Made by a program: the position numbers and the translations under genes. Source: Pseudovibrio axinellae (GTDB lineage: Bacteria > Pseudomonadota > Alphaproteobacteria > Rhizobiales > Stappiaceae). From it: DNA of 64,000 bases. Below the pieces are notes generated by a model. That model ran no database searches, was not told the DNA's origin, and saw nothing but the letters and a program-made list of their open reading frames with translations. Location of the stretch: NCBI RefSeq assembly GCF_900110875.1, contig NZ_FOFM01000001.1, positions 868,001-932,000 on the forward strand, read 5' to 3'. Shown piece after piece: positions 1-64,000 of this stretch (its first letter is position 1; each line of letters begins with the position of its first letter).

Positions 1-1
1 T

Positions 2-1177
2 GGTATCGAGCAATTTGCTAAATGCATCGAACTTGACTTGACCGATCACCGCAGTGTTATCGAGTTCTGTCGGCTACACGACATCAATTTTGTCGTGATT
101 GGTCCCGAAGGTCCTTTGGTTGATGGCCTGTCGGATAGCCTCACACACGCTGAACTTTGCGTGTTTGGCCCCTCTTCTGCTGCAGCACGTTTGGAAGGCT
201 CAAAAGGCTTTACAAAGGATATGTGCGCAAGAGCCAACATTCCAACCGCAGCCTATGGTCGCTTTGATAATGCGGAAGCGGCGAAAGCCTATACGCGTAA
301 GCAAGATATGCCGATTGTTGTAAAAGCCGACGGACTTGCTGCGGGTAAAGGCGTCATTATTGCAATGACCATGCAAGAGGCGCTTGATGCGATCGACAGC
401 TGTTTTGATGGAGCCTTTGGTGATGCCGGTGCTGAAGTTGTTGTTGAAGAGTTTCTTGAAGGTGAAGAAGCCAGCTTCTTTGTTCTTTCTGACGGAGTAA
501 ATGCTCTGCCTTTGGCAACTGCGCAGGACCATAAGCGGGCCTTTGATGGCGATGAAGGGCCTAACACAGGCGGCATGGGCGCTTACTCCCCTGCACCTGT
601 CATGACCGATGACATGACAGAGCGGGTAATGGAAGAAATCATTCGCCCCACCATTACAGATATGAAAGCTCAAGGCTGCCCGTTCAAAGGCGTGCTTTAT
701 GCTGGCCTGATGATCACCAAGGACGGCCCAAAGCTGATTGAGTATAATGTGCGTTTTGGGGACCCTGAATGTCAGGTTCTGATGATGCGCCTAAAAACAG
801 ACCTGCTGCCAATTCTTCTTGGCTGTGCGGAGGGTACGCTGGATCTGGTTGACGCTGAATGGCACAATGACCCTGCAATCACTGTTGTTATGGCGACCAA
901 CGGCTATCCTGGTTCCTATGACAAGCACAGCGAGATTAAAGGTGTAAATGAGGCTGCTCACGACCCAGATGTTGAAATTTTCCATGCAGGCACTGTGTCA
1001 AATGATGGAAAGTTGCTGGCGAATGGTGGTCGTGTGTTGAACATTACTGCACGCGCTGCAACCGTTTCACAAGCACGCGAAAAAGCATATGCCGCAGTTG
1101 AGAAAATTGACTGGCCACAAGGTTTTTATCGCAAAGACATCGGCTGGCGGGCAGTAGAGCGCGAGCAACAGAACTAA
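2..1177 (+). CDS. purD: Phosphoribosylamine-glycine ligase, 5' end outside window
   Basis: GARS ligates glycine to 5-phosphoribosylamine using ATP, the second step of purine synthesis, in the cytoplasm. The reading frame is open from base 2, so the gene starts before the window. About 391 residues are visible against a usual length near 425, so roughly 30 N-terminal residues are missing. ATP-grasp features are clear: [13 protein letters not shown], the [15 protein letters not shown] loop, and the late metal-binding stretch [12 protein letters not shown]. The TTG at 38 lies inside the conserved N-terminal domain and is not a start. A Rho-independent terminator follows at 1211. Confidence 0.96.
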
Positions 1178-1210
1178 CCTGCCATTTTCAGGCACCAAGA
1201 ACAGGTATTG

Positions 1211-1237
1211 GAGCGGCTCATTCAGCCGCTCTTTTTT
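1211..1237 (+). terminator. Terminator of purD
   Basis: GAGCGGCT (1211-1218) pairs with AGCCGCTC (1224-1231) around a 5-base loop, and a T-run follows directly. It lies 33 bases after the purD stop. Confidence 0.85.
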
Positions 1238-1253
1238 ATGCAGAATGGCGGAT

Positions 1254-1285
1254 AAAAAAAGTCCTCCGAAGCAAGCTTCGGAGGA
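1254..1285 (-). terminator. Terminator reading on the minus strand
   Basis: TCCTCCGAAGC (1262-1272) and GCTTCGGAGGA (1275-1285) form an 11-bp stem. On the minus strand the stem is followed by seven T (A-run 1254-1260). The nearest minus-strand gene, the LuxR gene, ends about 300 bases upstream at 1594, so it ends either a long 3' UTR or a small RNA. Confidence 0.75.
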
Positions 1286-1593
1286 GTTGTAATTTGCTAC
1301 ACTATTCGTTCGGGCAACGACAGCCTGTGCCCCAACCATCAGATCAAATTAATAAACTACAACAAGCACCTACATGAAGCGCAAAATGTGTCACGCAGGG
1401 GCCAAAGTGTAACCTCCAGCAAGCGTAAGTATGCATAAATGCAAGGCTCACAACAATGGGGGATTTTCCCTGAGTGGCAAATGCTGAAGAGTTCAAAAGC
1501 GCTGTTTTCTGTGTTTTCTCCGTCGGGCACACTTTAGGTACGGTATACTGCGTACTTCGAAAAGCGTACTAAACCTGCTTTGGGCAATTTATT
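1286..1593. other. Intergenic stretch without a recognised gene
   Basis: This is the 308 bases between the minus-strand terminator and the 3' end of the LuxR gene. The only longer ORF, on the minus strand at 1344-1532, has no recognisable protein character. Partial inverted repeats occur near 1538-1570 (GTAC-rich), with no assigned role. Confidence 0.4.
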
Positions 1594-2367
1594 TCACGGT
1601 GAAAGCAACTGGAAGGTCATTGCACGTGCAACAGCATGTGTACGATTGGTCACATGCAGCTTCTTGCAGGCTCGTTTAATGTGATGCTCTACAGTTTTTT
1701 CAGAGAGAGAGAGAATATGTGCAATCTCTTTATTTGTTCTTCCCGCCGTCAACCAAAGAAGACACTCATGCTCGCGCGGCGAAAAACCAAAAAAATCACT
1801 GAGCGTGTCGGGTTCCTGCACATAAGAATGAAAAATCTCCAATGCACCTTTTAAGATTGGGTACTTGGCAACCATCTGGCTCTCAAACCCCAATTGCGTG
1901 CTTTCACAGGACGCAAAACTTGCCCCACCGATCAAGTGGTTGTTCGTACATTCAAGCGGAATAGTCACGCCGTACTTTAACCCGGCAGAATTGAGGTCGC
2001 AGAAAAAGTCCTGATCAACTTTCTCTGTGGGGCTGACAGTATAATCAGTCCAGAGTTGATCCTGCTTTTGACCACTTAACAGATGGTCCATACCTGGATC
2101 TTTAAAGTAATAATGATTACTGTTGTAGTGGTCGAGCCAGTCAAGGGAATGGTTGGACAGGCAAACCGGCTGACGATCATCCACACGTCCTTCAACGCGC
2201 GGCACGATGATATAGGCCCCTTTTTCGAAACCAAGATGCGCAGCAAATTTTGTCAGTTCATCCCAGCGGCTCTGCACACTAGAGCAGTTCCATAGCCCTT
2301 GAGTAAATTGTATAAGATTACTGTCCATACTCGCCAGATTGCCCATGGAATAGTTCATAATCTCCAC
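1594..2367 (-). CDS. LuxR-family transcriptional regulator (autoinducer-binding domain, solo)
   Basis: A 257-residue regulator with an N-terminal autoinducer-binding domain (about residues 20-175) and a C-terminal LuxR/GerE helix-turn-helix (about 195-250, containing REHECLLWLTAGRTNKEIA). The ligand pocket keeps typical positions: W77, Y81, D90-P91, W106 and G133. Such proteins bind acyl-homoserine lactones or related signals and control transcription. There is no luxI synthase in the window, so it is a solo or its synthase is elsewhere. It faces away from the patatin-fdhD operon, and the two share a 195-base upstream region (2368-2562). Start taken at the first ATG; M4 or M8 are alternatives. 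Confidence 0.9.
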   Translation of the reverse strand: MEIMNYSMGNLASMDSNLIQFTQGLWNCSSVQSRWDELTKFAAHLGFEKGAYIIVPRVEGRVDDRQPVCLSNHSLDWLDHYNSNHYYFKDPGMDHLLSGQKQDQLWTDYTVSPTEKVDQDFFCDLNSAGLKYGVTIPLECTNNHLIGGASFASCESTQLGFESQMVAKYPILKGALEIFHSYVQEPDTLSDFFGFSPREHECLLWLTAGRTNKEIAHILSLSEKTVEHHIKRACKKLHVTNRTHAVARAMTFQLLSP

Positions 2368-2562
2368 CGTGCGTTTGGAACTACAAAGCTGAAGATTAAG
2401 TTGTACAGCTTTGCAGTCAATGAACCAATTGATAGGCTTGCTTCACTCCCAGTATCTTGCTTCTTAGAGATCGCCGCTTATGATTATTACCGTATTTTGC
2501 GTGGCTTTCAATTGGAAAGCAGGCAAGAACACTTATATTTTATTGATAGATAATGAAGGGTC

Positions 2563-3417
2563 ATGTGTTCAATGAATAGTCCTAGGATTGGCATTGCCCT
2601 TGGTGGCGGAGGTGCACGGGGCCTCTCTCACATTCCTGTTTTACAAGCGCTCGATGACATGGGCATTACGCCGCATGCCATAACCGGCACTTCGATTGGT
2701 GCTCTGATCGGCGCCGCCTATGCCGGAGGTATGAGCGGGGATCAGCTTGAGGCCTTCACTCTTGAAACTCTTGGGGAATGGAAAAAAGTGTTGGGCAAGC
2801 TTGTGGAAGTAAGCATGCCCAAACGTTTTAAGGATTTGCTTGGTGGAAAATCTCGTTTGGGGCAGTTTGATTCAAAACGCGTGCTTGAGGTTTTCATCGG
2901 CAATGCGTTGAAGCATGACTTTTCTGAGCTGGATATCCCGTTTCAAGCCATTGCAGCTGACTACTTTAAGGCAGAGGAAGTTCGCTTTAGTGAAGGGAAC
3001 TTAATCGATGCGGTTTCAGCAAGCATCGCAATTCCTTTTGTCTTCAAGCCTGTGCACTTGAACAACACCGTTCTTATCGATGGAGGTGTTGTTAATCCCC
3101 TACCATTTGATGTGTTGCCGGACGACTGTGATCTGGTAATTGCCGTTGACGTGGTGGGAACGCCCAAAAGAGATGACAAACGCCTCCTGCCAAGTGCGAC
3201 CGAAAGCGTATTTGGCGCAACACAAATTCTTATGCGGACCATTTCTCAGGAAAAACTGAAGATCCGGGAACCTGACCTCTCTATTTTCCCAAACATAAAA
3301 CAATATCAAGTACTTGATTTCTTAAAAGCCCGCGAGATCTTAGAGGACAGCGCCTCTTTGCGGGACATGGTGAAGGTTGAGCTTGACCAGAAGATCGAGA
3401 ACTACCTAAGCTCATAG
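2563..3417 (+). CDS. Patatin-like phospholipase (RssA type)
   Basis: A 284-residue serine lipid acyl hydrolase of the bacterial patatin/RssA family. The oxyanion loop GGGGARG lies at residues 14-20, the nucleophile elbow GTSIG at 42-46 (Ser44), and the catalytic DGG at about 173-175, completing the Ser-Asp dyad. It is probably cytoplasmic or membrane-associated, as no signal peptide is seen. The start at 2563 or the ATG at 2572 cannot be separated: the GAAGGG Shine-Dalgarno lies close to the first and about 11 bases from the second. fdhD begins 9 bases after the stop, so the two are probably co-transcribed. Confidence 0.9.
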   Translation: MCSMNSPRIGIALGGGGARGLSHIPVLQALDDMGITPHAITGTSIGALIGAAYAGGMSGDQLEAFTLETLGEWKKVLGKLVEVSMPKRFKDLLGGKSRLGQFDSKRVLEVFIGNALKHDFSELDIPFQAIAADYFKAEEVRFSEGNLIDAVSASIAIPFVFKPVHLNNTVLIDGGVVNPLPFDVLPDDCDLVIAVDVVGTPKRDDKRLLPSATESVFGATQILMRTISQEKLKIREPDLSIFPNIKQYQVLDFLKAREILEDSASLRDMVKVELDQKIENYLSS

Positions 3418-3426
3418 GAAGCAAAA

Positions 3427-4200
3427 TTGAAAAAAGTGGAGTCTGGGGTGTCTATTCTGGACCCTGAGCAACAAACATTGAGTGATAACAATAGAAAACT
3501 GCCGCCTGAAGCTCCGATCGCGATAACGCTGAACGGCGAAGGTTTTGCTGTGTTTATGGCAACGCCTGAGGACCTTGAGGACTTTGCCGCTGGTTTTGCC
3601 ATTAGCGAGTCAATCGTTTCAAACTTTAGCGATGTACTGGCCATCACGCTGCATGAATACGGTCACGAAGGAAAAAGCGTCAACCTGCAGATTGATGATG
3701 AGCTGTTCTTTGTAGCCCTTAAGCGCAGACGTCTTATGACTGGAACCTCCGGTTGCGGTTTATGTGGGCTGGACAGTATTCGTGCTGCCCTGCGCACGCT
3801 CACGCCGCTTTCTCCCCACCCAGCCCCAACGACACAGAGCATTGGTGCCACTTTTGAAGCGATGCAGTCCAAGCAAACGCTCAATGGCATCTACGGGGGC
3901 GGTCTGCACGCTGCTGCAATATGCTGCGAAGACAATATCTTGGAGGTGCGCGAGGATATTGGCCGCCATAACGCAATGGACAAAGCGCTAGGGGCCGGCC
4001 TGCGCAGCGGTAAGCCGTTTGATATGGTTATCACGACAAGCCGGTGCAGTTCCGATCTGGTGCAAAAGGCGGTCAGTGCGCGTGTGGGAACGCTTGCCGT
4101 CATGGCAACGCCCAGCGATTTGGCTGTAAAACTTGCCCAAGAGAATTGTTTAAATCTTTATAGTTGCAACCGTGGATACAGCTTCACACGCTACAGCTAG
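3427..4200 (+). CDS. fdhD: Formate dehydrogenase accessory sulfurtransferase FdhD
   Basis: FdhD moves sulfur from a cysteine desulfurase onto the molybdenum cofactor of formate-dehydrogenase-type enzymes. The sequence shows the family's CxxC loop, GTSGCGLCG with C110 and C113, and the later motif VREDIGRHNAMDK. Its 257 residues match the usual size. The start is the TTG at 3427, placed 5 bases after AGGAAG. It lies between the patatin gene and a YdeP-type molybdoenzyme, its likely client, which starts 46 bases downstream. Confidence 0.95.
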   Translation: MKKVESGVSILDPEQQTLSDNNRKLPPEAPIAITLNGEGFAVFMATPEDLEDFAAGFAISESIVSNFSDVLAITLHEYGHEGKSVNLQIDDELFFVALKRRRLMTGTSGCGLCGLDSIRAALRTLTPLSPHPAPTTQSIGATFEAMQSKQTLNGIYGGGLHAAAICCEDNILEVREDIGRHNAMDKALGAGLRSGKPFDMVITTSRCSSDLVQKAVSARVGTLAVMATPSDLAVKLAQENCLNLYSCNRGYSFTRYS

Positions 4201-4246
4201 CCTCTGATTATTTTCGTAGGCGATTTGAAAGCCTGAGGAGGCTGGC

Positions 4247-6541
4247 GTGTCTGACAAAATTATTGTAAAAAAACCAATGGCTTCAGCCGGTGGTTGGGGA
4301 GCTGTTTGGAGCTGTGGTCAGGCACTTTTGCAAAGCACGTCGATTCCTTCAAGTTTCAAGACAGTTCTTAAAACCAATCAGCCTGACGGGTTTGTGTGCC
4401 CGGGGTGTGCTTGGGGTGTCCCCGAGGAGCCTAGCTCTATCGAATTTTGCGAGAACGGTGTGAAAGCGGTCGCTCGTGAAATTTGCGAAAACCGGGTCAC
4501 GGAGCCATTCCTTCAAGAGTTTACGGTCTCCGAGCTACAGACATTTTCCGACTTTGACCTTGAAGATCAAGGGCGTCTAACAACACCTTTGCGCTACAAC
4601 AGGATGACAGATCGCTACAGCGAAATCACTTGGGCTGAGGCCTTCAAGGAAATCGGAGCCGAGCTACGCGCTCTGAAAGAGCGGAAAGAGGCGGTGTTTT
4701 ACGCCTCTGGACGCACCAGCAATGAAGCAGCCTTCCTTTATCAGCTGTTTGGCCGCCTTTACGGCACCAATAACTTCCCATCAAGCACAGATATGTGCCA
4801 TGAAGCCAGCCACATTGCGCTGGAGGAAGCAATCGGTAGCAGTTTCGGCACTGTACGGCTCGAAGACTTTGCCAAGTCCGATGCGATATTTATATTTGGC
4901 CATAATCCTGGGTCTAACCATCCGCGCATGCTCAATGAACTGCGCAGCGCAAATCGGCGCGGTGCCCAAGTGGTCTCCTTCAACCCGCTTAAAGAGTGTG
5001 GGCTTGAGCGTTTTTCCGACCCGAAAAACCAATTGGAAATGATGCGGTTCGGGTCCACCCCAATTGCAAGTCACTTTTTCACCCCCAAGTCGGGCGGGGA
5101 TATGGCAGCCGTGCGCGGAATGGCGAAAGCGATCCTGACGTGGGAATATGAGCGCATTCTTACTCACAGCCTCATCGACAGGGTGTTTATTGAAGAAAAC
5201 TGCAACGGGTTTGAAAGCTACGAAAAGGCCATTGAACTTACGCCATGGAAAGATATTGAGGACCAATCTGGCTTAACACGCGATGAGATTGAACAAGCGG
5301 CGCTGATTTACGTGCAAGCAGACCGCCCCATCATCACATGGGGGACAGGCCTCAGCCAACACAAACACTCGGTTGCAAGCCTGCGCGAAATCATGAACTT
5401 GTTGTTGCTGTGCGGCAATATTGGCAAGCTGGGAGCTGGCGCTTGCCCAATGCTGGGACACTCTAATGCGCAAGGTATGCGCCGGATGGGTGTCAGCTCC
5501 TCACCGCAAGAGTCTTTTCTTGAGTCGTTGGAGCAGGTGTTCAACTTTGAAGTGCTTAAGGACGATGGAGCAGGCGCGGCTGCGACCGTTAAGCTGATGA
5601 ATGAAAACAAGGTGCGGATCTTCCTTGGGCTTGGAGGAAACTTTACCCGTGCGGCACCAGACACAGACCTGACAGAAGAGGCAATGCGTAAATGTCGCCT
5701 CACTGTGCATATTGCAACTAAACTGAACCGAAGCCATTTAATGCCCGGGTCTTTGTCCTACATCTTACCTTGTCTGGGGCGTACAGAGGTTGATGAGCAG
5801 CGCATGGGTGAGCAGCTGGTAAGCGTGGAGGATTTGTTTTCCAAGGTCCGCGCCTCCTACGGTTTCCGTCCTCCAGCATCTGAGAGTTTGAAGTCTGAGG
5901 TCGCAATCATTTGTGGGCTTGCCCGTGCAACTTTGGGCAACAAGGACGTGAACTGGTCCACAATGGAGAGTGACTACGACCACATCAGGGAGAAAATTGA
6001 AGAGGTTCTCTCCGGTTTCACTGGGTTTAACAGCCAGCTCCGCTCTCCAAGCGGGTTTGATGCAAGTCCGCGTCATTCAGGAGGCACTTGGGCAACAGGG
6101 TCCGGCAGAGCAATGTTCTCTGGCTATCCACTCCCACTTGCAACTACACTGCAAAAGACAGCTAAGGCGAAAAAGCTGACATTCACGTTGCAAAGCATAC
6201 GTTCTATTGACCAGTTCAACACGAGTGTACATAGCCAAAATGACCGTTACAGAGGGATTTTTGGTGGACGCAAGGTGGTGTTCATTAACCCGACTGATAT
6301 GCGTCGCGCAGGACTTGCGGCAGGGGCGAAAGTGGATATTGCAACTATAAGCGAAGACGGCAGGAACCGACGCGCACTGGACTTCCAGATCGTGCCCTAT
6401 GAGATCCCAGAGGGAAGCATTGCCTCCTATTTTCCTGAGGTCAACGTGCTGTTTCCTGTCTACTCAACTGGCGATCAATCAGGAACGCCAACTAGCAAGG
6501 CCATTCCTGTGGTTTTGACCAAATCTCGCAGGCGAACGTAA
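4247..6541 (+). CDS. FdhF/YdeP-family molybdopterin oxidoreductase, alpha subunit
   Basis: A 764-residue cytoplasmic oxidoreductase of the formate-dehydrogenase-like YdeP family. The N-terminus carries the family signature GGWGAVWSCGQAL and the cysteines of VCPGCAW (C51, C54). A cysteine in STDMCHEAS (C184) occupies the position used as molybdenum ligand (Cys or Sec) in formate dehydrogenases. The C-terminal part is the molydopterin dinucleotide-binding beta-barrel region. GTG start after GAGGAGG. No beta or gamma subunit is nearby, as is usual in this family. The physiological substrate of the family is uncertain; E. coli YdeP is linked to acid resistance. Confidence 0.9.
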   Translation: MSDKIIVKKPMASAGGWGAVWSCGQALLQSTSIPSSFKTVLKTNQPDGFVCPGCAWGVPEEPSSIEFCENGVKAVAREICENRVTEPFLQEFTVSELQTFSDFDLEDQGRLTTPLRYNRMTDRYSEITWAEAFKEIGAELRALKERKEAVFYASGRTSNEAAFLYQLFGRLYGTNNFPSSTDMCHEASHIALEEAIGSSFGTVRLEDFAKSDAIFIFGHNPGSNHPRMLNELRSANRRGAQVVSFNPLKECGLERFSDPKNQLEMMRFGSTPIASHFFTPKSGGDMAAVRGMAKAILTWEYERILTHSLIDRVFIEENCNGFESYEKAIELTPWKDIEDQSGLTRDEIEQAALIYVQADRPIITWGTGLSQHKHSVASLREIMNLLLLCGNIGKLGAGACPMLGHSNAQGMRRMGVSSSPQESFLESLEQVFNFEVLKDDGAGAAATVKLMNENKVRIFLGLGGNFTRAAPDTDLTEEAMRKCRLTVHIATKLNRSHLMPGSLSYILPCLGRTEVDEQRMGEQLVSVEDLFSKVRASYGFRPPASESLKSEVAIICGLARATLGNKDVNWSTMESDYDHIREKIEEVLSGFTGFNSQLRSPSGFDASPRHSGGTWATGSGRAMFSGYPLPLATTLQKTAKAKKLTFTLQSIRSIDQFNTSVHSQNDRYRGIFGGRKVVFINPTDMRRAGLAAGAKVDIATISEDGRNRRALDFQIVPYEIPEGSIASYFPEVNVLFPVYSTGDQSGTPTSKAIPVVLTKSRRRT

Positions 6542-6564
6542 CATCACATGAGCCCGCTTACGGT

Positions 6565-7674
6565 TTACATGCTCTCAATTTCGGCAAAGTCAATCAGCTT
6601 GTGCAGGTAGGGGAGAAGGTCCAGATTTTTGCTGGCGACCCATTCATCATTGTAAAGTGTGTCGAGATACCGCTCTCCACCGTCACAAATGAGGGTCACA
6701 ATCGAACCTTCCTGTTTGTTTTGCATCATTTCTCTGGCCAATGCCAAAGAGCCATAAAGGTTCGTCCCTGTTGAACCTCCGCACTTGCGCAGGATAACGC
6801 CCTCTAACCAACGGATCGTGGCGATGCTGGCGGCGTCAGGAACATCAATCATCCGGTCAATCACATCAGGCATGAATGAGGGTTCAACTCTTGGTCTGCC
6901 AATCCCCTCAATCAGGGATGATTTGTGCCTGACAATGTTTGGGTCTCTGTTGCGATAGAACTCATGGAACACGGAGTTTTCTGGGTCAACGACACATAGT
7001 TGAGTGTTGGAATACTCCTCAATATGAAGCCTGATATAGCGCCCGATCGTGGCTGAGGTGCCACCTGTTCCAGCGCTCGTCACAACCCAGTTTGGAGCTG
7101 GAAAGCGTTCCCGGCTCATCTGCGAAAAGAGACTTTGTGCAATGTTATTGTTTCCGCGCCAATCTGTGGCCCGCTCTGCATAGGTAAACTGGTCCATATA
7201 GTGACCGCCCAGTTCCTTTGCCAAGCGTTCGGCTTCACAGTAGATCTGGCTGGGCTCCACCAGATGCACCTCGCCCCCAAGCGCCTCTATTTCTCTTATT
7301 TTTTCCGAGGCTGTTGCCTTGGGGGCAACGGCTATGAACCGGCTGCCAATAAGGCGTGCGAAATAGGCTTCTGAGATCGCGGTCGAGCCGGAGGAGGCTT
7401 CCACAATCACAGTACCTTCACTAATCCAACCATTGCAGATGCCATAGAGCAGTAAAGAACGCGCCAGCCGATGTTTAAGGCTCCCACTGGGGTGGGCGCT
7501 TTCATCCTTGAGGTAAAGATCAATACCCGCCTTTGCCAGCTTAGGAATTTCAAGCTTGATCAGGTTTGTATCGGCTGAACGCTGATAGTCCGCCTCAATG
7601 TTCTTTATGGCTTGTAAGGCCCATGCTATTTCAGCGGGGGTCCTGATGTTTTCGTGACTGTTTAACTCCAGCAT
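6565..7674 (-). CDS. PLP-dependent cysteine synthase-family protein (Cds1-like)
   Basis: A fold-type II PLP enzyme of about 369 residues. The Schiff-base lysine is K67 in SGSLKHR, the substrate loop is EASSGSTA, and the phosphate-binding glycine loop is TSAGTGGTSATIG. It resembles the stand-alone cysteine synthase-like/L-cysteine desulfhydrase (Cds1) group rather than biosynthetic CysK, so it may release sulfide from cysteine. The frame is open up to a GTG at 7776, but conservation begins near IEADYQRSADT, so I take the ATG at 7674; ATG 7710 is possible. It converges on the molybdoenzyme with only 23 bases between stops. Confidence 0.85.
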   Translation of the reverse strand: MLELNSHENIRTPAEIAWALQAIKNIEADYQRSADTNLIKLEIPKLAKAGIDLYLKDESAHPSGSLKHRLARSLLLYGICNGWISEGTVIVEASSGSTAISEAYFARLIGSRFIAVAPKATASEKIREIEALGGEVHLVEPSQIYCEAERLAKELGGHYMDQFTYAERATDWRGNNNIAQSLFSQMSRERFPAPNWVVTSAGTGGTSATIGRYIRLHIEEYSNTQLCVVDPENSVFHEFYRNRDPNIVRHKSSLIEGIGRPRVEPSFMPDVIDRMIDVPDAASIATIRWLEGVILRKCGGSTGTNLYGSLALAREMMQNKQEGSIVTLICDGGERYLDTLYNDEWVASKNLDLLPYLHKLIDFAEIESM

Positions 7675-7952
7675 TGTAACGCCTGACTTACCTTTGAAGC
7701 TCTCTACCATAAATGCGGCGCATCTCTTCCAGCCAAGCACGACCGGCGCCGCTCGGCTATTACATGGACCTAGCACAGCCGTGTAAAACAGAGAGTAAAG
7801 CAGACGCTGAAAATCAATAATTCTCGTAAATTATATTAGATACACCAGTATATTAAAGATAGCATCACGATCAATTGGGACATAAATCAGTCTACGTCGC
7901 ACCATCCTTACCGGCGTCACCAATCCTGCAGATCGCACATCTTACAGAGACC

Positions 7953-8693
7953 TTAACAAGGCGTTGAATTTTGCTGATTTCTATAGTCTGATGGCGTCAG
8001 ACCATAATACTTCTTGAAGATATTTGTGAAGGATGATGCATTCTCATAGCCAATCTCATAGGCTATTGACGAAATTGATTGATTGGATGACCTAAGCAGA
8101 ACCAAAGCTTGTTTGAGGCGAAGCTCTAGCTGCACCTGTTTTGGTGAATTACCAAAACAGGCTTTAAAATTCTTTTGCAGGCTGCTCACCGAAAACCCTT
8201 GTTCTTTCGCCAACTGCGAAATTCTGGAGTGATCCGGAAGTTGAGCTTTTACTTTCTCCAACCGTTTATCGACTGCATTTCTTGCAGATACACCGGTGTT
8301 CTGACTCGTCGCCAGCTCTAGGGCCGTGTTGAGAAGGAGCGATGTTTCGTGTGCGTTGACCTTCATGGTTTCTGCTTGAGAGACAAGGAAGGTCACATAC
8401 TTTTGAGCAAGGGTAGAAAGGTGCAGATGGCTGTCATTTGAAGCACGGAAAAACTGTGTGATCGCGGCCTTATCCCCCACATCAATGACTAGGAAACGGC
8501 TGCCGAAGGATGTTTCGCTGTCATGCAAGGTTTGGGGTGCGATGAGGCCAACAGAACCTACTTTCAATTCCTTGAAGTGACCGCCGATTTCTATATCCAT
8601 TGCGCCGTGCAGCGGAATAACCGCCTGAGCAAAGTCATGGCGATGCCCAAGTTCCAACTTGTCATATTCACGAATAACGGCTTGAAACGACAT
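7953..8693 (-). CDS. AraC-family transcriptional regulator
   Basis: A 246-residue regulator with an N-terminal cupin-like sensing half (HRHDFAQAVIPLHGAMDIEIGGH) and a C-terminal AraC double helix-turn-helix (about 150-240, ending SSIAYEIGYENASSFTNIFKKYYGLTPSDYR). It is divergent from the DMT transporter at 8936, with a 242-base shared upstream region, and probably controls that exporter. The effector is unknown. Length and motifs are normal. Confidence 0.92.
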   Translation of the reverse strand: MSFQAVIREYDKLELGHRHDFAQAVIPLHGAMDIEIGGHFKELKVGSVGLIAPQTLHDSETSFGSRFLVIDVGDKAAITQFFRASNDSHLHLSTLAQKYVTFLVSQAETMKVNAHETSLLLNTALELATSQNTGVSARNAVDKRLEKVKAQLPDHSRISQLAKEQGFSVSSLQKNFKACFGNSPKQVQLELRLKQALVLLRSSNQSISSIAYEIGYENASSFTNIFKKYYGLTPSDYRNQQNSTPC

Positions 8694-8935
8694 ATTGTAT
8701 TTCCACGTATCAGAAGGATACAGACCTATCGGCCTGATCGCCCTAAGCGAACCTTTCGCTCAGAGATATAACGTAGTTTTGAAAATCTCAAAAAGAAAAT
8801 CTATTTCCCATTTTGCCTAAGTGCATTTTCCGCAAAGTGGTTCAAGATCGACGCACTCATGCTGGCACCACCTGCCCCACTTTGGCTTTGGTATCAGACC
8901 AACTTACAAGACCTTGTTTTTAGGCAGACTTTCAC

Positions 8936-9832
8936 ATGCACACCACCAAACCAACAGGCCCAGCGCGTCCTGCAACAATGATCGGCAGCATTTCCATTTT
9001 ACTATGGGGCACACTTGCGATTTTGACCAAGTTGACGGGTGATCAGTTTCCGCCGTTTCAATTGCTGGCAATGACGTTTACGATCGCCACCCTCACCTTA
9101 TCTGGCAAGCTGTTGACTGGGAAAGCCGATGTAAGCTCCATCTTAAAGCTGCCATTGACCGGTTGGCTCCTTGGTGTTGGCGGTTTGTTTGGCTTCCATG
9201 CCCTTTATTTCGTTGCCCTGCAAAACGCACCTGCTGTGGAAGCTGGTTTGGTTGCCTATATCTGGCCGCTTCTCATCGTATTGTTCTCTGCTCTGTTACC
9301 CGATGAAACCCTCACCCGGTGGCATGTGAGCGGGGCGCTCATCGCACTTGGTGGCTACTGGGTTTTGCTGGGTTGGAACAACGCTGCAGGCAACTTGCAG
9401 TGGGAGTATCTGATTGGTTATCTGGCCGCCGCAGGGTGTGCGCTTATTTGGTCCAGTTACTCTGTTTTGAGCCGTCTGATTAAAAACACCTCTTCAGACG
9501 CTGTGATTGGCTATTGTGCGCTAACCGCCCTGCTTGGCTGGTCCTCACACTTTTTGTGGGAACAGACAGCCGTTCCTTCAAGTCTCACCCAAATCATCGC
9601 GGTTGTTGGTTTGGGTCTGGGCCCCGTGGGCATTGCGTTTTACACTTGGGACTTTGGGGTCAAGCATGGAAATGTACAGTTGCTGGGCGTGTTCGCCTAT
9701 GGCGCCCCCCTGATCTCAACACTTCTGCTGATAATGTTTGGTGAGGGCACGCTGGAAGCCAACGTCATTATCGCAGCACTTGCCATTGCTGGCGGCTCAT
9801 TGATTGCGGCAAAGAGAGCAGCAAAGGGATAG
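8936..9832 (+). CDS. DMT-superfamily transporter (EamA/YddG-like)
   Basis: An inner-membrane protein of 298 residues with about ten hydrophobic segments in two EamA halves. The stretch APAVEAGLVAYIWPLLIVLF is close to the pattern of the aromatic amino-acid exporter YddG, so amino-acid or metabolite export is plausible but unproven. It is divergent from an AraC regulator. A Rho-independent terminator begins at its stop codon. Confidence 0.88.
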   Translation: MHTTKPTGPARPATMIGSISILLWGTLAILTKLTGDQFPPFQLLAMTFTIATLTLSGKLLTGKADVSSILKLPLTGWLLGVGGLFGFHALYFVALQNAPAVEAGLVAYIWPLLIVLFSALLPDETLTRWHVSGALIALGGYWVLLGWNNAAGNLQWEYLIGYLAAAGCALIWSSYSVLSRLIKNTSSDAVIGYCALTALLGWSSHFLWEQTAVPSSLTQIIAVVGLGLGPVGIAFYTWDFGVKHGNVQLLGVFAYGAPLISTLLLIMFGEGTLEANVIIAALAIAGGSLIAAKRAAKG

Positions 9833-9867
9833 AAGTGAGACTGAAGCCTCACTTCGTTTTCATTTTT
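9832..9867 (+). terminator. Terminator between the DMT gene and the Sel1 gene
   Basis: GAAGTGAG (9832-9839) pairs with CTCACTTC (9848-9855) and is followed by a T-rich run. It overlaps the last bases of the convergent Sel1-repeat gene. Confidence 0.7.
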
Positions 9868-11270
9868 GAGAGGTACCCTGCCGCTTCCTGCTTGATCTCT
9901 TCTATTTCCTCAGATGTAAGCTGCATTGCAACCTTCTCCCTGTTTTGGACAGCATCTTTATCTCCATTTTCAGCTGCAAGAAAAAACCATAAATATGCGT
10001 TTTTATAATTTTGTTTTACGCCCCGCCCCAAAGCGAATGATATCCCGATTTGGCTTTGTGCAGAAACATTGCCTTGCGCAGCAGCAAGGCGATACCATTT
10101 TGCAGCTTGTACATGGTCTTGCGGTATACCTTCGCCAACCTCGTACAAAATTCCAAGACTGAGTTGGGCATTCGCATCACCTTGCGCAGCAGCGAGACGG
10201 TACCATTTTACAGCTTCGACCTTATCCTTAACTACGAACTCTCCGATATCGTACATTGCACCCAGATTATTCTGTGCGTCAGCATCTCCCTGGTTTGCGG
10301 CTAGACGCCACCATTGTTCAGCATTGGCTATATTTTTTTGAACACCAAGACCTAAGTAGTACATCCTCCCAAGATTATATTGTCCTCCAGCCAACCCAGC
10401 CTCAGCACTCAATTGATACTGTTTTGCAGCTTCAGTATAATCTTTTGACAACCCTTTTCCGGCTTCCAACAACGTGCCGAGGTTATTTTGCGCATAAACA
10501 TTACCTTGCTCCGCGGCAAGGCCATACCATTTGGCGGCCTCTTTATAACTTTGTGGCACGCCACGCCCATCTGCATACAATTGCCCGAGATTATTCTGCG
10601 ATGAGGGAAAGCCCCGATCAGCGGCAAGGCGATGCCATTTCGCTGCCTTACTATAATCTTGAGGAACACCAGACCCATTTGAATAAGCCTCCGCGAGGAG
10701 AACTTGTGACTTCAAATGGCCCTGTTCTGCGGCCATACGAAACCAGTTAACAGCTTCAACAAGATCTTTCTTCTTAGATTGCCCTTTGACGTACATGCGC
10801 CCAAGACTGAACTGAGCCCCTATGTGGCCCTGCTCAGCTCCAAGGCGATACCATTTGGCTGTTTCTGCATAGTTCTGTGGCACCTCTCGCCCACGAATGT
10901 AGGCCTTCCCGAGATTGAATTGCGCGACCGCATAGCCTTGGTCAGCAGCAAGGCGATACCATTTAACTGCTTCTTCGTAGTCCTGTGGCAAGCCCTTCCC
11001 TATGGCATACAGAACACCAAGACTATTTTGGGCGTTAGGGTAACCTGCGTCTGCAGCTAAACGCCACCACTTGGCTGCTTCTTCATAGTCTCTAGGTACA
11101 TCATCGCCAGTAACGTACTTTTTCCCAAGTTCAAATTGTGAATTCGGGTTGCCATTCTGAGCTGCCTCTTTGATGACATCGAAATCTGAACCATTGGCAG
11201 CGAGCGGCAACAAGACTGATAAATAAAGGAGTGGTGCAACGAAGAAAAAAAACAGGCATTTCCTAAGCAT
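9849..11270 (-). CDS. Secreted Sel1-repeat (TPR-like) protein
   Basis: A 473-residue protein with a signal peptide (hydrophobic core FFFFVAPLLYLSVLLPLA) followed by eleven consecutive Sel1-like repeats of 36 residues, each near the pattern Q-x-x-LG-x-x-Y-x-x-G-x-G-V-x-x-D-Y-x-x-A-x-x-W-Y-x-x-A-A. The array fills almost the whole mature chain and ends in a short acidic/basic helix. Such solenoids serve as periplasmic protein-protein adaptors. The partner is unknown. It stands alone, convergent with the DMT gene. Confidence 0.88.
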   Translation of the reverse strand: MLRKCLFFFFVAPLLYLSVLLPLAANGSDFDVIKEAAQNGNPNSQFELGKKYVTGDDVPRDYEEAAKWWRLAADAGYPNAQNSLGVLYAIGKGLPQDYEEAVKWYRLAADQGYAVAQFNLGKAYIRGREVPQNYAETAKWYRLGAEQGHIGAQFSLGRMYVKGQSKKKDLVEAVNWFRMAAEQGHLKSQVLLAEAYSNGSGVPQDYSKAAKWHRLAADRGFPSSQNNLGQLYADGRGVPQSYKEAAKWYGLAAEQGNVYAQNNLGTLLEAGKGLSKDYTEAAKQYQLSAEAGLAGGQYNLGRMYYLGLGVQKNIANAEQWWRLAANQGDADAQNNLGAMYDIGEFVVKDKVEAVKWYRLAAAQGDANAQLSLGILYEVGEGIPQDHVQAAKWYRLAAAQGNVSAQSQIGISFALGRGVKQNYKNAYLWFFLAAENGDKDAVQNREKVAMQLTSEEIEEIKQEAAGYLSKMKTK

Positions 11271-11394
11271 TTGTATTTCCTAAAATAGCAATTTTTAAGA
11301 GAACGAAAAATGAAACAGAGCGTACCGTACGAATCTAAAATTTTATCACGACATAATAAATTGAATGAGCATGCAGTTAGTTTAAACGCTCCAC

Positions 11395-11856
11395 TTACTC
11401 CCTCTTGCCCTTAAAGAATGTCTTTAGCATTGCGGCGGAGTCGGTTTCGGCGAGGCCGGAGTAGACATCGGGGGCATGGTGACAGGTTGGGGAAGAGTAG
11501 AGGTGCACGCCATGGTCTACAGCGCCGCCTTTGGCATCCCCTGCTCCATAATAAAGCCTGCGGATGCGAGCGAAGGAAATGGCGGCGGCACACATTGGGC
11601 AGGGTTCCAGCGTTACGTAGAGGTCGCAACCTTCCAACCGCTGAGAGCCGAGCTGCTTTCCGGCTTCGCGGATGGCCAGTACTTCTGCATGGGCGGTGGG
11701 GTCGTTAAGTTCAAGGGTTCGATTGCCTGCCGCAGACAAAACCTTGCCATCCTTAACCACAATGCAACCGATGGGGACTTCGCCGCGCCTCTCAGCTGCA
11801 CGAGCCTCATCCAGTGCCTGGTCCATATATGTTGAGTTCAATGTGGGTGTCTTCAT
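11395..11856 (-). CDS. tadA: tRNA-specific adenosine deaminase
   Basis: TadA converts A34 to inosine in tRNA-Arg(ACG). The 153-residue protein shows the zinc deaminase motifs HAE (H56, catalytic E58) and PCPMC (C86, C89). It is divergent from the pseudouridine synthase gene at 12131, with a 274-base shared promoter region. The Shine-Dalgarno before the ATG is weak, but the start fits the family's length. Confidence 0.95.
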   Translation of the reverse strand: MKTPTLNSTYMDQALDEARAAERRGEVPIGCIVVKDGKVLSAAGNRTLELNDPTAHAEVLAIREAGKQLGSQRLEGCDLYVTLEPCPMCAAAISFARIRRLYYGAGDAKGGAVDHGVHLYSSPTCHHAPDVYSGLAETDSAAMLKTFFKGKRE

Positions 11857-12130
11857 AAGCGCAAGCTAACGTTGATCGCTCAAGCTGTCATCATTTGTGC
11901 AAGTGATCCGAGAGTTTACGCAGACAAAAAAATAAAAAAACCTGCTGGACTGCCTTTGTCCCTTTGCCAACCAGTGTTGCTTAGGTTATGAACCGATGAC
12001 GACACCAATGTATTGTGAGACATCTGACAGACTGCTGGACGGCCAAGGCGGTGACGCCTATGTGAGCCCATCCAGTGTATCTGGTCAGAGTGTAGAAAGT
12101 TAAAGGCCCCGGTTCGCCGGGCAAGAGCCA

Positions 12131-14182
12131 ATGAAGAACAGCGGTAAAAAACCAATTAGCTCCCCCCGCAAATCCGGCGAGCAGACCAAAAAATCCTCCA
12201 GCGCAAAACAAACGCCAACTGTAACTGTTGCCGGCGAACGGATCGCCAAAGCAATGGCACGCGCGGGCTTGTGCTCCCGCCGCGAAGCAGAAAGCTGGAT
12301 TGAAGCTGGCCGCGTGAGTGTGAACGGTACGGTGCTCGAAACACCAGCAGTCACCGTAACGCAAAAAGACAAAGTGCTTGTTGATGGCAAGGCATTGCCG
12401 ACACGTGAGCGCACCCGCCTTTGGCTTTTCCATAAGCCGCGGGGCACTGTTACGACAAACAAGGACCCTGAAGGGCGCAAAACCGTCTTTGACATTTTGC
12501 CAACTGACATGCCGCGTGTTGTGACAATTGGACGATTGGACATTAACACTGAGGGCCTGTTGCTGCTGACCAATGACGGCGGCCTTTCCCGCGTGATTGA
12601 ACTGCCTGCAACTGGCTGGCTGCGCCGCTATCGCGTGCGCGCTTTTGGCAAGGTGACCCAAGAGCAGCTGGATGCTCTTAAAGATGGTATTGCCATTGAT
12701 GGTGTACTTTATGGCGCGATTGAAGCGACATTGGACACTGAAAAGGGCGATAACGTTTGGCTTACAATTGGCCTGCGTGAAGGTAAGAACCGCGAAGTCA
12801 AGCGCATTCTGGAACACCTTGATCTATCCGTGAACCGCCTTATCCGCATTTCATTCGGTCCGTTCCAGCTGGCTGACCTTGGTGATGGCGAACTGCAGGA
12901 AATTAAGGGCCGTGTGCTGCGCGATCAGCTTGGTGAGCGCATTGTTACAGATGCTGACCTTGATTTTGATGCTCCTATCATCAACCAAATGGCTTCTCGC
13001 ACGAGCAAGTCTGCTGAAACTAAGAAGAAGAAAAAGTCTTCTGGTGGTGCAGGCGGAGGCTGGATCAGCGCAAAAGATGCAGCTGCAGTGCTCGCCAAAC
13101 ACAATAAAAAGCCTTTGCGTCATGGCAAAGACCAAAAAGAGGGCGATGGCGAGCGCTCTGAGCGCAACCCATTTGGTGATCGCAAACATGTTGGTGTGAA
13201 ACCAACCTTTGGCGACCGCAAGCCATCTGGTGATCGTAATAACGATCGTGAACGCAAACCTTTTGGTGACCGTGATCGAGAGCGTAAGCCGTTTGGTGAT
13301 CGTGACCGTGATCGCAAACCGTTTGGCGACCGTGATCGTGACCGCAAGGCTGGCCCTTCCCGCTTTGGCAGCAACGAACGTGGCGGCCATGCAGGCAAAC
13401 CTCGCCGCGTCTTCAGTGCTGACGGCAGTGTTGATTCTTACACACCAAGCCCTGATGACTCTGACAACAGGCAGCAAAACGAGAAGCGGAAACCAGAAGA
13501 GCGCCGCTTTGGCACCCGCACGAAACGCGGTGGGTTTGATTTGGCCCATGGCGGTACGAAACGCACTGCTGAGGCAGAGGCACCACAACGTGACGGACGC
13601 CGCACTGGTGGCTTTAACCCATCAGACAATGCGGGCTACAAAGGTGACACCGGCCCAACCCCAGGCGAGCGCCGCTTCTCTAACCGCCGTTCTCGTGATG
13701 ATGCACCGACTGATGAAAAACGCGGTGGATTCAATAAAGGCCCACGCGAAGGTGGACGCGATGGCGACAAGCGTGGCTTCAGCAAAGGCCCGCGTGAAGG
13801 CGGACGCGATGGCGACAAGCGTGGCTTCAGCAAAGGCCCACGTGAAGGCGGACGCGATGGCGACAAGCGCGGCTTTAGCAAAGGCCCACGTGAAGGCGGA
13901 CGCGATGGCGACAAGCGTGGCTTCAGCAAAGGCCCACGTGAAGGCGGACGCGATGGCGACAAGCGCGGCTTTAGCAAAGGCCCACGTGAAGGCGGACGCG
14001 ATGGCGACAAGCGCGGCTTCAGCAAAGGCCCGCGTGAAGGTGGACGCGATGGTGAAAACCGTAGCTTCAGCAAAGGTCCACGTTCTAACAAGGGCTTTGG
14101 CGGTGATAAAGCACGCGGAGACCGCGCCGGCGGCGAACGTTCCTTTACTCCTCGCGGTCATAAAGGCGGCAGAAAATCGTGA
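12131..14182 (+). CDS. RluB-type rRNA pseudouridine synthase with repetitive basic tail
   Basis: Residues 1-35 are a basic Lys/Ser leader. An S4 RNA-binding domain follows (about 36-95, [21 protein letters not shown]), then the RsuA/RluB/E/F catalytic domain with the active aspartate in [17 protein letters not shown]. The enzyme should isomerise a uridine in 23S rRNA. Residues from about 290 to 683 are a low-complexity RNA-binding-like tail rich in Arg, Gly and Asp. It has [10 protein letters not shown] decamers and then seven 16-residue repeats. A basic tail is common in alphaproteobacterial members, but this one is over half the protein. rsmD overlaps the stop by 4 bases. Confidence 0.92.
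13727..14062 (+). repeat. Seven tandem 48-bp coding repeats in the rluB-like tail
   Basis: Seven perfectly phased 48-bp units (starts 13727, 13775, 13823, 13871, 13919, 13967, 14015) encode G-F-[SN][10 protein letters not shown][DE]-[KN]-R. A partial eighth unit begins at 14063. Units differ only at a few mostly silent positions, which indicates recent expansion or gene conversion. Confidence 0.95.
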
Positions 14183-14739
14183 GAATTGTTGCTGGCCGAT
14201 TTCGTGGAACTGCGCTCGCTACACCTAAGACACAAGATACGCGCCCAACCAGTGACCGGTTGAGGGAGACGATCTTTAACGTGCTGGCGCATGCCTACGA
14301 CAACCCAGTACAGGATGCACGAGTTCTGGATCTGTTTGCAGGTACCGGTGCCCTTGGTCTTGAAGCAATGAGCCGTGGTGGCAAATACTGTGTCTTTGTT
14401 GAGGACGCAGTAGAGCCGCGTGGGCTCATCCGCCGAAATGTCGAGACTACTGGTCTGATGGGCGCCACAAAGATTTTGCGCCGTGATGCAACGTCTCTAG
14501 GTGAAGCCGGCACGATTGCGCCGTTCAGCCTTGTGTTCCTTGATCCCCCCTACCGCAAGGAGCTGGGTGAAAAGGCATTGGCGAGTGCTGTTGCTGGCGG
14601 CTGGCTCAATACAGGTGCGCTTTGCGTCTGGGAAGAAGATGCTAGCGTCACTCCTGTGATCCCTGAGGGATTTGAGGGCCTCGATGTTCGCCATGCTGGC
14701 GACAGCCAGATCCTCATTCTCAGGTATACCGGTATATAG
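14179..14739 (+). CDS. rsmD: 16S rRNA (guanine(966)-N2)-methyltransferase
   Basis: A class I SAM-dependent methyltransferase of 186 residues. The SAM-binding motif is [18 protein letters not shown] and the N-methyltransferase catalytic motif is FLDPPY, as in RsmD. The GTG start overlaps the stop of the preceding pseudouridine synthase (GTGA), so the two rRNA-modification genes are translationally coupled. A terminator follows. Confidence 0.95.
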
Positions 14740-14773
14740 AACAGAGCCGACACATATATAAAGACATTGAGTA

Positions 14774-14809
14774 AGCCCTCCGGATTAGATTCGGGAGGGC
14801 TTTCTTTTT
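14774..14809 (+). terminator. Terminator of rluB-rsmD
   Basis: AGCCCTCC (14774-14781) pairs with GGAGGGCT (14794-14801), followed by TTCTTTTT. Confidence 0.85.
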
Positions 14810-15473
14810 ATGGGCAGTCCGACAACACCGCGCTCTCGCACTCCCTTCAAACGGCAGGCCCACTTTGGATCGCGCTGTGTGAGCTGACATCAGAGCGAGA
14901 GAGCCTGCACTCCAACGCTCGACGCCCTCGTGGGTGAGCTGAAACCCAAGGCAATGATTGTTTCTGGTTCACACATAACGAAGCAACGCGTCTGCTTTCT
15001 AAAGAGCGCAAATTCCCCAAACCCGCTCAAAACCATAATACATGTAAATACTACCACTTTACTTATCAGTGGTATTCGTATGCTAAGAGACGCCCATTCC
15101 TAATGGGCCATTGATTCGACGAGCGCAGACTGCATATAGAAACACGCAGAGATCTACTAAATGATTTTTTAACAAACAATAACAACGACTTAATTCCAAC
15201 GAACCGTCCCTGATTATCTACTTGTTATTTTTACGGATTTTATTCTAAAAGCGTTGCAGGAATGAAACAGCGGCATCGATTACTTTGATAACTCTAGGTT
15301 ATTTTGAGAGTAATTATTGCATAAAAGGCATTCTACTGGCATCAATTGCAGCAGGGAATTCGCGTAACAACAATAATATTAGTTTTGCTTAGGCAGCATT
15401 GGGCCGCCTTAAGTAGTTTTGTCAATTAACCTTGTTTGAGGAGTGGGTTTCAACCCGATTTAGGAGTCGAATT
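14810..15473. other. Long AT-rich region upstream of the porin
   Basis: About 660 bases without a convincing ORF. A small hairpin sits at 15052-15074 (TACCACT...AGTGGTA), and the last 300 bases are strongly AT-rich, which suits a highly expressed and regulated outer-membrane protein promoter. I cannot assign operators. Confidence 0.4.
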
Positions 15474-16808
15474 ATGCGCCATTTTACAACTAGCGCGGTA
15501 GCAGCGCTTATGATGAGTGCCACTCCGGTCCTTGCAGCCGATCTTCCCGTTGCACCGGAGCCAGTAGAATATGTCCAGATCTGTGACGCTTACGGTACTG
15601 GATATTTCTATATTCCAGGCACTGATACTTGTTTAAGAATTCGCGGTCGTGTTCGTGCTGAATACCGTTTCAACAACTTTGGGGCGGCCCCAAGCGACTG
15701 GTCTGAGCGTTTCAGAAATTCAACATCCACACGTGCACGTGGCTACATCCGGATGGACGCCCGGACTCAAACAGAATATGGCTTGTTGCGTGCTTATATT
15801 GATCTATTCGGTACTGTCGACACGCCTGGCTTCATCCAGGACGACAGCTCCGATCCCTTCGTGAACCGACCAGTAGGTTCCTTTGGTGTTGATCAAGACA
15901 ACACAGTGATGACGCTTGACTATGCATTCATCCAGTTTGGCGGAATGACTGTTGGCCGCGCCCAATCCTTCTATGACTTCTGGACTGGTTATGCATACGG
16001 TGCGATCACCACTGTTGCATATTCTGATCAGAACTTATGGCTTGCTGGTTATACCTTTGACCTTGGCAATGGTTTGTCCACCAGCTGGTCTGTGGAAGAC
16101 AGAACTGCTCGGCAGCAAGATCTCTTTACTGGTCAGTACCTAAACCAGATAGACTATAGTTCGAGTACTTTCTTCGATACTAATATTTACAATCAAGGCT
16201 ATGGCGGTATGCGCTTCCCAGATCTGGTCGCCAATATCCGACTAGATCAAGGTTGGGGTTCTGCTCAGATCATGGGTGCCCTCTCAGAGATTCGCTATCT
16301 TGAATCTTATCCATCTGGAAAACTCGGATGGGCCATCGGTGGTGGTATCGAGTTTAACCTGCCATGGTTCACAAATTACGTTTCAGGCTTCCAGGCTGTT
16401 GTCCAAGCGACATACGCCCAAGGTGCTATGGGCTATGTGAACAGCGATTGGCAGAATGTTAATTGGGACGCAACAGCTCAAACAGATGGCGAAGATGGCA
16501 TCACAACGGGTTGGTCCGTCGCATGGGGCTTCCAAGCTGACTTCACTCCTGAGTGGAATGCTGCACTCCAGGCTTCCTTTGCTAACGCTCGCCCATACCA
16601 CCTTTGGAACCAAAACCAGTGGGATGTTGTAGGTAAGATCGGCTGGACTCCAGTGAATGGCTTCGAGATCGGTACCGAAGTCGCATACCGCAACGTAGGC
16701 TTGGGTGATCTGTTCCCAGATTACGAACTCAATGATGGAAACCCAACACGCCCACTTGGCCAGCAGGATATCATTTCTGTCCTAATCCGTGTTCAAAGGG
16801 ACTTCTGA
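15474..16808 (+). CDS. Rhizobiales-type porin
   Basis: An outer-membrane general porin of the Omp2b/PF02530 family, 444 residues. It has a signal peptide cleaved after ATPVLA, then the typical mature start ADLPVAPEPVEYVQICDAYG and the motif FYIPGTDTCLRIRGRVRAEYRF. The chain is rich in alternating aromatic beta-strands and ends in Phe (VQRDF), the outer-membrane sorting signal. The ATG at 15474, behind TAGGAG, is chosen over the upstream in-frame TTG at 15432 because it gives an intact signal peptide. It is monocistronic with its own terminator. Confidence 0.95.
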   Translation: MRHFTTSAVAALMMSATPVLAADLPVAPEPVEYVQICDAYGTGYFYIPGTDTCLRIRGRVRAEYRFNNFGAAPSDWSERFRNSTSTRARGYIRMDARTQTEYGLLRAYIDLFGTVDTPGFIQDDSSDPFVNRPVGSFGVDQDNTVMTLDYAFIQFGGMTVGRAQSFYDFWTGYAYGAITTVAYSDQNLWLAGYTFDLGNGLSTSWSVEDRTARQQDLFTGQYLNQIDYSSSTFFDTNIYNQGYGGMRFPDLVANIRLDQGWGSAQIMGALSEIRYLESYPSGKLGWAIGGGIEFNLPWFTNYVSGFQAVVQATYAQGAMGYVNSDWQNVNWDATAQTDGEDGITTGWSVAWGFQADFTPEWNAALQASFANARPYHLWNQNQWDVVGKIGWTPVNGFEIGTEVAYRNVGLGDLFPDYELNDGNPTRPLGQQDIISVLIRVQRDF

Positions 16809-16860
16809 GGCCACATGTCAGAACCCGTCGATTACTGGTGTAATCGAAAACACGAACTGG

Positions 16861-16893
16861 ATGAGGCGGACCATTGGTCCGCCTCATCTGGTT
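16861..16893. terminator. Hairpin terminator between porin and mutL
   Basis: ATGAGGCGGACC (16861-16872) and GGTCCGCCTCAT (16876-16887) form a 12-bp stem with a 3-base loop, then a short T-containing run. It lies between convergent genes and may act both ways. Confidence 0.75.
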
Positions 16894-16911
16894 TTGGCTC
16901 GCTCAAAACCG

Positions 16912-18870
16912 CTAATGACGCCCAAAAAGACGCTCTATATCGGAGAGCTTCAGTTCTATCCACGTTGGGCGGCCATGATTGCATTGCCCAGATTTCGGCG
17001 TAGCCTCCATATCACGCAGTAAGTTGTCCATTTCCTCAGGTCGCATTCTCCGACCCGCCCTGATTGAACCATGACAGGCCATCGTTGCAGCCACGAGGTC
17101 GAGTTTTTCACGAATGCGCGTGGAACTATCAAACTCTGCAAAATCATCGGCAAGATCAGATATCAGCGCTTTAATGTTCAAGCGCTTCAAGATGGAGGGC
17201 GTTTCCCTCACTGCAATTGCTCCAGGGCCAAAGCGTTCCAGGACCAGACCAACCTCTTCAAGCTCGGCCGCGCGCTCTTCAAGACGCCCGACATCCTCTT
17301 CTGGCAGGTCTACCACTTCAGGAATCAAGAGTATTTGCCGCGGCACATCGCTTTTTGCCAGATCTTCTTTCAGCTTCTCATAGACCAGCCGCTCATGGGC
17401 TGCGTGTTGATCAACGATCACCAATCCATCTTTGGTCTGGGATACAATATATGTTTCATGCAGCTGCGCCCGCGCTGCACCAAGTGGAAAATGTTCCCGG
17501 TCAGATGTGGGTTCGTGTCCGTGCGCTCTTGCATCTGCCGATGGTGCATCAACAAATTGGTAGGCTTGCTGTCCATCTTGCCCGCTCTTAAAAGCTGCCC
17601 CTTTTGGAAGGCCAGGCGCATGGTAGGGGCTGGCAGCTTCCATGAGGCCAAGCTGTGTCTCAGTCTCACCAGGTTCAGGGATATCGGCAGCATTCCATAT
17701 CTGGCCCTGCACAATTGGTCGATTTGAGGAGTTTTGCCAAGAATAGTTCTGAGTGCTCGTTGTATGGCCCTGCGCACCATGTGCCGCTGCACCGCTATGC
17801 ACATTAAACCCAGCGTTTTGGCCCATAGGGCGGATTGCGTTGATTGCAGAGTTCGTATTTGCGGTGGAAGCCCGAAAGCCGGACTGAACGAAGGCACTTT
17901 TTAGTGCACCGATCAGCAAGCCTCTTACAAGTTGCCCATCTCTGAACCGGACATCAGCCTTAGCTGGATGCACGTTCACGTCTACCTGGTGTGGGTCCAA
18001 ATCAATATACAAAACAACGATCGGATGGCGATCTCTGGAGAGCACATCGGAATATGCAGCCTTTAAAGAGCCCAGCAGCAGTTTGTCGCGTACAGGTCGT
18101 CCGTTTACGAAGAAAAATTGGTGCTGCGAATTTGCCCGGTGAAATGTAGGCAGGCCAGCGTATCCATACAGATGAACGCCCTCGCGCAATGCTTCAATTT
18201 CCATTGCATTCTTAGTGAACTCAGATCCCAGAATCTGACCAATACGCGCTAGGTCCGCATCATCACCCGTACATGCTGGGAACTCTAAAGACCGTCGATC
18301 TGAACCTGAGAGAGTAAACCTGATGGTTGGATTTGCTAGTGAGATCCGTTTGATAATCTCTGTGATTGCAGTGGCTTCGGCGCGGTCGGACTTAAGAAAC
18401 TTCAATCTCGCGGGTACGGAGAAGAAGATGTCTTTAACTTCTACACGCGTGCCTTTGTTGAGTGCAGCAGGTTCAATATCGCTGTTTTGGCCACCTTCGA
18501 CTTCAATTTTCCAGGCATGAGGCTCACTGGCATGGCGTGTAGTGATTTCTAATTTGGAGATCGCACCGATGGATGGCAGCGCTTCGCCGCGGAACCCCAT
18601 TGTGCGAATGTCCATCAAGTCATCTTCAGGCAGCTTTGAGGTGCAGTGACGACGGACGGCCAGCTGAAGGTCTCTTTCAGTCATACCCGCGCCATCATCG
18701 GTGATACGCAGCAGGCTTTTTCCGCCGGATGCTGTGACAATGTCGATACGTGTTGCGCCGGCGTCGACTGCATTCTCAACCAGCTCTTTAACAACACTTG
18801 CTGGCCGCTCAATAACCTCACCAGCGGCGATTCTGTTGATTGTCGTATCGCTGAGTTGTTTTACCGCCAT
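16912..18870 (-). CDS. mutL: DNA mismatch repair protein MutL
   Basis: A 652-residue MutL. The N-terminal GHKL ATPase begins MAVKQLSDTTINRIAAGEVI, with the catalytic region ELVENAVDAG and motif GFRGEAL. The C-terminal domain carries the endonuclease motif DQHAAHERLVYE (from residue 487) plus ACHGSIRAG and CNHGRP, so this MutL should nick DNA itself, as expected where MutH is absent. The linker (about 330-450) is low complexity. The ATG at 18870, preceded by GGAG, is preferred to the upstream ATG at 18897. Confidence 0.96.
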   Translation of the reverse strand: MAVKQLSDTTINRIAAGEVIERPASVVKELVENAVDAGATRIDIVTASGGKSLLRITDDGAGMTERDLQLAVRRHCTSKLPEDDLMDIRTMGFRGEALPSIGAISKLEITTRHASEPHAWKIEVEGGQNSDIEPAALNKGTRVEVKDIFFSVPARLKFLKSDRAEATAITEIIKRISLANPTIRFTLSGSDRRSLEFPACTGDDADLARIGQILGSEFTKNAMEIEALREGVHLYGYAGLPTFHRANSQHQFFFVNGRPVRDKLLLGSLKAAYSDVLSRDRHPIVVLYIDLDPHQVDVNVHPAKADVRFRDGQLVRGLLIGALKSAFVQSGFRASTANTNSAINAIRPMGQNAGFNVHSGAAAHGAQGHTTSTQNYSWQNSSNRPIVQGQIWNAADIPEPGETETQLGLMEAASPYHAPGLPKGAAFKSGQDGQQAYQFVDAPSADARAHGHEPTSDREHFPLGAARAQLHETYIVSQTKDGLVIVDQHAAHERLVYEKLKEDLAKSDVPRQILLIPEVVDLPEEDVGRLEERAAELEEVGLVLERFGPGAIAVRETPSILKRLNIKALISDLADDFAEFDSSTRIREKLDLVAATMACHGSIRAGRRMRPEEMDNLLRDMEATPKSGQCNHGRPTWIELKLSDIERLFGRH

Positions 18871-19068
18871 AATCGCTCCGTTTAACTTGGTCTGCATCTA
18901 ATGGCGCATCCAAATAGCCTGCGTGAACACTCGGCGTGTTCATTTTTGATGCTGAGTGAGCGATGATTACACTGACTTGTCACTTCAATCTGCTCAGAGT
19001 ATGAGGATTTGGCTCAACTCAGCTCATTTTTCAAGAGTGTATCTAAATTTACTCCAAGAGAACAACTT

Positions 19069-19923
19069 ATGAAGCAACACGATCCGATATCAGGCCTCCA
19101 CCAAATTGCAGAGGAGTTTACCGGTATTTTATGCGATGTTTGGGGTGTATTACACAATGGAGTCAGTGCCTTTCCAGAGGCAATCACAGCTCTGGAGACC
19201 TATCGGAAGCACTATGGCCGACCTGTTGTATTGATCACAAATGCACCGCGCCCTGCGCATGAAATTGCAGCACATCTTCAAAGAATGGGTGTACCTGAGA
19301 GTTGCTATGATAGCATCGTTTCATCAGGTGATGTTGTGCAGGCTGACCTTAGAGAACTTGAAGGCGCAAGAGTTTATCATATCGGGCCGCAAAAGAATCA
19401 TGGCCTGTTTCATGGAGTTAACTTTGAATTTGTCGGCCCAGAAGCTGCCGATGTTATCGTGTGTTCTGGTTTGAATGACAGAGAAACAGAAGAGCCAGAA
19501 GATTATCGCGACCATTTTGAAGAGCTTTTGAAATTAGACCTCACACTGATCTGCGCCAACCCAGATATTGTGGCGGAACAGGGGGACAAACTGGTCTGGT
19601 GTGGCGGTGCACTTGCCAAGCTCTATGAAGAAATGGGTGGGCACGTTGTAATCACGGGCAAACCCTTCCATCCAATTTATGATTTGGCCCGTTCCAAACT
19701 CAATGCTCATGCAGGCAAGATGCTTGATAGGAGCGAGATACTTGCAATTGGAGACGGTATTCCGACAGACATCAAAGGGGCATATACACAAGGCATCAGC
19801 GCCCTGTTCCTTACAGATGGCATCCATGCAGCAGAACTTGCAGACAATTTCGACGCCGTTCGCCCAACACTTCAGGCAGAAGGCTTAGAGACCCATAGCT
19901 TCATGGGGCGCTTGAACTGGTAG
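19069..19923 (+). CDS. HAD-superfamily class IIA phosphatase (TIGR01459-like)
   Basis: A cytoplasmic HAD hydrolase of the class IIA (NagD-like) type, 284 residues. Motif I is LCDVWGVLHNG (nucleophile D23), motif II is VVLITNAPR, motif III contains the lysine of TGKPFHP, and motif IV is AIGDGIPTDIKGA. The DxW form of motif I fits the alphaproteobacterial hypothetical subgroup. Substrate is unknown. The frame extends to a TTG at 19009, but conservation begins near ISGLHQIA, so ATG 19069 is chosen. Confidence 0.88.
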   Translation: MKQHDPISGLHQIAEEFTGILCDVWGVLHNGVSAFPEAITALETYRKHYGRPVVLITNAPRPAHEIAAHLQRMGVPESCYDSIVSSGDVVQADLRELEGARVYHIGPQKNHGLFHGVNFEFVGPEAADVIVCSGLNDRETEEPEDYRDHFEELLKLDLTLICANPDIVAEQGDKLVWCGGALAKLYEEMGGHVVITGKPFHPIYDLARSKLNAHAGKMLDRSEILAIGDGIPTDIKGAYTQGISALFLTDGIHAAELADNFDAVRPTLQAEGLETHSFMGRLNW

Positions 19924-19966
19924 CGTAGAAACGGAACGCCCCACGTAAGAGTGAGGAGTTTAGTTT

Positions 19967-20015
19967 AGAGCACACGAAATACCGCATAGGTTACCCTGTG
20001 TGCTCTACTATTTTG
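19967..20015 (+). terminator. Possible terminator after the HAD gene
   Basis: AGAGCACAC (19967-19975) pairs with GTGTGCTCT (19998-20006), with a 22-base loop and then ACTATTTT. The long loop makes this moderate. Confidence 0.5.
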
Positions 20016-20044
20016 CTTATGAATGCGGGAAATCGGTTCACTGA

Positions 20045-20719
20045 TCACGCGAACAGTTTGTCAATTTCGTCCTGCTTCACATCGTTCAAAAGTGCGTCGA
20101 TCTCATCCTGCGACACGCCCTCACCTGCATGTTGAGGGCCGTGAAGGATCAGCTCACGTTTACGACGCTCGTCCTCTGTCTCTTCAGCATTTTGATCTGC
20201 ATGAGCTTCTTGCTTGAGGCGTAAACGTTCAACGAAGTTTGAGACACGCTCATCGATCGTATTCAAGGTGCCCACAACCTTTGAAATCCGCTGGCCGGTG
20301 ATATCTTGAAACGCACAGGCCTGAAAGATCTCCATAACCTGATCATTGACCGTGTTCTGGTAGGCTTGTGTATCATCAGGATCAGCGGCCATAATTGCTT
20401 CGGCAGCGGCCATGATTGTGTGGGTCGCCTCCTCTGTAGAAGAAACAATGGCGTCGAGCTCTCGCCCTGCTTCGGGGATATGATTATCTCTCATATCTGC
20501 GACCCGAAGCTTGCTGATCTCAGCCTTCATGCGCGCAATTTCTGCGCCAATCTCCGCCAACTCCATAGTCACTTCAGGTTCGACATGTTCAATGATCTCC
20601 CCCATTGAACCTGTCATCACCTCTGCGAGTCCCATAACATGGGTTAGAGTGACTTCGCTCGACTTCTCACGGCTTTCTTCCAGAAAATCGATGAGTTGCT
20701 GAATATCAATCTTGGTCAA
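20045..20719 (-). CDS. cheZ: CheZ-family CheY-P phosphatase with two FliM-like C-terminal motifs
   Basis: A 224-residue protein with long helices and the CheZ active-site motif FQDITGQRISKVV, whose Asp and Gln correspond to E. coli D143 and Q147. It should dephosphorylate CheY-P. The C-terminus contains QDEIDALLN (204-212) and QDEIDKLFA (216-224), each like the FliM/CheZ peptide that binds active CheY. The start is the TTG at 20719, with GGGAAG upstream; the ORF extends further but without conserved sequence. The gene follows a cheY on the same strand, so phosphatase and substrate are likely co-expressed. Confidence 0.9.
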   Translation of the reverse strand: MTKIDIQQLIDFLEESREKSSEVTLTHVMGLAEVMTGSMGEIIEHVEPEVTMELAEIGAEIARMKAEISKLRVADMRDNHIPEAGRELDAIVSSTEEATHTIMAAAEAIMAADPDDTQAYQNTVNDQVMEIFQACAFQDITGQRISKVVGTLNTIDERVSNFVERLRLKQEAHADQNAEETEDERRKRELILHGPQHAGEGVSQDEIDALLNDVKQDEIDKLFA

Positions 20720-20899
20720 AACAACACTCTTCCCTTTTCTTGAGTGCGGAACGCCTCTTCCTGCAGACAACACAGCCTTACAGGTCAGAGCTCTATCTGG
20801 CCTTATTATCGGTCAGTTGGGTGCGCAAAAGGGTTGGGGCGTGCTCGTTATAGCGTCCTCACCCCGGCCCGAAGCATTTTCAATTGTGCGCAAAGCAAA

Positions 20900-21283
20900 C
20901 TAGTCAGCAAAAACTGCTTCTATTTTGCCTTTAAGCGTTTGCGCGTTAAACGGTTTAACGATGTAGTTGTTAACCCCTGCCTTCTTGGCAGCGATCACGT
21001 TTTCCGTTTTAGATTCAGCCGTCACCATAATAAATGGCGTTTTACACAAAGCTGCATCTTGCCTAACCTGTTTGAGCAGCTCGTAGCCAGTCATAGGTTC
21101 CATGTTCCAATCCGAGATCACCAGGCCATAACGGCGCTGCTTCATTTTCTCGTAGGCCTCAGTGCCATCAGCCGCATCATCGATGTCCGTAAAGCCAAGT
21201 TGCTTCAACAAGTTCCGAATGATTCGAATCATGGTCTTATAATCATCGACAACCAAAATTGGCATCTGAAGATCAAGGGCCAT
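20900..21283 (-). CDS. cheY: CheY-like single-domain response regulator
   Basis: A 127-residue receiver domain. The acidic pocket is D13-D14, the phosphoacceptor is D58 (VISDWNM), with T88 and K110 conserved. Its closeness to CheY and the cheZ gene 180 bases downstream on the same strand support a chemotaxis or motility role. ATG 21283, preceded by GGAG at 7 bases, gives the canonical length; the longer frame to 21343 is not needed. Confidence 0.92.
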   Translation of the reverse strand: MALDLQMPILVVDDYKTMIRIIRNLLKQLGFTDIDDAADGTEAYEKMKQRRYGLVISDWNMEPMTGYELLKQVRQDAALCKTPFIMVTAESKTENVIAAKKAGVNNYIVKPFNAQTLKGKIEAVFAD

Positions 21284-21563
21284 GTACAACTCCATATTCT
21301 CAAGAGGCTGCCGCTGCCTCTCTGCTATACTCACGGCGACCACGACAATTTACGGTCTCACCGGTCGCAGGTGTCCTTCCAAAAGAGAGGGAGACCCGCC
21401 AATTCATCTTCGCGAAAGTAACCACGCTACGTTATAGTTAGGTTAATTTCTCCAATACGATTTCAATAATGCTAAAAGCCTAATTGTTTTTTGTGGGCCT
21501 ACTTTCTAGGTTTTCTGCGCGTTTTACTGGCAATCATGCCTGTGGTTAATCCGAGGAAATATT

Positions 21564-22010
21564 ATGCTCAGCCTGCGTCCACTTGCCTATGAAGACCTCA
21601 CCGTCGGCATGACTGAAGTTTTTGTTAAGCATGTCAGCTCCCAGGACATCGTCGGATTCGCGGAAGTTTCCGGTGACCGGAATCCGATTCATCTGTCAGA
21701 ACATTTTGCGGCTAAAACACCATTTAAGAGTCGCATTGCGCACGGTCTGTACACCGCGAGCCTTATCTCAGCCGTACTTGGAACGCGTTTACCGGGCCCA
21801 GGTGCAATTTATTTATCTCAATCTTTAAATTTCCGGGCACCTGTGTATATCGGCGATGATATTGAGGTACGGGTGAGCGTTGCTGAATTGTTTGAGAAAG
21901 GGCGCCGCGCGCGTCTGGACTGCAAGTGTTTGGTGGGCGAGAAAGTGGTTCTGGAAGGTGAGGCCATGGTGAAAGTGCCTTCCCAGTCAGAAATGGATAT
22001 CCCCCTTTAA
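21564..22010 (+). CDS. MaoC-family (R)-enoyl-CoA hydratase
   Basis: A 148-residue hot-dog-fold hydratase. The R-hydratase motif FAEVSGDRNPIHLS carries the catalytic Asp/His and is followed by KSRIAHGLYTASLIS, as in PhaJ-type proteins. It hydrates enoyl-CoA thioesters to (R)-3-hydroxyacyl-CoA for fatty acid or polyhydroxyalkanoate metabolism. ATG start after GAGGA. It is upstream of ribF with a 130-base gap. Confidence 0.9.
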   Translation: MLSLRPLAYEDLTVGMTEVFVKHVSSQDIVGFAEVSGDRNPIHLSEHFAAKTPFKSRIAHGLYTASLISAVLGTRLPGPGAIYLSQSLNFRAPVYIGDDIEVRVSVAELFEKGRRARLDCKCLVGEKVVLEGEAMVKVPSQSEMDIPL

Positions 22011-22140
22011 TTGGATAAATCCTGCGAAAAGTTGCGTTTCTTGTGTTCGTCCTGTCAAAGATTATCTGAAAAGCTTGACGGGGCGAGCTTCTCACGGCAC
22101 CGTCTCGCAAAATTCTAGTCATAGAGTGGGAAGTAAATAC

Positions 22141-23142
22141 ATGGGTGAGCCGATTAAACAGGCGCATTCTTTTCAGCATGTTACCGATCTTGCGCAGTTT
22201 CCAAAAGAACTGCGCGGCGGCGTTGTTGCAATCGGGAATTTTGACGGTGTCCACCGTGGGCATCGGGCTGTACTTGATTTAGCGCGTGATGAGGCTGAAA
22301 AGCGCGGGGTTGCTGCTCTTGCGATGACCTTTGAGCCACATCCACGCAGTTTTTTCATGCCAGACACACCTGTATTCCGCCTTACACCTAGCCATATCAA
22401 GGCTGAAATCCTTGAGGCCGAACATCTGGACGGCGTCATTGAGCTTCCTTTCACCAAGGAATTTGCAAGTATGGCAGCGCAGGATTTCGTCGAAGACATC
22501 CTGGTCGGCAAACTTGGAATATCTCAAAGCATCACCGGATACGATTTTCACTTTGGCAAAGGGCGCCAAGGCACCCCCCAATTTCTGCGGGAAGCTGGTG
22601 AGAAATACGGTTTTGCCGTCACCATTGTTAGCGCTGAAGGAGATGAAGGCGGAGACATCATTTCCTCCAGCCGCATTCGTAGCGCTCTTGCACAAGGTGA
22701 CTTGGCGCTTGCAAATGCTTTGCTTGGCTATCGTTACTTTGTCGAAGCTGTTGTGCAGCATGGTGAGAAGCGGGGCCGCGAACTGGGTTACCCGACTGCA
22801 AATCTTAAGCTTGCAGACAATTGTGAGTTAAAAGAGGGTGTTTACGCCGTGCAGATCAAAGTGGACGGCGTCAAGCATGACGGTGTGGCCAGTTTTGGTC
22901 GCCGTCCCACGTTTGATGACGGGGCACCGCTGCTGGAAGTTCACATCTTTGACTTTGACGGAAACCTCTATGAGAAGTCTGTCGCAGTTTGCTTCATCGG
23001 GTTTATTCGCAGCGAGCTTAAATTTGACGGTATTGACGCCTTAATTACCCAGATGGATCAAGATAGTGCAGAAGCGCGTGCGATGATTGCTTCAATGCGC
23101 CCACTTTCACCTCTTGACCAAATGCTGAACACCAACGAATAG
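22141..23142 (+). CDS. ribF: Bifunctional riboflavin kinase / FAD synthetase
   Basis: RibF makes FMN from riboflavin and then FAD. The N-terminal nucleotidyltransferase domain has GNFDGVHRGHRAV (HxGH type) and SSSRIRSAL. The C-terminal kinase domain has RELGYPTANL and EGVYAV. At 333 residues it has normal length. The ATG at 22141 is chosen because conservation starts soon after it; the frame continues upstream without homology. The next gene, a DMT transporter, starts 20 bases downstream. Confidence 0.96.
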   Translation: MGEPIKQAHSFQHVTDLAQFPKELRGGVVAIGNFDGVHRGHRAVLDLARDEAEKRGVAALAMTFEPHPRSFFMPDTPVFRLTPSHIKAEILEAEHLDGVIELPFTKEFASMAAQDFVEDILVGKLGISQSITGYDFHFGKGRQGTPQFLREAGEKYGFAVTIVSAEGDEGGDIISSSRIRSALAQGDLALANALLGYRYFVEAVVQHGEKRGRELGYPTANLKLADNCELKEGVYAVQIKVDGVKHDGVASFGRRPTFDDGAPLLEVHIFDFDGNLYEKSVAVCFIGFIRSELKFDGIDALITQMDQDSAEARAMIASMRPLSPLDQMLNTNE

Positions 23143-23162
23143 ACATTGATGAAAGAAACTTC

Positions 23163-24092
23163 ATGGCATCCGTGACCACAGCGGCCCGCGCTGATAATGT
23201 GCTGCATGGCGTGTTGCTGATGATGTTTGGCCTTCTCATTCTTTCGAGTATAGATGGTGCCGTAAAGTTTCTTTCCGAGTTTTTCTCTCCTTTAACCGTG
23301 TCTTTTTTCCGCTTTGCGGTTCAGCTTCTCATCGTTATGGCAATTGCACTGTTTCATAAGCGCAGTTGGCGAAGCCTTTTGCAAGAAACAACGCTACTGT
23401 TGTTCTGCCGCGGCCTTTTGCTGGCGCTGGGGTCGGTCTTTAGTGTCTTTGGCCTGAAGTATCTTTCCCTAACCGATGCAGCTGCAATTTTCTTTTTTCA
23501 TCCAGTCATTCTGGTGGTGCTTTCAGGCGTGTTCCTTAAGGAAAAAGTTGGACGCCTGCGTTGGCTCGCTGTCTTGGTTGGCTTTGTTGGCGTGCTTGTG
23601 ATCATGCAACCGGGAACAGAGGTTTTTCAGCCAGCAAGCCTGCTCTTGTTGGCTGCAGCTTTCACCTTTGCCTGTTTTCTGATGTTGACCCGCAAGATTT
23701 CCGGTGAAACGTCTCAGCTGACAATCCAGTTTGCAACCGGTTTTGCAGGCGCACTGCTAATCCTTCCAATCATCGTTTATGCCTGGCTGACTGGGTTTGG
23801 CGGTGACCTCATCGTCGCAGGCCAGAAGGCAAGCTTCACACTGCCCACGGTGCTTCTTTGCTGTCTTGGTTGTGCAGGTCTTATTGCGCACGTTCTTTTG
23901 GTCAAGGCCCTAGAAAAAGCACCGGCATCCGTTCTGGCACCAATCAACTACGTAGAAATTATATATTCGACAACAATAGGTTACTTAATATTCAATGAGA
24001 TCCCAAACGATTTTGTCTGGTATGGAGTTGGCCTGCTGGTCTGCAGTGGCCTGATCCTTGCGCACACAGAGCGAAGGCCTGCGGCCTCATAA
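23163..24092 (+). CDS. DMT-superfamily transporter (EamA), copy 1
   Basis: A 309-residue membrane protein with ten hydrophobic segments in two EamA repeats, including LSLTDAAAIFFFHPVILVVL and APINYVEIIYSTTIGYLIF. It probably exports a small metabolite; substrate unknown. It follows ribF by 20 bases and may be co-transcribed. It is a clear paralogue of the next gene. Confidence 0.88.
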   Translation: MASVTTAARADNVLHGVLLMMFGLLILSSIDGAVKFLSEFFSPLTVSFFRFAVQLLIVMAIALFHKRSWRSLLQETTLLLFCRGLLLALGSVFSVFGLKYLSLTDAAAIFFFHPVILVVLSGVFLKEKVGRLRWLAVLVGFVGVLVIMQPGTEVFQPASLLLLAAAFTFACFLMLTRKISGETSQLTIQFATGFAGALLILPIIVYAWLTGFGGDLIVAGQKASFTLPTVLLCCLGCAGLIAHVLLVKALEKAPASVLAPINYVEIIYSTTIGYLIFNEIPNDFVWYGVGLLVCSGLILAHTERRPAAS

Positions 24093-24253
24093 TGTCGAGA
24101 GCTGCAACACTCACTCTTTAGATAACCGCATTAAATAACAATCAGCCGATACTTTCTTTTGGACGCAAAAGAAATCATGGTGCGTCAAAATAGTGCCTTC
24201 CTCTCAGCGCTGCCTCTGATATGTCAGCGTCTTCCACCTTTCGTGAGAGCATC

Positions 24254-25231
24254 ATGACAACAATAACAACTGGCGCACCTGCTAATCACACCTCCAATGC
24301 TGAGCTCCACGGCATCCTGCTTATGGTTGCTGGAATGTCTCTTGCTCCCTTGATGGATGGCATTGCAAAGTACCTGAGTGAGTTTATTTCCCCTGTTGAG
24401 GTCTCACTTGGGCGTTTTGCGTGTCAGGCGTTGATTGTGCTTGTTATTGCGTTCTTCATGCGCCGCTCTTTTGGCTCACTGCTAAAAGAAATGGACCGTA
24501 TCCAGTTTATACGCGGTGCGTGTCTGGCCATCTGCTCCATTTTCTTCTTCACCTCGCTAAAATATATGCCGCTGGCGGATGCGATCGCGATTTTCTTTGT
24601 TCAGCCGATGATTCTGACCGTGCTTTCCGCTGTTGTGTTGAAAGAAAAAGTGGGCGTACGCAGATGGGCCGCTGTGGTTGTCGGAATGGTCGGTGCCTTG
24701 ATTATTATCCGGCCAGGTTCGAGCGCTTTGGGGCTTCCCTCTTTGCTACCCCTTGCAGCAGCAACATGTTTTGCGATTTATCTTGTTTTAACCCGCAAAT
24801 TGTCAGGAAAAGCGTCCTTGCTCGGCATTCAGTTCGCAACCGGTGTTGCCGGTGTTTTAACGCTCATCCCGTTGGTGGTGATTTCCAGTTTACTGGGAAT
24901 TGAGGCAGCTGCATGGACGACGCCAGAGCTGTCCCATCTGCCGCTTTTCCTGCTTATGGGCATTATCTCGTTTACCTCACACGGCTTCATCGTTTTGGCG
25001 TTTGACAGGTTGCCTGCATCCGTTCTTGCTCCGCTTGGCTATACCGAGATTATTAGTGCGACCATTGTTGGCTACGTCTTGTTTGGCGATATTCCTGACA
25101 AGTTTGTTTGGCTGGGTGTGGCATTGATTGCAGGTGGCGGGCTTTATATCGCCCATCGCGAGCGGACAGCAGCAAAACGCCAGGCTGAAAGTGAAGAGCT
25201 TGTAGACAGCTCCCCGACACGTCACTGTTAG
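24254..25231 (+). CDS. DMT-superfamily transporter (EamA), copy 2
   Basis: A 325-residue EamA transporter paralogous to the gene just upstream: compare MPLADAIAIFFVQPMILTVL and APLGYTEIISATIVGYVLF with the same regions of copy 1. The order suggests an old tandem duplication. ATG 24254 is chosen since homology begins near ELHGILLMV; ATG 24221 in frame is an alternative. Substrate unknown. Confidence 0.87.
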   Translation: MTTITTGAPANHTSNAELHGILLMVAGMSLAPLMDGIAKYLSEFISPVEVSLGRFACQALIVLVIAFFMRRSFGSLLKEMDRIQFIRGACLAICSIFFFTSLKYMPLADAIAIFFVQPMILTVLSAVVLKEKVGVRRWAAVVVGMVGALIIIRPGSSALGLPSLLPLAAATCFAIYLVLTRKLSGKASLLGIQFATGVAGVLTLIPLVVISSLLGIEAAAWTTPELSHLPLFLLMGIISFTSHGFIVLAFDRLPASVLAPLGYTEIISATIVGYVLFGDIPDKFVWLGVALIAGGGLYIAHRERTAAKRQAESEELVDSSPTRHC

Positions 25232-25569
25232 CGCTTTGATTGGCTATCAAGGTACTGGAAAATTACTCGGTGTCTTGAGAATATTGAGCTTTGTTGTTAG
25301 AGCCTCTTTATTCCTTGCATGAGCGCTGTTAAAAGCTCTCATTATGTTAGCCAAGTTTGAAGATGACAGGACTTCTCCTTTGACCTCTTTCAAGGTGTGC
25401 CAATTTCGAATTATTGGCCCGGCCTTCAGATGAGACGCCGATAGGCGCCCTGAAGTACCGGGAGACCTCCAACCGCCGCACTGGTGGCGGGACTTTCAAG
25501 CTTGCGCATTTTCATGTGCTTCACCAAATGCCTATGGGCAACCAAATGCCCACATAAGCGGACTGCCAA
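25232..25569. other. Leader region of ileS
   Basis: 338 bases without a gene. The proximal 150 bases hold small hairpins, for example CCGCC...GGCGG around 25483-25500 and TGGGCAACCAAATGCCCA just before the start. No run of Ile codons or T-box sequence is seen, so I cannot assign a regulatory mechanism. Confidence 0.35.
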
Positions 25570-28503
25570 ATGACCGATACTACGAGCCGCGATTATTCGG
25601 AAACGCTCAACCTGCCAAAAACCGACTTCCCTATGCGAGCCGGTCTTCCAAAGAACGAACCTAAGATCCTTGAAAAGTGGAAGCATAAGGATCTTTATAA
25701 AGCCATGCGTGAACAATCCGCAGGCCGACCAAAGTTCATTCTTCATGATGGCCCTCCATATGCGAACGGCAATATCCACATCGGCCACTCGCTGAACAAA
25801 ACCTTGAAGGACATCATCAACCGCTCCATGCAGATGCAGGGCTTTGATGCAAACTATGTTCCGGGCTGGGATTGTCATGGGTTGCCGATCGAGTGGAAGA
25901 TCGAAGAGCAGTACCGCAAAAAAGGCAAGAACAAAGACGCTGTGCCGATCAATGAATTTCGCCGGGAATGTCGTGATTTCGCGGACAAGTGGATCGACGT
26001 TCAGCGCGAAGAGTTCAAGCGTTTGGGCATTGAAGCTGACTGGGCGAACCCTTACCTGACCATGAACTACGACAGTGAAGCTGTGATCGCGAAAGAGCTG
26101 ATGAAGTTCGCGACATCCGGCCAGCTGTACCGTGGCTCCAAGCCTGTGATGTGGTCCATTGTTGAAAAGACCGCCCTTGCTGAAGCGGAAGTGGAGTATG
26201 AAGACCATACCTCTCACACCATCTGGGTAACTTTCCCGGTCGTTTCCGGTGATGAGGCCTTGCTTGGCAAGAAGGTGGTCATCTGGACAACCACTCCATG
26301 GACCATTCCAGCAAACCGCGCGATCTCGTTCTCAAACGACATCAGCTACGGCCTTTATAAGGTGACCGAGGCTGCTGAAGACAACTGGGCGAAGGTTGGT
26401 GAAGAGTTCATCATCGCCGATAACCTCGCTGGTTCTGTGTTTGAAGCGTCCCGCGTTGATGCCTATGAGCGCCTCAGCGATGCTGATGTCAGCAAGATCG
26501 AGTACTGTGCTCACCCGTTACGCGGTGCTGAAGGTGCTGGTGACTACTTTGATTTCAACGTGCCTATGCTGGCTGGTGATCATGTGACGGATGATGCCGG
26601 TACGGGCTTTGTGCATACCGCGCCAGGTCATGGTCAGGAAGATTTCCAGATGTTCCTGGACAACCGGGAAGCATTTGCGAAAGCTGGAACTGAGCAGGTT
26701 CCAATGACCGTTCAGCCGGATGGGTCTTACTACCCGCATGTGCCGCTGTTTGAAGGCAAGTACATCCTTGACCGGAAAGGCAAAGAAGGCTCCACCAACA
26801 AAGCTGTTATCGAAAAGCTGACTGAAATTGGCGCGCTGATGGCTCGTGGGCGTGTCAAGCACTCCTACCCGCATTCCTGGCGTTCTAAAGCTCCTTTGAT
26901 CTTCCGTAACACGCCGCAATGGTTTGTTTACATGGACAAAGAGCTTTCAGAGGAAGCCAAGGGCGATACTTTGCGTGCCCGTGCCCTGAAAGCGATTTCA
27001 GAAACCCGCTTTGTGCCTGCAACAGGTCAAAACCGCCTCAACGCGATGATTGAAGCGCGTCCTGACTGGGTTCTCTCCCGCCAGCGGGCATGGGGTGTAC
27101 CAATCACCGTGTTTGTCAACAAAGAAACCGGTGAGGTACTTAGGGACGATGCTGTTAACGCTCGCATCTTTGACGCCTTCCAGAACGAAGGTGCAGATGC
27201 ATGGTTTGAGGACGGCGCGACACAGCGTTTCCTTGGCGATGCTTATGATGCTGAGAACTTCGAAAAAGTCACCGATATCCTTGATGTTTGGTTCGATTCC
27301 GGGTCAACACACGCATTTTGCATGGAACGGCGCGCAGACCTGAACCCGAACCGTAAAGGCTTGGGCGGGGATGATTATGTTCTTTACCTTGAAGGAACAG
27401 ATCAACACCGTGGCTGGTTCCACTCCTCCCTTCTGGAGAGCTGTGGTACGCGTGGCCACGCGCCTTACGATGCCGTCCTGACCCATGGCTTCACCATGGA
27501 TGAGCATGGCCGTAAGATGTCCAAGTCTTTGGGCAATACAGTTGCCCCTCAGGATGTGATCAAACAGTACGGCGCCGATATCCTGCGTTTGTGGGTTGGT
27601 TCTGTCGACTATTCTGAAGATCAGCGCATTGGTCCTGAAATCATCAAGACCAACGTGGATGCCTACCGCAAGATGCGCAATACCCTGCGCTTTATGCTCG
27701 GTTCGCTCTCTCACTATAAGGGCGAGGAAGTTGCCCTTGCTGATATGAGCGAGCTGGAGCTGCTGATGCTGCACCGCATCGCTGAGCTGGATATTCTGGT
27801 TCGTGAATCCTATCAAGCATTCGACAGCAAGCGTGTTTTCTCAGCATTGTTTAACTTCATGACTGTTGAACTGTCTGCGTTCTACTTCGATGTTCGTAAG
27901 GATGCACTTTACTGTGACGCACCATCTTCGAAAAAACGGAAGGCGTCTTTGTATGTGATCGAACAATTGTTCCGTCACCTGACCATGTGGTTGTCTCCTA
28001 TTCTTCCGTTCACCATGGAAGAAAGCTGGAGTTATCGTTATGGCGATGCAGCAACGTCTGTTCATCTTCAGCAGTTCCCAGAGGTTTCCTCTGCATGGCG
28101 CAATGATGAGCTCTCCGCGAAGTGGGAGAAGATCCGCATTGTCCGCCGTGTGATCACAGGTGCTCTTGAAGTTGAGCGCCGTGAAAAACGTATCGGCTCC
28201 TCGCTTGAGGCGCACCCTACCGTTCACGTGACGAATGCAGAGTTGATGACTGCGTTGAACGGCTTGGATATGGCGGAAATCTCGATCACCTCTCAGATCA
28301 ACCTATCTGCTGATGCTGCACCTAGCGGTACCTTCACTTTGGATGATGTGGAAGGTGTGAGCGTCGTTCCGGGGCTAGCAGAGGGTAACAAATGTGCGCG
28401 TTCCTGGAAGATCCTTCCAGAAGTTGGAACCGACACTGAGTTTCCTGAACTGACATTGCGTGATGCAGACGCAATGCGCGAGCTGGAAAGCTCTGCCGTT
28501 TAA
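25570..28503 (+). CDS. ileS: Isoleucyl-tRNA synthetase
   Basis: A class I synthetase of 977 residues. HIGH is at 70-73 ([13 protein letters not shown]) and KMSKS at 649-653. The CP1 editing domain lies between them ([13 protein letters not shown] and the [12 protein letters not shown] loop). The C-terminal zinc-finger region keeps [13 protein letters not shown] but lacks most of the cysteines found in E. coli, so it probably does not bind zinc there. lspA follows, 28 bases after the stop. Confidence 0.97.
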
Positions 28504-28531
28504 GCTGAAAGATGCGACGAGGGAATTTACT

Positions 28532-29038
28532 TTGAAGAAACTGAAGTTTTGGGGAAGTTATAGCTCCCTCGTCCTGTTCCTTGCCAGTGCTGGTCTTATT
28601 GTAGACCAGCTCGCCAAGTTCTGGGCTGTCGGTCATTTTTCCGGTACCGGAGCCTCGCCAATTTCTGTTGGACCGTTTTTGGACCTGGTTCTGGTTTGGA
28701 ATAAAGGCGTGTCCTACGGTCTGTTTCAGCAGACAACAGAGATTGGCCGCTGGGGGCTTGCAGCGTTTACCGTTGTGGCTTCAATTTTCATCTGGTTATG
28801 GAGTACCCGTGTTACAAAGCGCAGTGAAGCGCTGTGTCTCGGGTTGATTTTATCTGGTGCATTGAGCAACGGGTTTGATCGTCTTTATTACGGTCAGGTT
28901 GTTGATTACGTTTATTTCCATGTCGGGGAATTTTCTTGGTACGTCTTCAATCTAGCCGATGCTTGGATTGTGCTTGGAGCAGCAGGTTTGTTGCTCGAAA
29001 GCTTATTTATTGGCAGAAATAAGGATAGCCGGCCCTAA
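28532..29038 (+). CDS. lspA: Lipoprotein signal peptidase (signal peptidase II)
   Basis: LspA cleaves prolipoprotein signal peptides at the inner membrane. The 168-residue protein has four hydrophobic segments and the conserved boxes VDQLAKFW, SNGFDRLYYGQVVDY (catalytic Asp) and FNLADAWI (catalytic Asp). The TTG at 28532, 8 bases after GAGGG, is the likely start; the frame upstream overlaps ileS without homology. It is immediately downstream of ileS, a common alphaproteobacterial order. Confidence 0.95.
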   Translation: MKKLKFWGSYSSLVLFLASAGLIVDQLAKFWAVGHFSGTGASPISVGPFLDLVLVWNKGVSYGLFQQTTEIGRWGLAAFTVVASIFIWLWSTRVTKRSEALCLGLILSGALSNGFDRLYYGQVVDYVYFHVGEFSWYVFNLADAWIVLGAAGLLLESLFIGRNKDSRP

Positions 29039-29236
29039 AGTTGCCCTATTCCAAATTATATGTGGGGAAGATCGGGTGTTTCTGGGCATAACTACACATT
29101 TAAGGCCTTCATGGTTCCGTGATTCCTGTTTTATGGTGGCCTCACTGGAATATGAGGACTACAGATTTCGCAGGCTGAGATATTGCCCGTGATACCTGTC
29201 AGACATTGTTTTGTGGGTGATCGGGAAACAAGGGTA

Positions 29237-29974
29237 ATGAAATTGCAAAGCCGTAGCAAAAAATTCGTTGTTCGCGCCACTTTCGTTTGCGCGCTTTCTT
29301 TGGCTGTGTCTGCATGCATGACAGGCGACTCAGAATTCAGCGAGGACACTGAAAGCACTGATGCCGGTTTGGTCGCAGGTGTTTTGAGCGTGGTTGGTCT
29401 TGAGTCACAACGTAATGCTGACATCCAATACAAAGAGCGCGCGCCACTTGTTATGCCAACGCAAGCCAATGCTCTGCCACAGCCTGATAGCCGCGAGCTT
29501 TCAGAGGTTGCAAGCAACTGGCCAGTGGATCGATCCAAGGAAGAGCTCGAAGAGATCCGCGCCTTTTACAAGGTAGAACCAGGTCAGCCGCTGAGTATTG
29601 AACAGCTGCGTGGTCACCCTTCCGTGCAAAAGGCCTCTGCGCGTCCGCGTGATTTTGAAGCTGAAAAACGTCAGCGCCAGCTGCTTGATGGTGACAAGCT
29701 CACTCCAGCAGAGCTGGCAGCGATGGGCAAGAAGTATCAGGAAGCGAGAAAGCAGCTTGGCGGCAAGGATATGGAAACCCAAATCTGTGCGCCTGGCGAC
29801 GAAGCTTGTGTCCCGACACGCAAATACCTGACTGAGCCTCCAGTCGCTTACTCCACTCCAGTGGCAGGCGTTGCGTTTGCGACACCAGACGTGGATGAGA
29901 GCGAGTTGGTTCGCCAAAAACGTGAAGCCGCGGCCATTGAAGATGGCGCTCGGATCGATATGGGCGACCAGTAG
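29237..29974 (+). CDS. Predicted lipoprotein of unknown function
   Basis: A 245-residue protein with a basic N-terminus, a hydrophobic core (VRATFVCALSLAV) and a lipobox-like LAVSAC, so it is probably lipid-anchored. The mature part is charged and Pro/Gln-rich with no domain I recognise. It stands between lspA, which would process it, and two M16 peptidases. ATG 29237 follows AAGGG; the longer frame from 29183 has no signal-peptide logic. A strong terminator follows. Confidence 0.8.
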   Translation: MKLQSRSKKFVVRATFVCALSLAVSACMTGDSEFSEDTESTDAGLVAGVLSVVGLESQRNADIQYKERAPLVMPTQANALPQPDSRELSEVASNWPVDRSKEELEEIRAFYKVEPGQPLSIEQLRGHPSVQKASARPRDFEAEKRQRQLLDGDKLTPAELAAMGKKYQEARKQLGGKDMETQICAPGDEACVPTRKYLTEPPVAYSTPVAGVAFATPDVDESELVRQKREAAAIEDGARIDMGDQ

Positions 29975-30032
29975 ATCTCTGCTGCAATAAAGTGATATAA
30001 CTTTATTGAATGCCTTAGCAAATTATGAAGCA

Positions 30033-30058
30033 AGCGCGACATCGTTCGCGCTTTTTTC
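30033..30058 (+). terminator. Terminator after the lipoprotein gene
   Basis: AGCGCGA (30033-30039) pairs with TCGCGCT (30046-30052), followed by TTTTT. Confidence 0.85.
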
Positions 30059-30160
30059 ATTATAATCGCAATAGATTACGAATATTTCACGAGGAGATTA
30101 ACCACAATCACGCTATAGATATGGGGCTGTGTCCTGCTCATTTTAAAGGGAGCCCCCTAC

Positions 30161-31570
30161 GTGACTGGTCGATCTCTCACGCTTAAAGCTCTGGCTTTGA
30201 GCCTCGTTGTATTTGCGAGCCCTACCTTATCGTTGGCTGCCAGTACAACAGGGAAAGCTTCGATTGAAGACTTTTCAAAAATCCGTATTGGCGGAACCGA
30301 CGTTTCTCAAAGCACCCTTGCCAATGGCCTTCAGGTGGTTGTCATCCCTGATCGGCGTGCCCCTATTGTCACGCATATGATTTGGTACAAGGTTGGCGCT
30401 GCGGATGAAGCTCCCGGTAAATCGGGTCTTGCTCATTTTCTGGAACATTTGATGTTTAAGGGAACCAAGAATACGCCGGAAGGTGAATTCTCCCAAAAGG
30501 TTGCCCAGGTGGGCGGACAGGAAAATGCGTTCACCTCGCAAGACTACACGGCTTACTATCAGCAAGTGGCCAAAGAGCACCTTGAAATGGTGATGGGCTA
30601 TGAAGCTGATCGCATGTCCAACCTCATCCTTACGGAAGAACAGATCATTCCTGAGCGAGACGTGGTGCTGGAAGAACGCTCGCAGCGTGTTGACCGCAGC
30701 CCAGCGGCCCGATTGTCAGAGACCTTTGATCAGGTTCTGTTTCCAAACAGCCCCTATGGTATTCCGGTCATTGGCTGGAAGGACGAAATTCAATCCCTTA
30801 ATAAAGACGATGCAATCGCCTTTTACGATAAGTATTATACACCAAACAATGCGGTCTTGATCGTTGCTGGCGATGTGTCGGCTGATGAGGTTCTCAAACT
30901 TGCCAACAAAACCTATGGCAAAGTTGAACAGCGCGCTGAGCCTGGTGCACGTCTTCGCCCTCATGTTCAAATCGTACCTGGTAACCGTGCCGTCACACTG
31001 GAAAGTGATCAGGTCGCACAGCCAAGCCTAAAGCATGGTTGGATCGTTCCTAGCTCAACCACAGCAGATGCTCATGAATCTGAGGCTCTTGGAATTCTTG
31101 CTGACATTGTCGGTGGCGGAGCTAATAGCCGTCTTTACAAAGAGCTTGTGGTCAAAGGTAAAATGGCGACAAGCGCGGGCACCTGGTATCAATCCACGAC
31201 ATTGGATGACACGCGCTTTATTCTTTATGTCGCCCCCAAAGACGGCACCAATCTTGAAGAGCTTGAGCAACAAGCGCTCACCGTGATTGATGATGTGCTT
31301 GAGAACGGAGTGAGCGCGGAAGAAGTGGAACGCTCCAAACGCTCTATGCTGGCCTCTGCAATCTATTCTCAAGACAAGCAGGATGTCCTTGCAAGGATCT
31401 TCGGGTCTGCACTGGTCACTGGCGGGTCTGTTGAGAAGGTTCAAACTTGGCCTGAGCGCGTTGCGCAAGTTACACCTGAGCAGGTTCAAGCCGTTGCTCA
31501 AAAATACCTCAGTAAAACAAGCGTGGCGAGTTATCTCAGTCCTGCTCCAAAACCAGAAAACGTAGAGTGA
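30161..31570 (+). CDS. M16-family zinc metallopeptidase, catalytic subunit type
   Basis: A 469-residue secreted or periplasmic peptidase with a signal peptide (LKALALSLVVFASPTLSLA). The inverted zinc motif HFLEH (HxxEH) and the downstream glutamate region (EADRMSNLILTEEQIIPERDVVLEE) are intact, so it should be active. The C-terminal half is the second pitrilysin domain. GTG start. A second M16 gene begins 14 bases downstream, forming the usual catalytic/non-catalytic pair. Confidence 0.93.
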   Translation: MTGRSLTLKALALSLVVFASPTLSLAASTTGKASIEDFSKIRIGGTDVSQSTLANGLQVVVIPDRRAPIVTHMIWYKVGAADEAPGKSGLAHFLEHLMFKGTKNTPEGEFSQKVAQVGGQENAFTSQDYTAYYQQVAKEHLEMVMGYEADRMSNLILTEEQIIPERDVVLEERSQRVDRSPAARLSETFDQVLFPNSPYGIPVIGWKDEIQSLNKDDAIAFYDKYYTPNNAVLIVAGDVSADEVLKLANKTYGKVEQRAEPGARLRPHVQIVPGNRAVTLESDQVAQPSLKHGWIVPSSTTADAHESEALGILADIVGGGANSRLYKELVVKGKMATSAGTWYQSTTLDDTRFILYVAPKDGTNLEELEQQALTVIDDVLENGVSAEEVERSKRSMLASAIYSQDKQDVLARIFGSALVTGGSVEKVQTWPERVAQVTPEQVQAVAQKYLSKTSVASYLSPAPKPENVE

Positions 31571-31583
31571 GAGGCAACGCTCC

Positions 31584-32951
31584 ATGAAAGCTAAAATTTC
31601 TGTCGCTGCTTTTGTCCCTGCTTCGCGCCTTGCTGCAAGTTTGTTTGCATTGTTAGCGCTGTCGCTGCTGTTCATCGTCAGCTTTGCACAAAACAGCCAT
31701 GCAATCGAAATCCAGGAAGTTAAGAGCTCTAAAGGGATTACCGCCTGGCTTGTTGAAGATTACACTGTTCCAATTATTGCTCTCAATTTCGCATTTGAAG
31801 GCGGAAGCTCTCAAGATCCAGATGGAAAGCTGGGTCTCACCAACTTGCTCAGCACAATGCTTGATGAGGGTGCAGGGGAGCTGGATTCACAGGCATTTCA
31901 AGCACGTCTTGAAGACCTGACGATGAGCCTGTCTTTTAGCGCAGGACGTGATTTCTTCTATGGGTCTTTTCAGAGTCTGCAATCCAACAAGGATCACACC
32001 TTTGAGATGCTGCGCCTTGCGTTGAGCGAACCTCGGTTTGACGATGTTCCGCTTGAGCGCATGAAATCACAGACAATCTCCGGCATTCGCAGGGGCCTGA
32101 AACGCCCGGACGCTTTGGCTGGCCTTACGCTTGCCAAGACAGTGTTTCCCGATCACCCTTATGGGCGTCCAAGCCGCGGCACAGAGGAAACTGTCACTGG
32201 CCTCACCAGTGAGGATCTTAAGATCCAGCGCTCTAAAATCTTCGCAAAAGACACTCTAAAAATCGGAGTTGTGGGTGCGATCAGTGCAGATGAGCTGTCC
32301 GTGTTGCTCGACAAGGTGTTTGCTGGGCTGCCTGCGAGCGGAGACCTGATCAAGATCCCTAATGTTGAGCCGGTTGAGGATAAAAGCGTTCACGTTGATT
32401 TTGAAAGCCCTCAGACTTCCATCCAGTTTGCGATGCCAGGTTTAAAGCGGCATGATCCTGACTACATGACGGCTTATGTCATGAACCATATTCTCGGAGG
32501 TGGCTCTTTCACATCCTGGTTGTACGACGAGATCCGTGAAAAGCGCGGTCTGGCCTATTCGGTTGGCTCCTACCTGTTGCCTTATCAGCACTCAGCACTG
32601 CTCATGGGATCCACAGGAACGCGGCCAGATAAAGCGGGAGAGACTGTCGAGATCATCAAGCAACAGATGCAGCGCATGGCAAAGACAGGGCCTACCCCAG
32701 CAGAGCTTGAGGAAGCAAAATCCTATATCACAGGCTCATATGCCCTCAACTTTGATAGTTCCGGCAGCATTGCACGCCAGCTCACTGGCATTCAAACTCA
32801 GCAATTGGGCATCGATTACATCGACAAGCGCAATGACATGGTTGAGGCAGTGACACTGGAAGGTGTGCGTAAGGTTGCTCGTGAGCTCTTTGAAGGTGTT
32901 CAACCAACCTTTGTGACAGTTGGCATGCCGATTACACAAACGGCAAATTAA
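31584..32951 (+). CDS. M16-family peptidase homologue, non-catalytic partner type
   Basis: 455 residues with an N-terminal hydrophobic export segment (LFALLALSLLFIVSFA). The position of the zinc motif reads LTNLLSTMLDEGAGE, so HxxEH is absent and the protein is probably catalytically inactive. The C-terminal domain motif EIREKRGLAYSVGSYL is present. It should pair with the active M16 protein encoded upstream. A hairpin overlapping the convergent EAL gene follows. Confidence 0.92.
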   Translation: MKAKISVAAFVPASRLAASLFALLALSLLFIVSFAQNSHAIEIQEVKSSKGITAWLVEDYTVPIIALNFAFEGGSSQDPDGKLGLTNLLSTMLDEGAGELDSQAFQARLEDLTMSLSFSAGRDFFYGSFQSLQSNKDHTFEMLRLALSEPRFDDVPLERMKSQTISGIRRGLKRPDALAGLTLAKTVFPDHPYGRPSRGTEETVTGLTSEDLKIQRSKIFAKDTLKIGVVGAISADELSVLLDKVFAGLPASGDLIKIPNVEPVEDKSVHVDFESPQTSIQFAMPGLKRHDPDYMTAYVMNHILGGGSFTSWLYDEIREKRGLAYSVGSYLLPYQHSALLMGSTGTRPDKAGETVEIIKQQMQRMAKTGPTPAELEEAKSYITGSYALNFDSSGSIARQLTGIQTQQLGIDYIDKRNDMVEAVTLEGVRKVARELFEGVQPTFVTVGMPITQTAN

Positions 32952-32975
32952 CTCTCAAACACTTTGGAAAACGGC

Positions 32976-33010
32976 AGGCGAGTTGATTAAAATCAGCTCG
33001 CCTCTTTCTT
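32976..33010. terminator. Hairpin at the end of the M16 operon
   Basis: AGGCGAG (32976-32982) pairs with CTCGCCT (32997-33003), with additional pairing inside, and a CTTTCTT run follows on the plus strand. It overlaps the stop of the convergent EAL gene. Confidence 0.65.
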
Positions 33011-34411
33011 GAGCGGGCGCGGGTTTGGCGCTCCTTGCAAAACATCGGCCCGTACAGGGCGCGGCGGGGAGAACAAGAAGCCTTGCGCGCAGCGAATGTC
33101 CATTTCCAAAAGCTCCAGAACAGCACCTTCGCTTTCAACATGATCAACGATCAGCTCAATCCCGTAGCGCTGCAACAAGCTGCCAAAGTCGGCCGGATGA
33201 ATGTTGCTTTTTGCCAGATCCTCTTCCTGCAAAAGCAGGCGAGAGGCGTGCAGCTTTGCAAAGCGGAAGCCGCGATCAGCAAGCGCACGGAAGTCCATGC
33301 GCAAATCCGTGATACGGTCTACCGAAAAGCGGAAGCCCAGGTCAGCGAGTGCAGCAAGGCTTTCATATTCAAGCGCGCTCATGACAGCCACATCGGCCTG
33401 CGAGAACTCAAAGATCAACAGGTCTGAGTAGGTATCGTTGGCACGCACGAACTCCAGAAAGCTCGGGAAGAAGTTTTCGTCTACCAGCGTGCTGGTCGAC
33501 AGGTTGCAGAACAACCCTGCTTCTCTGTTGCGTGTTGCCAAGCGTTTCAGGATCTGAAGGGAGCGGAACAACAAAATATTGTCGATGGCTGCCATTTGCC
33601 CTGTACGTTCTGCTTCCTGCAAGAACTCAATCGGCTCCAACGTGTCGCCGTTGGCTTTGCGCAAGCGTGTAAGGGCTTCGTAATAACGAACGCGGCGCTG
33701 CGGCAACGTCACGATCGGTTGCAGGTAAAGGTCCACCCTGCCTGCTTCAATGCTTGCACGTATTTCTTCAGCAAGCGCTGCATTGGGGTGGTGCAAGCGC
33801 GGCGCAGGTCGCTTCACCTCTGGTGAGCGCAAATCGGCGTATGGCTCTTGAGCGCGCGTTGCGGGCTTGGCTGCCCCTGTTGCAAACGCAGCAGCCGCCT
33901 GACTGGCCAGATCGGATGCAGGTTCATTCATGGTTTGAGGAGATGCAAGGCGCTGTGCTGGCTGAGGTTGAAGCATTGCCTGCTTGGCACGCTGATCCTC
34001 AATCGCAACTCCCTGATCCTCGATACGGCCTTCCATGTCAGCCATGGCTTCAGCCATTTGCTTCACAAGAGAGCCAATAACTTCCACCTCTGCAAACAGC
34101 GGATCGATTTCTTCACGCGTTCTGCGAGGAATGTTGTGCTCAACACCGGCCAGACGGCCTTCCAGGTTACCAACATCGTCATCGATCACTGTTAGGCGCT
34201 CTTCCAAGCGATTAACAGCATCTGAGACTGCCGATTTCTCTTGCGAGCGGGTCAACATGAAATGGATGAAAATCATGGTGCACATCGCCGTAAAAGACAC
34301 GGTGATGGCTTCGCCAACTGGACGCGCGAAAAGATGGACCATCACGATGCCAAAGGAGGCAGCAATGGCCGATATAGAAAACAGAATGGAAATGTTCGCC
34401 AAGCGCGTCAT
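32993..34411 (-). CDS. Membrane-anchored EAL-domain protein, partly degenerate
   Basis: A 472-residue protein. Two hydrophobic segments (about 5-28 and 34-53) are followed by a coiled-coil region (about 60-145), a Pro/Ala-rich linker, and an EAL domain (about 212-460). EALTR (245-249), the N of FCNLS, the E of IFEFSQ and K386 are kept. The DDFGTG loop, however, reads SVDRITD (363-369), so the second aspartate and loop 6 are lost. It may bind cyclic-di-GMP or act as a scaffold rather than hydrolyse it. Confidence 0.85.
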   Translation of the reverse strand: MTRLANISILFSISAIAASFGIVMVHLFARPVGEAITVSFTAMCTMIFIHFMLTRSQEKSAVSDAVNRLEERLTVIDDDVGNLEGRLAGVEHNIPRRTREEIDPLFAEVEVIGSLVKQMAEAMADMEGRIEDQGVAIEDQRAKQAMLQPQPAQRLASPQTMNEPASDLASQAAAAFATGAAKPATRAQEPYADLRSPEVKRPAPRLHHPNAALAEEIRASIEAGRVDLYLQPIVTLPQRRVRYYEALTRLRKANGDTLEPIEFLQEAERTGQMAAIDNILLFRSLQILKRLATRNREAGLFCNLSTSTLVDENFFPSFLEFVRANDTYSDLLIFEFSQADVAVMSALEYESLAALADLGFRFSVDRITDLRMDFRALADRGFRFAKLHASRLLLQEEDLAKSNIHPADFGSLLQRYGIELIVDHVESEGAVLELLEMDIRCAQGFLFSPPRPVRADVLQGAPNPRPLKKEAS

Positions 34412-34790
34412 AACCTCATGAGTACCTACTGGTCCGAATCACAAGCAACCTACCTGAATTTTGCCGCATTTACCGAGGCTCTTCGAACCCTATACCCATC
34501 ATATTTCAGGGAAAACCCGTGTTGTCCCCGCAAGATTGCCAGTAGAGCAAGATATATCGGCAATGTAAGCAATTTTCCGCATCCTAGAGAGACGGTGTTG
34601 GCTATGCGATTCTGCCATGTTCTCATTTTTGTCATCTAACAATGTTGCCCGAAGCGTACGTGCTGTTAGATTTTAACTGCATAATGCAATCAATCTGAAA
34701 AACGAAAAGGGTTTGTTTACCCTGTTTGCACAAACTCACGAGGTCGGAAGTTATTCGACCTGATGTGTTGATTTTTGAGGTTGCCTGCCA
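34412..34790. other. Divergent intergenic region
   Basis: 379 bases between two divergent regulatory genes. No ORF or clear hairpin is seen. It should contain both promoters. Confidence 0.35.
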
Positions 34791-36245
34791 ATGGGATCCC
34801 CCAAAGCTAAGAATAGGTTTTTGAATGCCTGTATCGTGGACACCAATCGTTCCGATCTGCGCAAAACCAGTAGTGCATTAGCCAAGCATGTGACCGAGGG
34901 ACAGCCCGCACATACCGTTTCCAGCAAGGAACACGCGATCGCTTTCTTGCGGCACACACCGATCAACATCATCATTGTCGACCTTGAGTGTATTGGTGGT
35001 GCAGCTGAGCTTGCTGAGATTGTTGCAGCCGCGCCGCGCGCTGTGATGATAGCCGTCAGCGCAAAAGGTTCTGTCAGTACTGCTATGAACGCAATGCGAA
35101 ACGGAGCACATGAGTTTTTGATCAAGCCCTACACCAGCGAGATGCTGATGGAAAAGCTTGAAGCACACCTTGACCTCTTCCGCAGCTCAGCGACGCCCTC
35201 CTCTTTGCCAACAGCTCCCGCACCTACCAGAATCGGTGCTTCCTGCAAGGAGCAAAAAGCAGCGGTGCAGTTTGAAGGCTTCATCGGCAGTTCCAAACGG
35301 ATGCAGAGTGTTTATGCGCAGATAAGCCGTATGGCGACTTCCAGCGCACCTGCATTTATCACCGGAGAATCAGGAACAGGTAAGGAATTGTGCGCTCAGG
35401 CCCTTCGCGCTCAATCAGCGCGCAAAGCTGGGCCTTTTGTCGCAATCAACTGCGGGGCTATTCCGGCCAACCTAATGGAATCTGAGATCTTCGGCCATGC
35501 ACGCGGCGCTTTTACCGGAGCCGATGAAGCACGCGCCGGAGCGGCAGAGCTGGCTGATGGTGGCACCTTGTTTCTTGACGAAATTGGCGAAATGGAACTC
35601 TGCTTACAGAGCAAGCTTTTACGCTTTTTGCAAACCGGCACAATCCAGCGCGTTGGCGAACACAAAACACGCTCATTAGACTTGCGGGTGATCTGCGCAA
35701 CCAACCGCGACCCGAAGACAGAAATTGCGGCCGGTCGTTTTCGTGAAGATTTGTTCTACCGTCTTCATGTCTTACCGATCCGCCTACCTGCCCTTCGTGA
35801 GCGCCGCGAAGACATTCCAACACTCGCTCTCAGCTTCCTAAAAACGTATTGTGCAGAGGAAACCCGTAGATTTCAGCGGTTTTCTTCAAGCGCTGAAGCT
35901 CTCCTTCTGCAACATAACTGGCCTGGGAATGTGCGCGAGCTTGAAAACGTCATCCGGCAACTGGTGGTGATGAACGATGGGATTGAAGTCAGCGAAGCGA
36001 TGCTTTCGCCTTTGCTGTGCGAACAGAACGTTCCCATCTTAAGTGAGATTGCATTTGGGCCAGCTGATCTGCCCCCTTCTATGGGCCGTTCAATTGAACC
36101 TTTATGGTTTCAGGAAAAGCAGATTATCGAAACCACACTGGAAACGTTCGACGGCAATATCGCACTTGCGGCGGCCGCTCTGGAAATCAGTCCATCCACC
36201 ATCTATCGCAAAAAGCAGTCCTGGGCAGAGCGTGCAAACGGTTAA
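34791..36245 (+). CDS. Sigma-54-dependent response regulator (NtrC/LuxO-like)
   Basis: A 484-residue activator. A receiver domain (about 10-135) has the phosphoacceptor candidate D64 and K122, but the first acidic site reads VDTN (a single Asp). The AAA+ domain has GESGTGKE (Walker A, about 191-198), GAFTGA (239-244, sigma-54 contact), LFLDEIGE (Walker B) and the arginine-finger region. A Fis-type HTH is at the C-terminus (DGNIALAAAALEISPSTIYRKKQSW). No adjacent sensor kinase is present. Target genes are unknown. Confidence 0.92.
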   Translation: MGSPKAKNRFLNACIVDTNRSDLRKTSSALAKHVTEGQPAHTVSSKEHAIAFLRHTPINIIIVDLECIGGAAELAEIVAAAPRAVMIAVSAKGSVSTAMNAMRNGAHEFLIKPYTSEMLMEKLEAHLDLFRSSATPSSLPTAPAPTRIGASCKEQKAAVQFEGFIGSSKRMQSVYAQISRMATSSAPAFITGESGTGKELCAQALRAQSARKAGPFVAINCGAIPANLMESEIFGHARGAFTGADEARAGAAELADGGTLFLDEIGEMELCLQSKLLRFLQTGTIQRVGEHKTRSLDLRVICATNRDPKTEIAAGRFREDLFYRLHVLPIRLPALRERREDIPTLALSFLKTYCAEETRRFQRFSSSAEALLLQHNWPGNVRELENVIRQLVVMNDGIEVSEAMLSPLLCEQNVPILSEIAFGPADLPPSMGRSIEPLWFQEKQIIETTLETFDGNIALAAAALEISPSTIYRKKQSWAERANG

Positions 36246-36422
36246 GTTCAGCGGCTGGTGATTTTCCAAGTCCTCCCATCAAAAGCGCCATTTTCAGACA
36301 GGATGATGCTGCCTTGAGACATCGAGGCAGTATTGTCTCCCTTAGATTTAAGAGTTATACCACCGCCAAGAATCAGATGAGTACCGCAGATTTTGTGTTC
36401 TGCTGGTTCCAGGGGGCTAAGA

Positions 36423-36998
36423 ATGTCATTTACAATAAGAGGCATGCGAGCTTTTGCAAAAGCTGCGACCTGTTCTATTTTTTCAGTAACTTTGTTGGGA
36501 AGTGCCGCATCTGCTGAAGACGCAACAACGCTGAGCGCTGACTTCAACGGCGCACGAGAGGGCTACGCCGCCGCATGGCAGCAGCAACCGCTTGCGTTTA
36601 CAGCGGCCAAATTCATCGCCTTGCCGGCTGAGAGCTATGGTTCTTACACACCTTTAGAAAACACTGAGTTCCAAAGTGGCGATCCACTGATTGTGTATGC
36701 TGAACCCGTTGGCTTTGCCATAAAAGAGATGAATGGCGAATATGCGATTGATTTGAGCGTGGACTTTGAACTGATTAATACGACTGGTCAGGTTCTGGCT
36801 TCGCAGGAAGGGTTCACCACCCTTCACTCAAAGAGCTTCAATCAGATCCGCGAGTACCAAAGTTCACTCAGCTTCAACCTGACGAGCCTGCAAGCGGGTG
36901 AATATAAACTTAAAATTCGGTTCAACGATGTGAACTCGAATAAGACAGGAAGCTTCGTGCTGCCATTTTCCATGAAAGAAGCGCCTCTTCAGAACTAG
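36423..36998 (+). CDS. Secreted protein of unknown function
   Basis: A 191-residue protein with a signal peptide ending near GSAASAEDATT. The mature part looks beta-rich, with phrases such as GDPLIVYAEPVGFAIKE and LSVDFELINTTGQVLASQEGF. I do not recognise the family. The start at 36423 has a good AGGGGGCT Shine-Dalgarno; ATG 36444 is possible. It follows the sigma-54 activator by 177 bases and has its own terminator. Confidence 0.8.
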   Translation: MSFTIRGMRAFAKAATCSIFSVTLLGSAASAEDATTLSADFNGAREGYAAAWQQQPLAFTAAKFIALPAESYGSYTPLENTEFQSGDPLIVYAEPVGFAIKEMNGEYAIDLSVDFELINTTGQVLASQEGFTTLHSKSFNQIREYQSSLSFNLTSLQAGEYKLKIRFNDVNSNKTGSFVLPFSMKEAPLQN

Positions 36999-37025
36999 AT
37001 TTTAAGCGAGACTTCTTGAATTACC

Positions 37026-37060
37026 AAGCCGGCTTTTTTTCTGAAGGCCGGCTTTTCTTT
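37026..37060 (+). terminator. Terminator of the secreted-protein gene
   Basis: AAGCCGGC (37026-37033) pairs with GCCGGCTT (37047-37054), followed by TTCTTTT. Confidence 0.8.
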
Positions 37061-37204
37061 TACCCCCGAATCCGTTTGAAACAGACAAGCATCGCAAACC
37101 ATCAATTCGTCTAATCCGGACTTAAAACTGCCAGCCATTACCCCCAAGTTCTCGCAGTATTCAAGGATTTATTGCGCTCCAGTAAATTTTTTTAGTGGCC
37201 GCTC

Positions 37205-37233
37205 CTTGACTAAGACAAGGGGGGAAACTACAT
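37205..37233 (+). promoter_or_regulatory. Putative heat-shock promoter of groESL
   Basis: CTTGAC (37205-37210) and CTACAT (37228-37233) with a 17-base spacer resemble alphaproteobacterial RpoH promoters. It lies just upstream of the CIRCE element. Confidence 0.55.
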
Positions 37234-37246
37234 CATTTCTCAGTTG

Positions 37247-37273
37247 TTAGCACTCTGCCTTTGGGAGTGCTAA
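37247..37273 (+). promoter_or_regulatory. CIRCE operator (HrcA binding site)
   Basis: TTAGCACTC (37247-37255), N9, GAGTGCTAA (37265-37273) is a perfect match to the CIRCE consensus. HrcA repression of groESL is expected. Confidence 0.97.
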
Positions 37274-37376
37274 TGACCGTGGGGCCAATAAGGTTTCACC
37301 CACTCTCAAAGTTTTTAACCTTCGCGTCCGGGCGTTGCCTAAAAGGGACGCTCGCGTATGAGAGGAAGAGCCAATT

Positions 37377-37664
37377 ATGAAATTTCGTCCACTACACGAC
37401 CGTGTTGTCGTTCGCCGCATTGAGTCTGAAGCTAAGACAGCTGGTGGCATCATCATTCCTGACACAGCACAAGAAAAGCCGCAGGAAGGCGAAGTTGTTG
37501 CTGTTGGCGCTGGCGCACGCAAGGACAATGGTGAGCTGATCGCTATCGACGTTAAAGCTGGTGACCGCGTATTGTTCGGCAAATGGTCCGGCACTGAAGT
37601 TAAGATCGACGGCGAAGACCTGTTGATCATGAAGGAATCCGACATCATGGGTATCCTGGCTTAA
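37377..37664 (+). CDS. groES: Co-chaperonin GroES
   Basis: The 95-residue heptameric lid of the GroEL chamber. It begins [16 protein letters not shown], has the mobile loop region [19 protein letters not shown], and ends with a typical tail. It is controlled by the CIRCE element and heat-shock promoter upstream and co-transcribed with groEL, 65 bases downstream. Confidence 0.98.
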
Positions 37665-37720
37665 TTCCAAGCCAGTGTTGAGACCCTACGTTCCCTTCTG
37701 TTACTCAAGAATTTAAGTGA

Positions 37721-39382
<1,662 letters not shown>

Positions 39383-39411
39383 GCCAAGCCAACCATCTGC
39401 TTAAACAGATC

Positions 39412-39438
39412 AGGGCACCTCTCGGGGTGCCCTTTTTT
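39412..39438 (+). terminator. Terminator of groESL
   Basis: AGGGCACC (39412-39419) pairs with GGTGCCCT (39426-39433), followed by a T-run. Confidence 0.9.
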
Positions 39439-39476
39439 GCATTGTCACAATTAACTTCAACTGGGAATTAATACTC

Positions 39477-39923
39477 ATGAGTGACCTAAAACAAAAACAT
39501 CATGATATTTGGCAGTCAGTCAAAAACCAAATGTCTGACACCAAGCTTCCAATTAAACTGAGAAATAACGTTCCAGACGGAAGCTATTACGACATCAAAT
39601 TTGGCATACCGAACGCTTACCTGAGCCTTCACTACGTTGATCAGGAAAACTGCGCGAAAGTTATGATCAACTTTAGGAATGAGCGCGGTGAGGTCTGTTT
39701 CAAAGAACTGCAACGCCAAAAAGAACATGTAGAGTCAGAGATCGGTGCATCACTTGATTGGGACCCTGCTGAACATGCTAACTATTGCAGCATCGTTTTA
39801 TGGAAAAGAGACGTTGATCTTGGCACCAACACCACAGTGTCTGAGCTTGCGGACTGGTACGTGACCTGGCTAGGCAACTTCCACAAGGCGCTCTTCCCTC
39901 TCCTTTCCGCAATTCCGAAGTAG
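39477..39923 (+). CDS. DUF4268-like protein
   Basis: A 148-residue soluble protein. Its layout, with AYLSLHYVDQENCAKVMINF, a QKEHVESEIGASLDWDP helix and a late trp-rich region, resembles DUF4268 domains. These are often found near restriction or mobile functions but have no defined activity. No neighbouring restriction gene is present. Function unknown. Confidence 0.65.
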   Translation: MSDLKQKHHDIWQSVKNQMSDTKLPIKLRNNVPDGSYYDIKFGIPNAYLSLHYVDQENCAKVMINFRNERGEVCFKELQRQKEHVESEIGASLDWDPAEHANYCSIVLWKRDVDLGTNTTVSELADWYVTWLGNFHKALFPLLSAIPK

Positions 39924-40050
39924 CAGTCTTAAGTAGAAACACCCTAAGTGGCGCTCACCGTTTTTCTGCATTACAATTCAAGTTGTTCAACCCTTAAGCA
40001 GTCACCCGGTTCTGCCAATCTGCTTTAGCTGACAATTGAAAGAGTCTTAG

Positions 40051-40713
40051 ATGAAAAATCGCGTGGCGTTAGTTTTTGGTGCAACTGGGTTGATTGGTAG
40101 CGAGGTCGTCCGGCTGCTGCTTGCCAGTGACGAGTATGCTGAGGTTCATGCCGTTACACGCAAAGAGTTGGGTATTGAGAGTAATAAGCTGCGTGCGCAT
40201 TTGACCGATTTCAGCGACCTCTCCTCCCTCCAGCTGCCAGATAACATTAGTGATGTGTTTTGTTGTCTGGGGACCACTCAGAAGAAAGCTGGCTCAAAAG
40301 AGGCGTTCTACGCGATTGATTTCCAGCTTGCCTTCGACCTGTCGCGGCTGGCACGTGAGGCTGGTGCGCAGCAGTTTCTCATGGTGTCTTCGATTGGTGC
40401 TGAAGCCGGCAGTTCCAATTACTATCTGAAGGTCAAAGGGGAACTGGAAGAGGCAGTTCGCGGGTTGTCTTATACTTGCACAAAAGTGTTCCGACCATCC
40501 TTGCTGCTGGGTGAGCGTGCAGAGCAGCGCTTTGCGGAAGGGCTAGCTGGATCGGTACTGCCACACCTTTCGTTTCTCTTCCAAGGCCCATTGCGCAAAT
40601 ATCGCCCAATCGAGGGCACTGCTGTTGCACGCGCATTGGTTGCTGGTGCCCTTGAAGGCGGGAACGGGTTTTGCGTTCTGGAAGGTGACGAGATTGCAAA
40701 GTTGGCTGGCTGA
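40051..40713 (+). CDS. NAD(P)-binding oxidoreductase (atypical SDR, HTATIP2-like)
   Basis: A 220-residue Rossmann protein with the N-terminal dinucleotide motif GATGLIGSEVVRLLL, FCCLGTTQKKAGSKEAF, and the conserved MVSSIGA and YYLKVKGELEE segments of the atypical short-chain dehydrogenase group that includes HTATIP2/YwnB-like proteins. Substrate unknown. A copy of an intergenic repeat begins 9 bases after the stop. Confidence 0.82.
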   Translation: MKNRVALVFGATGLIGSEVVRLLLASDEYAEVHAVTRKELGIESNKLRAHLTDFSDLSSLQLPDNISDVFCCLGTTQKKAGSKEAFYAIDFQLAFDLSRLAREAGAQQFLMVSSIGAEAGSSNYYLKVKGELEEAVRGLSYTCTKVFRPSLLLGERAEQRFAEGLAGSVLPHLSFLFQGPLRKYRPIEGTAVARALVAGALEGGNGFCVLEGDEIAKLAG

Positions 40714-41234
40714 GCGGCAACTCTTACCCGCCCTCCTCACACCACCCCATGCGAATCCTGTGTCCACATACACAGCGGCTGGCGGTGTGCTCTTTGCTGT
40801 TGCCTGAACCTATTTTAAGTGCTCTCTTATCTTCACTCTTTTATTATCTTAGTCGGATTGGGCAGTGTGTGCGGCATAATGGGGAAGAGAGACGCGAAGA
40901 TGGAAGGCCAGAAGAGCATGACATATATGCAAAACTACATCGTTCAGTAGACGGCCTCCACAAAAGCAAAAGTCGGCACGGCTTGAGACAAGCGTTCAGC
41001 AAGATCGCAGCAAATTGGATTGCAGTTTTTTGCAAAACACCCGATATTCAAACAACTATGCGATAAAATTAAGAACCGTAGATATCTCCGCGACACTCAT
41101 TGAAGCAAAAACACAACCATAAGTATATACAATTTTACCCATGCCATTTAGTATGTAAACGGCAGCGAATATGATCGTAGCATTTGGCTCGACGCTTGGA
41201 AGTTGTTCTTTTTTCTCTGAGGATCAGAAATATT
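40714..41234. other. Gene-poor gap with an intergenic repeat
   Basis: 521 bases. Apart from the repeat copy at 40722-40785, I see no convincing gene. The distal half is AT-rich. Confidence 0.4.
40722..40785. repeat. Intergenic repeat, copy A
   Basis: About 65 bases, roughly three-quarters identical by eye to 42466-42531. Shared landmarks are TCTTA-CC-CCTCCT, CCAT-C-AAT-C and TGTCCAC[AG]TACAC followed by GCTGGCGG. Both copies lie just after a plus-strand stop codon and in the same orientation. Confidence 0.6.
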
Positions 41235-41645
41235 ATGGTTATGCCTAACTCTATTAAGTTATTTGAAAAAATCACTATATGGTCACTTGTCATCTCGGTC
41301 ATTAGCGGCCTTATTTCCCCGCTTCAGCCTTCTCCAATTGAAACGACTCCCTCATTAATGTTTGGTGCCGTATTGTTCACTTTTGGCTTAGGAATAGGAC
41401 TAATATTGCTGGTGAGTAGGGGGCGTAGCGTTATCGCAAAATGGATTTGGATCATTCTACAAGTATTGGCTGTGATACTGCAGATCTATGATTTTCCTAC
41501 CAATGATTATTCCAACCCTTCCGTTTTCATTGGTTTGATTGTTGCTGCGGTGGGCATATTTTGCATTTTCCTGCTTTTTACTGATGAAAGCAAAGAATGG
41601 TTTCTAAGCAAGGAACACGAAAGAATGCAACGCTTACTTCGATAG
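41235..41645 (+). CDS. Small membrane protein of unknown function
   Basis: A 136-residue protein with about four hydrophobic segments (IWSLVISVISGLI, LMFGAVLFTFGLGIGLILLV, WIWIILQVLAVILQIY, FIGLIVAAVGIFCIFLLF) and a charged C-terminal tail. No family recognised. The start is ATG 41235 or 41241; GAGGA lies about 11 bases upstream. Codon use and AT content differ from the neighbouring housekeeping genes, which fits an accessory gene. Confidence 0.65.
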   Translation: MVMPNSIKLFEKITIWSLVISVISGLISPLQPSPIETTPSLMFGAVLFTFGLGIGLILLVSRGRSVIAKWIWIILQVLAVILQIYDFPTNDYSNPSVFIGLIVAAVGIFCIFLLFTDESKEWFLSKEHERMQRLLR

Positions 41646-41756
41646 GCTTTGAAGTTATAATTTGTGTTTGTTGTAGGTTTAGCTGTGTTGATAGCTGCGT
41701 AAAATGATGACTGTTGCCAGCTAAACCGCCCTTGTTACAGTGTAGTGAAGAAAAAA

Positions 41757-42440
41757 ATGTACAAAGCCATCATTTTTGACCTTGATGAAACGCTCCTTGA
41801 CCGTACCAGTTCCCTAAGGGATTTCTTTTGCGCCCAAGCTCAGCGATTGGAACTCAGCTATTCTTGTGGTGTTGAGCAAGCGCAGGAAAGGTTTTTGGAG
41901 TTGGACCAGCGTGGTCGGGTCTTGAAAGTTGATGTCTATCGCCAATTGCTCAAAGAGCTACTGCCAAACTCACCATTCTCTGAGAACGTGCTTGCCGAAG
42001 ACTGTGAAAGAAATTTCTGGCGCCATGCCAAAGCCTTTGACGGTTTTGATCGTCTGTTTGCTACTATATCGAAGCTTAATGCAAAAACGGGTCTTATCAC
42101 CAACGGTCGCACGCACATTCAGCTCCGCAGCCTATTGGCGCTTGATCTGGACCTTTTGGTGGACGCCTATCTGATTTGCCAAGCCGAAGGGCTGCGCAAG
42201 CCGGATATCGCTATATTTCAGCGAGCGGCAAATCAGTTGGGTGTTGAAGCTCAGGATTGCTTATTTGTTGGAGATAATCCGAAGGCGGATATACTGGGTG
42301 CGCAGAGTGCTGGCATGAAGGCTGCATGGTTTGATAATGGTGCCCTCCCTCCAGCGGGAACAGATTTCACTCCTGAGCTGGTCATACATTCACTGGGAGA
42401 TCTACAGTCGCATTTGAATGAGGTTTACCAGCCCGCTTAA
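41757..42440 (+). CDS. HAD-superfamily hydrolase
   Basis: A 227-residue HAD phosphatase. Motif I is FDLDETLLDR, motif II is TGLITNGRTH, motif III is the KPD of LRKPDIAIF, and motif IV is FVGDNPKADILGA. A helical C1 cap lies between motifs I and II. Probably a small-molecule phosphatase; substrate unknown. The frame also allows a GTG at 41745. Confidence 0.88.
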   Translation: MYKAIIFDLDETLLDRTSSLRDFFCAQAQRLELSYSCGVEQAQERFLELDQRGRVLKVDVYRQLLKELLPNSPFSENVLAEDCERNFWRHAKAFDGFDRLFATISKLNAKTGLITNGRTHIQLRSLLALDLDLLVDAYLICQAEGLRKPDIAIFQRAANQLGVEAQDCLFVGDNPKADILGAQSAGMKAAWFDNGALPPAGTDFTPELVIHSLGDLQSHLNEVYQPA

Positions 42441-42964
42441 GCAGATTGGTCCGTAAGCTAAGAATTCTTATCCCCCTCCTGTCTCACGCCCCCATACTAA
42501 TTCCATGTCCACGTACACGGGCAGCTGGCGGAGCGACCGTCAGTGTGGCGTGGGCTGGGCGGGGCTACCGGGAGACATAACGCATCCTCCGGCGGGTTCG
42601 TTGAAACACCCCTTGAAAGTCTTTAGTGCAGGGACCAAGCGGAAGCTGGTCACCCGATGGGCGTCTACACTGGCAGCTGCAGCTGTCAGGGACAGGTCAA
42701 ACTGTCCTTTACAGCAACTGCCCTGAAAAGTGAGTTTCGAAGCAAAGCCTTGTGTTTTGTGAGGGCTCACCGTGATGGGTAGGCACCTGCTCCCAATGCC
42801 TTTCGGTGGAGACCTTGTTTCATACAAAAACGCCCGGGCGAGGCGAGCAGCCAATGCCGAAGAAACTAATTTAACAAGTAGCGCAGGCACTGCCTGCTCG
42901 CCTTGCTCACCCCATATCTTTGGGGGATCACCGCTTCAACACTGCATGGCATACCCATGTGGTG
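42441..42964. other. GC-rich gap with stacked inverted repeats, possible structured RNA
   Basis: 524 bases between convergent genes. It begins with repeat copy B (42466-42531), then a GC-rich stretch without coding character. At the end, AGGCGAGCAG (42841-42850) pairs with CTGCTCGCCT (42894-42903), while GCAGGC (42883-42888) pairs with GCCTGC (42892-42897). The two stems are mutually exclusive. CCCC...GGGG at 42910-42925 adds another small hairpin. No known RNA family was recognised. Confidence 0.4.
42466..42531. repeat. Intergenic repeat, copy B
   Basis: Imperfect copy of 40722-40785 (see that entry), starting 26 bases after the HAD gene stop. Confidence 0.6.
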
Positions 42965-44317
42965 CTATTGGTGTTTTTTGAACAATTGCTGGATGTTCTC
43001 CAGCGTCAATGTGTTTGTTTCGGGTGCTTTACGCACCATATAAACTGCGCCAAAGAAACTCGTCACGACGAAAAACAGCAGTATTTGATTGACTGAGACA
43101 AACTGGTAGATCTTGGGAAATGCAAAAACAGCCAGAAATGTCAGGATCCAATTGAGGGAGACTGCCAGCGCCATGCCTTTGGCTCGTAGATGGCTTGGAA
43201 ACAACTCAGCCATATAGACCCACGGTAACGGCCCGATAGAGAACGCGAAGTTTACAACAAACAAAAAGATACCAGTCAATGTGATCCAGATGCCATCTGG
43301 TGCAGGCATGTCCATACCCCAGATGATCAGGAGCAGCGTTGCAGCACAGCACGGATACCCCATAACCATCAACGGCCTGCGCCCAATGCGGTCGATCAAA
43401 AACACGCTTAGCGCAGAGCCCAGGATCAACGCAGCCGCGAATCCGAGTGTGGTTAGAGTGTGAACGGAACTTTCAGGAAGGCCGAACTCCTCCAAGATAG
43501 AGGGGGCATAAAACAGCAGAACATAGACGCCGGACAGTTGCTGAAGAAGGAAGCACATGAGGGCAAAACCTGTGATCGGGCGCATATTGGCAGACAGCAG
43601 TTCTCTCCAGCCCCGCTTTTCTTGGGTGGCGATGGCATCCTGCCGCAACAATTTAACCTGCCGGATTGCCCAGTCTGGCGTTTGAGTTGGCTCCAACTTG
43701 ATAAAGGTGGCTTCGGCATGTCCGGCCTTGCCCACCATGGCAAGCCATCGCGGGCTTTCAAGAGAGGCCAGACTGCCTGCAAGCATGGCTACAGCCGCGA
43801 TGCCAGACATTAAGTACAAAAGTTGCCAATGATTGAAGGGATCACCTGTCAACGGCACGCGGTTGATTAGGGCTTCAGACAGGTAGGCGCTCAAAATTCC
43901 TAGTGAGACCAAGAGCTGAAAAGCGGCGAGCAGGCGTCCTCGTGCTTTGGGCGGCGAAATCTCAGCGAGATACTGAAGTGCTGCCAGACTAGAAATGCCA
44001 ATCGCGATGCCGACCAGCAACCGGGCACATGAGAGCAAGTAAAGCTCAAGAGCCAAGCCGGACAAAAGCGAGCCCAGGACAAATAACAGGCCAGAGATGA
44101 TGAGAGCAGAGCGACGACCATATGCGTCGCTTAGATGAGCACAAAGAAAGGCTCCAACTAATCCACCCAGCGGCAGCGCAGCAACAAGTATCCCGCGCCA
44201 ATAAGGGGGGAAGACAAAATATGCCTCCAGCAAATCGTAGGCACCGCCCACAACTGCCTCGTTGTAGCCATACAGGAAGCCGCAGAGCACTGCGACACAG
44301 GCCAAACGGGTGACCAT
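42965..44317 (-). CDS. MFS sugar porter-family transporter
   Basis: A 450-residue inner-membrane symporter of the sugar porter family with twelve hydrophobic segments. Signatures are GYNEAVVGGA in helix 1, DAYGRRSALI, ESPRWLAM, DRIGRRPLM and the closing PETNTLTLENI (PETK-like). It probably imports a monosaccharide or polyol with protons. ATG 44317 is chosen because AAGGGGAG lies 5 bases before it; the frame runs on to 44464 without membrane logic. Confidence 0.92.
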   Translation of the reverse strand: MVTRLACVAVLCGFLYGYNEAVVGGAYDLLEAYFVFPPYWRGILVAALPLGGLVGAFLCAHLSDAYGRRSALIISGLLFVLGSLLSGLALELYLLSCARLLVGIAIGISSLAALQYLAEISPPKARGRLLAAFQLLVSLGILSAYLSEALINRVPLTGDPFNHWQLLYLMSGIAAVAMLAGSLASLESPRWLAMVGKAGHAEATFIKLEPTQTPDWAIRQVKLLRQDAIATQEKRGWRELLSANMRPITGFALMCFLLQQLSGVYVLLFYAPSILEEFGLPESSVHTLTTLGFAAALILGSALSVFLIDRIGRRPLMVMGYPCCAATLLLIIWGMDMPAPDGIWITLTGIFLFVVNFAFSIGPLPWVYMAELFPSHLRAKGMALAVSLNWILTFLAVFAFPKIYQFVSVNQILLFFVVTSFFGAVYMVRKAPETNTLTLENIQQLFKKHQ

Positions 44318-44530
44318 CAGCACTCCCCTTTCATAACCCATGTTATGGTAGTGGATGCTTCCTAAATAAGCAGCGGATGCACAGCAGGAATTGCACCGGT
44401 TTTGGCAAGCACCTAATAAGGTTTTACATTGTTTTGCTAAATCACCCTTGATATCAGGGATCAATCTTTAGGTTAGCTCTGCGCATTCGCCCCTTGTAGT
44501 TTCCAATTATTAGTTCTTCAGGAATTCGTC

Positions 44531-44998
44531 ATGATTCAACTTCAAAATTACGATCCAGCACAGTTCTCACAGTTTAAGAAAGTCTCCACTACAGAATATG
44601 TGAAGGACATAATGTCCAATCACCGAATGGAGGAGCAAGCCGCAATGGCGAAGGCAAGTAACGCAATCACTGACGCTTTCCCTGACGGCATGAATACCGA
44701 CCAAAATAAATTGCTGAGCATTGTGCTGGAAACCGACGAGGGACCGACCTCAGTCGGGCACCTTTGGTATAGCTACACCAATGAAACCACCGCTTTCATC
44801 ATGGATTTCCTGGTTGATGCTGAACACCGCGGTAAGGGGATTGCGACTGAAGCTTTAATCATTTTGAAAGCTGCCTTGAAGGCAGATGGTCTTTCACGAA
44901 TTGGGCTTCGCGTTGAGCCGACAAACAAAGCTGCCATCCGTGTTTATGAGAAAATCGGATTTTCTGTGACCGGTTGGAACATGGTGAGTACTCTTTGA
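44531..44998 (+). CDS. GNAT-family N-acetyltransferase
   Basis: A 155-residue acetyltransferase. The acetyl-CoA loop is DAEHRGKGIATEAL (R-x-x-G-x-G/A), preceded by the beta-strand AFIMDFLVD and followed by GLRVEPTNKAAIRVYEKIGF. Substrate unknown. Single gene. Confidence 0.88.
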   Translation: MIQLQNYDPAQFSQFKKVSTTEYVKDIMSNHRMEEQAAMAKASNAITDAFPDGMNTDQNKLLSIVLETDEGPTSVGHLWYSYTNETTAFIMDFLVDAEHRGKGIATEALIILKAALKADGLSRIGLRVEPTNKAAIRVYEKIGFSVTGWNMVSTL

Positions 44999-45145
44999 TC
45001 GCGTGCCAGGTGAGTTTGAAGGAGGCTGTATTTTTGAATTGCGCACCATAGCTGGTGACAAAATGGTGATGCAACTTCATTTCCTTTTCAGGATTACCCC
45101 TGTTAGTTTTCAACTCTCCAAATGTGCGATGTGACCTAAGGACCT

Positions 45146-45778
45146 ATGATGATCGCTAGAAATGCAGTGAAAGCTCTTGCCGCGCTCCCTCTTCTCTTTG
45201 CTGTTAGCCTGCCCGCCCAGGCAGCCAAAAGCGAGACTGCAATATTTGCAGGCGGTTGCTTTTGGTGCATTGAATCAGACTTTGATAAGATTGACGGCGT
45301 CCTGAAAACCACCTCTGGCTATACTGGTGGCCGAACCGAGAACCCGACCTACAAGCAGGTTTCCGCTGGTGACACAGGTCACTTAGAGGCGTTGGAAATT
45401 AAATATGATCCAGCGGTGGTGTCCTATGAAGAGCTGTTAACTGCGTTCTGGCACTCGGTCGACCCAACAGATGCCGGTGGCCAGTTTTGTGACCGCGGTG
45501 AGAGTTATCAGACGACAATTTTTGCAACAACACCTGAGCAACTTGCAAAAGCGAAGGCCTCCAAGAAAGCACTTGAACGCTCTCAGGAGATTGGCGCGCC
45601 GATTGTTACCCCGATCCGTGCTGCGGCCACCTTCTATGATGCTGAGGGCTATCACCAGAACTATTATGAAAAGAACCCTGTACGCTACAAGTTTTACCGC
45701 TATCGCTGTGGCCGAGATCAACGGGTCAAACAAGTTTGGGGCGAGAACGCCTACAAAGGTATTCCCGGCGCCCACTAA
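45146..45778 (+). CDS. msrA: Peptide-methionine (S)-S-oxide reductase, exported
   Basis: MsrA repairs oxidised methionine. It has the catalytic GCFWC (37-41, nucleophile C38), the SGYTGG motif, and QFCDRG. An N-terminal signal peptide (AALPLLFAVSLPAQA) points to the periplasm, where it would protect envelope proteins. 210 residues. Convergent with the sugar dehydrogenase gene. Confidence 0.94.
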   Translation: MMIARNAVKALAALPLLFAVSLPAQAAKSETAIFAGGCFWCIESDFDKIDGVLKTTSGYTGGRTENPTYKQVSAGDTGHLEALEIKYDPAVVSYEELLTAFWHSVDPTDAGGQFCDRGESYQTTIFATTPEQLAKAKASKKALERSQEIGAPIVTPIRAAATFYDAEGYHQNYYEKNPVRYKFYRYRCGRDQRVKQVWGENAYKGIPGAH

Positions 45779-45830
45779 CGGGCTATCATGATGTGAGAGC
45801 GGACCAGCGGTGGCTTTGTGGTCTTACTCC

Positions 45831-47072
45831 CTACTCCTCATAGGAAAGACGGTAGATACCACCAGCACTATCGTCTGAAATGAGCAAGGAGCCGTCTCCA
45901 AGCTCAACCACATCCACCGGTCGGCCAAGATATTCGCCGTTGCTATCAATCCAGCCCGAGGCGACGATCATTGGCGTGCCCGGTCTTTCTTGTTCATCAA
46001 GCGGCACAAAGACCACACGTGCACCAATGGGGACTGAGCGATCCCAGGACCCATGCTGAGCGATAAATACACCGCCACGGTAGGCCTGTGGGAACATGTT
46101 GCCTTGATAGAACGTCATGCCCAGGCTTGCCGCATGTGCATCTAGCTCAACTTGGGGGTTCACAAGTGCGGGTGGAAGCGGATCACCAGCATACTCGGGT
46201 GTGCGCACTGTACCGCCGCCATACCATGGGAACCCGTAGCTTTTGCCCGGTTCCACGCCCTTGTTCAGCTCCTCAGGTGGGATGTCGTCGCCCATGCGGT
46301 CGACCTGATTGTCTGTAAACCAGAGATTGCCGGAACTTGGATGAAACTCCATTCCAACTGAGTTTCTGATCCCTGTTGCATAAACCTGGCGATCGCTGCC
46401 GTCATCGTTAATGGATATAATGCCACCAATTCCAAGGCGCTCGTAGAGCTCTAGCTTATTCTTTGGAGACACATTGTAGGGCTGCCCGAGTGAAATATAA
46501 ATGCGGCCATCAGACCCCTGATCACACACCCGTGCGGAGTGGGAGTAGCTTTCTTCTGCTGCGGGAATCAGATCACCCAGAGCGACGAGTACATTGAAGG
46601 CGGGTTTGCTCAATTCTTTGCTTTTCAACGCATCAGGAAAGCTCAAGATTCGGTTCTGTTCTGCAATCACCAGTGCGCCAGCGCTCGTAAAGCAAACGCC
46701 GTTGGGTATGGTGAACCTCTCAGCAGGTGCAAACTGGCGGACCTGTTCAACTTTATGGGTGTTTTGATCTTGCGTCAGAACCCACACCCTATCGCTGGTC
46801 GTGCCAACAAAAACGGTTTTGCCATCTGGGGCGACGGCCATGTGGCGTGCATCTGGAACCACCGCATAGGGCTCAATATGGAACCCTTTGGGCATCACAA
46901 CAACATTAGCGTTACGTGCAAGAACCCTCATCTGAGCCGCGTCTTGCTCGACAAATTCAGTCGGGACATCATCAACATCCCTTGTCGTTGGTGCTGCCAG
47001 TGTCGCAGATAGGAACAACGTACATGCACACGCTGTCACTGCGCCGTAGACAACAGTTTTTATGGTTTGCAT
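45831..47072 (-). CDS. PQQ-dependent sugar dehydrogenase-type beta-propeller (sorbosone dehydrogenase-like)
   Basis: A 413-residue periplasmic protein with a signal peptide (VTACACTLFLSATLAAP). It shows the six-bladed glucose/sorbosone dehydrogenase fold: RHMAVAPDGKTVFVGT, RNSVGMEFHPSSGNLWFTDNQVD, QHGSWDRS, and the closing LLISDDSAGGIYRLSY. It likely oxidises a sugar or aldose with PQQ; the cofactor is not provable here. Start supported by GGGAGG. It neighbours the MFS sugar porter only loosely. Confidence 0.87.
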   Translation of the reverse strand: MQTIKTVVYGAVTACACTLFLSATLAAPTTRDVDDVPTEFVEQDAAQMRVLARNANVVVMPKGFHIEPYAVVPDARHMAVAPDGKTVFVGTTSDRVWVLTQDQNTHKVEQVRQFAPAERFTIPNGVCFTSAGALVIAEQNRILSFPDALKSKELSKPAFNVLVALGDLIPAAEESYSHSARVCDQGSDGRIYISLGQPYNVSPKNKLELYERLGIGGIISINDDGSDRQVYATGIRNSVGMEFHPSSGNLWFTDNQVDRMGDDIPPEELNKGVEPGKSYGFPWYGGGTVRTPEYAGDPLPPALVNPQVELDAHAASLGMTFYQGNMFPQAYRGGVFIAQHGSWDRSVPIGARVVFVPLDEQERPGTPMIVASGWIDSNGEYLGRPVDVVELGDGSLLISDDSAGGIYRLSYEE

Positions 47073-47534
47073 CCGATACCCTCCCTTGAAACCTTGGGCA
47101 CTGGACTACAAAGTCCCACCTGGTTCCTTGATAATTTTCTTGATCGAGCTGTAAGTATGCATGGTTTTAAAGACTGAATCTAACACTCAGATCTAACAGG
47201 ACTTCGGTTTATAGGACCGGGAAAATTGGATATTTTCATTTAGCGGAAGGTGCGTTTTGTGGTGCTAGGCTATGACATAACATGATTTTGGAAGTGTGGA
47301 CAAAGCCCACAAGTAAGGAGCGCTCTTGCATTTGCCTCATTTTCGTGCCAAATCCTACGCATCATCAAGAGAAGGGCTGGCGCCCTCGCCAACCTGCCTA
47401 ACCGGGCAAGGTGGTTTCCGCCGAAAGGGATGTGGTTTCGAAATGAGGACTCAGTCTTCACCATTCGTAACAACCAAGCGGTAAATTCAATGGATTTTGC
47501 GCCAGTCCTCCTCGGGAAACCGAAGGAGGATTTA
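47073..47534. other. Divergent intergenic region
   Basis: 462 bases between divergent genes. The longer ORFs are not protein-like. It should hold the promoters of both neighbours. Confidence 0.35.
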
Positions 47535-47915
47535 ATGTTTGATCTTGCTAGTCAGCCACAATCGGCTTGGCAATCATATGTGTCTGAATGTGTCCCCCCC
47601 TCATTGCGAGAGGCGGTCGCACATATTGCAGATGATTTCACTGCTGACTATTTGCTCGACTGTCTAATACTGGAAAAAGGCTTACATAGCCGCTTACTCG
47701 CCAATTGCACGCGCCAAACCAGTATTGCATTGACAATGGAAGAGCGGACTGACCGCTTTGCAGTCTTGTTGCGCCTTTGGGCCGAAGGTTGTCACACTGT
47801 GGTTGATGAGCGCTTGTTTGCAGACACCGCACGCCGACGACCAGAGGAGTTAGAGGCGCTTCGCGAACATCTCAGGCAGAATGCTCTACGCTTGAAGACA
47901 TCCTCTAGACGTTAA
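47535..47915 (+). CDS. Small soluble protein of unknown function
   Basis: A 126-residue helical, acidic/arginine-rich protein (EERTDRFAVLLRLWAEGCHTVVDERLF). No family recognised. The ATG at 47535 has an ideal AAGGAGG 5 bases upstream, so it is preferred to in-frame starts at 47430 and 47490. It converges with the globin gene. Confidence 0.65.
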   Translation: MFDLASQPQSAWQSYVSECVPPSLREAVAHIADDFTADYLLDCLILEKGLHSRLLANCTRQTSIALTMEERTDRFAVLLRLWAEGCHTVVDERLFADTARRRPEELEALREHLRQNALRLKTSSRR

Positions 47916-47966
47916 GTTCTTCGGATCGGCGTACGGCTTCGTCACCGATCAGACACAAAATTTCAT

Positions 47967-48416
47967 TCAGGACGCCCGCGTCCCGAATTTTGCAGGTGGT
48001 GTTGAGAACGGATCTGAGAACATGGCAAGCCATAAACTCTGCGCAATGCGTTGCGCTGTTGCAAGAAGGAGTGGAGCTGCCTCGGGAGTGAAAATAGCAT
48101 GGACTTCTTCTTCAAAAAGATCCATCCATTCATGAAAGTTCTCAGTAGTTACACCTTGAATTCTAGCATGCGCAGGGACAGGTTTACCCTTATAGGATCC
48201 AGTCTTTAAAAGAACAGAGGCCCAGAAGTGCTTCATCTTATTGAGATGCGGACCCCAATTTTCGCCCATCTCTCGTAGAAAGATCGGACCAAGCGTTTCA
48301 TGCTGGCGCACTCTGCCATAAAAGCTCTCGACCAGTAAATTGATCTGGGCAGGTGTGATGGAAGAGTCGAGCGGTGTCCGCTCACGCGCTGATACAACAG
48401 GGATTTCGACAGACAC
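47967..48416 (-). CDS. Group III truncated hemoglobin
   Basis: A 149-residue 2/2 globin of group III. Heme-pocket residues are present: Y33 (B10), H57 (E7), proximal H83 (F8, in VPAHARI) and W129 (G8), as in Campylobacter Ctb. It probably handles oxygen or nitric oxide. It is the last gene of a probable minus-strand set headed by a CRP-type regulator: regulator, globin-like paralogue, thioesterase, this globin, with gaps of 59-80 bases. Confidence 0.9.
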   Translation of the reverse strand: MSVEIPVVSARERTPLDSSITPAQINLLVESFYGRVRQHETLGPIFLREMGENWGPHLNKMKHFWASVLLKTGSYKGKPVPAHARIQGVTTENFHEWMDLFEEEVHAIFTPEAAPLLLATAQRIAQSLWLAMFSDPFSTPPAKFGTRAS

Positions 48417-48489
48417 AGCTAACTTCCTATTCCTAAACCACGTTGCGCTTTAAAACCGGAGACCTGAACAAGACAATCGCAAGCTCAAA

Positions 48490-48918
48490 TCAAGTATTTT
48501 CATACTTGGCGCGCTGCTCCTCAGAGATTTCAACCGGCTTACCGTTATCATCAACGGCAACAAAGGTGAATTGCGCATTGGTTACTTTTTCGCGAACGCC
48601 AAAACGATGGCGCAACGCCCAAGCTTCAATCGCGAGTGTCACTGACGTTCTGCCAATACGAAGGACCCGCGTGTAAACACACATTACATCGCCCACTTTT
48701 ACAGGGCGAATAAACGTCATGCTATCAATTGCAACGGTAACCACGCGCTCCATGGTACACTGACTTGCTGCAATACCAGCTGCAATATCCATTTGGGACA
48801 CAACCCAACCGCCAAAGATGTCGCCGGAGGCATTTGTATCCGCTGGCATCGCCATCGTGCGTGTGGTTAATTCACCCACCGCTTCATCGACATCGCCAGC
48901 GTCATTTATATCAGTCAT
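48490..48918 (-). CDS. Acyl-CoA thioesterase (YciA/hot-dog family)
   Basis: A 142-residue hot-dog-fold thioesterase with the signature MPADTNASGDIFGGWVVSQMD and later FIRPVKVGDVMCVYTRV. It hydrolyses acyl-CoA esters in the cytoplasm. It lies between two globin genes on the same strand; the link between them may only be shared transcription. Confidence 0.92.
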   Translation of the reverse strand: MTDINDAGDVDEAVGELTTRTMAMPADTNASGDIFGGWVVSQMDIAAGIAASQCTMERVVTVAIDSMTFIRPVKVGDVMCVYTRVLRIGRTSVTLAIEAWALRHRFGVREKVTNAQFTFVAVDDNGKPVEISEEQRAKYENT

Positions 48919-48977
48919 CCTATTAAGGCTCCGTCCGTACTTCTCGCAAAATGATATGCATGGAGAAAGTTATCTGC

Positions 48978-49391
48978 TCAAGCTCGAAACATCGCCATGT
49001 GGAAGCAATCAACAACCTGGGTCGCACATTTCATCGTGTTGGTCCGAGCCGTCGCAGTCACGCAGCTTTCAACTGCATCTTCGAACAATTCCAACCAGTT
49101 GGCAATATCGTCACGAGATAACTGCTTTGCTGCCTCACGATATTTATTGACTGGGCGTCCCGAATAACTCTGATCTTTCATCAGAGCCGAACACCAAAAA
49201 CGGACGGCCTGCGACTCATAATCCTCCCAGTCGCATCTCATGCTAGTTTGATAAACCGCTCCCAGCTTCTCGTTCTGGCGCAGCTTTTGTGAATGTGCAG
49301 CAACCAGTGAACGTACTTGGGTATGTGTCAGATCAGGATGGACCGGGGTACACTCGTCATGCGGACGGATGTCAAAGTTATGGTAAGTCAT
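48978..49391 (-). CDS. Group III globin paralogue with substituted heme pocket
   Basis: 137 residues aligning along the whole length with the neighbouring group III globin, for example LRQNEKLGAVY, VRFWCSALMKDQSYSGRPV, NWLELFEDAVES and HMAMF. The pocket is changed: B10 Tyr to S34, E7 His to Y58, proximal F8 His to Y84 (VNKYRE), G8 Trp to H131. It therefore either lacks heme or binds it differently, perhaps through a tyrosine. The frame is intact, so it is not a simple pseudogene. Confidence 0.8.
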   Translation of the reverse strand: MTYHNFDIRPHDECTPVHPDLTHTQVRSLVAAHSQKLRQNEKLGAVYQTSMRCDWEDYESQAVRFWCSALMKDQSYSGRPVNKYREAAKQLSRDDIANWLELFEDAVESCVTATARTNTMKCATQVVDCFHMAMFRA

Positions 49392-49471
49392 CTCGCTATT
49401 TCAGGAGCCTTGTTGGGACAAGGCTCATGCCCTTATTGTTACTTATGGTCACTTTTACTCAAATACCGAGC

Positions 49472-50161
49472 TTAAAGCTCTGCGGCAGCTCGTAGCACCT
49501 CTGGCTTTTCTAGGCAGTAATATCCAGAGAGGCGACTAATCACCCCTTCTCTTTTCCAAACATTGAGGACCCGACTCACATTCTCACGAGCCCCACCGGC
49601 CATATTCGCAATTTCCGCCTGAGAGATTTTGTAGTGCACCAGGATCTTGTTGTTATCGACATTTTTACCAAATGTTTCAGCAAGTTGCAGCAAGGTTTGG
49701 GCGACACGTCCATTCAATGGAAGGAAAGAGCGTGCGGCTAAAGCATCATTTGAACGACGCAAGCGCTTCGCCATGATTTGAAGCATATGGCGATATACAG
49801 CAGGGTTTTCATCTGCATAGCGGTAAAATGCCGCCTTAGAAATGAATGCAAGCTGACATGGCTTGAGAGCGGTAACCGTGGCTGAACGTTCGCTACCATC
49901 CAGCAAAGCAATTTCACCAACCAAGGAGCCTGAGCCCAGTACAGCAAGCAGTTGCTCGGTACCATCGAGTGAAACGACTGAGACCTTCAGACTTCCTTCA
50001 ATGATTGCATAACAACCGTTACCTGGATCGCCAGCCTTGAACAAAACTGATCGCGACTTCAACGACATAGGCTGAGCTAGCTCAGAAAGCCCATGTGCGT
50101 GTTCTTCTGTCAAACCAGCGAGCGAGAAACTGTCTTGTAGGAGTTCTTTGAACTTAGTCAT
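49472..50161 (-). CDS. CRP-type transcriptional regulator
   Basis: A 229-residue Crp/Fnr protein. The cyclic-nucleotide domain keeps the cAMP-contact positions GEIALLDGSERSATV (Glu, Arg, Ser). The recognition helix reads ARENVSR, matching the R-E-x-V-x-R of E. coli CRP that reads TGTGA. It lacks the four cysteines of an oxygen-sensing Fnr cluster. It heads the globin/thioesterase set, and a perfect CRP-type palindrome lies about 100 bases upstream, suggesting autoregulation. Confidence 0.9.
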   Translation of the reverse strand: MTKFKELLQDSFSLAGLTEEHAHGLSELAQPMSLKSRSVLFKAGDPGNGCYAIIEGSLKVSVVSLDGTEQLLAVLGSGSLVGEIALLDGSERSATVTALKPCQLAFISKAAFYRYADENPAVYRHMLQIMAKRLRRSNDALAARSFLPLNGRVAQTLLQLAETFGKNVDNNKILVHYKISQAEIANMAGGARENVSRVLNVWKREGVISRLSGYYCLEKPEVLRAAAEL

Positions 50162-50258
50162 CTTGCCACAAGGTCCTGACGCACTATGGATGCAGTTATG
50201 TGTTTATGCTGCATCAATATAATCGATAATTTTAATTAGGTCTATCATGCGGTCATTT

Positions 50259-50274
50259 TGTGACCAAGATCACA
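50259..50274. promoter_or_regulatory. CRP-type operator upstream of the crp-like gene
   Basis: TGTGA-CCAAGA-TCACA is a perfect CRP consensus. A further 12-bp perfect palindrome, GAGACATGTCTC, adjoins it at 50275-50286. It lies 98 bases upstream of the regulator's start codon. Confidence 0.7.
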
Positions 50275-50341
50275 GAGACATGTCTCGGTTTTCCGCAAAT
50301 TAGGAGCGTCATAAGTACCCCAACTTCTATGGCAACTACAT

Positions 50342-50379
50342 AAGAACGATCTCTTCCACCGCAGGAAGAGATCGTTCTT
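50342..50379. terminator. Perfect 16-bp hairpin at the end of the glycosyltransferase operon
   Basis: AAGAACGATCTCTTCC (50342-50357) and GGAAGAGATCGTTCTT (50364-50379) form an uninterrupted stem that includes part of the YdjC-family gene's stop codon. There is no T-run on either side, so it may stabilise the mRNA 3' end as well as terminate. Confidence 0.6.
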
Positions 50380-51175
50380 AGAACAAGAAGATATCTTTTT
50401 CCATTAAAAGAAATGGAAATTCCTCACTTATCAGAAATTTGAGCTGGTTTTCACGTGAGGATATCTGCCGTATATTTTGCTTCTTTGTAAGCGGGCGTTC
50501 CCCATCGGGATAAGAAGGCCGACACAAAACCATCGCCGAATCCTGCGCTTCGTTGATGCCATGCCAGAAGAAGTCTCTTAAATCTGTGTCCTCATCTGCC
50601 ATGGGTAAATCAGGCCCTGAGACAATGGACTTTAAACCTGCTTTAGCAGCACGTTTTGCTATTGCTTCCGCCCCCCTACTCGCACCGCCGGGAATCACGA
50701 GAGCTGGTTCCCTCCCCTTCATCATACTCAACACCGTAATCAATGCTGAATTCACCGCAGTGTATTTTGCAAGGTTTCCCTGAATTGCGACAAAGGCAGG
50801 CGGACGAGCATAGACTTCTTCAAAGAGGTCAACTTGTGCTGCAATTTCAGCAGCAATGGCTTCTTCGGGAAGCATTTTGAAAGGACTTCGTAACGCATAC
50901 CACCAGGGAGCTGGGAACACCTTCCCGAAAACAGTACCACCGAAATCAGTAAGAGGGCTTACTGGCTTTGACAGGGTGACGGTCAGACCAACCATCGTTT
51001 CATGTTCGGCCCAGGCGACAACATCACGGAGCTGATAAAACTCTCTGGACCACATTTTTCCAGTGACGACACAGCCCACAGCAGACAGGCGACCCGCGAT
51101 AATTAAATCGCAGATGGCCCGGTCTACACCGTAGCTCTGTCCAAATTCCAAGCTCGTCAAGAGGATGCGCTTCAT
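50378..51175 (-). CDS. ChbG/YdjC-family protein lacking the metal site
   Basis: A 265-residue protein whose layout matches ChbG/HpnK/NaxD sugar deacetylases. The key motifs are replaced: the DDFG aspartates read SLEFG (8-12), the GMH histidine reads VGLTV, the HxHH strand reads IQGNLAKY, and the late CHP reads LCRPS. It is probably a pseudoenzyme or has changed chemistry. It is the third gene of a trio with a GT39 and a GT2/GtrA gene, the same gene combination as the Francisella FlmF-NaxD-FlmK amino-sugar pathway. ATG 51175 follows GGGAG. Confidence 0.75.
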   Translation of the reverse strand: MKRILLTSLEFGQSYGVDRAICDLIIAGRLSAVGCVVTGKMWSREFYQLRDVVAWAEHETMVGLTVTLSKPVSPLTDFGGTVFGKVFPAPWWYALRSPFKMLPEEAIAAEIAAQVDLFEEVYARPPAFVAIQGNLAKYTAVNSALITVLSMMKGREPALVIPGGASRGAEAIAKRAAKAGLKSIVSGPDLPMADEDTDLRDFFWHGINEAQDSAMVLCRPSYPDGERPLTKKQNIRQISSRENQLKFLISEEFPFLLMEKDIFLF

Positions 51176-51256
51176 CGCGCGTATCTCCCAATCCCAAAGG
51201 TTCAGGAGCATATTTAACAAAGCCTGCGATTTTAACGCAACGGAATCTCAGCGCTT

Positions 51257-52762
51257 TCACTGAGATTTCAGGGGTTTTTTGCCTCCCGACAAACGATAAA
51301 TCCGTACATTCTCAATAGATGTTTTTCCGAATACCCCCTTACTTTCTCGGGAGATGGTCTTCAGCAGCTCGACATGTTCGAAGTGGGATTTCAGCTTTTG
51401 AGACTGATCTCTTCTTTCTTCAGCGACATAAAGCATGTCGTCTTTTTCGGGCGTTTGAAGATTATCGGGAATCATTGCGTACCGCATTCGCTCTGGAACA
51501 GCGTAGACGGTGAGGTCCGTATTTTTGAGCGCGTTTGCCATTTGGCCGGTTAAACCATAGCTGCTCGTAGCAACCCAGTTGATATGGTTTTGATGTGCCA
51601 CCTCGGCAACTTCATCGCCAATTTGCTGCCAGCTGCGCATTTGGTGTGTCGGGTCTTTGCGTCCTAGTGAGGTATAAAGCGGCGTGTAAGCGTGGATATA
51701 AACAACGGCTGCGAGGGCAACCCCCAAAACGACCGCGGCGGGTCCAAGTGCCCGAAACCAGCGACCAACGTTCACAGGTGGGTGGGCTGCTGCGATCCCT
51801 GCGAACATTGCCAGAGTTGGGTAAATTGGAGCTGGCCAATTGCCTTGTACTCGCGAATGCAACGAGTGGAAGAAGAGGTAGATCAGGAATGGTAAAACTG
51901 TAAGCACGAGCAGGCTGGCAGAATTATCCTGTTTGAGCGTTTGCCGGATGGCGTTCCATGCTCCAACCAGCGCAATGACAAACACGAGCGGGTTCAACAA
52001 ACCAGCGACAGCCCCAATAAATTCGCCAATATACTTGAAAGAGTACCCTTCTGGAACAGAGCGGCCAAATTGTTTGACAAAAGAGATCCACTCATGCTGA
52101 GCGTTCCAATAAAGCACAGGTGAGAAGATCGCGAGCGCCAATGCGCCTCCGAGCCACAATTGCCATGAGAGCACGTAGCGGCGGTTTTGCGGGACCCAAA
52201 GAACCCACAGCACAATCCCGGCACCTAAGAACAGCACAGAGTATTTTGAGATCAGGCCCAAGCCAGCAAATATTCCAACAGCAAGCCACCAATTGGCGTT
52301 TTTGGAAACACTTAGCTCCGCCATCGCCCACAAGGAGAGCCCCCAGAAAAACACCGCTGGCGCATCTGGAGTAGCAAGCAATGAACCAACACCGATCAGC
52401 AGGCTGGCGTTAAAGAACAGGACCGTCCAACCTGCAACATGCACGTCATAAAGGATCTTAGCAGTTCTCCAGAGCGCCAGAGATCCGATTGCAGCTGAGA
52501 GTATGCTAATGAAACGTACGCCCAGTGTGGTGTCGCCGAATAGCGCCTGCCCCATCCAGATCCAATAGGCGACCATCGGGGGATGGTCGTAGTACCCCAA
52601 TGCCGGATAGAGGCCCCAAAGACGGTAATAGGCTTCATCCTCAACCAAATCAACGTTCATGCCCATCGCGAGCCGTACCAAGGAGAGCACAGCAACGATG
52701 AGGATCAGGTTGGTCGGCCGTAACCAGAAGCTCAACGGCTTTTCTAAAGAGTTCTTATGCAT
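51257..52762 (-). CDS. GT39/ArnT-like membrane glycosyltransferase
   Basis: A 501-residue integral membrane glycosyltransferase with about a dozen hydrophobic segments. The first periplasmic loop has the family motif VEDEAYYRLW...GYYDHPPM, where the acidic pair is catalytic. It transfers a sugar from a polyprenyl phosphate donor to an envelope acceptor such as lipid A. It is the second gene of the trio, 23 bases after the GT2 gene that would make the donor. Confidence 0.9.
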   Translation of the reverse strand: MHKNSLEKPLSFWLRPTNLILIVAVLSLVRLAMGMNVDLVEDEAYYRLWGLYPALGYYDHPPMVAYWIWMGQALFGDTTLGVRFISILSAAIGSLALWRTAKILYDVHVAGWTVLFFNASLLIGVGSLLATPDAPAVFFWGLSLWAMAELSVSKNANWWLAVGIFAGLGLISKYSVLFLGAGIVLWVLWVPQNRRYVLSWQLWLGGALALAIFSPVLYWNAQHEWISFVKQFGRSVPEGYSFKYIGEFIGAVAGLLNPLVFVIALVGAWNAIRQTLKQDNSASLLVLTVLPFLIYLFFHSLHSRVQGNWPAPIYPTLAMFAGIAAAHPPVNVGRWFRALGPAAVVLGVALAAVVYIHAYTPLYTSLGRKDPTHQMRSWQQIGDEVAEVAHQNHINWVATSSYGLTGQMANALKNTDLTVYAVPERMRYAMIPDNLQTPEKDDMLYVAEERRDQSQKLKSHFEHVELLKTISRESKGVFGKTSIENVRIYRLSGGKKPLKSQ

Positions 52763-52785
52763 TCCTGTGCTTTCCGCTGGACCTA

Positions 52786-53934
52786 TCAGCCTTTACGCCA
52801 TGTGAGAGCGTTGGAAACAACATAGTTCCATACGGCACCCATCAGGGCGCCAGCAGCGCCTGCGAACCACCAAATCGGTTTGCTCGTATAGATCAGCTCT
52901 GCCACACCAACGTTTGCCAGAATGCCAAAGCTACAAATCACATAGAATGTGAGCAGGCCTCTCACCCAAACAAGGCCCCTTAATCGGCGATCCCGGTAGG
53001 TCAGGCGGTTGTTGAGGAAGAAATTTGAGGTCATCGCTACAAACGTTGCAATTAGCTGAGCAAGACCAAACTGCAACCCAAACGTTGCAAGCAGGATCTT
53101 CAACGCAATGAGATGCACAACAACGCCTGTGCCGCCAACCATGGAGTACATGAGGAAACGAACAGAAATCGTATCATTAAAGATTTTGGATACCAGCAGG
53201 CCGAGGTAATCCATCGTAACAAGGGTATCAAGTTTACTCTCGCCGTGTTGGCGCTCACGGAAAACAAACGGAAGTTCTTTTACCCGCAACGCACCTTTTC
53301 CGCTGGCGACAATATCAAGCATGATCTTGAAGCCCTGTGAAGACAAGCGAGGAGCGAGTTCAACAAACCTGTCGCGGCGAAGCATGAAGAAGCCGCTCAT
53401 CGGATCAGAGAGTTCTACCTTTAAGAAATCGCGCGCCAGCGTATTTGCAAGGTTTGAGCCCCAGGCCCGGATAGAGGACAGACCAGTCCCCACATCGCCG
53501 CCTTCCACGTGGCGGGAGGCAACACAGATATCGTAGTCTTGCGAGCGAAGTGCTTCCAACATCTTTGGTAGCAGGCTTTCATCGTGCTGTAAGTCCGCAT
53601 CCATCACTGCGACGTAATTGGAACTAGAGGCCAGCATGCCCTCAATACATGCGCCAGACAGGCCACGACGGCCAATACGCTGAATAATGCGCACGCGTGG
53701 ATCCATCTGTGCAATATCTGCGGTGACCTGGGAGGTGCCATCTGGAGAATTATCATCAACAACGATAACTTCCCAAGCGACGCCTGCGAGCGCTTTATCC
53801 AGCAGCTCAACAACGATTGGGACATTTTTGCATTCGTTATAGGTCGGCAAGACAATTGTTAGCTCTGCAGGTCCGGTCACTCGACCAGCAGGGCTGCCAA
53901 CTTCAGATCGTTCAATGCTGGTGATCGACACCAT
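52786..53934 (-). CDS. Polyprenyl-phosphate glycosyltransferase (GT2) fused to GtrA
   Basis: Residues about 20-250 form a DPM1-like GT2 domain (IVLPTYNECKNVPIVVELL, VDDNSPDGT, MDADLQHDESLLPKML). The C-terminal 120 residues are a four-helix GtrA domain. It charges undecaprenyl phosphate with a sugar and helps flip it. ATG 53934 (GGAG at 6-7 bases) is chosen over 53961, which lacks a ribosome site. It heads the trio and is divergent from hisS. Confidence 0.9.
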   Translation of the reverse strand: MVSITSIERSEVGSPAGRVTGPAELTIVLPTYNECKNVPIVVELLDKALAGVAWEVIVVDDNSPDGTSQVTADIAQMDPRVRIIQRIGRRGLSGACIEGMLASSSNYVAVMDADLQHDESLLPKMLEALRSQDYDICVASRHVEGGDVGTGLSSIRAWGSNLANTLARDFLKVELSDPMSGFFMLRRDRFVELAPRLSSQGFKIMLDIVASGKGALRVKELPFVFRERQHGESKLDTLVTMDYLGLLVSKIFNDTISVRFLMYSMVGGTGVVVHLIALKILLATFGLQFGLAQLIATFVAMTSNFFLNNRLTYRDRRLRGLVWVRGLLTFYVICSFGILANVGVAELIYTSKPIWWFAGAAGALMGAVWNYVVSNALTWRKG

Positions 53935-54169
53935 GTTTTCTCCAGAGTTCAGACCTTCCATCGCATTTGAGAGGGATTGGTCCTTTCATTTTTGGGCGAC
54001 CTTAGCTTCTCTTGATACTATTGCAAGTATTGATTGGGAATTTTGCGCCGGATTGCATCAGCTTCGCGCCTTGCTCTCCCCTGCTCAATGAGCTAGGAGA
54101 CTGACAACAGCACACTTCCCTTGGGAAGCTCTTGCAACCAACTTATTATTTCATGGATGAGACGGCCTT

Positions 54170-55693
54170 ATGGCAAAAAAGAAAAGTGCCAAGCTCAAAG
54201 CTCGTTTACCGCGCGGTTTTGTAGATCGCGGACCAGCTGAACTTCTTGCTATGGAGAAAATGCTCTCCGTTATCAAGCAGACCTATGAGCTCTATGGCTT
54301 TGAGCCGGTGGAAACCCCGCTGTTCGAGTACACTGATGCGCTTGGCAAATTTCTGCCAGATCAGGATCGCCCCAACGCTGGAGTATTTTCTCTTCAAGAT
54401 GACGACGAGCAATGGATGAGCCTGCGGTATGACCTGACCGCGCCCCTCGCCCGTCATGTAGCAGAAAACTTCGAAACGCTGCCAAAGCCTTACCGCAGTT
54501 ATCGCGCAGGCTATGTGTTCCGCAATGAGAAGCCAGGACCTGGCCGTTTCCGTCAGTTCATGCAGTTTGATGCCGACACAATCGGTGCGCCTTCTGTTTC
54601 TGCTGATGCTGAGATCTGTATGATGGCATCTGACACGATGGAGCGCCTCGGCATTGCTCGTGGGGATTATGTGATCCGCGTGAACAACCGCAAGGTTCTT
54701 GATGGTGTCATGGAAGTCATCGGTCTTGCTGGTGATGAACATGCTGAAACCCGCCTGACGGTTTTGCGAGCTGTCGATAAGCTGGATCGCCTTGGTGTTG
54801 ATGGTGTTAAACTTCTCCTTGGTGAAGGCCGTAAAGATGCTTCTGGTGACTTTACGAAAGGTGCAGGCCTTGGCGATGCTGAAGCTGAGAAAGTTATCGC
54901 CTTTGTAGAGGCGGGCGCTGAGACCACGGACCAGACCATTGAAAACCTTCGTAATTTGATTGCAGACAGTAAAACTGGCGCAGAAGGTGTTGAAGAACTG
55001 GCAACCATGGGCAAGCTGTTTGATGCAGCTGGCTATACTGATGGCCGTGTTCTCATCGACCCATCTGTTGTGCGCGGTCTGGAATACTACACCGGCCCTG
55101 TTTACGAAGCTGAACTGACCTTTGAAGTCAAAGACGAGAAAGGCCGCCCTGTGCGCTTTGGCTCTGTTGGTGGTGGAGGACGTTACGACGGCCTTGTTTC
55201 TCGTTTCATGAGTCAGCCAGTGCCTTCCACGGGCTTTTCCGTTGGTGTGTCTCGCCTGATGGCAGCGCTTACCACTCTTGGAAAGCTTGGTCAGGAAGAG
55301 GTTGCAGGCCCTGTTGTTGTGTGTGTGATGGACAAAGACGTTGATTCCCTTGCACATTATCAGGCGATGGTTCAGGAATTGCGTACCGAAGGCATCCGCG
55401 CAGAAATGTACCAGGGCAACCCGAAGCAGTTTGGCAAGCAGCTGCAATATGCTGACAAGCGCAATTCGCCTTGTGCCATTATTCAGGGCTCTCAGGAGCG
55501 TGAAGAAGGCGAAGTTCAGATTAAGGATCTTATTGAAGGCAAACGTCTTTCTGCTGAGATCGAGGATAATAAGACATGGCGTGAGAGTCGGCCTGCGCAG
55601 TTTGCTGTTAAGCGGGGGGATTTGGTGGCAAGAGTGAAAGAGCTTCTTGCTGCTCAGGAAGACGATCGCACAAAACGGAGCGAGAATAACTAA
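54170..55693 (+). CDS. hisS: Histidyl-tRNA synthetase
   Basis: A 507-residue class II synthetase. Motif 2 is [24 protein letters not shown], the HisA box is [12 protein letters not shown], and motif 3 is [10 protein letters not shown]. The C-terminal anticodon domain is present. The first residues are very basic ([16 protein letters not shown]). It is followed by hisZ after one base, linking tRNA charging and histidine synthesis in one operon. Confidence 0.97.
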
Positions 55694-55694
55694 T

Positions 55695-56816
55695 ATGACA
55701 TTGGGGGATAACCGCAGCTTGGCACTGAGCCAGCTTTTTCGGGATGCGGGTTATGAAGAGGCAACCCCGCCAATCTTGCAGCCAGCCGATATCTTTTTGG
55801 ATCTGGCTGGTGAAGATCTTCGGCGTCGCCTGTTTTTGACCAGTGGGGAAGATGGACAAGAGCTTTGCTTGCGTCCTGATTTTACTATTCCGATTGCCCG
55901 ACATTATCTGGAAACAGGTGAAGCGGGTCGTACTGCGGCATTCTCCTATGTTGGGCAAGTTTTCCGACATCGACCTGGGCAACTGGGTGAAACGATGCAG
56001 GCTGGTGTTGAATCCATTGGTCGAAGCGATGAAGAGCAGGCTGATGCGGATATGCTGGGCCTCGCTCTTGAAGCTGCGGGCAGTCTTGGCTTATCCGCCC
56101 CTCGCATTCGCGTTGGGGATGAAGGCCTGTTCACCTCCGTACTGCAAGCGCTTGAGATTCCAAAGGTTTGGCAGCGCCGCCTGCGGGATGTGTTTGGTGA
56201 GCGAGATCGGCTTGATCAGGTCATCACACGCATGAGCGGTGTTGAGGCCAAGCCGGATGCGAAGCTTGGCTTCCTTGCTGCACTTGAAGGACGGGACCCG
56301 GAAGCAGCTGTTGCTGTTGTTGAGGATGTGCTGTCCCTTGCCGGTATTTCTGCGGTTGGTGGGCGTACGGCTCATGAAATTGCAGAGCGGTTCATGGAGC
56401 AAGCGGCCCTTTCGGCTGGTTCCGGCGTGGACAAAGATGTCATTTCACGTTTGTCTGCTTACCTCAATATTTCCGGCCCTCCTCCACTGAAGGCGGTTGA
56501 AACCTTGCATGAATTTGCAAGGGAGACCGGCCTTGATCTGGATGCCTCGATCGAACGGCTGGCAACGCGTTCTGATCTTATGGCAAAGCGCGGTATTGAT
56601 ATCGCGCAGTTGGAATACTCCGGTGATTTTGGCCGTCGCCTTGATTATTACACCGACTTTGTCTTTGAAATTCATCATCAGTCCAGTGCACATTCTGGAC
56701 AGGTGATCGGTGGTGGTCGTTACAACAAACTGGTTGAACGTCTTGGTGCGCCAAGTACTGTTCCGGCTGTTGGCTTTACCATCTGGCTGGATCGTGCTCT
56801 TGAGGGAGATGTCTAA
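55695..56816 (+). CDS. hisZ: ATP phosphoribosyltransferase regulatory subunit
   Basis: HisZ is a catalytically inactive HisRS paralogue that forms a complex with HisG. The 373-residue protein has class II folds ([67 protein letters not shown]). The ATG sits one base after the hisS stop, and the end overlaps the hisG start (TAATG), indicating translational coupling. Confidence 0.94.
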
Positions 56817-57781
56817 TGGCTGGCAATCTTATTCTTGCTCTTCCCTCTAAAGGACGCCTGCAGGAAATGACCCATGCGTTCTTTGCGCGTGCTGGCTTGA
56901 CTGTGAAGCGTCCAGGTGGTGACCGGAACTACCGCGGAGCCTTAAAAGGCGTGGATGGCGTCGAAATCGCGTTCCTTTCAGCCTCTGAAATTGCACGTGA
57001 GATCGCTGCTGGCACCGTGCACTTCGGTATCACGGGAACGGATCTGGTCAATGAGAATATTGACCGGCCCGAGGAGAAAACGCATATCATCACCGCGCTT
57101 GGCTTTGGTCATGCAGACGTTGTGATTGCGGTTCCAACTGCTTGGATCGATGTGTCTACAATGGCTGATCTTGCTGATGTTGCTTCTGATTTTCGGGCAC
57201 GCCATGGTCGCAGATTGCGCATTGCAACCAAGTATGTGAACCATACACGGCAGTTCTTCGCTGCAAATGGCATTGCAGATTACCGCATTGTTGAAAGTGC
57301 TGGCGCAACTGAGGGAGCGCCTGCGGCAGGTTCTGCTGAGCTGGTTGTCGACATCACCTCAACAGGTTCCACGCTCAAGGCTAATAACCTAAAGATCCCA
57401 GAGGATGGCGTGATCGCGCGGTCTCAGGCTCACCTTGTGGCGTCTACAACAGCCAACTGGGATAACAGTGCCTTGCAAGCGGCCCGTTTGATGCTGGACC
57501 GCATTACCGCACAGGACAATGCTCATAACTTTAAAGAGATGCGCACGGTTGTTGCAAACCCTGAGCAGGTCCTTAGCAAGGTTGCTGCGCTTGGGTGTGT
57601 TGCTCCGTTCGGTGTTGAGGGCTCCTCTCTGGTCCTGCATTGCCCAGCTTCCAAAGTCCCTGAATGTGCGGATAAGTTGCGCGCAGAAGGGGCACAAATG
57701 GTCACAGTGACGCCGCTGGAGTACGTGTTCCACACTGCAAACCCACTATTTGAGCCTTTAGAGAAAAAAGTTTCAAATTAG
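56816..57781 (+). CDS. hisG: ATP phosphoribosyltransferase, extended form
   Basis: The first enzyme of histidine biosynthesis. The catalytic part has [22 protein letters not shown] and the PRPP loop [18 protein letters not shown]. At 321 residues it is about 90 longer than the short HisG usually paired with HisZ; the extra C-terminal part (from [13 protein letters not shown]) looks like a regulatory domain. Long HisG with HisZ also occurs, as far as I recall, in Bradyrhizobium-type genomes. Confidence 0.94.
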
Positions 57782-57806
57782 GCCTAATCTACTGATATAT
57801 AATGCA

Positions 57807-57836
57807 AAACGCACTCCTCGCCGGAGTGCGTTTTTA
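57807..57836 (+). terminator. Terminator of hisS-hisZ-hisG
   Basis: AAAACGCACTCC (57807-57818) pairs with GGAGTGCGTTTT (57823-57834) and continues into a T-run. Confidence 0.9.
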
Positions 57837-57872
57837 TTGCGTTGGTTTGCGTTTTTTGCGTGAAACTTGCGT
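57837..57872 (+). promoter_or_regulatory. Four TTGCGT hexamers at helical spacing
   Basis: TTGCGT occurs at 57837, 57847, 57856 and 57867, spaced 10, 9 and 11 bases. It lies between the hisG terminator and the small-peptide/SagB locus, so it could be a regulator-binding array for that locus. No promoter boxes are clear. Confidence 0.35.
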
Positions 57873-58000
57873 TATTACGGGCCTCGTTTTTTTTGCCGCA
57901 AAGCGCCTTTTCGGTGCGCCACCCCCCAAAAAGCTGCGTCAGATTTTTCGAGACCTGCTTTCGGTTAGCTCAACTCTGCCGCCGTCAAAAGGCACACATA

Positions 58001-58090
58001 ATGGCCTTAATCGATGCCTATCTATTTACCCGTGAACATAAGAAGGAATTCGCTTTAGTGAGAATTTCGTTCGAACTGAAGAAGATGTAG
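58001..58090 (+). CDS. Possible third small peptide of the SagB locus
   Basis: A 29-residue ORF with AAAGG about 8 bases upstream. Its second half (KKEFALVRISFELKKM) loosely resembles the KKTEFASFVILQKV region of the peptide at 58380. It lies upstream on the same strand as the two clear peptides. The resemblance is weak and could be chance; the conserved QKV end is absent. Confidence 0.3.
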   Translation: MALIDAYLFTREHKKEFALVRISFELKKM

Positions 58091-58114
58091 TCGCCCGTCG
58101 ACCAAGTTCACTCA

Positions 58115-58136
58115 TAGGGGTTGTCCTACAACCCTA
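58115..58136 (+). other. Hairpin between small ORFs
   Basis: TAGGG-(G)-TTGT, loop CCT, ACAACCCTA: a nine-pair stem with one bulge, directly before the first clear peptide gene. It may separate expression of the small ORFs. Confidence 0.4.
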
Positions 58137-58156
58137 AGGCGTAAAGGAATGGATCA

Positions 58157-58237
58157 ATGAAAACCATCTCCAAAAACTTCGCAGATAAAACAGATCTAGC
58201 CACATTTGGGCTCTGCCAGAAAGTAACGCCGAAATAA
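58157..58237 (+). CDS. Putative RiPP precursor peptide 1 (26 aa)
   Basis: A 26-residue ORF, AAGGA 8 bases upstream. It shares 14 of 26 positions with the peptide at 58380, at equal length and without gaps: pattern NFAxKT[DE]xA[TS]Fx[LI] then xQKV[ST]xK. It contains one Cys (C20), three Thr and one Ser, residues often modified in such peptides. The paired small ORFs before a SagB-type flavin enzyme suggest a modified-peptide precursor. That function is inference; the pairing and homology are seen directly. Confidence 0.7.
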   Translation: MKTISKNFADKTDLATFGLCQKVTPK

Positions 58238-58243
58238 GGCGTT

Positions 58244-58280
58244 CGACCGCCGAGGCTTCTTATGGCCGCCCCGGCGGTCG
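58244..58280 (+). other. Strong hairpin between precursor 1 and precursor 2
   Basis: CGACCGCCG (58244-58252) pairs with CGGCGGTCG (58272-58280), with a 19-base loop. There is no T-run after it. It sits 6 bases after the first peptide gene, where leaky terminators or processing hairpins often set precursor excess over enzyme. Confidence 0.6.
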
Positions 58281-58379
58281 GCTCTTGAAACAGTAAGTGC
58301 CAACCTGATGCTAATGCATAAAAGTGTCCTGCGTTGAGCACCAGTGCCCCACCTCGTGAAGGCTAAAGGAGGCTATGTC

Positions 58380-58460
58380 ATGAAAAAAGTCTCTGTAAAT
58401 TTTGCAAAAAAGACAGAGTTTGCATCATTTGTCATTCTCCAGAAAGTCTCCCACAAATAA
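58380..58460 (+). CDS. Putative RiPP precursor peptide 2 (26 aa)
   Basis: A 26-residue ORF with an excellent AAAGGAGG Shine-Dalgarno 7 bases upstream, ending 16 bases before the SagB gene. It is homologous to the peptide at 58157 (N7-F8-A9, K11-T12, A15, F17, Q21-K22-V23, K26 all shared). It lacks Cys; Ser and Thr occur at 5, 12, 16 and 24. The N-terminal half is basic like a leader. It is too short for routine gene calling. Confidence 0.72.
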   Translation: MKKVSVNFAKKTEFASFVILQKVSHK

Positions 58461-58476
58461 CTGCGAGGAAAGAAGA

Positions 58477-59589
58477 ATGTTAACCTCACCGAATTGGGAA
58501 AAGACCTCAAACAAACTTAAAGTATCTGAGGACGTATTTATCTACTTCAAAGATAACACCCCATTTTTGGTTGATACGCGCAAGCATGAAGAATATGAAA
58601 TAGACGATCCAGCGGTAATCACCGAGATTGCAGGCTTTTTAAATGGCGCTGAGATTTCTCCAGAAACGCTTCAAAATTTCAAAGAAGTCAATATTCTCAC
58701 GCCAGAAACTCAAAAGCCCCTGTTTCGAAATTTCCAAAATGACATTCTCGACCTGTTTCACGAGGCCTGTAAAGACGTACTGGATCAAACCGACGTTTGC
58801 AGCCCCACGGAATTCTCAGATGCCTTCGTCGCAACCTGCGAAAAAATAGATGGAGAAGAACCGCCCGCACGCAGCAAAAGTGTTGCCTTGAGCGGCGTTC
58901 AGCCGATTTTTCTCCCTGAATTTAATAGAGATTCTTTAAATGAGACCTCGCTCTTTTCCGCGTTGGACAGGCGTAAAACCATTCGCGAATTTTACCCACA
59001 CACGTTGAGCCAACAAGACCTTTCAAACTTTCTCTTTTCTGCATTTGGTTATTTTCATGACTACAAAAAGGAGGAGTGTAAAGAATATACTCCCTTCAGA
59101 CGCCGTAGCTCTCCAGCAGGGGGCTGCCTTCAGTCTACCGAAGCATTTCTCACAGTGTTCAATGTGGAAGGTGTTGCACCTGGCATTTATTGGTATGAAC
59201 CAGAGCAACACGCGCTGCTTAAGGTTCGCGACGCAATAAGCTACGAAGAGCTTTCGAGCCTGCTCATATCGCAGTATTTTGGAGCCAATTGCTCAGTGGG
59301 TGTCTTTATCGCGTCAAATCTGGAGCGCTTTGGTTGGAAATATCAAACAACCCGTGCTTACCGCGCCCTTTGCCTGGAAGCTGGGCACTTCTCTCAAACT
59401 GCTCAACTTTGTGCAACGGCATTGGGATTGAACACATGGATTACCGCTGCATTTAAGGATGTACGCGTTGAAGAGCTTTTAAGCATCACAGAAGAGCGGA
59501 CTATCCCTCTTATGTTTTTGGGTATCGGCAAAGGCAGATACCACCCTATGAATTCAATCATGGAGAGCCGTCTGAAAAGATCCACCTAG
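58477..59589 (+). CDS. SagB-type flavin dehydrogenase
   Basis: A 370-residue protein. Residues about 1-75 resemble a winged-helix, peptide-clamp region (VFIYFKDNTPFLVDTRKHEEYEID). From about 155 the nitroreductase-like SagB domain has RRKTIREFYPHTLSQQDL, RRSSPAGG, GIYWYEPEQHALLKV, and the late EAGHFSQTAQLCATALGLNTW. SagB enzymes use FMN to oxidise azolines to azoles in thiazole/oxazole-modified peptides. No YcaO partner is in the window, so the chemistry here is open. ATG 58477 follows AGGAAAG. Confidence 0.88.
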   Translation: MLTSPNWEKTSNKLKVSEDVFIYFKDNTPFLVDTRKHEEYEIDDPAVITEIAGFLNGAEISPETLQNFKEVNILTPETQKPLFRNFQNDILDLFHEACKDVLDQTDVCSPTEFSDAFVATCEKIDGEEPPARSKSVALSGVQPIFLPEFNRDSLNETSLFSALDRRKTIREFYPHTLSQQDLSNFLFSAFGYFHDYKKEECKEYTPFRRRSSPAGGCLQSTEAFLTVFNVEGVAPGIYWYEPEQHALLKVRDAISYEELSSLLISQYFGANCSVGVFIASNLERFGWKYQTTRAYRALCLEAGHFSQTAQLCATALGLNTWITAAFKDVRVEELLSITEERTIPLMFLGIGKGRYHPMNSIMESRLKRST

Positions 59590-59697
59590 GCATCACACCC
59601 GACAGTTCCCAAGAAGCAGCCCGAGTTGATAGGCACGCAGACATGACTGCAACTCCGACCAGCTACGAGCGTATTCTTTTATGTAAGTGATTTTAGA

Positions 59698-60597
59698 TTA
59701 AGACGGCGCGCCCTTTTTAACAAACATGAGTACGGGCTCCATAAGCCCTGCCATCGAGATTAAGGTTATGCCTATAACCTCACGGGTGCCAAATGGTTCT
59801 CCCGCCCATAAGGCTGCGGTTGCCACTCCTGCACTGATTTCCGTCATAAACAATATTCCCAAAAGCCCAGGACTTATCAGGGTCGCGCCCCACATCACTG
59901 CAAAGGCTGGGGGGACCACAAGAAACAAAGCAACGGGTAAGAACCAAGGCAATACGTTTTCCACGCTCTGCCAATCAGGAAGAGTAGTAGAGCCTTCTAG
60001 CGGTAGGAAGGTCAATGCCAGTGCTGCAATGCTGCCCCAAAAGAAGTAGGACAATGTGAAATCAACGCTGTCTCCTTTTTTATCAGATCGCATGCAGACT
60101 GCTGCGCATGCCCATATGATGCCGGAAGCAAAGCCCATCAAAGTCCCGGCATTGATGGAAAGGTCAAGTCCTAGATCTACCTTGAGTATGACCAGAAGCC
60201 CCATAAGGCCGAAGATCATTGTTCCCCAACGGACCTTTGTGATGGGTTCTCCAAGTACCATCCGTGCTAACAATGTGCTCCATAAAGGGGTTAAATAGTA
60301 AAGAAGCAGCGCTTGAACAACGCTGGTATACACCAAGGCACCGGAGTATAGCACCAGTGAAATTCCGGCAAAAAGACCTGCTCTATGCAAAGACCAGGCG
60401 TCTACCGTAAAGGCGCGCCAACGCCATATAAACAAAGGTAAAAGTAAAACAGTCGGGGCGACATAAAACAACACGACTGCCCATATGCCCGTGATTCCGT
60501 CATGACTAAGCTCACGCAGAGGGATCCAAAACACACCCCACATTAATCCTGATATTGCGACACACAACGCTGCCACTTGCTCTACTCTTGTGCGCAT
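59698..60597 (-). CDS. DMT-superfamily transporter (EamA)
   Basis: A 299-residue membrane protein with ten hydrophobic segments and two EamA halves (ISGLMWGVFWIPLRELSHDGI, YLTPLWSTLLARMVLGEPI, LISPGLLGILFMTEISAGVATAALWAGEPF). It converges on the SagB gene with a 108-base gap, so it is probably not part of that operon, though export of a product cannot be excluded. Substrate unknown. Confidence 0.88.
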   Translation of the reverse strand: MRTRVEQVAALCVAISGLMWGVFWIPLRELSHDGITGIWAVVLFYVAPTVLLLPLFIWRWRAFTVDAWSLHRAGLFAGISLVLYSGALVYTSVVQALLLYYLTPLWSTLLARMVLGEPITKVRWGTMIFGLMGLLVILKVDLGLDLSINAGTLMGFASGIIWACAAVCMRSDKKGDSVDFTLSYFFWGSIAALALTFLPLEGSTTLPDWQSVENVLPWFLPVALFLVVPPAFAVMWGATLISPGLLGILFMTEISAGVATAALWAGEPFGTREVIGITLISMAGLMEPVLMFVKKGAPS

Positions 60598-60734
60598 ATT
60601 TTCTTGGACTCTCCGCCTGTATTTTTAAGTTACAAGAGTTCAGTCGCACGTTTTCTCACAAAGTTCTGGCGGAAATCAGACCTGTAAATCGATTATCTTT
60701 CGACGACCGTGCTATCAAACAGTAAGGTCATAGG

Positions 60735-61310
60735 ATGATAGATTTTCAGAGGTGCGAAAAAGCCAGATTGAGTCGTGACCCTTGTTTTGACGGTATTTTC
60801 TTTGTTGGGGTCAAAACATCTCGCATCTACTGCCGCACTGTTTGCCCTGTGCGTCAGCCGTTAACGAAAAACGTTGTCTACTTCCCAAGTGCGCCTGCAG
60901 CCGAAGCAGCAAACTACAGGCCCTGTTTGCGGTGCCGGCCAGAAGCTGCCCCCAATTCTCCAGCGTGGAACGGGACGCTCACGAGCGTACAACGGGCATT
61001 AAAGCTTATTGATAGCGGAGCGTTAGATAATGGAAGTGTCTCACAACTGGCAGAAAAGCTGGGCATAGGCGAGCGCCATCTTTCACGGCTATTCAAGCAA
61101 CATATTGGAGCTAGTCCACTCCAGAGCGCAAGAACGGTGCGTTTGCAGCGCGCCAAGCGCCTTTTGGACAGCAGCAATGCAAAGATTTCTGAGATTGCAT
61201 ATCAGGCAGGTTTCGGCAGTGTGCGCCAGTTTAACGCCCTATTTTTGGAAACCTACCGACATTCGCCGACTCAATATCGCAATAAGTTCTCAAAGGCGGG
61301 TACGAAATAA
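60735..61310 (+). CDS. Ada-type methyl-sensing transcriptional regulator (AdaA-like)
   Basis: A 191-residue protein with an Ada N-terminal zinc domain: FVGVKTSRIYCRTVCPVR (acceptor Cys of IYC) and YRPCLRC supply the four cysteines. A C-terminal AraC HTH follows (ISEIAYQAGFGSVRQFNALFLETYRHSPTQYR). Methylation of the Cys by DNA phosphotriesters should switch on repair genes. It lacks the methylguanine methyltransferase and AlkA parts of larger Ada proteins. It converges with tag, a matching repair gene. Confidence 0.9.
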   Translation: MIDFQRCEKARLSRDPCFDGIFFVGVKTSRIYCRTVCPVRQPLTKNVVYFPSAPAAEAANYRPCLRCRPEAAPNSPAWNGTLTSVQRALKLIDSGALDNGSVSQLAEKLGIGERHLSRLFKQHIGASPLQSARTVRLQRAKRLLDSSNAKISEIAYQAGFGSVRQFNALFLETYRHSPTQYRNKFSKAGTK

Positions 61311-61341
61311 GCTTGCTGCCCTACCCGATACCAACATTCCT

Positions 61342-61998
61342 TCAAGCCTTCACAGGCCTGACGAGCGCATTTCGCTTGGCTTCCACTATCTCACGGCAGC
61401 AGCAGCCTTCGATGTGGTCGTTGACCATGCCCATGGCTTGCATAAAGGCGTAGACGGTGGTTGGGCCAACGAAGGACCAACCGCGTTTTTTCAAGTCTTT
61501 TGAGATGGCCGTGGAGATATCAGTTTTGCCGAGTTGTCGAAGGTTTGCAAAGTCAAACACTTGCGGGCGCTGGTCTGGCGTTGGTTCCCACTTCCAGAAG
61601 TAAGCTGCAAGGGAGCCAAACTCTTTTTGCATCTCCAACGCACGGTTGGCGTTGTTGATGGTGGAGTTGATCTTTCCGCGATGACGGATGATGCCAGCAT
61701 CTTGCACGAGGCGCTCAATATCCTCTTGCGTGAAGCGGGCGACCTTTTGGAAGTCAAACCCTGCAAACGCCGCGCGAAAATTTTCGCGCTTGCGCAAGAT
61801 GGTCAGCCAGGACAATCCGGCCTGAAAGCCTTCGAGGCAAATTTTCTCAAACAGGCGAATATCATTTGTGACCGGATGGCCCCACTCATTATCATGATAG
61901 GCTTGGTAAAACGCATCGCCGCCATACCACTGGCAGCGGTCTTTGCCATCTTGCGCGCGAATAAGGCCTTCTGGAATGGGTGTGGTGCTGTCGCTCAT
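61342..61998 (-). CDS. tag: DNA-3-methyladenine glycosylase I
   Basis: Tag removes 3-methyladenine from DNA. The 218-residue sequence shows RCQWYGGD, YHDNEWGHPVTNDIRLFEKICLEGFQAGLSWLTILRKRENFR (substrate pocket), and the C-terminal zinc-site region NDHIEGCCCR. It lies tail-to-tail with the Ada-type regulator, 32 bases between stops. Confidence 0.95.
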   Translation of the reverse strand: MSDSTTPIPEGLIRAQDGKDRCQWYGGDAFYQAYHDNEWGHPVTNDIRLFEKICLEGFQAGLSWLTILRKRENFRAAFAGFDFQKVARFTQEDIERLVQDAGIIRHRGKINSTINNANRALEMQKEFGSLAAYFWKWEPTPDQRPQVFDFANLRQLGKTDISTAISKDLKKRGWSFVGPTTVYAFMQAMGMVNDHIEGCCCREIVEAKRNALVRPVKA

Positions 61999-62092
61999 CT
62001 GATTGCCCGCGCAAATGTTTCTGATATGTTCTCATATAGAGCATTGGCTTGCCAAAATAGCAAGCCATCTGCAAATCTCTTTTTTGGAGCAA

Positions 62093-62842
62093 TCAGTCAA
62101 ACAGAGCGTCAATATCGTCCTGTGTCACCGTACCTGCGTCTACATCCAAAGATGGGCCGTGAAGCAATGCGGCATCGTCCTCGCGCTTATTGATGGCAAG
62201 GTTTTCACTGAACTCCTTGAAGCTCTCGATACCGCCCCAGATCTCAATCATACGAATGATGCGTTCTTCCACAAAAGACAGGGTGTTGACCACTTTGCTG
62301 ATCCGCTGTCCTGTCAGATCCTGAAAGTTACAGGCTTCAAAGATTGAAACGACTTGTTCGTGAATATCACTAACAAGGCCTTCATGTTCTCCTGGCACCA
62401 TTGGCAAAACGGTTGCAGCGTTCTGATCAATCATTTCGGCAGCAGACAGGATTTGTTCCGTTGCGCCTTCAGTACCGGAAACAATGGCATCAAGTTCCAG
62501 CGTCACGCGGCCACGTTCGTCATGTTCGACGCTCGCTTTGGTGTGAAGAGCTGCTATTTCTGTTTTGGTTTCGGCGATGGCTTCATAAATTGCATCAAGC
62601 TCGCGTTTGAGCTTGGCAGCCTCACCGATTTCTTCGCGAAGCTCTTCAGCAACGCGCCTGGACAGTTCCTGCGGATCGGTTCCCGGCGTCGCCAGCATCT
62701 CTTTTAGGCCAGCGATTTCTTCCATGACCTGATTGTGACGAACTGCTTCACCATTGTCCTGGATCGGAGACCCCATTTCGGCGCGTGCACCATGCACTGC
62801 GAATTGAGCCTCTGCACGAAAGGTTTTTCTTACAACTGACAT
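62093..62842 (-). CDS. cheZ: Second CheZ-family phosphatase
   Basis: A 249-residue helical protein with the CheZ active-site motif CNFQDLTGQRISKVV and one C-terminal CheY-binding-like motif TQDDIDALFD (about 240-249). It is paralogous to the cheZ at 20045; both also share LHGP before the terminal motif. No cheY is beside this copy. ATG 62842 is taken as start since the upstream frame lacks conservation. Confidence 0.88.
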   Translation of the reverse strand: MSVVRKTFRAEAQFAVHGARAEMGSPIQDNGEAVRHNQVMEEIAGLKEMLATPGTDPQELSRRVAEELREEIGEAAKLKRELDAIYEAIAETKTEIAALHTKASVEHDERGRVTLELDAIVSGTEGATEQILSAAEMIDQNAATVLPMVPGEHEGLVSDIHEQVVSIFEACNFQDLTGQRISKVVNTLSFVEERIIRMIEIWGGIESFKEFSENLAINKREDDAALLHGPSLDVDAGTVTQDDIDALFD

Positions 62843-63296
62843 CCCAACCCCGAACTCATAAAGCAAAAATGCTTCAGACTTTAAAGCGGATCGCGCTCCC
62901 GTTAGTCCTGCGAAACGCACTTCCTATGTATTTTCTGCCTCTCCTTTACGAACTGGCACAGGTTCGCATAGGCAAGCTCTAAATTACCGATTTTAAAAAG
63001 CAATTTTGATTGCGAAATACGCTGCTTCACGCACCCTCAATCCAACTCGATTCGCATTGCTGCGCCCCGTGTCATCACTCACATACTTCTTAGAGTGTTA
63101 ATTATTAGCTTAGATTTATCTGTATCAAATTTTACCTATTTTTTTTCTAATCCAAACGCGTAGTGGGGTAATAATCGATTAACCCTAGTTCGGACTAGGC
63201 TATTTTATATCGCTAATTTTAACTATTGTTTGAGCCGCAACCCCTATTTTTCGCTAGGTAAATCGAGTCTTTGGCACGACCGAGGGGGAGCACAGC
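62843..63296. other. AT-rich divergent intergenic region
   Basis: 454 bases upstream of both cheZ and the L,D-transpeptidase gene. 63000-63240 is strongly AT-rich. No gene, hairpin or repeat is evident. Confidence 0.35.
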
Positions 63297-64000
63297 ATGT
63301 TCGGGGCAAACGCAAGAGGCAAGGCAAACTGGCTTGTCACATTTTTGGGTATAAGTGGAATGGTGTACGCCTGTGTGACAGCCGCTCAGGCCGAATATAA
63401 ACCCAGAGCGTCAGCTCCACCACCAATTCTCAGCCCTGACCTTTCCAATCCCTGGATTGTTCAAATCCCTCGTTCTCAAGCGCGCGCAGTTCAAAACCTT
63501 GAGCGCTCCAACAAGAAGAAGCGCGCTCAGGCACATTCTAACCGGTATAGCCGCCGCATTCCCAAGCAGTACCTGCCTGCAATTGTAAATTACAAAACCT
63601 CCCATGCGCCCGGAACCGTGGTTATCGATACCACGTCGCGATATCTGTACTTCGTACAAGGTCATGGCAAAGCACGTCGTTATGGGGTTGGTGTGGGGCG
63701 GCCAGGCTTTGAGTGGGCTGGCGTTCATAAGGTGACTCGCAAACGGGAATGGCCAGATTGGCGACCGCCTGCGGAAATGCTGAAGCGTCAGCCAAACCTG
63801 CCGCGTTTCATGCCCGGTGGACCACGGAACCCATTGGGCGCCCGTGCACTCTACCTTGGTTCCACACTCTACCGTATCCATGGGTCAAACGAGCCGTGGA
63901 CCATTGGTCAGGCTGTGTCTTCTGGCTGTATCCGCATGCGCAACGAGGATGTGGCGGAGCTGTACAACATGGTCCCTGTCGGCGCGAAAGTCTTTGTGCG
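63297..64000 (+). CDS. L,D-transpeptidase (YkuD family), 3' end outside window
   Basis: The frame is open from ATG 63297 (GAGGGGG about 9 bases upstream) to the window edge, giving 234 codons. A signal peptide (LVTFLGISGMVYACVTAAQA) is followed by a basic linker and the YkuD domain (from about 105, GTVVIDTTSRYLYFVQG). The catalytic His is H195 in RIHGSNEPW and the nucleophile is C211 in SSGCIRMRNED. It forms 3-3 peptidoglycan crosslinks or attaches proteins in the periplasm. Only the last C-terminal residues should be missing. Confidence 0.93.
   Translation, partial: MFGANARGKANWLVTFLGISGMVYACVTAAQAEYKPRASAPPPILSPDLSNPWIVQIPRSQARAVQNLERSNKKKRAQAHSNRYSRRIPKQYLPAIVNYKTSHAPGTVVIDTTSRYLYFVQGHGKARRYGVGVGRPGFEWAGVHKVTRKREWPDWRPPAEMLKRQPNLPRFMPGGPRNPLGARALYLGSTLYRIHGSNEPWTIGQAVSSGCIRMRNEDVAELYNMVPVGAKVFV

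Follow-up and report, generated by a model that had tools for sequence, protein, structure and literature searches.

Paired 26-residue peptides beside a stand-alone SagB-type dehydrogenase: a candidate minimal RiPP-like locus in Pseudovibrio axinellae

The locus and its surroundings

The window analysed here is the whole stretch of 64,000 nucleotides from Pseudovibrio axinellae (contig NZ_FOFM01000001.1, positions 868,001 to 932,000). On its forward strand lie two small genes, p1 (58157..58237) and p2 (58380..58460), which encode the 26-aa candidate precursors MKTISKNFADKTDLATFGLCQKVTPK and MKKVSVNFAKKTEFASFVILQKVSHK. Both have 26 codons, their products are identical at 14 of 26 residues in a gap-free alignment, and a Shine-Dalgarno-like stretch stands ahead of each (AGGAGG for p2). 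After the stop codon of p2, 16 bases lead to the ATG of sagB (58477..59589, + strand), which encodes a SagB/ThcOx-type flavin dehydrogenase of 370 aa. An earlier note on this DNA had described this arrangement, and all of it is present in the sequence as stated there.

The assignment of the enzyme to the SagB type, also made in that note, was borne out by model TIGR03605 (SagB peptide dehydrogenase), against which the window SagB scored 107.9 bits, above the curated cut-off of 78.4; it also matched Pfam PF00881 (nitroreductase) at 3e-13. The catalytic domain spans about residues 128–352. The N-terminal domain has about 110 residues, and its profile gave chance matches only against solved structures (best E 0.62). 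A Lys-Tyr pair (K288, Y289) was invariant in all 21 enzymes chosen for comparison and aligns to the WKY of CyaGox; McbC is also among the solved relatives. In azoline dehydrogenases this pair is catalytic, and its invariance indicates that the window SagB is probably an active dehydrogenase. No second sagB was found in the window genome at E ≤ 0.001.

On its 5′ side the locus adjoins the end of hisG, where a terminator-like hairpin can be made out by eye. The nine closest sister genomes align to the window through hisG to 57771–57881 and then stop; alignment resumes at 61346–61373, within a tag-like glycosylase gene, in the four sister genomes that were read further. In genome G022, only about 60 bases separate the two aligned stretches. 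Since the alignments stop at hisG and resume in the tag-like gene, the segment from roughly 57877 to 61345 (57877..61345, ends approximate) is, as read from them, an insertion at a variable site. Among the sister loci L130–L133, the hisG/tag site is nearly empty in G022, and two other sisters with listed ORFs hold unrelated genes there, including RTX-like repeats in L131. The insertion contains p1, p2, sagB, an EamA-family transporter gene (59698..60597, − strand; Pfam PF00892) and an Ada/AraC-type gene (60735–61310). Its G+C content is only mildly low, at 0.478 (0.455 for sagB) vs 0.503 for the window. All 15 other members of the genus and all 86 other genomes of the family lacked a close SagB; the best match among them had E 2e-24 and 34% identity.

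We saw no protease gene and no second core enzyme within the insertion, and no MFS gene follows sagB at the window locus. The EamA protein is a possible exporter of the product, perhaps, and the association is weak because its gene lies on the opposite strand and the relatives described below have an MFS gene after sagB instead.

Peptide counterparts in alphaproteobacteria

Three other alphaproteobacterial loci with a 43–52% identical SagB have a 24–25-residue peptide counterpart directly upstream. Maritalea myrionectae plasmid pHL2708X3 encodes a 52% identical SagB and the peptide MKKVTRTFPNKEKLASFVLDVNGVC (L006:7858-7935), while Allorhizobium sonneratiae encodes a 52% identical SagB and the peptide MKKVSKSFPEKANLAALVFDSNGIC (L028:1620-1697). 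In both, an MFS gene follows sagB (Pfam). The Hyphomicrobiales MAG BB6 (G172) has a 44% identical SagB preceded by an in-frame peptide remnant, KKVQHIFVNKDNLVALLFDVNGQC, which lacks a start codon. This may reflect assembly error or decay; the contig title gives a coverage of 4.4. After sagB in BB6, one sees by eye the start of a membrane-protein-like ORF that is cut short by the contig end. In Allorhizobium, 5′ of the peptide gene, a direct repeat of about 100 bases surrounds an N (L028:1340-1560, by eye), perhaps an assembly join. The earlier note would have been weakened by broken peptide ORFs in relatives, and here the result is divided, with one of the three lacking its start codon and two intact. 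The note had called precursor duplication next to a flavin oxidase typical of modified peptides; both relatives whose peptide is intact have a single peptide gene rather than two, so duplication is not a general trait of these loci.

All window ORFs of 18–45 codons, nested starts included (n = 2006), were ranked by their BLOSUM62 local scores against the Maritalea and Allorhizobium peptides. Against the Allorhizobium peptide p1 ranked first, and against the Maritalea peptide p2 reached the top score, tied with two longer versions of itself. The scores of p1 and p2 against these peptides were 40–47; the best other ORFs were longer p2 versions, then one antisense to p2 (33), then others at 27–28. 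Since no unrelated ORF of the 2006 scored as high as p1 and p2 against the two intact peptides, p1 and p2 are, by this test, not chance ORFs.

Between p1 and p2, pS was 0.66 and pN 0.26, values from 26 codons only and near saturation; pS exceeding pN suggests the direction expected under protein-level selection. The motifs that had been taken as a sign of such selection fared less well, as NFAxKT and QKV are not kept in the relatives. The C-terminus is QKV[ST]xK in the window peptides vs DxNGxC in the three alphaproteobacterial relatives, which leaves no core residue conserved between them; the five peptides agree throughout only at K2, F8 and K11. A Phe stands at position 17 in p1, p2 and the Maritalea peptide, and at position 19 in the other two. 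p1 contains Cys, and both p1 and p2 contain Thr or Ser.

Beyond these loci, a profile built from four enzymes was run with a threshold of E ≤ 1e-25. Of 385 genomes in the class 8 had a match, and of 398 in the phylum 9 did, both counts including the window genome. In Rhizobiaceae-like genomes (the family of G154), a SagB at E ≤ 1e-40 was present in one of 247, G109, whose locus (L009/L026) had no peptide matching the pattern searched. SagB relatives were also present at ten loci of small-genome alphaproteobacteria (L050–L059), which stand outside all counts; there a peptide is at best possible, by eye, in L051, L054 and L057. One 1.6-Mb genome (G744) has three SagB matches, and in L057 a POT-family transporter gene comes after sagB. 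Priestia sp. J2 plasmid pA (L007), left out of the counts, encodes a SagB of about 25% identity and an MFS protein, with a 29-aa ORF upstream that has no clear similarity. The two genes adjoin nikABC, a permease and a DUF1980 protein, neighbours that may point to a metal-linked product in Bacillota. Viral contigs gave no match to six peptide patterns.

A second group of loci

A more distant SagB (E ≤ 1e-40) was found in 83 of 249 genomes, at 88 places, of one large genus, that of G1072, which is probably Pseudomonas. Fifty of the 88 places were read, 30 as returned by the search and 20 picked for diversity. L095 has only 77 nt upstream and was left out of the peptide count, leaving 49 testable loci. 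All 49 have a short ORF upstream of sagB, 46 recognised by pattern and three longer ones by eye. The co-occurrence of peptide and SagB elsewhere, proposed earlier as a check, was thus seen at three other alphaproteobacterial loci and, in analogous form, at every testable locus of this genus.

The 46 pattern-matching ORFs encode 21–26 aa (for example MKAITLEANKIANLAFLVAPKAR) and lie about 55–91 bases 5′ of sagB; 42 begin with MK and the rest with MN, MT or ME. Dinucleotide shuffles gave an expectation of 0.15 matches vs the 46 found, a generous control as the pattern was written after the peptides had been seen. Two of the longer ORFs, of 58 and 56 aa in L104 and L105, start with MK (MKRVTIEPTLNNQSNDAYQ...) and have their first 31 residues in common and differing tails (by eye); the third, 33 aa in L106, also starts with MK and shares SNDAY with them (by eye). 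The shared N-terminus and differing tails make L104:2146-4960 and L105 a good place to tell leader from core. Many tails in this genus contain no Cys, Ser or Thr.

Mean pS was 0.38 and mean pN 0.14 in a set of 34 coding sequences, each of 23 codons and 32 of them distinct. The resulting pN/pS of 0.37 indicates that selection in these peptides acts on the protein. The ratio is nearly the same in the leader (0.37, residues 1–14) and in the tail (0.39, residues 15–23), so the tail does not clearly stand out as the more variable part.

Downstream genes were counted at 49 loci, L100 having no downstream sequence. An AurF-like diiron protein follows sagB in 43, and similarity to the Bcr/CflA-like MFS protein of L062 was found in 46. 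The other loci differ among themselves: L094, L095 and L107 have the MFS protein and no AurF; L104 and L105 have a carbamoyltransferase, followed in L104 by an MFS protein (Pfam); L106 has a TPR-methyltransferase protein, with no MFS found in 3.1 kb downstream. A short ORF and SagB that stay constant while the tailoring gene varies form, as judged from these gene orders, the pattern of a biosynthetic family rather than that of a housekeeping enzyme whose neighbour is there by accident. In L063 (G1090), G1270, G1280 and G1327, the SagB match is split in two or carries stop codons; the locus seems to decay in this genus also.

Whether the two groups form one family was considered separately for enzyme and peptide. 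The SagB of the second group is 26–31% identical to the window SagB and has the same Lys-Tyr pair (ten sequences aligned), which marks the enzymes of both groups as homologous. The peptides agree in length and position, and both sets have an MK-x-[IV] start and an L/N-A stretch. Against three peptides of the second group, however, p1 and p2 ranked 124–532 of 2006, which is not significant, and hhalign of the two peptide profiles, which aligned them from Met1, gave a marginal result (probability 12%, E 0.0025). C-terminal residues differ from group to group, and within the second the residue at the Phe position varies. The two peptide groups are therefore best called analogous, and possibly homologous.

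Hairpins were predicted in both groups. In the window, one extends from the p1 stop codon (58235..58287, + strand; MFE −27.5 kcal/mol, z −2.0, equalled by 6 of 200 shuffles) and is a candidate attenuating or stabilising element; the gap between p2 and sagB has none. L006 (z −4.2), L028 (z −4.4), L029 (z −2.1) and L062 (z −4.7) each have a hairpin in the corresponding position, and 27 of 46 peptide–sagB intergenic stretches in the G1072 genus reach z ≤ −2. A precursor gene is often separated from its enzyme gene by a hairpin. Those found here fit that layout but also an attenuator reading.

Interpretation and comparison with known systems

An encoded candidate precursor lies beside an enzyme of peptide-modifying type and the two are conserved together, as expected of a RiPP locus. 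We think it likely that this is a minimal RiPP-like locus, with p1 and p2 as ultra-short precursors and a stand-alone SagB that oxidises a core residue, the product being exported. The sequences themselves give the genes, their conservation and linkage, the absence of YcaO and the conserved Lys-Tyr pair; the role of the peptides as substrate, the reaction, the export, the function and a modified peptide as the product are what we infer beyond them. In each precursor the N-terminal half (MK-x-[IV]...K..[LF]A) would serve for recognition, and the core would be short and C-terminal. SagB would bind it, probably via its N-terminal domain, and oxidise a core residue by two electrons, most likely by Cα/Cβ desaturation. 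No azoline substrate is envisaged because the genome encodes no YcaO. The proposal of desaturation follows a precedent: according to a preprint, the nitroreductase domain of PflD makes Z-dehydrophenylalanine in a YcaO-less setting, and its authors consider that other YcaO-less nitroreductases, described as rare and functionally uncharacterized in RiPP clusters, could form other dehydroamino acids (PMC12636437). Phe17 (window and Maritalea) or Phe19 as the target is a guess, since the residue at this position varies in the G1072 genus. Export would be by the MFS protein encoded after sagB in relatives, perhaps by the EamA protein here, and the hairpin behind the first peptide gene would allow more precursor than enzyme to be made. 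Weighing against this reading are the missing start codon in BB6, the lack of an MFS gene after sagB in the window, and the presence of two peptides where relatives have one. The marginal kinship of the two peptide groups, the differing C-termini, a tail hardly freer than the leader, an N-terminal SagB domain that matched no solved structure, an insertion in which no protease gene was seen and the absence of the locus from the sister species count against it too.

The SagB family and its Lys-Tyr pair, the Cys in p1 and the Thr or Ser in both peptides would also suit an azole-forming TOMM/LAP locus with its cyclodehydratase elsewhere in the genome. YcaO does occur in 13 of the 16 records searched, all 13 among the 14 of the G1072 genus, where it lies either on a different contig or over 1.4 Mb away from sagB. 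However, the whole window genome (99.9% complete) gave no match to PF02624 at E ≤ 0.001, where the control matched in 5 of 14 genomes, so known-route azole formation is excluded there; the earlier note had seen no YcaO and had concluded that known azole chemistry could not be complete, and both statements extend to the genome. YcaO was likewise absent from BB6, from the Maritalea plasmid (the search there covering the plasmid) and from G1267, which carries a G1072-genus locus, and many tails in that genus lack Cys, Ser and Thr. An azole-forming locus is thus very improbable, and for the window genome already refuted unless a cyclodehydratase of unknown type is involved. A search for an AurF partner in the window genome found none, with a weak control (matched in 1 of 14 genomes, none above cut-off). 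That the ORFs are chance or decayed sequence beside an ordinary nitroreductase is hardly credible: the BB6 peptide without start codon and the absence of a close SagB from the 15 other genomes of the genus would suit it, against which stand the ranking among 2006 ORFs, the recurrence in other lineages and the signs of selection.

The order of short ORF, strong hairpin and enzyme gene, with the 27 hairpin-bearing stretches of the G1072 genus, is also that of an attenuator. The peptides might then be unmodified regulatory leaders, acting by attenuation or translational coupling on a SagB whose substrate is a small molecule. We regard this as unlikely. By eye the peptides have no run of one amino acid, purifying selection extends along the whole peptide in the G1072 genus, the p2–sagB gap has no hairpin, and the peptide gene is duplicated in the window; moreover the C-terminal half is kept as protein in the G1072 genus and, as DxNGxC, in the three relatives. 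Closer to the RiPP-like reading, with which it overlaps, is a pathway in which the peptides are substrates but serve as a scaffold or in a PqqA-like manner, an amino acid or small molecule being released from their C-terminus as the end product and SagB performing one step. PqqA-class precursors are as short as these peptides, the AurF-like, carbamoyltransferase or methyltransferase genes of relatives suit small-molecule tailoring, and the exporters tested are of MFS or POT type. The window insertion, however, shows neither protease nor second core enzyme, and the C-terminal residues differ between the groups, so that we rate this end product as a minority possibility, somewhat doubtful on present evidence.

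Returning to the RiPP-like reading, we put forward more tentatively a wider one, an unrecognised, widespread RiPP family with precursors mostly of 21–26 aa (leader MK-x-[IV]), in which a stand-alone SagB would desaturate unactivated residues without a cyclodehydratase and AurF-like, carbamoyltransferase and methyltransferase genes would be exchanged around this pair. Such a family, found in one third of the genomes sampled from a single large genus, could easily be missed because its precursor genes are so short. Among the literature matches listed, covering titles and abstract beginnings with subscription papers mostly outside this scope, an arrangement of short peptide and lone SagB was not described. 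Very small precursors and few genes make such loci easy to clone and test, and they are frequent in the G1072 genus (83 of 249 genomes). The locus would offer a clean system for SagB action with no azoline to oxidise.

The FVG (gvg) cluster, considered for its small ORFs and carbamoyltransferase, is a different system, with lipase-, heme-oxygenase-, aminotransferase- and formyltransferase-like proteins and, in the available portions of the papers, no mention of a nitroreductase (PMC8064604, PMC8067088).

The closest NCBIfam model, TIGR04511 (SagB_rel_DH_2, 'putative peptide maturation dehydrogenase'), scored best for the window SagB (130.6 bits, E 7e-38) and for five relatives tested (126.8–163.1 bits), but all six fall below its curated cut-off of 240 bits. 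The locus resembles TOMMs (SagABCD, McbABCD) in its SagB/McbC-family dehydrogenase with the Lys-Tyr pair, and differs from them in the lack of YcaO in the window genome and in a very short precursor without a Cys/Ser/Thr-rich core. YcaO-less SagB/nitroreductase RiPP clusters are already known, with large precursors and other partners (PMC12636437; PMC7726476), whereas the precursors here are very small. The pfl/pos clusters of Pseudomonas (PflA-F; Os17 cluster OS3, Os1348-1351) likewise pair a RiPP precursor with a SagB/nitroreductase-type enzyme, with no YcaO reported in the cluster. Their precursor has a long folded leader (an 85-aa protein in Os17), whereas those described here have mostly 21–26 aa, and up to 58. 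The pfl nitroreductase is fused to an MNIO and accompanied by GNAT and HEXXH proteins, partners not seen at the present loci, where SagB has an N-terminal domain of its own.
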